DNA of 32,603 bases from Terriglobales bacterium. Lineage in GTDB: Bacteria > Acidobacteriota > Terriglobia > Terriglobales > Acidobacteriaceae. Of this stretch, positions 1 through 32,603 are shown one piece after another; the stretch's first letter is position 1; the number at the start of each line of letters is the position of its first letter. The notes beneath the pieces are model-generated. The model was not told the DNA's origin. It saw only the letters and a program-made list of their open reading frames with translations, and searched no databases. Location of the stretch: the NCBI GenBank assembly GCA_035624475.1, contig DASPRL010000099.1, positions 1 to 32,603 of the forward strand, read 5' to 3'. Position numbers and translations under genes: made by a program.

Positions 1-324
1 GCTGGAGAGGCAGACGGCGTGCGTCACTTGGGCTTGCTCCAGGGCGGCGGCCAGCGAGTCGGTCACCCGGCGGTAGTGGGCGAGCACGTCGGGAGCGGTG
101 AGGTCGGGCGGGACCATGACGTAAACCGCACGGGCGCCGGCGAAGGCGCGGGCCAGAGCGGTGGAGTCGGTGACGTCGCAGGCGAAAGGCTCTGCACCGC
201 GGGCGGCGAGTCCTTTCAGGCGCTCGGCGCTGCGGCCCAGCACCCGGACTTTCTGTTTTTCCTGGAGCAGGGCTTCGGCGGTGATTTTGCCGGTGTTGCC
301 GGTGGCGCCGGTGAGGACGTACAT
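1..324 (-). CDS. NmrA-like NAD(P)-binding protein (C-terminus cut by window edge)
   Basis: Reading from an ATG at 324 down to base 1 gives 108 residues with no stop. The protein begins MYVLTGATGNTGK, a Rossmann dinucleotide-binding loop of the GxxGxxG type that starts at the very N-terminus. A second strand follows (VRVLGRSAERL), then an acidic turn (PFACDVTD) and a strand with a VMVPP motif, as in NmrA/atypical short-chain dehydrogenases. Family members are redox sensors or NAD(P)H-dependent reductases of about 280-300 residues, so roughly two thirds is missing. The substrate cannot be predicted. The gene reads away from the repeat-filled gap at 325-501. Confidence 0.8.
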   Translation of the reverse strand, partial: MYVLTGATGNTGKITAEALLQEKQKVRVLGRSAERLKGLAARGAEPFACDVTDSTALARAFAGARAVYVMVPPDLTAPDVLAHYRRVTDSLAAALEQAQVTHAVCLSS

Positions 325-354
325 GGGGGACCTCCGCGGAGTTGGATGGCGGGG

Positions 355-404
355 AAGGTTTCAAGGTTTCAAGGTTTCAAGGTTTCAAGGTTTCAAGGTT
401 TCAA
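355..404. repeat. Octamer array AAGGTTTC, six perfect copies
   Basis: Six uninterrupted copies of AAGGTTTC occupy 355-402, followed by AA. The array lies about 30 bases upstream of the NmrA-like start codon, in its promoter or leader region. It is the cleanest of the 7/8-base arrays in the window and the likeliest to vary in copy number by slippage. Confidence 0.95.
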
Positions 405-410
405 CGCGAT

Positions 411-501
411 CGGGTCATCGGGTCATTGGAAAAGCAGATCCCTCGTCGCGGCGCGACTCGGGATGACAAGCGCTAACTCCTAACTCCTAATTACAAACTC
501 C
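411..501. repeat. CGGGTCAT octamers and TAACTCC heptamers in the 325-501 gap
   Basis: Two copies of CGGGTCAT lie at 411-418 and 419-426. Heptamers follow at 474-480 (TAACTCC), 481-487 (TAACTCC), 488-494 (TAATTAC) and 495-501 (AAACTCC). The last unit abuts, and on the minus strand continues from, the stop codon of the TPR gene (502-504). The bases between 427 and 473 show no gene. Confidence 0.8.
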
Positions 502-1248
502 TTAGGTGGCGGCTGCGGGCAGTTGCTTCAGCAACGCCGCGGCTTTGCGGAACCAGGGGCGCTCGCGGCGGCGCAGGTAGGAGGGCATGGTGGGCTTCTT
601 GGCCAGGATGCGCTGCGCCCAGTCGCGGGCCTCGGCGGGGTGCTGCTGCGCGGCCAGGAAGCAGGCGTAGTTGTACTGCGTCTCGGAGAGGGTGGAGATG
701 CGCAGCACCTCAGCGAAGAGAGCGGCAGCTTTCTCCGCCCGGCCGGTCTTGCCGTAGGCGTGGGCCAGCAGGCCGCGGGCGCGGTGGTAGTCGTAGGTGG
801 GGTCCTTGGCCACCACCCGCTCCAGGTCGGGGAGGGCGGCGGCGAAGTCGCCCAGCTCGAGTTCGCAAAGAGCGCGGCGGTAGAAGGGATCGAGCGAGTC
901 GGTGCGGGTGGAGATGGAACGGTCGAAGTACTGGCGGGCGAGGGCGAACTTGCCGTCCTCGAAATAGAGTTCGGCCAGCTCCTCGCAGTTGGCGGGCGAG
1001 GGATTGTCGAGGATCATGGCCTCGAGCTGGCGGATGCGCTTGCGCCGGGGAAAGACCTTGAAAGTGGCGCGCAGCAGCCCCAGGTCGGGCAGCGCCTCGA
1101 CCACCAGGTAGACCGCCGCGCCCACCGGTCCCAGAAAGATGATGATGAAGAGCCAGTAGGTGTCGGGGCGGCGGCGGATGAAGTGGATGATGGCCAGGGC
1201 CTGCAACAGCAGGCCCAACGGGCCGAAGGAGTAGAGCAGGTGGGTCAT
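502..1248 (-). CDS. Membrane-anchored tetratricopeptide-repeat protein
   Basis: This 248-residue protein has two hydrophobic segments near the N-terminus (about residues 4-24 and 31-52). A basic patch follows (FPRRKRIRQLEAM), then TPR-type helix pairs from about residue 80 to 215. The repeats carry the usual small and aromatic positions (AELYFEDGKFALARQYFDRS, ALCELELGDFAAALPDLERV). This fits an inner-membrane protein with a soluble scaffold domain; no catalytic motif is visible. The ATG at 1248 has no clear Shine-Dalgarno sequence. Its stop codon TAA is the first three bases of a heptamer repeat array. The partner protein is unknown. Confidence 0.8.
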   Translation of the reverse strand: MTHLLYSFGPLGLLLQALAIIHFIRRRPDTYWLFIIIFLGPVGAAVYLVVEALPDLGLLRATFKVFPRRKRIRQLEAMILDNPSPANCEELAELYFEDGKFALARQYFDRSISTRTDSLDPFYRRALCELELGDFAAALPDLERVVAKDPTYDYHRARGLLAHAYGKTGRAEKAAALFAEVLRISTLSETQYNYACFLAAQQHPAEARDWAQRILAKKPTMPSYLRRRERPWFRKAAALLKQLPAAAT

Positions 1249-1274
1249 GGGAAGCGGGGACTATAGCAGGAGAA

Positions 1275-1375
1275 AGGAGTTGGGAGCTAGTAGTTAGGAG
1301 TTAGCGGGAGGGGTCAGGGGTCAGGAAAAGCACCCAGACTTGCAGCCAACTCCTAACTACAAACTCCTAACTCCT
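1275..1375. repeat. Facing repeat arms forming an imperfect inverted repeat
   Basis: Two roughly 30-base arms of the AGGAGTT/AACTCCT word family, 1275-1304 and 1346-1375, face each other across 41 bases and are complementary apart from a few mismatches. Transcribed from either side they could form a long hairpin. The right arm begins inside the stop codon of the OB-fold gene (1374-1376). The loop holds a further repeat word, GGGGTCA, twice. This array fills the whole gap between the TPR gene and the OB-fold gene. Confidence 0.75.
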
Positions 1376-1787
1376 ACCACAAGGGCTCGCCCTTCTTATC
1401 GCGGAAGGTATAGGTGACCTGGCCCTTCTTGATGGTGCGGGCGAGGAAGGTGTCCTTGCCGTCCATCTGGACCACGGAGCCGGTGACCTCGACCTCGTCG
1501 CCCACGGCAAAGCCGAACTGGTATTCGGTGAGGAACTTGCCGGCGGCGACGTGCACTTCAACCACACCCTTCTCGGTCTTGACCTCCAGGTGATAGCCGG
1601 CGGGCCCGCCGATCTTGCAGGCAAAGGTCTTGATCTCCTGCACCGTGCCCTTGATGGTGGTCTCGGTGGCGGGGTCGTACTTGGGGGCGGCGCCGGCCTG
1701 CGGCGGCTTGGGGCCGGCGGCGGCGGCGGAGAGCGCCAGGGCGGCGACCAGGACGAACAGCGACAGCGCGTGGTAGAGGGCCTTCAC
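1374..1787 (-). CDS. Secreted small protein with probable OB-like beta fold
   Basis: The product has 137 residues and starts with GTG at 1787. GGGAGG at 1795-1800 gives a well-spaced ribosome site. Residues 1-23 are a Sec signal peptide (MKALYHALSLFVLVAALALS, then AAAAG). The mature part is beta-rich: ETTIKGTVQEI, YHLEVKTEKGVVEVHVAAG, GDEVEVTGSVVQMDGKDTFLAR. This TIKGTV...VEVTGSVV pattern resembles periplasmic OB-fold/DUF5666-like proteins, but that is a pattern impression. No catalytic residues or metal site are evident. A Crp-like palindrome lies about 65 bases upstream. Confidence 0.75.
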   Translation of the reverse strand: MKALYHALSLFVLVAALALSAAAAGPKPPQAGAAPKYDPATETTIKGTVQEIKTFACKIGGPAGYHLEVKTEKGVVEVHVAAGKFLTEYQFGFAVGDEVEVTGSVVQMDGKDTFLARTIKKGQVTYTFRDKKGEPLW

Positions 1788-1800
1788 GGCAGCACCTCCC

Positions 1801-1817
1801 GGCAGCGACTCGCTGCC
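1801..1817 (-). promoter_or_regulatory. Hairpin just upstream of the OB-fold gene's ribosome site
   Basis: GGCAGCG and CGCTGCC (minus strand) are perfect 7-base arms separated by three bases. The hairpin ends directly against GGGAGG, the Shine-Dalgarno sequence of the gene starting at 1787. In the transcript it could limit or define ribosome access. It may also be a protein-binding palindrome. Confidence 0.4.
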
Positions 1818-1850
1818 AGCTCAAGCCTAGCGCGGCCGCGGGACGCAAAC

Positions 1851-1866
1851 CGTGACTGATGTCACA
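1851..1866 (-). promoter_or_regulatory. Crp/Fnr-type operator upstream of the secreted OB-fold-like gene
   Basis: On the minus strand the site reads TGTGA-CATCAG-TCACG. This matches both half-sites of the Crp consensus TGTGA-N6-TCACA with one outer mismatch. It is centred about 71 bases before the GTG start. The same architecture recurs at 4467-4480. Assignment to a particular Crp/Fnr-family regulator is not possible, and no such regulator gene lies in the window. Confidence 0.45.
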
Positions 1867-1885
1867 AGTGGATGTGATGGAAAGA

Positions 1886-1920
1886 AGCTCTTAGCTCTTA
1901 GCTCTCAGTTCTTGGCACTC
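1886..1920. repeat. AGCTCTT heptamer array
   Basis: Successive heptamers are AGCTCTT (1886), AGCTCTT (1893), AGCTCTC (1900), AGTTCTT (1907) and GGCACTC (1914), grading into CTGGCTC words up to about 1940. The array lies in the divergent gap between the OB-fold gene and the methyltransferase gene. Downstream, TATACT at 1964-1969 could be a weak -10 box for the methyltransferase, but no convincing -35 box accompanies it. Confidence 0.8.
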
Positions 1921-1993
1921 GCTGCTGGCTCCTGGCTCAGGGCATAGAAGGAGGGGCGTCCCGTATACTGAAGGGCTTTTTCGGCGGGCGCTC

Positions 1994-2635
1994 ATGGGAT
2001 GGTTCCGGAAGAAAGAGAAGCAGGAGCACAAGGTGCTGCGGCAGGCGGCGCAGGCGGCCGGCCGGGTGACGCCCGAGTACCACCGCGCCACCCCCGAGTG
2101 TCCCCATCCCGAGCGCTGGAGCATGCTCGACTCCATGACCGCGGAGGTGGAGGTGCTGGAGTTCCTGCGCGCGCTGGTGCTGACGCTGAAGCCGGAGCTG
2201 ATCGTGGAGACCGGGACCTTCCGCGGCATCTCGACCATCCGCATGGCGGAGGCGCTGCGCGAGAACGGCCTGGGGCGGATCGTGAGCTGCGAGTCCGATC
2301 CCCTGGTGCTGGCCAAGGCGCAGGAGACCATCGCCGCCTCGGGGGTGGCCGAGTGGATCGAATTGCGCAACCAGTCCAGCCTGGAGATGAAGGTGGAGGG
2401 CACCATCGACCTGTTCTTCAGCGACAGCGACCTGCCCGTCCGCGAGCAGGAGGTGCGGCGCTTCCTGCCGCAGATCAACCCCCACGGGCTGATCCTGATG
2501 CACGACGCCTCCTCGCACCTGAAGCAGGTGCGGGAGGCGGCGCTCAGGCTGGAGGAGGAAGGGCTGCTCTCGGTGGTGCTGCTGCCCACGCCGCGCGGCC
2601 TGGTGGTGGCGCAGAAGCGGGCGGGGCGGAAGTAG
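1994..2635 (+). CDS. Class I SAM-dependent methyltransferase
   Basis: This 213-residue protein has a clear Rossmann methyltransferase core. Motif I is LIVETGTFRGISTIRMAEAL (about residues 69-88). The acidic end of strand 2 is GRIVSCESDPLVLAKAQ. A strand-4 motif, IDLFFSDSD, is followed by a post-motif HDASSHL. This resembles the Methyltransf_24/O-methyltransferase type with a cap-less short N-terminus. The start at 1994 lacks a strong Shine-Dalgarno sequence. L-2-hydroxyglutarate oxidase starts 13 bases downstream on the same strand, so the two are probably co-transcribed. The methyl acceptor is unknown. Confidence 0.8.
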   Translation: MGWFRKKEKQEHKVLRQAAQAAGRVTPEYHRATPECPHPERWSMLDSMTAEVEVLEFLRALVLTLKPELIVETGTFRGISTIRMAEALRENGLGRIVSCESDPLVLAKAQETIAASGVAEWIELRNQSSLEMKVEGTIDLFFSDSDLPVREQEVRRFLPQINPHGLILMHDASSHLKQVREAALRLEEEGLLSVVLLPTPRGLVVAQKRAGRK

Positions 2636-2648
2636 CGGGAGCGGGAGC

Positions 2649-3860
2649 GTGGGCGAGAGCCGGTGCGACCTGGTCATCGTGGGCGGCGGGATCGTGGGGC
2701 TGGCCACGGCGCTGGCCCTGCTCCAGCGGCGGCCGCGCCTGCGCCTCGTCGTCCTGGAAAAGGAAGCGCGGCTGGCCGCCCACCAGAGCGGCCACAACAG
2801 CGGCGTAATCCACTCCGGCATCTACTACAAGCCGGGCTCGCTCAAGGCGGAGACCTGCGTGGAAGGCGCGACCGCCATGCTGGAGTTCTGCCGCGCGCAC
2901 GGCATCCCCCACCGGGTCTGCGGCAAGGTGGTAGTGGCCACGTCCCAAGAGGAAGTGCCGGCGCTGGAGGAGTTGCGGCGGCGGGGCGAGGCCAACGGCG
3001 TCGCCGGGCTGCGCATGCTGAGCGCGGAGGAGTTGCGGGCGATCGAGCCCCATGCCGCCGGGGTGCGCGCGCTGCAGGTCCCGGGAACGGCGATCACCGA
3101 CTACACCGCGGTCTGCGAGAAGTACGCGGAATTGCTGCGCGCGGCGGGCGGCGAGGTGCGCACCGGGGCCCGGGTCACCGGCATCGTGCGGCGCGGCGGC
3201 GAGACCGTGGTGGAGACCAGCGCGGGCGAGGTGCGCGCCCGTTTCTTGGTCAATTGCGCCGGGCTGCACTCCGACCGCATCGCGCGGATGGCGGGAGCGG
3301 ATCCGGGAGTGCGCATCGTGCCCTTCCGCGGGGAGTACTACGAATTGCGGCCCGCGGCGCAGGCGCTGGTGCGCGGGCTCATCTACCCCGTCCCCGACCC
3401 CAAGTTCCCCTTCCTGGGGGTGCATCTGACGCCGCGGGTGCAGGGCGGAGTGGAGGCGGGACCGAACGCGGTGCTGGCGCTCAAGCGCGAGGGCTACGGG
3501 AAGCTAAGCTTCAGCCCGCGGGACGCGGCCGCGACCTTGTTCTACGGCGGCTTCTGGCGTCTGGCGGGACGCTACTGGCGCTCGGGCGCGGGCGAGATGG
3601 CGCGCTCCTTCCTCAAGAGCAGGTTCGTGCGCGCGTTGCAGAAGCTGGTGCCGGAGCTGCGGAGCGGGGACCTGGGGCCCGGGGGCGCGGGAGTGCGGGC
3701 GCAGGCGGTGGACGCCAGCGGGGCGCTGGTGGACGACTTCCGCATGGTGCGCGGCGAAGGCGCGATCCACGTGCTCAATGTGCCCTCGCCGGCGGCTACC
3801 GCCTCGCTGGCCATCGGAAAAAGGATCGCGCAGATGATGGAAGAGGCGCTTCGCTCTTAG
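2649..3860 (+). CDS. lhgO: L-2-hydroxyglutarate oxidase (FAD-dependent)
   Basis: This enzyme oxidises L-2-hydroxyglutarate to 2-oxoglutarate and passes electrons to the membrane quinone pool or to oxygen. The 403-residue product, read from GTG at 2649, has the FAD-binding N-terminus LVIVGGGIVGLATALALLQ and the DAO-family signature SGHNSGVIHSGIYYKPGSLK around residues 47-66. Later family segments include GTAITDYTAV, FLVNCAGLHSDRIARM and VRIVPFRGEYYEL. Length matches LhgO (about 400). It removes a by-product of promiscuous dehydrogenases or works in glutarate breakdown; no other pathway gene is adjacent. Its stop codon TAG lies inside a TCTTAGCTCTT repeat shared tail-to-tail with the CBS gene. 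Confidence 0.9.
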   Translation: MGESRCDLVIVGGGIVGLATALALLQRRPRLRLVVLEKEARLAAHQSGHNSGVIHSGIYYKPGSLKAETCVEGATAMLEFCRAHGIPHRVCGKVVVATSQEEVPALEELRRRGEANGVAGLRMLSAEELRAIEPHAAGVRALQVPGTAITDYTAVCEKYAELLRAAGGEVRTGARVTGIVRRGGETVVETSAGEVRARFLVNCAGLHSDRIARMAGADPGVRIVPFRGEYYELRPAAQALVRGLIYPVPDPKFPFLGVHLTPRVQGGVEAGPNAVLALKREGYGKLSFSPRDAAATLFYGGFWRLAGRYWRSGAGEMARSFLKSRFVRALQKLVPELRSGDLGPGGAGVRAQAVDASGALVDDFRMVRGEGAIHVLNVPSPAATASLAIGKRIAQMMEEALRS

Positions 3861-4249
3861 CTCTTCGTAGCGGGACGCGGGGAGTTGAGCAGGATGTCGC
3901 GCAGGGAGACCAGGCCCTTGACGCGGCCGTTCTCGCAGACGGGCAGGTGGCGGAAGCCGTACTCCTTCATCAGGAAGAGGCAGTTCTCGACCGGCTCGGC
4001 GGGAGGCACGGTGCGCGGGTTGGCGGTCATGACCTCGGCCACCGGGGTCAGGCCGGGGCTGCGCCCCGCCGCCACCACCCGCCGCAGCAGGTCGCGCTCG
4101 GAAAAGATGCCCACCAACTCGCCCGCGCGCAGCACGGCGACCGCGCCCACGTTGCGCTCGTTCATCAGGCGAGCCGCCTCCAGCACCGTCTGATCGTGCT
4201 GAACGGTGAGGATCTTCTGCTCCTTCACCAGGTCGTTGACCACAGCCAT
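3857..4249 (-). CDS. Two-CBS-domain protein
   Basis: A 130-residue protein made almost entirely of a CBS pair (Bateman module). CBS1 spans about residues 7-60 (TVLEAARLMNERNVGAVAVL, VGIFSERDLLRRV). CBS2 spans about 70-124 (VAEVMTANPRTVPP, CLFLMKEYGFRHLPVCENG, VKGLVSLRDIL). Such proteins bind adenine nucleotides and act as free-standing energy sensors. No effector domain is fused. The start at 4249 is supported by AGAGGAG upstream. The gene overlaps the lhgO end by 4 bases, tail to tail. It is divergent from the NADH/iron-sulfur operon across the 336-base gap, so shared regulation is possible but unproven. Confidence 0.9.
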   Translation of the reverse strand: MAVVNDLVKEQKILTVQHDQTVLEAARLMNERNVGAVAVLRAGELVGIFSERDLLRRVVAAGRSPGLTPVAEVMTANPRTVPPAEPVENCLFLMKEYGFRHLPVCENGRVKGLVSLRDILLNSPRPATKS

Positions 4250-4585
4250 GGGATTGCTCCTCTGCCCAGGGAGGATGAGTCAGTTTCTCCCAAATCGGAA
4301 GGGGTTGCAAGGGGAGTCGCCAGCAGCCAGGAGCCGGTCGCCAGAGTCGCCTGGCTTGCCCGTCGCCGCGCTCCAGGTCGCTCGGCGCGGATTTTTCCCG
4401 CTCCTTCCCCCCGGCGCGCGGCCCCCGCGAACGCACGCGGGAGGCGGATTTGCGTCACGGCGGATTGTGACCCGGGTCACTGCCCGCAGCCCAGAGAGGG
4501 CGCAAGGTAGGAGTCCAGAGGGTTGGGCCCTCCCTGCTCCATGTCTCCGAGGCATGTGACGGGGCCGGCCACCCGAGGAGCCCGC
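4250..4585. other. Divergent 336-base intergenic region with Crp-like site
   Basis: I find no gene here. The region separates the CBS gene (leftward) from the small-cysteine-protein/NADH operon (rightward). It holds a Crp-like palindrome at 4467-4480, an extra inverted half-site (GTCAC, 4454-4458), and GAGGAG at 4575-4580 serving the ATG at 4586. The stretch 4300-4440 is GC-rich with words such as CAGGAGCC, and shows no convincing sigma-70 boxes. Confidence 0.6.
4467..4480. promoter_or_regulatory. Perfect Crp-like palindrome upstream of the NADH/iron-sulfur operon
   Basis: GTGACCCGGGTCAC is a perfect 14-base palindrome, and with flanks it reads TGTGA-CCCGGG-TCACT. This fits the Crp/Fnr superfamily pattern TGTGA-N6-TCACA. 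A further GTCAC at 4454-4458 faces the left half-site across 8 bases, giving three half-sites in 27 bases. It lies about 106 bases before the ATG at 4586. A redox, nutrient or second-messenger sensor of the Crp/Fnr family would be a sensible regulator for this electron-transfer operon. Confidence 0.5.
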
Positions 4586-4846
4586 ATGAGCCAACCGGCG
4601 AAGAAGCTCGCCCCCAAGATCGCAGAAGACCTGCTGGTCTGCCCGCTGTGCCATGGCAAGGGCCTGGCCCCGCGGGCCGAGGCCTCGCGCTACCTGGCGG
4701 AGAACGTGGGCTCGGGGCTGGGTTCGCCCGCCCCGCAGAGCTGCGAAGACCATGCCGCGGCCACCACCGGCAAGGGCGGCCATGCCCGGCAGGTGCGCAA
4801 CTATCCCTCCGCCGAAGTGCTGTGGCGCAGGAGTCCCAAGGAGTAG
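4586..4846 (+). CDS. Small cysteine-containing protein at the head of the NADH operon
   Basis: An 86-residue protein that I do not recognise. The ATG at 4586 is chosen because GAGGAG (4575-4580) sits five bases upstream; the open frame itself continues further upstream. The N-terminus is basic (MSQPAKKLAPKIAEDL). It then has a CPLCHGKGLAPR knuckle at about residues 19-30, resembling half of a zinc ribbon, and a single later SCEDH. With two or three cysteines plus histidines it could bind one metal or act in cluster delivery. It ends 21 bases before the NuoE-like gene on the same strand, so it is probably the first gene of that operon. Confidence 0.6.
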   Translation: MSQPAKKLAPKIAEDLLVCPLCHGKGLAPRAEASRYLAENVGSGLGSPAPQSCEDHAAATTGKGGHARQVRNYPSAEVLWRRSPKE

Positions 4847-4867
4847 CCAGGAGCGAAAGGCGCTGCC

Positions 4868-5413
4868 ATGCCCCAGATCGAATCCGCAGAAGCTCAGCAG
4901 CAGCTGGAACAGACCCTCGAACACTTTCCCGACCGGCGCGCCAGCCTTATTCCCCTGCTGCAGGAGATCCAGACCACCTTCTACTACCTGCCCGAGCCGG
5001 CGCTGCGGCGGGTGGCGCGCAAGCTGCGCATGACCCTGCCCGAGGTCTACCAGGTGGCCACCTTCTACCGCTGCTTCAGCCTGAAGCCGCGGGGCAAGCA
5101 CCTGCTGCAGGTGTGCCTGGGGACGGCCTGCCACGTGCGCGGAGCGCCACGAGTGATGGACCGGGTGCTGACCGACCTGAAGCTGAGCCAGCCCGGTACC
5201 ACCCCCGACTGCCAGTTCACCGTGCTGGGAGTGCGCTGCGTGGGCTGCTGCGGCCTGGCCCCGGTGGTGCGCGTGGACAACAACACCCATCCTCACATGT
5301 CGCAGGCCAAGGTCAAGGGGATGCTGAGGAAGTACGCCCCGCCCGCGGGCGAGGCGCCCAAGATGCAGGCGGAAGCCGAAGGAGAGAGCGATGCTGCCGC
5401 TGAGGTCGGTTAA
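4868..5413 (+). CDS. NuoE/HydC/HoxE-like thioredoxin-fold 2Fe-2S protein
   Basis: A 181-residue protein of the 24-kDa complex I subunit family. It has the helical N-terminus (LIPLLQEIQTTFYYLPEPAL) and the conserved VYQVATFYRCFSL. The 2Fe-2S ligands are VCLGTACHVRG (C-x4-C) and RCVGCCGLAPVVRV (C-x3-C). In relatives it relays electrons to or from the NuoF-like flavoprotein as part of NADH dehydrogenase, NAD-linked hydrogenase or formate dehydrogenase. The C-terminal tail after PPAGEAPK is acidic and extra. It overlaps the next gene by 23 bases, indicating coupled translation. Confidence 0.9.
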   Translation: MPQIESAEAQQQLEQTLEHFPDRRASLIPLLQEIQTTFYYLPEPALRRVARKLRMTLPEVYQVATFYRCFSLKPRGKHLLQVCLGTACHVRGAPRVMDRVLTDLKLSQPGTTPDCQFTVLGVRCVGCCGLAPVVRVDNNTHPHMSQAKVKGMLRKYAPPAGEAPKMQAEAEGESDAAAEVG

Positions 5414-7265
5414 GGAGCTGGAGACATTCCGGGCGCAGTGCCGCGAAGGACACGATCCCCAGCGGCCCTGCCTCACGGTGTGCGCGGGCAGCGGCTGCAC
5501 CGCCAGCGGCGCCCATGAAGTGCTGGCGGGCCTGCGCGCGGAACTGGCGCAGCGCGGGCTGGAAGGCGCCATCGACGTCAAGAGCACCGGCTGCCACGGC
5601 TTCTGCGAGCGCGGTCCCCTGATGATCATCTGGCCGGAGGGCACCTTCTACAACCAGGTGACCGTCCACCACGTGCGCGAGATCGTGGCCAGCGTCGGCA
5701 ACGGGCGCCAGCCGGTGGAGAAGCTGCTGTACGTGGACCCGGCCAGCGGGCGGCGCGTGCTCAAGGAAGACGAAGTCCCCTTCTACGCCCGCCAGCAGCG
5801 CATCCTCTTCGGCAACAACGGGCGCATCGATCCCAAGGAGATCCGCGACTACCTGCAGGTGGGCGGCTACCAGGCGCTGGGCGGCGTGCTCTCGGGCCGG
5901 AGCGCGGAAGAGGTGGTCGGGGAGATCACGCGCTCAGGGCTGCGGGGACGCGGCGGCGCGGGCTTCCCCACCGGGGTGAAGTGGAGCGTGGCGCGGCAGA
6001 ACCCGGCGCCCCGCTACGTCATCTGCAACGCCGACGAGGGCGACCCCGGGGCTTTCATGGACCGCAGCCTGCTGGAAGGCAATCCCCACAGTGTGATCGA
6101 GGGCATGATCATCGGGGCGTATGCCCTGGAAGCGGAGGAAGGCTTCGTCTACGTGCGCGCCGAGTATCCGCTGGCGGTGGAGCATCTGCGAGCGGCGCTG
6201 CAGCAGGCGGAGGAGTGCGGCCTGCTGGGCGACGATATCCTGGGCAGCGGAAAGAGATTCAAGATCAACGTGGTGGAGGGCGCGGGCGCCTTCGTGTGCG
6301 GCGAGGAGACGGCGCTGATCGCCTCCATCGAAGGGCGGGTGGGCGAGCCCCATCCCCGGCCTCCCTACCCCGCGCAGAAGGGCCTGTGGGGCCGGCCCAC
6401 GGTGATCAACAACGTCAAGACCTGGGCCAGCGTGCCGCAGATCCTGAACCGGGGCGCGGAGTGGTATGCCTCGATCGGCACGGAGAAGAGCAAAGGCACC
6501 ATGGTCTTCTCCCTGGTGGGCAAGATCAACAACACCGGCCTGGTGGAAGTCCCCATGGGCATCACCCTGCGGGAGATGATCTACGAGATCGGGGGCGGCA
6601 TCCCCGGAGGGAAGCAGCTCAAGGCCATCCAGATCGGAGGTCCGTCGGGGGGCTGCATCCCGGCCACCCTGATCGATCTGCCCATCGATTACGAGCGGCT
6701 GCGCGAGGCCGGCTCCATGATGGGCTCCGGCGGCATGGTGGTGATGGATGAGTCCACCTGCATGGTGGACGTGGCCCGTTACTTCATGGAGTTCCTGGAA
6801 GACGAGTCCTGCGGGCAGTGCTTCCCCTGCCGGGAAGGGACGCAGCGCATGCGGCAGATCCTCACCCGCATCTGCCGCGGCCAGGGCCTGGAGGAGGACC
6901 TGCCGGTGCTGGAGGACCTGGGCTGGCTGATGCAGCAGGCCTCGCTGTGCGGGCTGGGGCAGACCGCCGCCAACCCGGTGCTGACCACCCTGCGCTACTT
7001 CCGGGACGAGTACCTGGCGCACATCCGCGACCACGTGTGTCCCGCCAAGGTCTGCAAGGAACTCATCTACTACGAGATCGAGCCCACGCTGTGCGATGGC
7101 TGCGGGGCCTGCGTGAAGGTGTGCGCCGGCGACGCCATCCTGGGCGAAAAGAAGAAGGTGCACACCATCGACCGGGCCAAGTGCACGCGCTGCGGCGCCT
7201 GCCTGGAGGTGTGCCAACCCAAGGCAGTGCTGGTATCCACAGGAGCAATGGCGTGCCGAACCTAA
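5391..7265 (+). CDS. NuoF/HydB-like NADH-binding flavo-iron-sulfur subunit
   Basis: The 624-residue protein has the long HydB/HndC layout rather than that of plain NuoF (about 430). (1) An N-terminal thioredoxin-like 2Fe-2S domain has Cys31-x4-Cys36 and STGCHGFCERG near 68-72. (2) The NADH/FMN domain has RGRGGAGFPTGVKWS (about 184-198), CNADEGDPGAFMDR and GAGAFVCGEETAL. (3) A 4Fe-4S site has SCGQCFPCREGTQRM (Cys474, 477, 480) and Cys520. (4) Two C-terminal ferredoxin motifs have Cys568/571/574/578 and Cys598/601/604/608. Relatives oxidise or reduce NAD(H) in multi-subunit and sometimes electron-bifurcating complexes. It overlaps both neighbours, so the three iron-sulfur subunits are translated together. 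Confidence 0.93.
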   Translation: MLPLRSVKELETFRAQCREGHDPQRPCLTVCAGSGCTASGAHEVLAGLRAELAQRGLEGAIDVKSTGCHGFCERGPLMIIWPEGTFYNQVTVHHVREIVASVGNGRQPVEKLLYVDPASGRRVLKEDEVPFYARQQRILFGNNGRIDPKEIRDYLQVGGYQALGGVLSGRSAEEVVGEITRSGLRGRGGAGFPTGVKWSVARQNPAPRYVICNADEGDPGAFMDRSLLEGNPHSVIEGMIIGAYALEAEEGFVYVRAEYPLAVEHLRAALQQAEECGLLGDDILGSGKRFKINVVEGAGAFVCGEETALIASIEGRVGEPHPRPPYPAQKGLWGRPTVINNVKTWASVPQILNRGAEWYASIGTEKSKGTMVFSLVGKINNTGLVEVPMGITLREMIYEIGGGIPGGKQLKAIQIGGPSGGCIPATLIDLPIDYERLREAGSMMGSGGMVVMDESTCMVDVARYFMEFLEDESCGQCFPCREGTQRMRQILTRICRGQGLEEDLPVLEDLGWLMQQASLCGLGQTAANPVLTTLRYFRDEYLAHIRDHVCPAKVCKELIYYEIEPTLCDGCGACVKVCAGDAILGEKKKVHTIDRAKCTRCGACLEVCQPKAVLVSTGAMACRT

Positions 7266-7990
7266 CCATCAACGGCATCAAGGTCGAAGTGGAGCGCGGC
7301 ACCAGCGTGCTGGAGGCGGCGCGTTTCCTGGGCATCCCCATCCCTACCCTCTGCCACGAGGACGGGCTGCTGCCGGCGGGAGCCTGCCGCCTGTGCGTGG
7401 TGGAGGTGCACAACGGGCAGAACGGGGCAGCCAAGCTGCTCACCGCCTGCACCCTGCCCGCGGAAGAGGGCATGCAGGTGCGGACCCACTCGGCGCGGGT
7501 GCAGAAGACGCGGCGCCTGCTGCTGGAGCTGTACGTGGCCACCTGCCCGCAGTCCAAACGCATCCAGGACCTGGCCTCGGAGCTGGGGGTGCACCAGTGC
7601 CGCTATGAGGCCAAGCACGAGACTTGCATCCAGTGCGGGCTGTGCGTGCGCATGTGCGAGCAGCAGATGATGGCGGGGGCCATTGGCTTCGCCGGGCGCG
7701 GGCTGACGCGGCACGTCTCCCGCCCCTTCGACATGACCGACGCCACCTGCCGGCAGTGCGGGGCGTGCCTGTACATCTGCCCCACCTGCGAATTGCGCTG
7801 CGCCGGCCCGCAAGCCGAGTCCACGCTGTGCAACGGATGCCTGAATTTTGCGCCGGTGTGCTTCCAGAGCTACGAGGACGCCATGTGCTTCCTGGAGCCC
7901 TGCCACGCCTGCGAGTTGCCCGGGCCCCTGCGTCCCGACGTGAAGGTGACGCTGAGCCCGGTCACCCGGCCCACGAATACCTATAAATGA
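7253..7990 (+). CDS. HoxU/HydA-N-terminus-like 2Fe-2S and 4Fe-4S electron-transfer subunit
   Basis: The start is GTG at 7253, with AGGAG at 7241-7245 as ribosome site; it overlaps the previous gene by 13 bases. The 245-residue product begins with a NuoG-type 2Fe-2S domain (Cys34, 45, 48, 66). The region that normally holds the His/Cys-ligated cluster reads YVATCPQSKRIQDLASELGV, with only one cysteine and no histidine, so that cluster is probably missing. A double ferredoxin follows (Cys125/128/131/135; Cys166/169/172/176). An unusual C-terminal set of cysteines comes last (179, 183, 193, 196, 203, 212, 217, 220). No H-cluster or molybdopterin domain follows, so it is an electron relay and not a catalytic subunit. 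Confidence 0.88.
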   Translation: MPNLTINGIKVEVERGTSVLEAARFLGIPIPTLCHEDGLLPAGACRLCVVEVHNGQNGAAKLLTACTLPAEEGMQVRTHSARVQKTRRLLLELYVATCPQSKRIQDLASELGVHQCRYEAKHETCIQCGLCVRMCEQQMMAGAIGFAGRGLTRHVSRPFDMTDATCRQCGACLYICPTCELRCAGPQAESTLCNGCLNFAPVCFQSYEDAMCFLEPCHACELPGPLRPDVKVTLSPVTRPTNTYK

Positions 7991-8003
7991 ACAGGGAGAG
8001 GTT

Positions 8004-9581
8004 ATGACCTATACGCGACTGAATGCTTCAGCGGCCACGCTGACCAAGAACCGGACGGAAGACTCCATCAGCCCCTTCAGCGGGATGTGCGCCACCTGCG
8101 TGGACGGCTGCATCGGGATGTGCGAGATCGGCAAGAGCGCCTATCGCGGCCCGGAGATGATCTACCCGCAGCCTTTCGGGATCATCACCACCGCCTCGCA
8201 GAAGGACTACCCGGTGGACCTCTCGCACTTCACCATCCTGGGGCGGGCGACGGGAGCGTGGGGGATGGAGGCGGACTCCAACCGCGCGCTGTTCCCCAAC
8301 GTGGACCTGGAGGTCACCATCGGGCGCGACCCGGGGATCCGCTGCCGGCTGCCCTTCGGGGTGGCGGCCATGGGCTCCACCAACGTGGCCAAGAACAACT
8401 GGGCAGGGCTGGCGGCGGGGGCCGCCATCACCGGCGTGCCCATGTGGATCGGGGAGAACGTCTGCGGCATGGACATGGAGTCGCGGCTGGAGAACGGCCG
8501 CGTGATCTCCAGCGTGGACCTGGAGTGGCGCGTGGCCTGCTACCGCGAGTGGCAGCAGGACTACGGCGAGATCTTCGTGCAGGCCAACGTCGAGGACACC
8601 ATGCTGGGGGTGCAGGAGTACGCCCTGCAGAAGCTGGGCGTGAAAGCCCTGGAGCTGAAGTGGGGACAGGGCGCCAAGGACATCGGCGGCGAGGTCAAGA
8701 TCCGCGACCTGAAGAAGGCGCAGGAGCTGCAGAAGCGCGGCTACGTGGTGCTGCCCAACCCCTCCAACGCGGTGGTGATCGAGGCCTTCAAGAAGGGCAG
8801 CTTCCATGAGTTCGAGCGGCACTCGCGCGTGGGCATGGTCACCCAGGACTCCTTCCTCAAGCGGGTGGAGGAGCTGCGCAAGCTGGGCGCCAAGTACATC
8901 ACGCTGAAGACCGGCGCCTACCGGCCGGTGGACCTGGCGCGGGCGGTGAAGTTCGCCTCCCTGGCCGAACTCGACCTGCTGACGGTGGACGCGGCCGGCG
9001 GCGGCACCGGCATGTCGCCGTGGCGCATGATGAACGAGTGGGGCATCCCCGGCATCGAACTGCACTCGCTGCTGCGCGGATACCTGGAGAAGCTCAAGGC
9101 GAAGGGCAAGTTCGTGCCCGACGTGGCCCTGGCCGGAGGCTTTACCTTCGAGGACCAGATGTTCAAGGGCTTCGCGCTGGGCGCGCCCTTCGTGAAGATG
9201 ATCGCCATGGCGCGCTCGCCCCTGGCCGCCACCATGGTGGCCAAGACCATCGGCAAGTCGATCGAGTCACAGGACCTGCCCATCTACATCCAGCGCTTCG
9301 GGATGAGCGTGGACGAGATCTTCGTCACCGCGCCCGAGCTGCGGCAGCGCTTCGGCGACCGCTTCGACAAGCTGCCGGTGGGCGCCGTCGGCTTCTACAC
9401 CTACCACCAGCGCCTGGCGCAGGGACTGCGGCAACTGATGGCGGGAGCGCGCAAGTTCGCCATCCGCTACATCGGGCGCGACGACATCGCCGCGCTTACG
9501 CAGGAGGCCAGCCAGATCAGCGGCATCCCCATGGTCAGCGACGTCGACCGCGAGGAGGCAGAAGCGCTTTTGGGCCAGTAA
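8004..9581 (+). CDS. FMN-binding glutamate-synthase-domain protein
   Basis: The 525-residue product carries the (beta/alpha)8 FMN domain of the GltB central region (COG0069-type). Recognisable parts are LPFGVAAMGSTNVAKNNWAG, ALELKWGQGAKDIGGEVK, LLTVDAAGGGTGMSPWRM and VALAGGFTFEDQMFKGFALG. The amidotransferase and GXGXG domains of full glutamate synthase are absent. The N-terminus has four close cysteines (Cys29-x2-Cys32-x3-Cys36-x3-Cys40), a possible iron-sulfur or metal site not seen in canonical GltB. AGGGAGAGG precedes the ATG, and it lies 13 bases after the HoxU-like gene and ends in a strong terminator. It is probably the catalytic partner of the NADH module. True glutamate synthase activity is only a guess. 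Confidence 0.88.
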   Translation: MTYTRLNASAATLTKNRTEDSISPFSGMCATCVDGCIGMCEIGKSAYRGPEMIYPQPFGIITTASQKDYPVDLSHFTILGRATGAWGMEADSNRALFPNVDLEVTIGRDPGIRCRLPFGVAAMGSTNVAKNNWAGLAAGAAITGVPMWIGENVCGMDMESRLENGRVISSVDLEWRVACYREWQQDYGEIFVQANVEDTMLGVQEYALQKLGVKALELKWGQGAKDIGGEVKIRDLKKAQELQKRGYVVLPNPSNAVVIEAFKKGSFHEFERHSRVGMVTQDSFLKRVEELRKLGAKYITLKTGAYRPVDLARAVKFASLAELDLLTVDAAGGGTGMSPWRMMNEWGIPGIELHSLLRGYLEKLKAKGKFVPDVALAGGFTFEDQMFKGFALGAPFVKMIAMARSPLAATMVAKTIGKSIESQDLPIYIQRFGMSVDEIFVTAPELRQRFGDRFDKLPVGAVGFYTYHQRLAQGLRQLMAGARKFAIRYIGRDDIAALTQEASQISGIPMVSDVDREEAEALLGQ

Positions 9582-9606
9582 GTCAGGAAACGGAAACACG
9601 GCCAGG

Positions 9607-9637
9607 CAGGCCCGGCGCGAGCCGGGCCTGTCTGTTT
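9607..9637 (+). terminator. Rho-independent terminator after the NADH/GltS-domain operon
   Basis: A perfect 10-base stem (CAGGCCCGGC / GCCGGGCCTG) with a GCGA tetraloop is followed by TCTGTTT. It begins 25 bases after the stop codon at 9581 and marks the operon end. Confidence 0.85.
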
Positions 9638-9653
9638 GGCCTCTCCGCGCGCC

Positions 9654-9702
9654 AACTCCAAACTCCTAACTCCTAACTCCTGACCGCTGACCCCTGACTC
9701 CT
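9654..9702. repeat. Seven consecutive heptamers of the AACTCCT/GACTCCT family
   Basis: Units in order are AACTCCA, AACTCCT, AACTCCT, AACTCCT, GACCGCT, GACCCCT and GACTCCT, starting at 9654 with no gap. The array lies between the operon terminator and the start region of the MetX-like hydrolase. On the complementary strand the words read AGGAGTT and AGGAGTC, the same word as the array in front of typA. Confidence 0.92.
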
Positions 9703-9740
9703 TGCTGTGATACAACTGTCGCCCGCGAAAGGAAGGCACT

Positions 9741-10796
9741 ATGCGCAAGACATTCTTCCCCATCCTCCTGCTGCTGCTGGCAGCGTGCGCGGCGGCGCAG
9801 GTCAAGCCCGAGCAGGGTGACTTCGTCATCCGAGACTTTCACTTCAAGAGCGGGGAGACGCTGCCTGAGCTGAGAATCCACTACTACACCCTGGGCACGC
9901 CGCAGAAGGACGCGGCCGGCAACGTGACCAACGCGGTCCTCTTACTGCACGGCACCAGCGGCTCGGGACGCAACTACCTGGGGGAGAACTTCACCACCGT
10001 CATCTTCGCGCCGGGCGGGCCGCTGGACGCCACCAGGTTCTTCATCATCCTGCCCGACGACATTGGGCACGGCAGGTCCTCGAAGCCCAGCGACGGCCTG
10101 CACATGCGCTTCCCCCACTACGACTACGACGACATGGTGGAGGCGGAGTACCGGCTGGTCACCGAGCACCTGGGCATCCATCACCTGCGGCTGGTGGGCG
10201 GCATCTCCATGGGCGGGATGCACACCTGGCTGTGGGGGGAGGAGCACCCGGAGTTCATGGACGCGCTCTTCCCGCTGGTCAGCCAGCCCATCGAAATCGC
10301 GGGGCGCAACCGCATGTGGCGGGAGCTGTGCGAAGACATGATCCGCGACGACCCGGCGTGGCAGAACGGCGAGTACCATCAGGAGCCGCCCAACCTGGCG
10401 CTGCTGGGCGAGATGTTCGCGGTCGCGGTAGCCGGGCCGTCGGATGCGCAGAAGCGCGCCCCGACCCACGATGCCGCCGACCACCTGCTGCAGCAGGTGG
10501 GATCGCGCTACAGCTCCGCCATGGACGCCAACGACATCCTGTACGCGCTGGAGGCTTCGCATGACTACAACCCCTGGCCGCGGCTGGAGGCCATCCGGGC
10601 CAGGCTGGTGGCGGTCAACGCGGAGGATGACTTCATCAACCCGCCCGAGTTAGGCGTCATGCCGGAGGCCATGAAGCGGGTCGCGCACGGCCAGTACGTG
10701 CTGCTCAAAGTCGCCGACGGCGCCCACGGGCACGGCACCTCGGGAGAGACAAAGATGTGGGCGCCGGTGCTGCGAGTACTTCTGGGAGAGAAGTAG
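9741..10796 (+). CDS. Secreted alpha/beta hydrolase of the homoserine acetyltransferase (MetX)-like family
   Basis: A 351-residue protein with an N-terminal export signal (MRKTFFPILLLLLAACAAAQ). LAAC could be a lipobox, or signal peptidase I may cut after AAAQ. The fold shows VLLLHGTSGSGRNY (oxyanion side), the nucleophile elbow GISMGGM (Ser156), an acid in VNAEDDFINPPE and a late GAHGHGT histidine. Cytosolic MetX transfers acetyl groups to homoserine; an exported relative is more likely an esterase or hydrolase of unknown substrate. The Shine-Dalgarno sequence GGAAGG is well placed. A terminator lies downstream. Confidence 0.8.
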   Translation: MRKTFFPILLLLLAACAAAQVKPEQGDFVIRDFHFKSGETLPELRIHYYTLGTPQKDAAGNVTNAVLLLHGTSGSGRNYLGENFTTVIFAPGGPLDATRFFIILPDDIGHGRSSKPSDGLHMRFPHYDYDDMVEAEYRLVTEHLGIHHLRLVGGISMGGMHTWLWGEEHPEFMDALFPLVSQPIEIAGRNRMWRELCEDMIRDDPAWQNGEYHQEPPNLALLGEMFAVAVAGPSDAQKRAPTHDAADHLLQQVGSRYSSAMDANDILYALEASHDYNPWPRLEAIRARLVAVNAEDDFINPPELGVMPEAMKRVAHGQYVLLKVADGAHGHGTSGETKMWAPVLRVLLGEK

Positions 10797-10841
10797 GCAG
10801 GGGACGGAAGGCAAAAGGAAAAAGACAAAAGGAAGTGAAGA

Positions 10842-10880
10842 AGCAGGCCCGGCATCAGGCCGGGCCTGCTAACTTTTGCT
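10842..10880. terminator. Bidirectional terminator between convergent genes
   Basis: A 12-base perfect stem (AGCAGGCCCGGC / GCCGGGCCTGCT, 10842-10853 and 10859-10870) with an ATCAG loop is followed by AACTTTTGCT on the plus strand. It is preceded by an A-rich run, so T-rich on the minus strand. It separates the MetX-like gene from the convergent glycine-zipper gene. Confidence 0.82.
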
Positions 10881-10912
10881 AACTTTCAACTGCTGGCCGC
10901 CAACGACTGGCC

Positions 10913-11560
10913 TCAGGAGCGGTTGCTGGAGCGGCCGCTAGCGGGCGGCAGGCTGAGGGGCTGGCGCAGGCGGAAGGTCACCGCTGACTCTGCCGCCACT
11001 GTGACCTGCTTTCTGCCGGTCAAGGCGGCAACACCCAGCCCGGCGCCGGCGCCCACCGGCCCGCCGATCAATGCGCCCTTGCCGCCGGCGGCCAGCGCCC
11101 CGATGAGGGTGCCCGCGCCACCGCCACCTCCGATCCATCCGAGGTTGCGCACCTTGTGGCTGCCGCTGACCCGGCCCACGGTGTTGGTGCGCAGCTCATA
11201 GCTCTCCTGATCCAGGCGCAAGCTGTCCAGGGTGAGTTCCAGGCTGGCGCGGCCGCGCAGCCGGCCCGAGGGATGGGCGTACACCACCCGGCCCGCCACC
11301 GGCGTGCCGCTGGGGATGACCACCTGGTCATCCACCACCACGGGGGAGAGCACGGTCGCGTCGAAGGGCTCGCCCGCGTAGCTGGAGCGCGTGGACAAGC
11401 TCTGATCCAGCTTGACCATCAGCGCCGTCCCTTCCGGGACGGTCACCAGGTCAGGTTTGGCGGCCTTCACCGCCCGGTTGACCAGGGTGCTGCCCGAGAA
11501 GGTCATGGCCACGGCCAGTGGAATGGCCAGAAGGACGTACTTCATTCTGTTCCACAGCAT
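10913..11560 (-). CDS. Exported glycine-zipper protein of unknown function
   Basis: A 215-residue product whose ATG at 11560 has a perfect AGGAGGT seven bases upstream; an alternative ATG lies five codons in. Residues 6-26 form a hydrophobic export segment (YVLLAIPLAVAMTFSGSTLV). The middle part is beta-rich, VPEGTALMVKLDQSLSTRSS followed by VIPSGTPVAGRVV, resembling the TrbI/VirB10-like beta-barrel motif. Later comes a glycine-zipper stretch, GWIGGGGGAGTLIGALAAGG, then GALIGGPVGAGAGLG, which usually inserts into or spans membrane. Its role is unknown, perhaps in the envelope. The upstream gap 11561-11691 is AT-richer around 11625-11660 and probably holds its promoter, though no clear boxes were found. 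Confidence 0.72.
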   Translation of the reverse strand: MLWNRMKYVLLAIPLAVAMTFSGSTLVNRAVKAAKPDLVTVPEGTALMVKLDQSLSTRSSYAGEPFDATVLSPVVVDDQVVIPSGTPVAGRVVYAHPSGRLRGRASLELTLDSLRLDQESYELRTNTVGRVSGSHKVRNLGWIGGGGGAGTLIGALAAGGKGALIGGPVGAGAGLGVAALTGRKQVTVAAESAVTFRLRQPLSLPPASGRSSNRS

Positions 11561-11691
11561 TTCGGTACCTCCTAGAGTGGCTCCTTAGTTGGATGGCTGG
11601 AGCGGGGGGAGGGATGTCAGGCTAACCGATTGCATATACAAGACTTAGCGCAGATATCGGGGAGGAGTCCCGGCCCGTCGCCCGCCCGCTT

Positions 11692-11922
11692 TCAGGCCGC
11701 CGTGGCTTCGTCCTGGGGCGGGCCGATGCGCTGTTGAGCGCGGGCGCGCAGCCACTGGGCCAGCGCGGGATTCTGTGCCAGGTGGGCGCTGAACTCGCGG
11801 GCCGAGAGGCGCCGCCATTCGCCGCCCTCGATCACGCGCACTTCGATGAGCCCGTGGTGGATGCGGTAATCGGCGACGGGATGGCCCTGAGGCGATTCGA
11901 TGTGAAGCTGGTTCGGGATCAT
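11692..11922 (-). CDS. 76-residue hypothetical protein
   Basis: I do not recognise this protein. The open frame runs further upstream, but that part (to 12333) has an arginine- and proline-rich composition typical of a chance frame. I therefore place the start at the ATG at 11922 (MIPNQLHIESPQGHPVADYR), with GGAG eight bases upstream. The product has two or three beta strands (DYRIHHGLIEVRVIEGG), then an amphipathic helical part (LSAREFSAHLAQNPALAQWL). It looks like a small soluble domain. No partner is evident. Confidence 0.5.
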   Translation of the reverse strand: MIPNQLHIESPQGHPVADYRIHHGLIEVRVIEGGEWRRLSAREFSAHLAQNPALAQWLRARAQQRIGPPQDEATAA

Positions 11923-12371
11923 GTCTAGGGCTCCAAGAGAACGTTGAGAAGCCTGGTCAGGGACTTCTTCTGGGGCGCGCCGGGCTCGGCGTCGGCGGGG
12001 TGATCGGGGAGAAGCGCCAGACTGTTGGACGAGCAACTTCGCGGCCACGACGAAGGCGCGTAAGTGCCTGATCCGGCAGGGGGTGGAAGAGGGGCGGCAA
12101 GCAGAATCTTCACCCAGCAGGAAATCCCTGCATGCTGTGGGGAGAGGTGGTCGTGGCAGCGGGTTCCTGCCGTTGGGCCTTAGGAGCCGGGGGTGACCGA
12201 ATCGGGTGCGCGCTGAGAGGAGGTTTGGACAAAAACCGAAGTCTCCTGTATGATGTCTTTGCGTTCGATGGAAGCGGTTGTGAGCGGTATCCGCGTTAAG
12301 CGTTGCCTGCCTCTGCAGTATCCTCCGGTTCATTCAGCGCTATCTCAAGAAAAAGGAATGTGTGCAACACA
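11923..12371. other. 449-base gap holding the cold-shock gene promoter and leader
   Basis: No credible gene is seen. The left part (11925-12200) is ordinary GC-rich sequence. The right part carries a good sigma-70 promoter (12226-12254) and about 110 bases of untranslated leader for the cold-shock gene, with a small GCGG-TAT-CCGC hairpin near 12284-12294. The ribosome site of the cold-shock gene (AGGA near 12354) is unusually far from its ATG. Confidence 0.55.
12226..12254 (+). promoter_or_regulatory. Sigma-70 promoter of the cold-shock gene
   Basis: TGGACA (12226-12231, 5 of 6 to consensus) is followed after 17 bases by TATGAT (12249-12254, 5 of 6). Transcription would start near 12261 and give a leader of about 110 bases. 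Long leaders are typical of CspA-family mRNAs and allow cold-dependent refolding. Confidence 0.7.
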
Positions 12372-12572
12372 ATGGAACAAGGAACAGTGAAGTGGTTCAA
12401 CGACGCCAAGGGCTACGGCTTCATCACCCGTCAGAACGGTGAGGATGTCTTCGTGCATTTCTCCGCCATCCAGGCGGAGGGCTTCCGCAGCCTGCAGGAA
12501 GGCCAGGCCGTGCAGTTCAACGTCGTGAAGGGACCCAAGGGCTGGCAGGCAGAGAACGTACAGCCTCTCTAA
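12372..12572 (+). CDS. CspA-family cold-shock protein
   Basis: A 66-residue single OB-fold RNA/DNA-binding protein. It has both RNP motifs: KGYGFI (about residues 13-18) and VFVHFSAI (about 26-33). The N-terminus [11 protein letters not shown] and C-terminal [11 protein letters not shown] are canonical. It melts RNA secondary structure as an RNA chaperone; whether it is cold-induced cannot be told. It is a single-gene unit with its own promoter and terminator. Confidence 0.96.
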
Positions 12573-12599
12573 GAAGCTCCCGCTTCTGAAAAGCAACGA

Positions 12600-12622
12600 G
12601 GGCGGCGCAAGCCGCCCTTTTT
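12600..12622 (+). terminator. Rho-independent terminator of the cold-shock gene
   Basis: GGGCGGC and GCCGCCC form a perfect 7-base stem with a GCAA tetraloop, followed by TTTTT. It lies 28 bases after the stop codon. Confidence 0.9.
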
Positions 12623-12630
12623 GTTGCAGC

Positions 12631-12665
12631 AGGAGTCAGGGGTCAGTCGTCAGGAGTCAGGAAGA
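12631..12665 (+). repeat. AGGAGTC heptamer array that doubles as the typA ribosome site
   Basis: Consecutive heptamers are AGGAGTC (12631), AGGGGTC (12638), AGTCGTC (12645), AGGAGTC (12652) and AGGAAGA (12659). The last unit lies directly before the typA ATG at 12669 and supplies its Shine-Dalgarno sequence (AGGA). The words are the complement of the GACTCCT family at 9654-9702. Confidence 0.88.
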
Positions 12666-12668
12666 GCC

Positions 12669-14498
12669 ATGAGCGGCAAGATCCGCAATATCGCCATCAT
12701 CGCGCACGTGGACCACGGCAAGACCACGCTGGTGGACGGCATGCTGCGCCAGAGCGGCATCTTCCGCGCCAACGAAGCGGTGGTGGAGCGGGTCATGGAC
12801 TCCAACGAATTGGAGCGCGAGCGCGGCATCACCATCCTGGCCAAGAACACCGCCGTCTTCTACCAGGGGGTGAAGATCAACATCGTGGACACCCCCGGGC
12901 ACAGCGACTTCGGGGGCGAGGTGGAGCGCGCGCTGAAGATGGTGGACGGGGTCATGCTGCTGGTGGACGCCAGCGAAGGCCCGCTGCCGCAGACCCGCTA
13001 CGTGCTCAGTAAGGCGCTGGAGGCGGGGCTGCCGCCCATCCTGGTGATCAACAAGATCGACCGCGGCGACGCCCGCCCGCAGGAGGTGCTGAACGAGGTC
13101 TACGACCTGTTCATCGACCTGGATGCGAAGGAAGACCAGCTCGACTTCCCCGTGCTCTACACCAACGCCAAGACGGGGACGGCGAGCGCCGACCCGGCCC
13201 GGCCGGGTACCGATCTGCGCCCGCTCTTCGAAGCCATTCTGAAGACCATCCCGCCGCCCGCGGGTGACGCAGCGGGCCCGCTGCAGGTGCTGGTCGCCAA
13301 CCTCGACTACAGCGACTACCTGGGACGGCTGGCCATCGCGCGCGTCTTCCACGGCACCCTGCGCACCGGCGAGGAGGTGGGCATCGCCAAGCTCGACGGG
13401 CGGTTGGAGAAGGTGAAGATCACCAAGCTCTTCAGCTTCCGCGGGCTCAAGCGCGAGGACATCGACGAGACCACGCTGGGCGACATCGTGGCGGTGGCGG
13501 GGGTAGAGGGCATCACCATCGGCGAGACCATCACCGGAGCGGAAGAGCCGGCGCCGCTCGCGCCCATCTCCATCGACGAGCCCACCCTGGCCATGCTGTT
13601 CACGGTGAACACCTCGCCCTTCGCCGGGCGCGAGGGCAGCTACGTCACCTCGCGCAACCTGCACGAGCGCCTGGAGAAGGAACTGCTCACCAACGTCTCC
13701 ATCCGGGTGAAGGAGACCGGCAACAAGGATTCCTGGAAGGTGATGGGGCGGGGCGAACTGCAGCTCGCCATCCTCATCGAGATGATGCGGCGCGAAGGCT
13801 TCGAATTGATGGTGGGCAAGCCCGAGATCGTCACCAAGCGCGTGAACGGCAAGCTGCAGGAGCCGGTGGAGCGGCTGACCATCGACATCCCGGAGAACTT
13901 CGTGGGAGTGGTGATCGAGAAGCTGGGCGGGCGCAAGGGCGAGATGCTGAAGATGCACAACCACGGCTACGGGCGGGTGCGGCTGGAGTTCCGCATCCCC
14001 AGCCGCGGGCTGATCGGGCTGCGCTCGGAGTTGCTCACCGACACGCGCGGCACCATGGTCATGAACGCGCTCTTCGACGGCTACATCGAGTGGCAAGGAG
14101 AGATCCCGCACCGGCCCACCGGCGCGCTGGTGGCCGACCGCCCCGGCACCACCACCGCCTACGCGCTGTGGGGGCTGCAGGAGCGCGGCGAATTGTTCAC
14201 CGGGCCAGGGGTGGAAGTGTACGAGGGCATGATCATCGGGGAGAACGCCCGCGACAACGACTTGGACGTGAACGCGGTGCGGGAGAAGAAGTTGACCAAC
14301 ATGCGGGCCTCCACCGCCGACGAGGCCATCCGCCTGGTTCCCTTCCGGGCGCTGAACCTGGAGCAGGCCATCGAGTTCATCGCCGAGGACGAGTTCGTGG
14401 AGGTCACCCCCAAGTCGCTGCGCCTGCGCAAGAAGGTGCTGCCGTCCAACCGCCGGCCGCGCAAGAACCAGGTGCCGGCGGGGGTGGAGAAGGAATAG
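12669..14498 (+). CDS. typA: Ribosome-associated GTPase TypA/BipA
   Basis: TypA/BipA is a translational GTPase of the EF-G class needed for ribosome assembly and stress growth. The 609-residue length matches the E. coli protein (607). The G-domain motifs are [13 protein letters not shown] (G1), RGITI (G2), DTPGHSDF (G3) and NKIDR (G4). The C-terminal half has the typical segments [31 protein letters not shown] and [13 protein letters not shown] chose the ATG at 12669 over the upstream in-frame ATG at 12621 because family proteins begin at this point and the repeat-derived AGGA precedes it. Confidence 0.97.
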
Positions 14499-14571
14499 GC
14501 GCGGGGCGCCTCCCTTGCCCGCTCGCTGCGCTCGCGGCCTGTCGGCGCTGGAGACTATTCCGGCACGCGAC

Positions 14572-14591
14572 CCCGGGGCTGACGCCCCGGG
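14572..14591. repeat. CCCGGGGC hairpin after typA
   Basis: CCCGGGGC and GCCCCGGG form a perfect 8-base stem with a TGAC loop, followed by CTAACCC instead of a T-run. It may be a weak terminator, or a REP-like hairpin scattered in the genome. The preceding sequence at 14518-14540 also has small inverted words (CTCGCTGCGCTCGCGG). Confidence 0.6.
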
Positions 14592-14661
14592 CTAACCCAA
14601 ATGCCGCCCTCCGGGCTGGGTCGGTCGAGCGTGCTCGATCGCTGTACCAAGGAGATTTGTC

Positions 14662-14693
14662 TCCGTGCCTCCGTGTCTCTGTGTCTCCGTGGT
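14662..14693. repeat. TCCGTGTC octamer array
   Basis: Four octamers in a row: TCCGTGCC, TCCGTGTC, TCTGTGTC and TCCGTGGT. They lie in the convergent gap between typA and the TonB-C-like gene, nine bases short of the latter's stop codon. Confidence 0.88.
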
Positions 14694-14702
14694 GGGTCTT
14701 CC

Positions 14703-15506
14703 CTAGCAGGAGTCACGGCGGAAATAGATCCAGAACTGGACCTGGGCTGAGACCGGCTCCCGGCCCTTCCTGGCGGGCTCGAAGCGCCACTTGGAGATGA
14801 TGTCGGCGGCGCGGTCGTCCAGGCCCAGTCCGAAGGGGTCGGTGATCAGCAGGGCGCGCAGGGAGCCGTCGGGACCGATTACGCCTGCCAGCCCCACCTC
14901 GCCCTCGATCTGGCTGCAGACGGCGATGGGAGCGTCGAGGGAGTCGCCGCGGCCGATCACCCGCGGCCAGGAGACGTCGCCGCGGCCGGGGGTGTACAGG
15001 GTCTCGCCAGGGAGGAAGTCGGCCAGCGCGAACTCCACCGACTGCCACTGGTTGGTGAGCACGAACCTCCAGTAGGAGGGGGTGAAGTCGGCGAGCCTCT
15101 CGTCGGCGCGCAGGAAGACGCGGGCCAGCAGGCGCAGGGCGTCGGCGCGGGTGCGCGGCGGCTCCGGCCACTGCACCTCCACCGTGACCGGCCCGGCGTT
15201 GTGGTGGCGCAGATGCCCTGACGAGCCGAAGAGGAAGTGCTGGCGGCGGCCGCGCAGCACGATGGCGTCGCGGGTGAGGGAGACTTCCTGCACGCGGATC
15301 TGGGCGTCGGTGGTCCAGGGGCCCACGGGGCCCGCTTCCAGGGGCAGGCCCAAGGAATCGAAGCGCAGCCGCTCGCCCGAGTAGAAGGTGCGCAGGGTCA
15401 CCATCTGGTCGGCGAACGTCTGCCGAAGCTGTGCTTCCAAAGCCGCGTCCTGGCCCCGGGCGGGCAGGGGCAGAAGCAGCAGGACGAGGGCCAGCAGCCG
15501 GCGCAT
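14703..15506 (-). CDS. Secreted protein with TonB C-terminal-like domain
   Basis: The longest open frame starts at 15683, but this would run into msrP. The ATG at 15506 gives a signal peptide directly (MRRLLALVLLLLPLPARGQD), so I use it: 267 residues. The middle holds a beta-rich part (VTVEVQWPEPP, FTPSYWRFVLTNQW). The last 90 residues resemble a TonB-C/energy-transducer fold, with GLAGVIGPDGSLRALLITD, then DIISKWRFEPARKGREPVSAQVQFWIYF. In this phylum many secreted proteins carry such a tail without the TonB proline region, so an energy-transfer role is not implied. Function unknown. Confidence 0.75.
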   Translation of the reverse strand: MRRLLALVLLLLPLPARGQDAALEAQLRQTFADQMVTLRTFYSGERLRFDSLGLPLEAGPVGPWTTDAQIRVQEVSLTRDAIVLRGRRQHFLFGSSGHLRHHNAGPVTVEVQWPEPPRTRADALRLLARVFLRADERLADFTPSYWRFVLTNQWQSVEFALADFLPGETLYTPGRGDVSWPRVIGRGDSLDAPIAVCSQIEGEVGLAGVIGPDGSLRALLITDPFGLGLDDRAADIISKWRFEPARKGREPVSAQVQFWIYFRRDSC

Positions 15507-15627
15507 GCCCCCTATTCTAGCGGGCGGGAGGCAGGGGGCTTTCGTGTAACTTAGGGGCGCGCGGGGCGTCCCAGAAGCATCCAATCCAGGGACGCGGGCC
15601 ACGTTCTTCCAAGCGAGGAAAGCGAGC

Positions 15628-16590
15628 ATGCTGATCAAGAAAGCGGCAGACATCCTGGCATCGGAGATCACGCCCCAGAGCATCTACCTGAACCGGCGGA
15701 AGTTCCTGGCCGGGGCGGCGGCGGTGGGAGCGCTGGCCGTGGGCGGAGTGAAGCTCGCCGAGATGCTGCAGCCGGACCAGGGCGCGGCGGCCGCGGCCGC
15801 CAGGATCGATGGCATCCAGAAAAGCGCCTTTTCCACCGACGAGAAGCCCACCCCCTTCAAGGACATCACCAACTACAACAATTACTACGAGTTCTCCACC
15901 GACAAGTACGAGCCGGCGGGGCTGGCGGCGGCCTTCCACCCGCGTCCCTGGACGGTGAAGGTGGAGGGCCTGGTGAAGAAGCCGCAGACTTACGACCTGG
16001 ACACCATCCTGAAGATGGCGCCGCCGGAGGAGCGCGTCTACCGCCACCGCTGCGTGGAGGGATGGTCGATGGTGATCCCCTGGGTGGGCTTCCCGCTGGG
16101 CGCCTTCCTCAAGCAGGTGGAGCCGCTGGGCAAGGCCCAGTACGTGGCCTTCGAGACCGTGTACCGGCCCAACGAGATGCCGGGGCAGCGCTCCGACGTG
16201 CTGGCGTGGCCGTACGCGGACGGGCTGCGGCTGGACGAAGCCATGCACCCGCTGGCGCTGCTGGCCTTCGGTCTCTACGGCGACACCCTGCCCAACGTGG
16301 ACGGAGCGCCGCTGCGCCTGGTGGTGCCCTGGAAGTACGGCTTCAAGAGCATCAAGGCCATCGTCAAGATCAAGCTGGTGGGGAAGCAACCGCCCTGCTC
16401 CTGGAACGTCGCCATTCCCCAGGAGTACGGCTTCTACTCCAACGTGAATCCCAACAAGGACCACCCGCGCTGGAGCCAGGCCACGGAGCGGCGCATCGGG
16501 GAGTTCTTCAAGCGCAAGACCCTGATGTTCAACGGCTACGACCAGGTGGCCTCGCTCTATAGCGGCATGGACCTGCAGAAGAACTTCTGA
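15628..16590 (+). CDS. msrP: Methionine-sulfoxide reductase catalytic subunit MsrP (YedY)
   Basis: MsrP is a periplasmic molybdopterin enzyme that repairs oxidised methionines in envelope proteins. The 320-residue protein has a twin-arginine signal ([19 protein letters not shown], Arg23-Arg24), as expected for export of a folded Mo-protein. The Mo-ligand cysteine is in [15 protein letters not shown] (Cys142). Other family segments are [36 protein letters not shown] and [23 protein letters not shown] at its end overlaps the msrQ start, so the two are translationally coupled. Confidence 0.95.
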
Positions 16591-17222
16591 TGACGAACCG
16601 GCGGATCGTCGGGCTGAAGGTGGGAGTGTGGCTGGCGTGCCTCACGCCGCTGGGGTTCCTCGTCTGGAAGGGACTGACCGACCGGCTGGGGGCCAATCCC
16701 ATCTCCGTGATCACCCTCTCCACCGGGCTGTGGACGCTGACCTTCCTGATGATCACGCTCGCCATCACGCCCTTGCGGCGGCTGACGGGGCAGGCGTGGC
16801 TGATCCGCTTCCGGCGGCTGGTGGGGCTCTTCGCCTTCTTCTACGGGTGCCTGCACCTGACCACTTACGTGTGGCTGGACCAGTTCTTCGACGTGCACAG
16901 CATGCTGAAGGACGTGTACAAGCGGCCCTTCATCACCGCCGGCTTCACGGCGTGGGTGCTCATGCTGCCGCTGGCGCTGACCTCGACGGCGTGGGCCATC
17001 CGCAAGCTGGGCGGGAAGAACTGGCAGTGGCTGCACCGGCTGATCTACCTGAGCGCGACGGCGGGGACCATCCATTTTTATTGGCTGGTGAAGAAGGACG
17101 TCACCGTGCCGGTGCGGTACCTGGTGGTGCTGGGGGTGCTGCTGGGTGCGCGCGTGGCGCTGTGGGCGTGGCAGCGGCGGCGGGTAGCGGCCCCGGCGCT
17201 GCAGCCGGAAGCGGCGGATTAG
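16590..17222 (+). CDS. msrQ: Haem-binding membrane subunit MsrQ (YedZ)
   Basis: A 210-residue integral membrane protein with about six hydrophobic helices. It passes quinol electrons to periplasmic MsrP. Haem-ligand-type histidines sit in FYGCLHLTTYVWLD, WQWLHRLIYLSA and TIHFYWLVKKD. The start ATG shares one base with the msrP stop. The arginine-rich end (WQRRR) is cytoplasmic by the positive-inside rule. Confidence 0.94.
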   Translation: MTNRRIVGLKVGVWLACLTPLGFLVWKGLTDRLGANPISVITLSTGLWTLTFLMITLAITPLRRLTGQAWLIRFRRLVGLFAFFYGCLHLTTYVWLDQFFDVHSMLKDVYKRPFITAGFTAWVLMLPLALTSTAWAIRKLGGKNWQWLHRLIYLSATAGTIHFYWLVKKDVTVPVRYLVVLGVLLGARVALWAWQRRRVAAPALQPEAAD

Positions 17223-17226
17223 AAAC

Positions 17227-17268
17227 GGTCGTTGGTCGTCAGTCGTTGGTCGTTGGCCTTCGGTCGTC
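17227..17268. repeat. GGTCGTT heptamer array
   Basis: Six heptamers in a row: GGTCGTT, GGTCGTC, AGTCGTT, GGTCGTT, GGCCTTC and GGTCGTC. More GTCGTTG words run to about 17290, and then CTAGCTAC-type words continue to 17335. The array starts 5 bases after the msrQ stop and fills most of the gap to the next gene. Confidence 0.9.
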
Positions 17269-17381
17269 GGCAAGAGTCGTTGGTCGTTGGCCCTACTCCC
17301 CTTAGCTCCTGGCAACCAGCTACTAGCTACCTCTTGCCAAGTATCGCGGCACAGGCCAGAATCTCTTCCCCGGAGAAGGCG

Positions 17382-17657
17382 ATGGCGCGAGAGTACAGAA
17401 CCGGCGACTGCGTGCTGGCCATGACCACGGGGCCGGACCTGGTCCTCTCTCTCACCTGCAACCTGGCGCAGCGCTGGCAAGTCACGGTCTTCGATTCCGC
17501 GAAGAAGAAAGCCACGCTCACCGACCACGAAGAGCCCACGCTGGAGGCCGCCAAGCGCTTTGCCACCGGCTTCGTCGCGTCCCAATACGGCGTGGATGTG
17601 GGCGGCGCCACCTGGAAGGAAGTGCTGAAGGTGCGGCCCTCGGGGCCCTCGGGATGA
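17382..17657 (+). CDS. 91-residue hypothetical protein coupled to the DUF2252 gene
   Basis: Start ATG at 17382 with GGAGAAGG just upstream. The protein begins MAREYRTGDCVLAMTTGPDL and contains AQRWQVTVFDSAKKKATLTD and EEPTLEAAKRFATGFVASQY. It looks like a small alpha/beta domain with a four-strand start and a helix; I do not recognise it. The stop overlaps the DUF2252 start by ATGA, so the two proteins are made together and probably act together. Confidence 0.65.
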   Translation: MAREYRTGDCVLAMTTGPDLVLSLTCNLAQRWQVTVFDSAKKKATLTDHEEPTLEAAKRFATGFVASQYGVDVGGATWKEVLKVRPSGPSG

Positions 17658-18724
17658 ACATCCACAAGGCGACCAAGCGCTACGAGGCCTGGGTGGGCAA
17701 GCGCACTACGCTGGTGCCGGCCGACCTGAAGAGCAAGCACGAGCGCATGGCGGAATCGCCGTTCCTCTTCTTCCGCGGCACCTTCTACCGCTGGGCGCAG
17801 CTCTGGCCCAGGGTCTGTCCGGAGCTGGCCGCGGCCCCGGAGGTGCTGGGCGTCGGCGACCTGCACGTGGAGAACTTCGGCACCTGGCGCGACGTGGAGG
17901 GCCGGCTGGTGTGGGGCATGAACGACCTGGACGAGGTCTACTGGATGTCCTACGCCAACGACCTGGTGCGGCTGGCGGCCAGCGCCCAACTGGCCGCCGA
18001 AGCCGCTCACCTGGACCTGATCGCCAAGGACGCGGCCGAGGCCATCCTGGAAGGCTACCGCGAAGGCCTGGAGGCAGGCGGTCGCGCCTTCGTGCTCGAC
18101 GGCCGGCATCCCTGGCTGCGCGAGGTGGCGGTGAGCGAATTGCGCGAGCCTGTCCGCTACTGGAAGAAGATGGAAGCTCTGCCCCGCGCCCGCGAGGTCC
18201 CGGAGAGCGCGCGCGAGGCCCTGGAAGCGCTGCTGCCGGAGCGCAGCTTGCAGTACAACCTGCGCACGCGGGTGGCGGGCATGGGCAGCCTGGGCCACCA
18301 GCGCTTCGTCGCCCTGGCCGAGTGGAGGGGCGGGCGGGTGGCGCGCGAGGCCAAGGCGCTGGTGCCCTCCGCCTGGGTCTGGGCCAGCGACCAGCCACGC
18401 TCACAGGAGATCCTCTACAACTCCATGCTCAGCCGGGCGGTGCGCTGCCCCGACCCCTTCGTGCACCTGCGCGGGCACTGGGTGGTGCGGCGGCTGGCCC
18501 CGGACTGCTCCCGCATCGAGCTGGCCACGCTGCCCAAGGAACGCCATGACCTCCACCTGCTGCACTCCATGGGCTTCGAGACGGCCAACGCGCACCTCGG
18601 CAGCGAGAATGCTATCCGCAAGATAAAGAAGGATTTAGACGAGCGTCCCGGCAACTGGCTGGGCAAGGCGGCGGCTCGCATGGCCGACGCCCTGCGGGAC
18701 GATTGGAAGGAGTGGAAGGGTTAG
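17654..18724 (+). CDS. DUF2252 family protein (kinase-like fold)
   Basis: A 356-residue protein. The family signature GDLHVENFGTWRD lies near residues 73-85, followed by GMNDLDEVYWMSYANDLVRL. This GDxHxxN...D-x-D pattern resembles the catalytic loop and metal-binding site of aminoglycoside-phosphotransferase/protein-kinase folds. The substrate is not known for the family. A later conserved region is DPFVHLRGHWVVRRL. It stands ahead of ppk1 on the same strand, with a 121-base gap that may hold a structured leader. This location suggests a link to polyphosphate or stress, but this is context only. Confidence 0.85.
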   Translation: MNIHKATKRYEAWVGKRTTLVPADLKSKHERMAESPFLFFRGTFYRWAQLWPRVCPELAAAPEVLGVGDLHVENFGTWRDVEGRLVWGMNDLDEVYWMSYANDLVRLAASAQLAAEAAHLDLIAKDAAEAILEGYREGLEAGGRAFVLDGRHPWLREVAVSELREPVRYWKKMEALPRAREVPESAREALEALLPERSLQYNLRTRVAGMGSLGHQRFVALAEWRGGRVAREAKALVPSAWVWASDQPRSQEILYNSMLSRAVRCPDPFVHLRGHWVVRRLAPDCSRIELATLPKERHDLHLLHSMGFETANAHLGSENAIRKIKKDLDERPGNWLGKAAARMADALRDDWKEWKG

Positions 18725-18754
18725 CGGAGGGAGTTCCGCCCGCTCCCGCGAGGG

Positions 18755-18836
18755 GTGGTCGTCGTAGTATCCTTGGGGGAGCGTCAGGCGACCCGCTAGC
18801 CGGTTCCCGACCACGATACCGCTTCCCCAATACTGC
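18755..18836 (+). promoter_or_regulatory. Possible structured leader of ppk1 with two interleaved helices
   Basis: GTGGTCG (18755-18761) is complementary to CGACCAC (18808-18814). A second, bulged helix pairs 18764-18783 (GTAGTAT... GGGGAGCG) with 18820-18836 (CGCTTCCCC... ATACTGC). The arms interleave, so the helices either form a pseudoknot or exclude each other. The second helix ends nine bases before the ppk1 ATG, where there is no clear Shine-Dalgarno sequence. I match no known riboswitch; GC-rich DNA makes chance pairing possible. Confidence 0.3.
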
Positions 18837-18845
18837 AGCACCTCT

Positions 18846-21011
18846 ATGGCCCGCATCTCGCTGGAAAACCCGGCCTGCTACCTGAACCGTGAACTGTCGT
18901 GGATGGCCTTCAACCGGCGGGTGCTGGAGGAGGCCGAGGACGAGCGCAATCCCCTGCTGGAGCGGGTGAAGTTCCTGGCCATCACCGCCAGCAACCTCGA
19001 CGAATTCTTCGAGGTGCGCATCGCCGGCCTGCTGCAGCAGATCGAAGACGCCTACACCGAGCCGGGAACGGACGGGTTGACCCCCACGGAGGAGCGCGAC
19101 CTGCTGGCGCGCGAGACCCACGACTTCGTGGCAGCGCAGTACCGCTGCTGGAACCAGCGGCTGCGTCCGGCGCTGGCCGAGCAGGGCATTCGGGTGCTGG
19201 GGCTGGACGAACTGGACGCCGCCAACCGCGCCTTCGTGCAGGAGTACTGCGACAAGGAGCTGGATCCCCTGCTCACCCCGGTCACCGTGGACCCGGCGCA
19301 TCCTTTCCCGCGGGTGATCAACAAGGCCCTGTGCCTGGCGCTGCTGCTGAGGCGGCGGCGGCGCTCGGCGGCCGCCTACATGGGAGTGGTGACCGTGCCG
19401 CGGGCGCTGCCGCGGGTGGTGCGCCTGCCCTCCAGCCACGGCACCACCGACTACGTCTTCCTCGCCGACCTGGTGACGGCGCACGCCCAGCGCATGTACC
19501 AGGGTTACGAGATCGTCTCGGCGGCGGCCTTCCGCGTCACTCGCAACTCCAACCTCTACCTGGAAGAGGAAGAGTCGCGCAACCTGCTGGAGTCGGTGCG
19601 CACGGAACTGCACAACCGGCGCAAGGGGGACGCGGTGCGGCTGGAGATCGAGGCCGAGGCCTCGGCGGAGATCATCGAGCGGCTGCGCACCAACTTCAGC
19701 CTGGAGCCCTGGCAGGTGTATCCCACCGAGGGCGCCGTGAACCTCTCCCGCCTGTTCAACATCTACGAGCAGACCGAGCGCCCCGAGCTGAAGTACCGCG
19801 CCTTCGTGCCGCGGGAGCTGCACCTGACCGCCAAGTCCAAGGACCTGTTCGAGGAGTTGCGGCGGCACGACGTGCTGCTGCACCATCCCTTCGACAGCTA
19901 CGACGCGGTGGTCTCGTTCCTGCAGGCGGCGGCCGAGGACGAGCGCGTGCTCTCCATCAAGCAGACGCTCTACCGCACCAGCGAGGACTCGCCCATCATG
20001 CGGGCCCTGATCGAAGCGGCGGCGCACAAGGAAGTCACGGTGGTGGTGGAGGTGAAAGCGCGCTTCGACGAGGCCTCCAACATCCGCTGGGCGCGCAGCC
20101 TGGAGGACGCCGGGGTGCAGGTCTTCCACGGGCTGGTGGGGCTGAAGACGCATTGCAAGCTGGCGCTGCTGGTGCGCCGCGATCCCGACGGCGAAGTGCG
20201 CCGCTACGCCCACCTGGGCACCGGCAACTACAACCCCGTCACCGCGCGCTTCTACACCGACCTGAGCCTGCTGACCGCCGACTCGGAGATGACCGGGGCG
20301 GTGCACGGCGTCTTCAACTTCCTCACCGCCTACTCGGAGCAGCCGCACTACGATCCCCTGCTGGTCTCGCCGCTGGACCTGGCGGAACGGTCGCTGGAAC
20401 TGATCGCGCGCGAGGCCGAGCACGCCAAGCGCGGGCGTCCGGCGCGCATCGTGGCCAAGATGAACTCGCTCACCGACAAGAACCTCATCCAGGCGCTCTA
20501 CCGGGCCTCACAGGCGGGAGTGGAGATCGACCTGATCGTGCGCGGCATGTGCTGCCTGCGCCCGGGAATGCGGGGCGTGAGCGAGCGCATCCGCGTGCGC
20601 TCCCTGGTGGGGCGCTTCCTGGAGCACAGCCGCATCTTCTGGTTCGCCAACGGCGGCGAGGAGGAGATCTACGTGGGCAGCGCCGACTGGATGCCGCGCA
20701 ACCTCTACGAGCGCGTGGAGGTCACCTTCCCGCTGCGCGATGAACTGCTGAAGCAGCGCGTGCGCCAGGAGATCCTGGAAGCCTACCTCGCCGACAACGT
20801 GAAGGCGCGCCTGCTGCGTCCCGACGGCAGCTACCTGCCGGCGGGGCTGCTGGTGAACGGCAGCGCGCGCCGCAGCAAGGCGCGGGCGGCCTCCCCCTTC
20901 CATGCCCAGGAGTTTCTCATCGGGCTGGCGGAGGGCCGGCAGGTGCTGGACCAGATGCCCGGACACGCCCCCCGGCGCGCCCGCTCCAGTAGAATCAGGG
21001 AGACGCGGTAA
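18846..21011 (+). CDS. ppk1: Polyphosphate kinase 1
   Basis: Ppk1 reversibly makes polyphosphate from ATP at the inner membrane. The 721-residue protein has the four expected domains. It starts with ENPACYLNRELSWMAFNRRV. The active-site histidine in GLKTHCKLALLVRRD is His436 and the second in FLEHSRIFWFANGG is His594, close to His435 and His592 of E. coli Ppk. Other signatures are HHPFDSYDAVVSFLQAAAED, YRTSEDSPIMRALIEAA and HLGTGNYNPVTARFYTDLSL. The end carries a basic extension of about 30 residues (QMPGHAPRRARSSRIRETR). sixA follows after 6 bases. Confidence 0.97.
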   Translation: MARISLENPACYLNRELSWMAFNRRVLEEAEDERNPLLERVKFLAITASNLDEFFEVRIAGLLQQIEDAYTEPGTDGLTPTEERDLLARETHDFVAAQYRCWNQRLRPALAEQGIRVLGLDELDAANRAFVQEYCDKELDPLLTPVTVDPAHPFPRVINKALCLALLLRRRRRSAAAYMGVVTVPRALPRVVRLPSSHGTTDYVFLADLVTAHAQRMYQGYEIVSAAAFRVTRNSNLYLEEEESRNLLESVRTELHNRRKGDAVRLEIEAEASAEIIERLRTNFSLEPWQVYPTEGAVNLSRLFNIYEQTERPELKYRAFVPRELHLTAKSKDLFEELRRHDVLLHHPFDSYDAVVSFLQAAAEDERVLSIKQTLYRTSEDSPIMRALIEAAAHKEVTVVVEVKARFDEASNIRWARSLEDAGVQVFHGLVGLKTHCKLALLVRRDPDGEVRRYAHLGTGNYNPVTARFYTDLSLLTADSEMTGAVHGVFNFLTAYSEQPHYDPLLVSPLDLAERSLELIAREAEHAKRGRPARIVAKMNSLTDKNLIQALYRASQAGVEIDLIVRGMCCLRPGMRGVSERIRVRSLVGRFLEHSRIFWFANGGEEEIYVGSADWMPRNLYERVEVTFPLRDELLKQRVRQEILEAYLADNVKARLLRPDGSYLPAGLLVNGSARRSKARAASPFHAQEFLIGLAEGRQVLDQMPGHAPRRARSSRIRETR

Positions 21012-21017
21012 GCCATC

Positions 21018-21533
21018 ATGACCATCTACTTCCTCCGCCACGCCAGCGCCGGCCAGCCCAAGAAAGGGAACCCCGAAAAGGACGCGAAGCGCGCCCTCGA
21101 CCCCGACGGCATCGAGCAGTGCCGCTACATCGGCAGCGCCCTGGCGGCGCTGGACATCACGGTGGAGGCGCTGCTCTCCAGCCCGCTCAAGCGGGCGACG
21201 CAGACGGCGTCGCTGGTGGGCAACGAGATCGGCTACGACGGCAAGATGCAACTGGAAGCGGCGCTGCGCCCCGGGGCCGGCTTCGAGGACTTCCGCGCCC
21301 TGCTCGCCAAGTACGCCAAGTGCGAAGCCATCATGGTGGTGGGCCACAATCCCAACCTGAGCGAGTTCCTGAGCCTGCTGATCAGCGAGGGGCAGTCGGA
21401 CTCGGCGGTGGACCTGAAGAAGGGGGCGGTGGCGCGGGTGGAGATGCGCGGCAAGAGCGGCACCCTGGAGTGGCTGCTCACCCCCAAGTCGGTGCGCACC
21501 ATCCTGGCCAGCGCGGCGGGGAAGAAACGATAG
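21018..21533 (+). CDS. sixA: SixA-type phosphohistidine phosphatase
   Basis: A 171-residue histidine-phosphatase-superfamily protein. The catalytic RHAS motif is at the very start (MTIYFLRHASAG, His8). The second arginine is in SSPLKRATQTASL, and the second histidine is in IMVVGHNPNLSEF. SixA-type enzymes remove phosphate from histidine in phosphotransfer proteins. Since Ppk1 works through a phosphohistidine intermediate, its position 6 bases after ppk1 invites the idea that it acts on Ppk1 or on a polyphosphate-linked phosphorelay. This is inference only. Confidence 0.9.
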   Translation: MTIYFLRHASAGQPKKGNPEKDAKRALDPDGIEQCRYIGSALAALDITVEALLSSPLKRATQTASLVGNEIGYDGKMQLEAALRPGAGFEDFRALLAKYAKCEAIMVVGHNPNLSEFLSLLISEGQSDSAVDLKKGAVARVEMRGKSGTLEWLLTPKSVRTILASAAGKKR

Positions 21534-21540
21534 GACCGAG

Positions 21541-21632
21541 TAGCGAGTACCGAGTTCTTGCCTTTCGCCTTCTGCCTCTAGCTTCTTCCGCGCGCAGCGC
21601 GAACCCCTGACTCCAGACTCCTAACTCCCCGT
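21541..21632. repeat. Repeat-filled convergent gap between sixA and ppx
   Basis: Heptameric words run through the gap: TAGCGAG/TACCGAG, then CTTGCCT, TTCGCCT, TCTGCCT and CTAGCTT, and finally CCTGACTCCAGACTCCTAACTCC close to the ppx stop. A small CGCGC-GCA-GCGCG hairpin lies near 21589-21601. No strong terminator with a T-run is visible for either gene. Confidence 0.7.
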
Positions 21633-23147
21633 TCACGCCAGCCCCGCCGCCAAATCACGCCCAAACACCTCGCGGAAGTAATTCCGCTCCTTGGCCAGCG
21701 CCCACAGCTCCAGCTCGGCGCCGCGGCGGGTCTTGAGCTTCAGCAGGACGCGTCCGCCCTCCAGGCGAGCGCGCAGGCCGGTGACGGTGGCGCGGCGCCC
21801 CTGGTTCAGCGCCCGGGCCAGGCGCAGCAACACCACCGCGCGGGGCACGAAGCGGCGGTCCTCGGGCGCCAGCTTCTTCATGATCTTGTCGGCGGCAGCG
21901 GGCCGGGAGTTGCCCACGTAGCGCGCGATGGTGGCGATGACGCGGCGCTGCCGCGGGGTATAGCCGAAGATCTCGGAGTTGGCGATGAGGTAGTAGGCGT
22001 GGCGATGGCGGCCGGTGCGGTTCAAATAGCTGCCCACTTCCTGCAGCATGGCCGCGGCCAGCAGCCACTCCTGGTAGTCGGGCGGGAGGTCGTGGACGGG
22101 CCGGAGGGCGGCAAACAGCCGCGCGGCCAGGCGGCGGACGTGGAGCGAGTACTTGAGGTCGGCGTCATAGCGGCGGGCGACGGCCAGCAGCGCGTCCCAG
22201 CGCTCGGACTCCACCTGGCGGCCCAGGCGGGTGGAGCGGTCGCAGTCGGCGGCCATCTGGGCCAGCACGCCGTCGCGCAGGCCCAGCGGGGAGTAGCGGA
22301 AGGCGCGCAGGTTGCAGCGCTCCATGAGCCCGGCAAAGACTTCGGCGCCGGCGATGATGATCTCGGCGCGGCGCGGGCCGATGCCGGCCAGCGCCGCCCG
22401 CTCCTCCAGCGGGAGCTTGGCCAGTTGCCGGGCCAGCTTCTGCGTGACCGCGCGGGAGACGGTGCCGGAGGCGGTGCGGCCCAGGCGGCGGGCGCGCGCC
22501 GCCAGCGCCGCCGCTGTCCCTGAGGTCGCCACCACCCGCTGCGGGCGGCCGGCGGCGATGCGCCGCACCACCCGGCCCACCTCCTCCCCCACGTACTCGC
22601 GCAGGCGCTCCAGCTCCTTTTTCTTGGGAGGGTCGTGGCCCAGGAACTCGCCCGTCAGCCGCACCGCGCCCAGGGGCAGGCTGAACATGTGGCGGATGTG
22701 ACCCTTTTCGGAAAGAGTGAGTTCGCAGGAACCGCCGCCCAGGTCCACCATGAGCACGCGGCGGGCGCGCACCCGGCCCAGGGTGAGCAGGCCGAGATGG
22801 ATGAGGCGGCCCTCTTCCAGCCCGGTGATGACCTCGACCGTCCAGCCGGTGGCGGCGCGCACCCAGTCGAGGAAGGCCTGGGCATTGCGGGCGTCGCGCA
22901 GGGCGCTGGTGGCGACCACGCGGACCTGGTCGGCGCCGCGCGCCAGGGTGGCCTTGCGGAAGCGCTCCAGGGCTTCCACCGTCTGCGCCATGGCGTCGGG
23001 CGAGAGCAGGCCGGTGCGGAAGACGGAGGCGCCCAGGCGGGTGACCTGGCGGTCCTCGTGCAGCCTGTGCAGGCGGCGGCGAAGCAGGCGCGCGATCTTC
23101 AGCCGCACGGAGTTGGCGCCGATGTCGACCGCGGCGAAAGTGGGCAT
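21633..23147 (-). CDS. ppx: Ppx/GppA exopolyphosphatase family protein
   Basis: Ppx shortens polyphosphate from the ends, and GppA cleaves pppGpp; sequence alone does not separate them. The 504-residue product has the ASKHA phosphate loops: AAVDIGANSVRLKIARL (N-terminus), VVATSALRDARNAQAFLDWV and VDLGGGSCELTLSEKG. The C-terminal part from about 320 is an HD-like helical domain (SLHVRRLAARLFAAL, LLAAAMLQEVGSYL, RHRHAYYLIANSEIFGYTP), the long two-module form. Neighbouring PPK2, CHAD and Ppk1 genes favour the polyphosphate role. It is the last gene of the minus-strand polyphosphate group. Confidence 0.92.
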   Translation of the reverse strand: MPTFAAVDIGANSVRLKIARLLRRRLHRLHEDRQVTRLGASVFRTGLLSPDAMAQTVEALERFRKATLARGADQVRVVATSALRDARNAQAFLDWVRAATGWTVEVITGLEEGRLIHLGLLTLGRVRARRVLMVDLGGGSCELTLSEKGHIRHMFSLPLGAVRLTGEFLGHDPPKKKELERLREYVGEEVGRVVRRIAAGRPQRVVATSGTAAALAARARRLGRTASGTVSRAVTQKLARQLAKLPLEERAALAGIGPRRAEIIIAGAEVFAGLMERCNLRAFRYSPLGLRDGVLAQMAADCDRSTRLGRQVESERWDALLAVARRYDADLKYSLHVRRLAARLFAALRPVHDLPPDYQEWLLAAAMLQEVGSYLNRTGRHRHAYYLIANSEIFGYTPRQRRVIATIARYVGNSRPAAADKIMKKLAPEDRRFVPRAVVLLRLARALNQGRRATVTGLRARLEGGRVLLKLKTRRGAELELWALAKERNYFREVFGRDLAAGLA

Positions 23148-23166
23148 GGACGGAAGGATTGTAAAC

Positions 23167-23214
23167 GTTTCAGGTTTCAGGTTTCACGTTTCAGGTGGAG
23201 TAGCTCCTAGCTCC
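23167..23214. repeat. GTTTCAG and TAGCTCC heptamer arrays
   Basis: Four heptamers, GTTTCAG, GTTTCAG, GTTTCAC and GTTTCAG, occupy 23167-23194. After six bases, TAGCTCC follows twice (23201-23214). On the minus strand the second array reads AGGAGCTAGGAGCTA, and this supplies the TAG stop of the esterase gene (23207-23209). Together they fill the whole gap upstream of ppx. Confidence 0.9.
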
Positions 23215-24610
23215 TGGGCTTGGAGGCGGGCAGCTGGGAGAGCTTCGCGACCAGCGCCTTGAAGCCTGCTTCGTTGCGGAGGCGGTCGAAGGCGGGGTCG
23301 TCGAGGAGCTTGGCGTTGGTGAGGCCGCGGTCCACGGCCTTCTGCAACTCCTGGATGGCCGGCTTCTTCTCGCCCAGTTGGGCGTTCGCGGTGGCCAGCA
23401 GATAGCAGGCCCAGGCACTGTCGGGCAGGATGACCTCGCTGGCGCGGAACAGGTCTCGGGCGGGGAGATAGTCCTTCTTGAGCATGGCTTGCTGGCCGCC
23501 CTCGGCGGCATAGGAAAAGGCCGAGGCCAGGGCTCGCTCGATGGCCTGCGCGCGGGCGGGGTCGGAGCCTTTCTTCTTTTCGCGCTCGGCGTCACCGACC
23601 GCCGCGCGGAGCTGGGCCAGCAGGGTGGCGGGCTCGTCCGCTCCCTGCGCGATGCCGCCGACCAGGCTGACCAGGCGGTTGGCGACTTCGTCCTGCAGAT
23701 CGAGTAGCGCCTGTTCGTTCTTCTGCGCCTTGCGGAACTCCTCGGAGGCGGCCAGCGACTGGGCGGCAGCCTCCACCTCCTTCACGTCGCGGAAGCCGCG
23801 GAAGTCCGCGACGATCTCGCGCTCGGTGCGGAGGGCGGCCACCAGCTCGCCGCGCTTCTGCGTCGCCTGCGCCTCGGCCAGCCGCTCTTCGAACTGCTGG
23901 TTGAGGAACTCCTTGTCTACCGGAGCCGCCCCTCGGGCCATGGCGCGCAACCGCAGCCAGGCCAGGGCGCGCCCAGCCACCTCCTTGGGCATCCAGTTGT
24001 GCGGGCCGTCATAGACCACGAAGCGGACGGCGGCGTGCCGTGCCACCAGCGCCTCGTCCAGCCGGAGCAGCTCGGGATAGTTGAAATCGGTGGTGCCGGC
24101 CACCAGGAACCAGTCGGCCACCTCCGGGCCGGGGACGGCGGCGCCCGGGAGCAGGCCCGCCCCGTTGGCGATCACTCCAGCGACACAGGTCTTGCAGGTC
24201 AGCGCGATGGAGGAGGCCACGCGCGCGCCGCCGGAAAGCCCGGCGACGTAGAAGCGGCGGGGATCGATGGCGTAGCGCTCATTCACATCCTTCCAGAGCA
24301 GTTGCACGGCCGCCGCCGGGTCTTGGAAGTTGCGCACGTCGTTGCTGCCCACCACCAGGAAGCCATGCTGCTCGGCCGCCTCCTGGAAGAGCTTGACCGC
24401 GACCTCCCCGCGGGCGAAGGGATCGAAGACCAGCAGCAGCGGCCAGCGCCGGGCCGGTGAGTAGGCCGAGGGCAGGTAGAGGGCGTAGCTGTTGGAGGAG
24501 TCGGCAAGTACCGCGACGGAGGGATGCACCACGCCGGGGGCCGGCGTCTGCGGATAAGCGGCCGAAGCAGTTCCGCACAGCACCAGGAGCAGTAGGAGGA
24601 GACGGCGCAT
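23207..24610 (-). CDS. Secreted esterase/phospholipase-like hydrolase with helical repeat C-terminus
   Basis: A 467-residue protein with a signal peptide (MRRLLLLLLVLCGTASAAYP). An alpha/beta-hydrolase part spans about 25-220. It has RWPLLLVFDPFARGE, the nucleophile elbow VAGLSGGARVASSIA (Ser126), an acidic segment in AGTTDFNYPELLRL and VVYDGPHNWMPKEVA (His). The second half is alpha-helical and TPR-like, ending with LFRASEVILPDSAWACYLLA and KKPAIQELQKAVDRGL. The substrate is unknown; the first half resembles PHB-depolymerase/carboxylesterase proteins. It lies inside the polyphosphate operon, yet it should be exported. Its stop codon lies inside a heptamer repeat. Confidence 0.78.
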   Translation of the reverse strand: MRRLLLLLLVLCGTASAAYPQTPAPGVVHPSVAVLADSSNSYALYLPSAYSPARRWPLLLVFDPFARGEVAVKLFQEAAEQHGFLVVGSNDVRNFQDPAAAVQLLWKDVNERYAIDPRRFYVAGLSGGARVASSIALTCKTCVAGVIANGAGLLPGAAVPGPEVADWFLVAGTTDFNYPELLRLDEALVARHAAVRFVVYDGPHNWMPKEVAGRALAWLRLRAMARGAAPVDKEFLNQQFEERLAEAQATQKRGELVAALRTEREIVADFRGFRDVKEVEAAAQSLAASEEFRKAQKNEQALLDLQDEVANRLVSLVGGIAQGADEPATLLAQLRAAVGDAEREKKKGSDPARAQAIERALASAFSYAAEGGQQAMLKKDYLPARDLFRASEVILPDSAWACYLLATANAQLGEKKPAIQELQKAVDRGLTNAKLLDDPAFDRLRNEAGFKALVAKLSQLPASKPRS

Positions 24611-24664
24611 GGGGTCTCAGCTCTTAGCCTTAGATGCAGGCCCGCAGGCCTGCGCCCCGCTGGG

Positions 24665-25546
24665 CTACGCGATGGCGCCGGCGCGCTGGGGAGCCCGGGC
24701 GGGGACGCGCGCGACCTGCTTGGCGCCGCTCTCCAGGCTGCGCTGCATTTCGAGCAGGCGGCGCTTGGCATCGCCGGCGGTGCGCACCGCTTCGGTGAAC
24801 TTGGCGCGGGTGACGTTGCGCAGGGCGGCCAGCAGGGGCACCTCGCTGTGGTCGCCGAAGAGCTTCTCGGCGCGCGCGCTGAGCACCAGCCAGTCGTGCC
24901 AGGCGCCGACCGAATCCTGGATCTGCCTGAGGAGTGCGACCACTTCCTGGACGCGGGGCGTCTCTCCGCCCATCTCCGCGGTGTAGCGGGCGCGCTTGCA
25001 GCGCATGCGGAAGTCGTGCAGCTTCTGCTCGTTCAAGGGGCCGCACTCGCGGGCCAGGCGGGCGAACTCGCGCAGGGCGATAGCCGCGGGATCCGCTTCC
25101 GCACCGGCGGGGGCGGTCGCCGGCGATGCTCCCGCCCCTGCCAGATCGGCTTGCAGACGCTGGAGGCGGCGGCGGAGCTGGCGGCGCGTAGTCTTGTCCA
25201 GTGCATCCACCAGCTTCTTCTCGCGGCGGAAGCGGTCCTGGGCCAGTTCGTCCATGAGCTGGCGTTTGCGGCGGCTGTCGCCCATCTTCAATGTCTTCAG
25301 GGCGGCCATCTGCACGTCCAGGTCGCGCACGCGCCCGGCGCGCCGCCGCAGCCTGCCCAGCTGCTTCATGAGCTTGCGCTGATTGCGGCCGGGCTCGGCC
25401 ACCAGCGCGTCCAGCAGGGTCTCCAGCCGGCGCACGGTGGTGCGGAAGCGGTGGACGCGCTCCGGGGCGGGCGCGGAGGGCAGCCGCGCGAGCAGGCGAT
25501 CGAGCCGCTGCAGCAGGAACGGGGCGCGCTCAGGGTCGATGGGCAT
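24665..25546 (-). CDS. CHAD domain protein (polyphosphate-binding)
   Basis: CHAD domains are helical bundles with conserved histidines and many basic residues that bind long polyphosphate. The 293-residue product shows the expected repeated motifs: VHRFRTTVRRLETLLDALVA near residues 30-49, RRRAGRVRDLDVQMAALKTL, and KLHDFRMRCKRARYTAEMGG near 180-199. The protein is strongly basic throughout. It has no fused CYTH domain, so it is a stand-alone binder. It lies 21 bases after the second PPK2 gene and is probably co-transcribed. It may target PPK2 or Ppx to polyphosphate granules. Confidence 0.93.
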   Translation of the reverse strand: MPIDPERAPFLLQRLDRLLARLPSAPAPERVHRFRTTVRRLETLLDALVAEPGRNQRKLMKQLGRLRRRAGRVRDLDVQMAALKTLKMGDSRRKRQLMDELAQDRFRREKKLVDALDKTTRRQLRRRLQRLQADLAGAGASPATAPAGAEADPAAIALREFARLARECGPLNEQKLHDFRMRCKRARYTAEMGGETPRVQEVVALLRQIQDSVGAWHDWLVLSARAEKLFGDHSEVPLLAALRNVTRAKFTEAVRTAGDAKRRLLEMQRSLESGAKQVARVPARAPQRAGAIA

Positions 25547-25567
25547 CCAGGGTCCCGGATTCTAGTC

Positions 25568-26275
25568 CTAGTTCAGGCGGCGTTCAATGGCCTGCACCAC
25601 CGTGCGCAGCACTTTGACGCGGGCGTAGTGCTTGTTGTTGGCCTCCACCGCGGTCCAGGGGGCGTAGGGGGTGCTGGTGTGCAGCAGCATGTCCTCCACC
25701 GCCTGGGTGTAAACGTTCCACTTGGCGCGGTTGCGCCAGTCCTCCTCGGTGAGCTTGTAGGAGCGGAAGGGATCGGTCTCGCGGCTCTTGAAGCGGCGCA
25801 GCTGCTCTTCCTTGGTGATGTGCAGCCAGAACTTGCACAGGACGATGCCGAAGGAGGCCAGTTGCGCCTCCCACTCGTTGATCTCGCGGTAGGCGCGGCG
25901 CCACTCGTCCTCGTGGCAGAAGCCTTCCACGCGCTCCACCAGCACGCGCCCATAGTAGGAGCGGTCGAAGATGCCCACGTGCCCGGCGCGGGGCAGGTTG
26001 CGCCAGAAGCGCCAGAGGTAGTGGTGGGTCTTCTCCTCGCCCTTGGGGGCGGCGTAAGCACTGACGGTGAAGCCGCGGGGATCGAGCATCTCGGTGATGC
26101 GCTTGATGGCGCCGCCTTTGCCGGCCGCGTCCCAGCCCTCGAAGACGCAGAGCACCGGCAACTGTTGCTTGTAGACCTGGAACTCCAGCTCGCGCAGGCG
26201 CACCTGGGCGCGCCCGATCTGCTCCTCGTACTGCTTGGGAGTGAGCTTGCGGGTCATGTCGAGGGTCTCAAGCAT
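25568..26275 (-). CDS. PPK2-family polyphosphate:nucleotide phosphotransferase (second copy)
   Basis: The 235-residue protein transfers phosphate between polyphosphate and nucleotides in the cytosol. Walker A is GWDAAGKG (47-54), and the Walker B/lid region is IFDRSYYGRVLVERVEGF (from 102). Downstream family motifs are KFWLHITKEEQLRRFKSRE and PFRSYKLTEEDWRNRAKWNV. This set resembles the active domain of two-domain polyphosphate:AMP phosphotransferases (Pap), so ADP formation from AMP is plausible. The start ATG overlaps the end of the first PPK2 gene by 8 bases, with a strong GAGGAGGTGG ribosome site inside that gene. Both copies begin MLETLD and align without gaps to at least residue 110. 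Confidence 0.93.
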   Translation of the reverse strand: MLETLDMTRKLTPKQYEEQIGRAQVRLRELEFQVYKQQLPVLCVFEGWDAAGKGGAIKRITEMLDPRGFTVSAYAAPKGEEKTHHYLWRFWRNLPRAGHVGIFDRSYYGRVLVERVEGFCHEDEWRRAYREINEWEAQLASFGIVLCKFWLHITKEEQLRRFKSRETDPFRSYKLTEEDWRNRAKWNVYTQAVEDMLLHTSTPYAPWTAVEANNKHYARVKVLRTVVQAIERRLN

Positions 26276-27167
26276 GGGCCACCTCCTCCTGTGCCGGCTC
26301 GGGGCCGGCGGAGGCGGCGGGCTTGGAGGCCTCCCCGGTGGTCTTCTTCTCTTCGGCGCGAGCCAGCTCTGCGTCGCTGGCGGCGCGCTCGGCGCGGGCC
26401 TTCTTGGTGGCGGCGGCGGCGGCGGCGGTGCGCGAGACCAGCGCGGGCATGGCCTGGCGGCGCTCCAGCGCCTGCTCGAGGCGCTCCGCCAGGGTCTCGA
26501 AGACGCGCACCCGCGCCCAGCGCAGGTCGTTGGCCTCCACCACCGTCCAGGGAGCGTGCGGGCTGTCGGTCTTGGAAAGCATCTCTTCCACCGCTTTCAG
26601 CCAGCGGTCGTACTGGCGGTGGTGGCGCTTGTACTCCTTGGTGATCTTCCAGGCGAGCAGCGGGTCCTTCCGGCAGGCCTTGAAGCGGCGCGTCTGCTCC
26701 TTGCGGGAGATGTGCAGGAAGAACTTCAGCAGCACCTGCCCGTCGTCGGTGAGCCAGCGCTCGAACTGGTTGATCTGCTCGTAGGCCTGGCGCCAGACTT
26801 TCTTCTTGACGATCCTGTCGCAGCGCTCCACCAGCACGCGGCCGTACCAGGAGTGGTCGAAGACCGCCATCTCGCCGTCGTTGGGCAGGGCCACCTGATA
26901 GCGCCACAGGAAATGATAGCGCTGCTCCAGGGGCGTGGGCTCGCTGCCGGGATGCACGCGGAAGAGGCGGGGGTCCAAGCGCTCGGTGAGCTTTTTGACC
27001 ACGGCGCCCTTGCCGGCGGTGTCCCAGCCCTCCAGGCAGATCACCACCGGGAGTTCGGCGTCGCGGGCGGCGTACTGCAATTTACGCAGCCGCTCCTGCA
27101 GCTCTTTCATCTGCTTGGCATAGACAGGCTTCGCCAGGTTCTTCTTGAGGTCCAAGGTCTCGAGCAT
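26268..27167 (-). CDS. PPK2-family kinase with alanine/lysine/glutamate-rich tail (first copy)
   Basis: A 299-residue protein, the first of a tandem pair. Walker A is GWDTAGKG (47-54). The Walker B/lid region reads VFDHSWYGRVLVERCD; a histidine replaces the arginine found in its partner (DRS) at residue 106. Later motifs are KFFLHISRKEQTRRFKACR and SPHAPWTVVEANDLRWARV. After about residue 235 it has a 60-residue low-complexity tail rich in Ala, Lys and Glu (TAAAAAATKKARAERAASD and on), absent from the partner. Two-domain Pap enzymes carry a degenerate and an active half. This pair could be a split equivalent, or two enzymes of different nucleotide preference. The Shine-Dalgarno sequence AAGGAG precedes the ATG. 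Confidence 0.92.
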   Translation of the reverse strand: MLETLDLKKNLAKPVYAKQMKELQERLRKLQYAARDAELPVVICLEGWDTAGKGAVVKKLTERLDPRLFRVHPGSEPTPLEQRYHFLWRYQVALPNDGEMAVFDHSWYGRVLVERCDRIVKKKVWRQAYEQINQFERWLTDDGQVLLKFFLHISRKEQTRRFKACRKDPLLAWKITKEYKRHHRQYDRWLKAVEEMLSKTDSPHAPWTVVEANDLRWARVRVFETLAERLEQALERRQAMPALVSRTAAAAAATKKARAERAASDAELARAEEKKTTGEASKPAASAGPEPAQEEVAHA

Positions 27168-27230
27168 GGCTGCTCCTTAGCTTAGGAAGGCTGGACGACA
27201 GAGGCCGACTCGGGGGCAGGTCAATCATAA

Positions 27231-27260
27231 ATCATAGCCGAGCGGGAGAACACGTGTACA
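27231..27260 (-). promoter_or_regulatory. Probable promoter of the PPK2-CHAD-Ppx operon
   Basis: On the minus strand TGTACA (27255-27260) is followed after 18 bases by TATGAT (27231-27236, 5 of 6 to consensus). A second TATGAT lies at 27224-27229. The region is AT-rich in contrast to its surroundings and includes an 8-base palindrome ACACGTGT that overlaps the -35 box. Transcription would start about 55 bases before the first PPK2 gene. Confidence 0.4.
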
Positions 27261-27295
27261 GCAAGTCATTTACTGGAAACCAGTTAGCAGGAAAT

Positions 27296-27328
27296 TGGGT
27301 CATCGGATCATCGGCTTCATCGGGGTCA
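27296..27328. repeat. Degenerate CGGGTCAT octamers downstream of the DHA2 pump gene
   Basis: Words of the GGTCATCG type (GGGTCATC, GGATCATC, GGCTTCATC, GGGGTCAC) lie right after the MFS stop codon. They are diverged members of the same ATGACCCG family that precedes this gene at 28882-28909, so the family flanks the gene on both sides. Confidence 0.7.
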
Positions 27329-28885
27329 CTAATCCGCGACCGCCGGACGGTCGTGGTGCTGCGGCCGGCGCATGAGCAGGATGAGCGGCAGGGCCAGCAG
27401 GAACAGGATGCCCAGCAGCCGGAAGACGTCCACGAAGGAGAGCATGGCAGCCTGGCGCACCACCATGCCAAACAGCGCACCATAGGCGCGCTGGGTGGCG
27501 GTGACCATGTCGGCGCCCTGGCCCAGGAAGTAGCGGCGCAGGCCCTCGAACGTCATCCGCGTGGCGGTGTCGTAGGGAGTGACGTGGGCGCCCAGGATGT
27601 TGAGGTGGCGCTGGGTGTTGCGCGCCACCAGGGTGGTGGTGGTGGCGATGCCGATGCTGCCCCCGATGTTGCGCATGAGATTGAAGATGCTGGTGGCGTT
27701 GCCCATCTGCTCCTGGGGAATGGGATCGTGGGTGACGGTGGTGAGAGGGACGAAGAGCAGGCCCAGGGAGGTGCCCTGCAGGATGAGCGGCCAGAAGATG
27801 TCCCAGTAGCCGGCGTTGAGGTTGAGCGCGCCCAGCAGGAAGAGGCTGGCGGAGGAGGCCAGCAGGCCCACGCTCAGCAGCTTGCGAGGCTCGATCTTGG
27901 TGGTGAGGATGCCCACAATGGGCATGAACAGGAACGAGCCCAGGCCGCGGGGCAGCATGGCCAGCCCCGCCTGCAGCGCGGAATAGTCCATCAGGGTCTG
28001 CAGCCAGATGGGGATGAGCACGGTGGAACCGTAGAGCACGAAGCCCAGCACCGTCATCAGGAAGACGCCGGTGGTGTAGGTGCGGATCTTGAGCACGCGC
28101 AGGTTGACCACGGGATGCGGCGAGCGCAGCTCGTTCACGATGAACAGCAGCAGCCCCACCGCCGCCGTCACCGCCAGCACCTGGATGAAGCGGGAGGAGA
28201 ACCAGTCCTCCTCCTGGCCCTTGTCGAGGAAGATCTGCAGGGCGCCCATGCCCACCGCCAGCAGCCCGATGCCCCAGTAGTCGATGCGCCCGGAGGCGCG
28301 GCGGATATACGGCGGATCGAAGATGAACAAAAAGCACATCGCCAGCGCCGCCAAGCCGACCGGGATGTTGATGTAAAAGAGCCAGCGCCAGGAGTAGCTG
28401 TCGGTGATCCAGCCGCCCAGCACCGGGCCCAGCATGGGCGCCACCACGATGCCCAGCGCCCAGAAGGCCATGGCGCGCCCGCGCTTCTCCGGGGGGAAAG
28501 CCTCCAGCATGATGGCCTGGGAGAGAGGCTGCAGGCCGCCGCCGCAGGCCCCCTGGATGACGCGGAACACGATGAGCGAGCCCAGGCTGGGGGCCACGCC
28601 GCAGGCCATGGAGGCCAGGGTGAAGCCGGTGACCGAGAGCAGCAGGATGCGCTTGCGCCCGAAGTGATTGGCCAGCCACCCGGTCATGGGCAGGATGATG
28701 GCGTTGGCCACCAGGTAGGAGGTCAGCACCCAGGTGGCCTCGTCGGTGGTGGCGGAGAGGTTGCCGGCGATGTGCTCCAGGGAGACGTTGACCACGGTCG
28801 TGTCGAGCACCTCCATGAAGGTGCCCAGCATCACCGCCACCGCGATGATCCAGGGATTGATGGGAGCATCGGGAGATTTGGTCAT
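27329..28885 (-). CDS. DHA2-family drug efflux permease (EmrB/QacA type, 14 helices)
   Basis: The 518-residue inner-membrane proton antiporter is the pump of a tripartite system. It has motif A-like GWLANHFGRKRILL and the motif C region GIVVAPMLGPVLGGWITD. NIPVGLAAL follows SYSWRWLFYI, as in EmrB proteins. The conserved DTTVVNVSLEHIAGNL at about 28-43 is typical of the DHA2 first helix. The substrate is unknown; lipophilic drugs or fatty acids are usual. The ATG at 28885 has no Shine-Dalgarno sequence and is the fourth ATG of an ATGACCCG repeat that starts in the HlyD stop codon, so translation should depend on re-initiation. Confidence 0.94.
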   Translation of the reverse strand: MTKSPDAPINPWIIAVAVMLGTFMEVLDTTVVNVSLEHIAGNLSATTDEATWVLTSYLVANAIILPMTGWLANHFGRKRILLLSVTGFTLASMACGVAPSLGSLIVFRVIQGACGGGLQPLSQAIMLEAFPPEKRGRAMAFWALGIVVAPMLGPVLGGWITDSYSWRWLFYINIPVGLAALAMCFLFIFDPPYIRRASGRIDYWGIGLLAVGMGALQIFLDKGQEEDWFSSRFIQVLAVTAAVGLLLFIVNELRSPHPVVNLRVLKIRTYTTGVFLMTVLGFVLYGSTVLIPIWLQTLMDYSALQAGLAMLPRGLGSFLFMPIVGILTTKIEPRKLLSVGLLASSASLFLLGALNLNAGYWDIFWPLILQGTSLGLLFVPLTTVTHDPIPQEQMGNATSIFNLMRNIGGSIGIATTTTLVARNTQRHLNILGAHVTPYDTATRMTFEGLRRYFLGQGADMVTATQRAYGALFGMVVRQAAMLSFVDVFRLLGILFLLALPLILLMRRPQHHDRPAVAD

Positions 28886-28909
28886 CGGGTCATCGGGTCA
28901 TCGGGTCAT
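28882..28909 (-). repeat. ATGACCCG octamer array linking the HlyD stop to the MFS start
   Basis: On the minus strand ATGACCCG occurs three times, then ATGA. The ATGs begin at 28909, 28901, 28893 and 28885. The first overlaps the HlyD stop (TGA 28908-28906). Each of the first three opens a frame Met-Thr-Arg-stop whose TGA overlaps the next ATG as ATGA. The fourth ATG is the MFS start. The result is a ladder of four stop-start junctions spaced 8 bases apart. Confidence 0.93.
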
Positions 28910-30153
28910 TTGACGAGGACGGTGGGCACCACCGACATGCCGGGGCGGAGGCGATGCTCCGGGTCCTGGCCGGGGTCGAGCACGATCTTGACCGGGATGC
29001 GCTGCACCACCTTGACGTAGTTGCCGGTGGCGTTCTCCGGGGGCAGCAGGCTGAAGCGGGCGCCGGTGGCGCCGCCGATCGAATCCACGTGGCCGCGGTA
29101 GCTGCGCCCGAAGGCGTCCACCGAGACCGAGGCCGGCTGCCCGGGTTTCATGTGGCGCAGTTGCGTCTCCTTGAAGTTGGCGGTCACCCACAGGTCGTCG
29201 AGGTTGACCAGGGCGTACAGGGGCTGGCCCGCCTGCACTACCTGCCCGGGCTCGACCGAGCGCTTGCTGACGACGCCGGTGACGGGGGCGCGCACGGTGC
29301 AGTACTGCAGGTTCAACTGCGCCTGTTCGACCGCCGCCTGGTACTTGAGGACGGCGGCGGAGGCGGCGCCGGCGCGGGCCTCGCTCATGGCCACCTGCTG
29401 GGGTGCGGTCTGGGCGGCGCGCACCGCGGCTTCGGCCTCCGCCACGCGGCTCTGCGCCATGGCCACTTGCGCCTGGGCGGCCTCCACCGTGGCCCGGGCC
29501 GCCTGCTCGGCGGCCACAGCGGCGTCGTACTGCTGCTGCGAGATCTCGTCGCGCGCGATGAGGTCCTGGAAGCGCTTGAGGTCGGCGGCCACCTTGGTGT
29601 AGTTGGCCTGGGCCTCGGCCAGGCGGGCGCGGGCGGCATCGGCGCCCTTGCGCGCTGCCGCCAGCGAAGCCTGCGCGCTGCTCAAGGTGCTGGCGGTGGA
29701 GGTGGACATCACCGGCACCCCGGTATGGGCGGCGCGGGCGTTGGCTTCGGCATCGGCCAGCTCGGCGCGGGCGCGCGCCAGCGCCACCTCGTAGTCCTTG
29801 GGATCGAGTTGCGCCAGCACCGTGCCCGCCTGCACGTAGGCGTTGTCCTCGAAGTTCACCTGCAGAACGGTGCCGGAGACGCGGGCGCTCACGGGGGTGA
29901 TGTGGCCGTCGATCTGGGCGTCGTCGGTGGACTCGCGCGCCGCGTAGTAGCGCCAGGCCGCGACCGCGGCCACCAGGGCCAGCACCACCACCGCCAGCAG
30001 CACCCAGCGCGCGCCGGGGTGCTCGCGCAGGTAAGAGACGCGCTCGGGCAGCGCCAGCTCCGGGACCTCCTCGGTCCAGGTCTCGCGCCCCGGTTCCGCC
30101 GGCTTGGCTTCCAGTTTGGGTTCGCGCTCCACGCTCGTCCTATCCTGCGTCAT
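28906..30153 (-). CDS. HlyD/EmrA-family membrane fusion protein
   Basis: This periplasmic adaptor bridges the inner-membrane pump and the outer-membrane channel. Of 415 residues, about 1-46 are cytoplasmic, acidic and glutamate-rich; about 48-70 form one membrane helix (WVLLAVVVLALVAAVAAWRY). A lipoyl-like strand, HITPVSARVSGTVLQVNFED, follows, then a long alanine-rich coiled coil (about 125-265, with LAEAQANYTKVAADLKRFQD). The second lipoyl half is CTVRAPVTGVVSKRSVEPGQ and the beta-barrel is DLWVTANFKETQLRHMKPGQ. The start overlaps the TolC stop by ATGA. Confidence 0.95.
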   Translation of the reverse strand: MTQDRTSVEREPKLEAKPAEPGRETWTEEVPELALPERVSYLREHPGARWVLLAVVVLALVAAVAAWRYYAARESTDDAQIDGHITPVSARVSGTVLQVNFEDNAYVQAGTVLAQLDPKDYEVALARARAELADAEANARAAHTGVPVMSTSTASTLSSAQASLAAARKGADAARARLAEAQANYTKVAADLKRFQDLIARDEISQQQYDAAVAAEQAARATVEAAQAQVAMAQSRVAEAEAAVRAAQTAPQQVAMSEARAGAASAAVLKYQAAVEQAQLNLQYCTVRAPVTGVVSKRSVEPGQVVQAGQPLYALVNLDDLWVTANFKETQLRHMKPGQPASVSVDAFGRSYRGHVDSIGGATGARFSLLPPENATGNYVKVVQRIPVKIVLDPGQDPEHRLRPGMSVVPTVLVK

Positions 30154-31595
30154 TTCTTCTCTTCCAGGTAGTTCCGGGTCTCTTTCTCGGCCACTCCCAG
30201 GGCGTGCGCCATGACCAGCTTGGCGACGTTGTGGGCGTTGAGGCTGGCGATGTAATTCTCGTCGGCCTGGGCCACGGCCTGCTGCGCCTGCACCACCTCC
30301 ACGTTGTCGGTGACGCCGGCGGCGAAGCGGTCCTGCGACTGCTGCAACTGCTGGCGGGCCAGTTCCACCGCCTGTTGCGCCACCTCGACGCGTTGGGCGG
30401 CGGTACGCAGATCGAGGAAGGCATTGCGCACCTCCAGCTCGATGGCCCCGCGCAGGTCGGCCAGCTCATCCTGACGGCGGCGCAGAGTGGCGTCGGCACG
30501 CAGGGTATCGCCGTGCACCTTGCCCCCCTGGAAGAGGGGGATGCGCACCCCGGCTCCGATGGTGAAGGTGCTGCGGGCGTTGCCGGGATTGTTGCCGATC
30601 AGACCGTAGTCGCCGGCCAGGCCGAAGGAAGGCAGGGCCTCGCCCTGTGCCGCCTTCTTCTCCCACTCGGCGGCGCGCACCCGCGCCAGGCCGGCCTGGT
30701 AGTCGGCGCGGTTGCGGTAGGCGACCTCCAGGGCGTGCTCCAGGGTCAGCTCCTGCAGGGGCTCGTAGGGGAGCTTGCTGCTGAGTTCGAACGGCTGGCC
30801 CAGGGGCAGGCCGATGACGCGCGCCAGCAGCAGCTTCTGCTTTTCGAAGTCGTTGCGGACGGAGAGCAGATCCTGCTGGCGGGCTTGCATCTCCACTTGG
30901 GCGCGCAGCACGTCCAGCCCGGGGACCACGCCGGCATGGCGCAGGTCCACGGCCTGGCGGTAGAGGCGCTGGGCGGTGGCGTACTGGGCCTCAGCCGACT
31001 GCACGCGCGCGGCCCCCGCCAGGGCCTGCAGGTACGACGCCCCCACCACCAGCACCACCAGCTCGCGCGCGTCCTGGAAGGTGAACTGGGCGGCGCGCAG
31101 GTTCTGGTTGGCGGCGCGGTAGCGGTTCACGCTCTCGAAGCCCACCGACTGCTCCAGGAAGGCGCGGGTGTCGAAGACGTCGAAGGGGGGCGTGACCGGG
31201 GAGACTCCCGCCGGGATGGGAATGCCGAAGGTGGACAGGTTGATCTGCTCGCGCGTGAGCGAGGTCTCGGTGGTGAGCTTGGGCAGCAGCTCGCTCAGGC
31301 TGCGCCAGCGGGCGCCGCGCGAGCTTTCGGTCTCGTGGCCGGCCAGCAAGAGGCCGAGATTATGCCGCAGACCGCGGTCCAGGGCGTCGGAGACGGAGAG
31401 CTGCAACACGCCGGGCGTGACCTGGCCTTCGGCGACGCTGCCCAGGAAGGGATCCTGCGTCCCGGGGAGGGCGGGCACGGAGGGAGCGCCCGGGGCCGAT
31501 GTGCCGGCGGGAGCGGGCGCTAGCTGCGCCGCGGCGGCGGCGGCGAGGACGAGCCAGCAGCAGCCAAGATGCATCACCCGCATGAAGCGCGGCAT
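30150..31595 (-). CDS. TolC-family outer-membrane efflux channel
   Basis: The open frame reaches 32015, but that extension crosses the operator region. I use the ATG at 31595 (MPRFMRVMHLGCCWLVLAAA), which gives a signal peptide; an ATG four codons later (31583) is possible. The 481-residue protein has the two-fold repeat of OEP domains, with LSVSDALDRGLRHNLGLLLA and ELTLEHALEVAYRNRADYQA at the equivalent points. Alanine- and glutamine-rich helices follow (VEVAQQAVELARQQLQQSQD). A GIGID-type turn is replaced by RFAAGVTDNVEVVQAQQAVA. It is the first gene of the tripartite efflux operon TolC-HlyD-MFS. Confidence 0.93.
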   Translation of the reverse strand: MPRFMRVMHLGCCWLVLAAAAAAQLAPAPAGTSAPGAPSVPALPGTQDPFLGSVAEGQVTPGVLQLSVSDALDRGLRHNLGLLLAGHETESSRGARWRSLSELLPKLTTETSLTREQINLSTFGIPIPAGVSPVTPPFDVFDTRAFLEQSVGFESVNRYRAANQNLRAAQFTFQDARELVVLVVGASYLQALAGAARVQSAEAQYATAQRLYRQAVDLRHAGVVPGLDVLRAQVEMQARQQDLLSVRNDFEKQKLLLARVIGLPLGQPFELSSKLPYEPLQELTLEHALEVAYRNRADYQAGLARVRAAEWEKKAAQGEALPSFGLAGDYGLIGNNPGNARSTFTIGAGVRIPLFQGGKVHGDTLRADATLRRRQDELADLRGAIELEVRNAFLDLRTAAQRVEVAQQAVELARQQLQQSQDRFAAGVTDNVEVVQAQQAVAQADENYIASLNAHNVAKLVMAHALGVAEKETRNYLEEKK

Positions 31596-31665
31596 GTCGA
31601 TCCCCCAAAGCTGGTCTTTGCTGCGGCAGCGCCGGAGCGGGCCGGCGCGGGGGCCCCAAAGACCC

Positions 31666-31689
31666 AATTGTAAGTAAATACTTACAATT
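31666..31689. promoter_or_regulatory. 24-base palindromic operator over the efflux promoter
   Basis: AATTGTAAGTA and TACTTACAATT are perfect 11-base arms separated by AA. It is an AT-rich island in a GC-rich region, which makes it stand out. Palindromes of this form are typical for TetR/AcrR-family repressors of drug-efflux genes. The regulator gene is not in the window and may lie past the right edge. Confidence 0.8.
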
Positions 31690-31695
31690 TGGCAA
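31667..31695 (-). promoter_or_regulatory. Sigma-70 promoter of the TolC-HlyD-MFS operon
   Basis: On the minus strand TTGCCA (31690-31695, 5 of 6 to TTGACA) is followed after exactly 17 bases by TACAAT (31667-31672, 5 of 6 to TATAAT). The operator at 31666-31689 covers the spacer and the -10 box, so a bound repressor would block polymerase. The leader is about 65 bases to the ATG at 31595. Confidence 0.72.
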
Positions 31696-31857
31696 AATCC
31701 GGGGAGGAGGCAGGCGAGAGCAGGCGCGAAGATGGGCGCCGCCGAGCCGGCCGCCTCCCGCAGCCCGCGCGCTGGACCGGAAACCTTGTCAAACCCCGGC
31801 CAGGCTGCCATCATCCAAGACAGGACGAAGAGAGCCGTCCCGGAATGCGATCCCAGC

Positions 31858-32603
31858 ATGGCAGGCGATGAGATGGCGGGCAGCGGTTCCCTGCCCGCAC
31901 CCGGACAATCCGAGACCCCGGGCCCGGGGCGCCGGCCTCCGGCCATGGTGCGCGCCCTCCGCCACCGCAACTTCCAGCTCTTCTTCGGCGGGCAACTGAT
32001 CTCGCTGATCGGCACCTGGATGCAGAACGTGGCCCAGGCCTGGCTGGTCTACCGGCTGACGGGGTCGTCGCTGCTGCTGGGTGCGGTGGCCTTCGCCAAC
32101 CAGATCCCCGTCTTCCTGTTCGCGCCCCTGGGCGGGATCATGGCCGACCGCCACAACCGCCACCGCGTGGTCATCGCCACCCAGACCGCCATGATGGTGC
32201 TGGCTTTCGCGCTGGCGGCGCTCACCCTCACCAACCTGGTCAAGGTATGGCACATCTTCGTGCTGGCGGCGCTGCTGGGCGTGGCCAACTCCTACGACAT
32301 CCCCGCGCGCCAGTCCTTCCTGGTGGATATGGTGGGCAAAGAAGACCTGATGAACGCCATCGCCCTCAACTCCTCCATGTTCAACGGGGCGCGGGTGGTG
32401 GGACCGGCGGTGGCCGGCCTGCTGGTGGCCTGGGTGGGCGAGGGCTGGTGCTTCCTGGGGAACGCGATCAGTTACATCGCGGTGATCGCGGGGCTGCTGC
32501 TGATGAAGCTGCCGCCCTGGGTGAAGCTGGAGCATTCCGAGTCGGCGATGGCGCACATGGCTGAGGGCTTCCGCTTCGTGCGCCGCACCCTGCCCATCCG
32601 TGC
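31858..32603 (+). CDS. MFS transporter of the MFS_3/EntS-like type (C-terminus cut by window edge)
   Basis: The frame runs open to the window end (248 codons). It starts MAGDEMAGSGSLPAPGQSE, a soluble proline-rich start, and continues RHRNFQLFFGGQLISLIGTW, the hallmark of MFS_3 exporters. The cytosolic loop motif is GGIMADRHNRHRVVIATQT. Next come helices 3-6 with ANSYDIPARQSFLVDMVGKE, ALNSSMFNGARVVGPAVAGL and CFLGNAISYIAVIAGLLL. The real start could be the ATG at 31945. It stands divergent to the efflux operon, and the operator between them may regulate both. Confidence 0.85.
   Translation, partial: MAGDEMAGSGSLPAPGQSETPGPGRRPPAMVRALRHRNFQLFFGGQLISLIGTWMQNVAQAWLVYRLTGSSLLLGAVAFANQIPVFLFAPLGGIMADRHNRHRVVIATQTAMMVLAFALAALTLTNLVKVWHIFVLAALLGVANSYDIPARQSFLVDMVGKEDLMNAIALNSSMFNGARVVGPAVAGLLVAWVGEGWCFLGNAISYIAVIAGLLLMKLPPWVKLEHSESAMAHMAEGFRFVRRTLPIR

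Follow-up and report, generated by a model that had tools for sequence, protein, structure and literature searches.

In a soil-type organism placed among the Terriglobia (Acidobacteriota), two adjacent genes of an efflux-pump operon are joined by a tandem array of octamers in which stop and start codons overlap, which raises the question of whether the number of units tunes expression of the downstream gene or whether a repeat has simply settled at an operon junction. The whole stretch of DNA analyzed, 32,603 nucleotides long, is referred to here as the window, and its relevant features are the following:

28906..30153, minus strand: HlyD/EmrA-type periplasmic adaptor gene (HlyD_3, 2.8e-22; TIGR00998, 4.7e-80)
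27329..28885, minus strand: EmrB/DHA2-type MFS efflux permease gene (MFS_1, 8.6e-64; TIGR00711, 1.6e-149, above cut-off)
30150..31478, minus strand: TolC-type outer-membrane efflux gene of the same operon (OEP, 5.6e-48)
28882..28909, minus strand: three ATGACCCG units plus ATGA, with four overlapping stop-start (ATGA) junctions (sequence, TRF)
27296..27323, minus strand: degenerate octamer array (ATGATCCGATGACCCA and neighbors), directly after the MFS stop
409..426, minus strand: second perfect octamer dimer of the window, located between genes

The stop-start array at the HlyD-MFS junction

Read on the minus strand, positions 28909-28882 consist of ATGACCCG three times plus ATGA (28 nt), in a surrounding stretch (28950-28850) that includes GTCCTCGTCAAATGACCCGATGACCCGATGACCCGATGACCAAATCTCCC. 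The four ATGs of the array start at 28909, 28901, 28893, and 28885, in 8-bp steps, and each of the first three reads ATG ACC CGA TGA (Met-Thr-Arg-stop), every mini-ORF TGA sharing an ATGA with the following ATG and the third mini-ORF overlapping the MFS start. The 3' end of the HlyD gene is GTC AAA TGA, its stop being the first TGA of the array, and the fourth ATG (28885) is the sole in-frame MFS start between this stop and the conserved INPW motif, at a distance of +20 nt. On the other side of the HlyD gene, the stop of the TolC-type gene and the HlyD start share 4 nt (ATGA); the 5' end of that gene (31478) was set by a home-made gene caller, and the longest ORF reaches 32015. The initial annotation of this DNA had described four ATGA stop-start junctions at 28882-28909 and Met-Thr-Arg mini-ORFs whose TGA overlaps the next ATG, and both descriptions are exact; its claim that adding or removing a unit keeps the frame holds for the HlyD and the MFS reading frames alike.

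Chance does not produce the junction array. With up to 3 mismatches allowed, the 28-mer occurs once in the window and in none of 100 dinucleotide shuffles. Its units are perfect (100% match, TRF), which could reflect either recent expansion or purifying selection, two causes that look alike in one genome. Other candidate signals at the junction were rejected, namely RNA structure (z -0.40 and no Rfam match) and a promoter or terminator (none detected).

Octamer arrays across the genome and in relatives

The octamer dimer is present at 11 separate places in the organism's own genome (reversed control, 0), and the degenerate form CCGATNNCCCGATNNCC has 53 matches there versus 0 for the control. 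Among octamer-family arrays for which gene calls are available, 27 of 30 are intergenic, in either orientation; genes outside the window were called with a simple home-made codon-based caller, on which start positions depend. The identical 28-mer recurs at G000:C290:15691-15718, where it can start no gene because the neighboring genes are convergent. The intergenic bias extends to short-period repeats in an unbiased 395 kb sample, in which 77 of the 103 period-7/8 arrays are intergenic, 4 lie at a gene edge, and 22 are coding, with a non-coding share of bases of 13.8%; arrays of period 6, 9, 12, and 15 in the same sample are nearly all coding. Rather than being a device of the efflux operon, the octamer is part of a degenerate family whose dozens of sites in this genome are mostly intergenic. 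The family unit is roughly CGATNNCC / ATGANYCR, and occurs throughout intergenic gaps of this genome and of some relatives.

The window holds further 7/8-bp arrays (355-404, 473-502, 1275-1376, 1886-1913, 9654-9702, 12630-12662, 17227-17290, and 23167-23215), mostly in gaps, with units that include AAGGTTTC (six copies), AACTCCT, CAGGAGT, and GGTCGTT, among others; AGGAGTT (1275-1304) and AACTCCT (1348-1376) are inverted copies. The diversity of 7/8-bp units is high, which points to a general tendency of the genome and not to a single element.

ATGA-octamer arrays in Terriglobia are often outward-facing hairpin arms, of the form [TCATnnnn]n, a loop of about 12-52 nt, and [nnnnATGA]n, examples being the intergenic gaps of L254, L263, L234, L242, L253, L126, L128, and L143. 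An antisense array lies at most 100 nt away on the 5' side in 21 of 53 ladders and on the 3' side in 1, and accompanies 33 of 1158 control intergenic points. Predicted folds of the hairpin arrays reach about -58 kcal/mol, and -70 for the longest array. In the sampled genomes, 26 of 35 co-directional ladders abut a gene boundary no more than 24 nt away on their 3' side. The possibility that the window array is itself one arm of an octamer hairpin was considered, but the junction contains no partner arm.

None of 150 relatives drawn for comparison is a same-genus genome, and identity to the nearest MFS proteins is 72-74%. Of the 150 genomes in this draw, 6 contain the exact octamer dimer, the organism's own included. 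Across the class, period-8 ATGA ladders built from other units (ATGATTCA, ATGACTCA, and others) give 147 matches, spread over 35 of 399 genomes, against a reversed control of 47 matches in 13 genomes, half of them from one genome (both sums made by hand). One genome of the same order (G090) has 23 matches to the reversed control, (AGTAnnnn)x3+AGTA, an excess that suggests a different abundant octamer family.

We compared the junction with 45 homologous loci having adjacent HlyD and MFS genes, at least 2 of them duplicates (about 43 related junctions), and ATGACCCG was found at none of them. Stop-start spacing is 20 nt or less at about 25 of the 45 loci (hand-counted), including TAATG and ATGA overlaps. 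Since many of these related junctions are tight and none carries ATGACCCG, the tight operon junction is old and the array new. Among the 53 sampled ladders, only that of the window forms a junction of both genes, with the stop of one neighbor and the start of the other. The absence of ATGACCCG from related junctions, together with the family's genome-wide spread and the 28-mer in a convergent gap, does not bear out the initial proposal that the repeat acts as an expression-tuning device here. In other Acidobacteriota, unrelated 7/8-bp arrays occupy the HlyD-MFS junction at L151:2870-3001 and L164:2950-2996; the former has units AGAAAGTG and ACTTCCTC in two mutually inverted arrays, one over the HlyD end and the other before the MFS start, and the latter is of the CTCGAAC/CGGACCTC type.

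Translation of the MFS gene across the junction

As initially noted, the MFS gene has no visible Shine-Dalgarno sequence: no GGAG, AGGA, or GAGG core is found in the 20 nt upstream of the fourth ATG (CCCGATGACCCGATGACCCG), a stretch that is C/G-rich. This was rejected as a special trait of the MFS gene, because in its own genome the core precedes 43% of predicted genes, versus 14% of random sites, and is absent from 57%.

At ATGA overlaps, termination-reinitiation allows the ribosome of the upstream gene to feed the downstream start (PMC6728339, PMC10666635), and such overlaps are among the most efficient coupling spacings, the best range being -4 to +3 nt (PMC10666635, PMC12548453). Native pairs at about +14 nt lose 40-80% of coupling; near 20 nt almost no coupling remains according to one recent study, and another saw no loss up to +25 nt (PMC10666635, PMC12548453). 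The intermediate ATGAs might therefore help a ribosome to cross the 20 nt. A toy path model of re-initiation, which uses assumed kernels and parameters and is illustrative only, assigns at most about 4% of MFS starts to the pure four-step path unless hopping is forbidden, and predicts that each added unit multiplies the yield by about 0.35-0.98 for r up to 0.3; the E. coli-like kernel at r = 0.4 was left out, as its probabilities exceed the allowed limits when copy number is high. Stepwise re-initiation as initially described is allowed by the geometry, but is not the only route, given the published coupling at about +20 nt and the toy model.

The reading that we favor, and consider probable though well short of certain, is that the ladder is a lineage-specific octamer microsatellite tolerated at an operon junction, with the MFS gene ordinarily coupled and no dedicated tuning by copy number. 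The array may have originated from an ancestral ATGA overlap (...GTCAAATGACC...), either through an 8-bp duplication of it or through family units transferred there. We infer that the array is tolerated owing to two properties of its unit, which carries an ATGA and has a length (8) not divisible by 3. Every frame therefore has a TGA, so that HlyD always stops; any incoming gene would reach one after at most three units, and the last ATG, open downstream, could start the MFS gene. Units could accordingly be gained or lost with neither protein broken, and since 8-bp duplication of an ATGA overlap leaves both proteins whole, we infer that the array can persist without selection for tuning. The MFS gene would probably be translated through ordinary coupling to HlyD, either by termination-reinitiation over about 20 nt, perhaps partly aided by the intermediate ATGs, or by local unfolding and fresh 30S entry. 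Against the tolerated-microsatellite reading, the junction array, unlike the other sites, supplies both a stop and a start, and therefore must touch MFS initiation, even if unselected; its perfect units, which purifying selection could have kept, and the dependence of gene starts elsewhere on a simple caller also weigh against this reading.

In one alternative, a ribosome leaving HlyD re-initiates step by step at each ATGA, so that octamer number sets MFS yield as selected, graded variation. The exact ATGA overlaps, the three codons per step, the preserved frame, and the missing Shine-Dalgarno sequence would suit such a mechanism, as would the modeled change in yield per unit (under the kernels assumed above), and tandem octamers are slippage-prone in principle. 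However, an identical array sits in a convergent gap where it is unable to act, homologous HlyD-MFS junctions lack the array, and early peptidyl-tRNA drop-off (a mean of 10.5% for dipeptidyl-tRNA in E. coli) together with the loss at each step makes three-codon ladders inefficient (PMC10192219). We regard this alternative as unlikely, and slightly more so the related idea of a translational rheostat in which octamer count, through re-initiation steps, sets the ratio of pump subunits while the frames are never broken. Initiation of the MFS gene de novo at the fourth ATG, independently of HlyD translation and with the array as a neutral spacer, is easier to accept, being in line with the frequent lack of a Shine-Dalgarno core in this genome and with a junction RNA that is not unusually structured, but we still find it rather improbable: no promoter-like site lies near the junction, the upstream 20 nt are rich in C and G, and tight or overlapping spacing, usually a companion of coupling, is common among homologous junctions.

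The array might also be bound by a protein specific for its RNA or DNA sequence, or act as a recombination substrate, a role that would be common to all octamer arrays in the genome. Such a role has been proposed for TAACTGA arrays, and dozens of similar arrays in this genome, the position of ladders against gene boundaries, and the inverted partner arms are consistent with it; nevertheless, both orientations occur, the units are degenerate, and the HlyD-MFS junction has no hairpin partner, so we give this explanation very little credence.

Precedents and significance

Two known repeat types come closest to the array. MIRUs are dispersed mycobacterial repeats located at start codons, each bringing a small ORF of its own that is coupled at -4 nt (reviewed in PMC12548453); their loci are variable in copy number (PMC3635867), and they probably leave expression of neighboring genes largely intact (PMC12548453). 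The junction mini-ORF ATG ACC CGA TGA likewise overlaps the next start at -4 nt, but the unit is 8 bp rather than a minisatellite, the ORF encodes only Met-Thr-Arg, and the phylum is Acidobacteriota. The TAACTGA heptamer arrays of marine Beggiatoaceae are mainly intergenic, lie near starts where they replace the Shine-Dalgarno sequence, carry stop codons in every frame, and in some cases overlap the stop of the upstream gene; a translational role has been proposed for them (PMC4679880). The octamer family is similarly genome-wide, mostly intergenic, and near gene boundaries; its unit differs, however: ATGACCCG provides a start as well as a stop and therefore forms a ladder, while TAACTGA lacks a start codon. 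The nearest precedent is thus the MIRU in mechanism and the TAACTGA array in form, and the array belongs to neither.

The GGGAATC / GGGGA(T/C)T heptamers of Xanthomonas and Nostoc, which are mostly intergenic and vary in length between close relatives (PMC4692102), are also short repeats found genome-wide, but they are of the G-quadruplex type, unrelated in sequence, and have no stop-start function. Classic ATGA gene pairs share the overlap geometry, but the HlyD and MFS genes are joined at +20 nt through mini-ORFs rather than at -4 or -1 nt. Titles and abstracts of open-licence papers held nothing relevant on such repeats in Acidobacteria.

If the ladder works, a microsatellite would be the source of frame-neutral variation in expression, a mode unlike on/off phase variation. 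Even without a function, it illustrates that a dispersed ATGA-bearing repeat can settle harmlessly in an operon junction. More broadly, these results indicate a widespread family of octamer repeats and hairpins in the intergenic gaps of Acidobacteriota, one that appears to have been little described.
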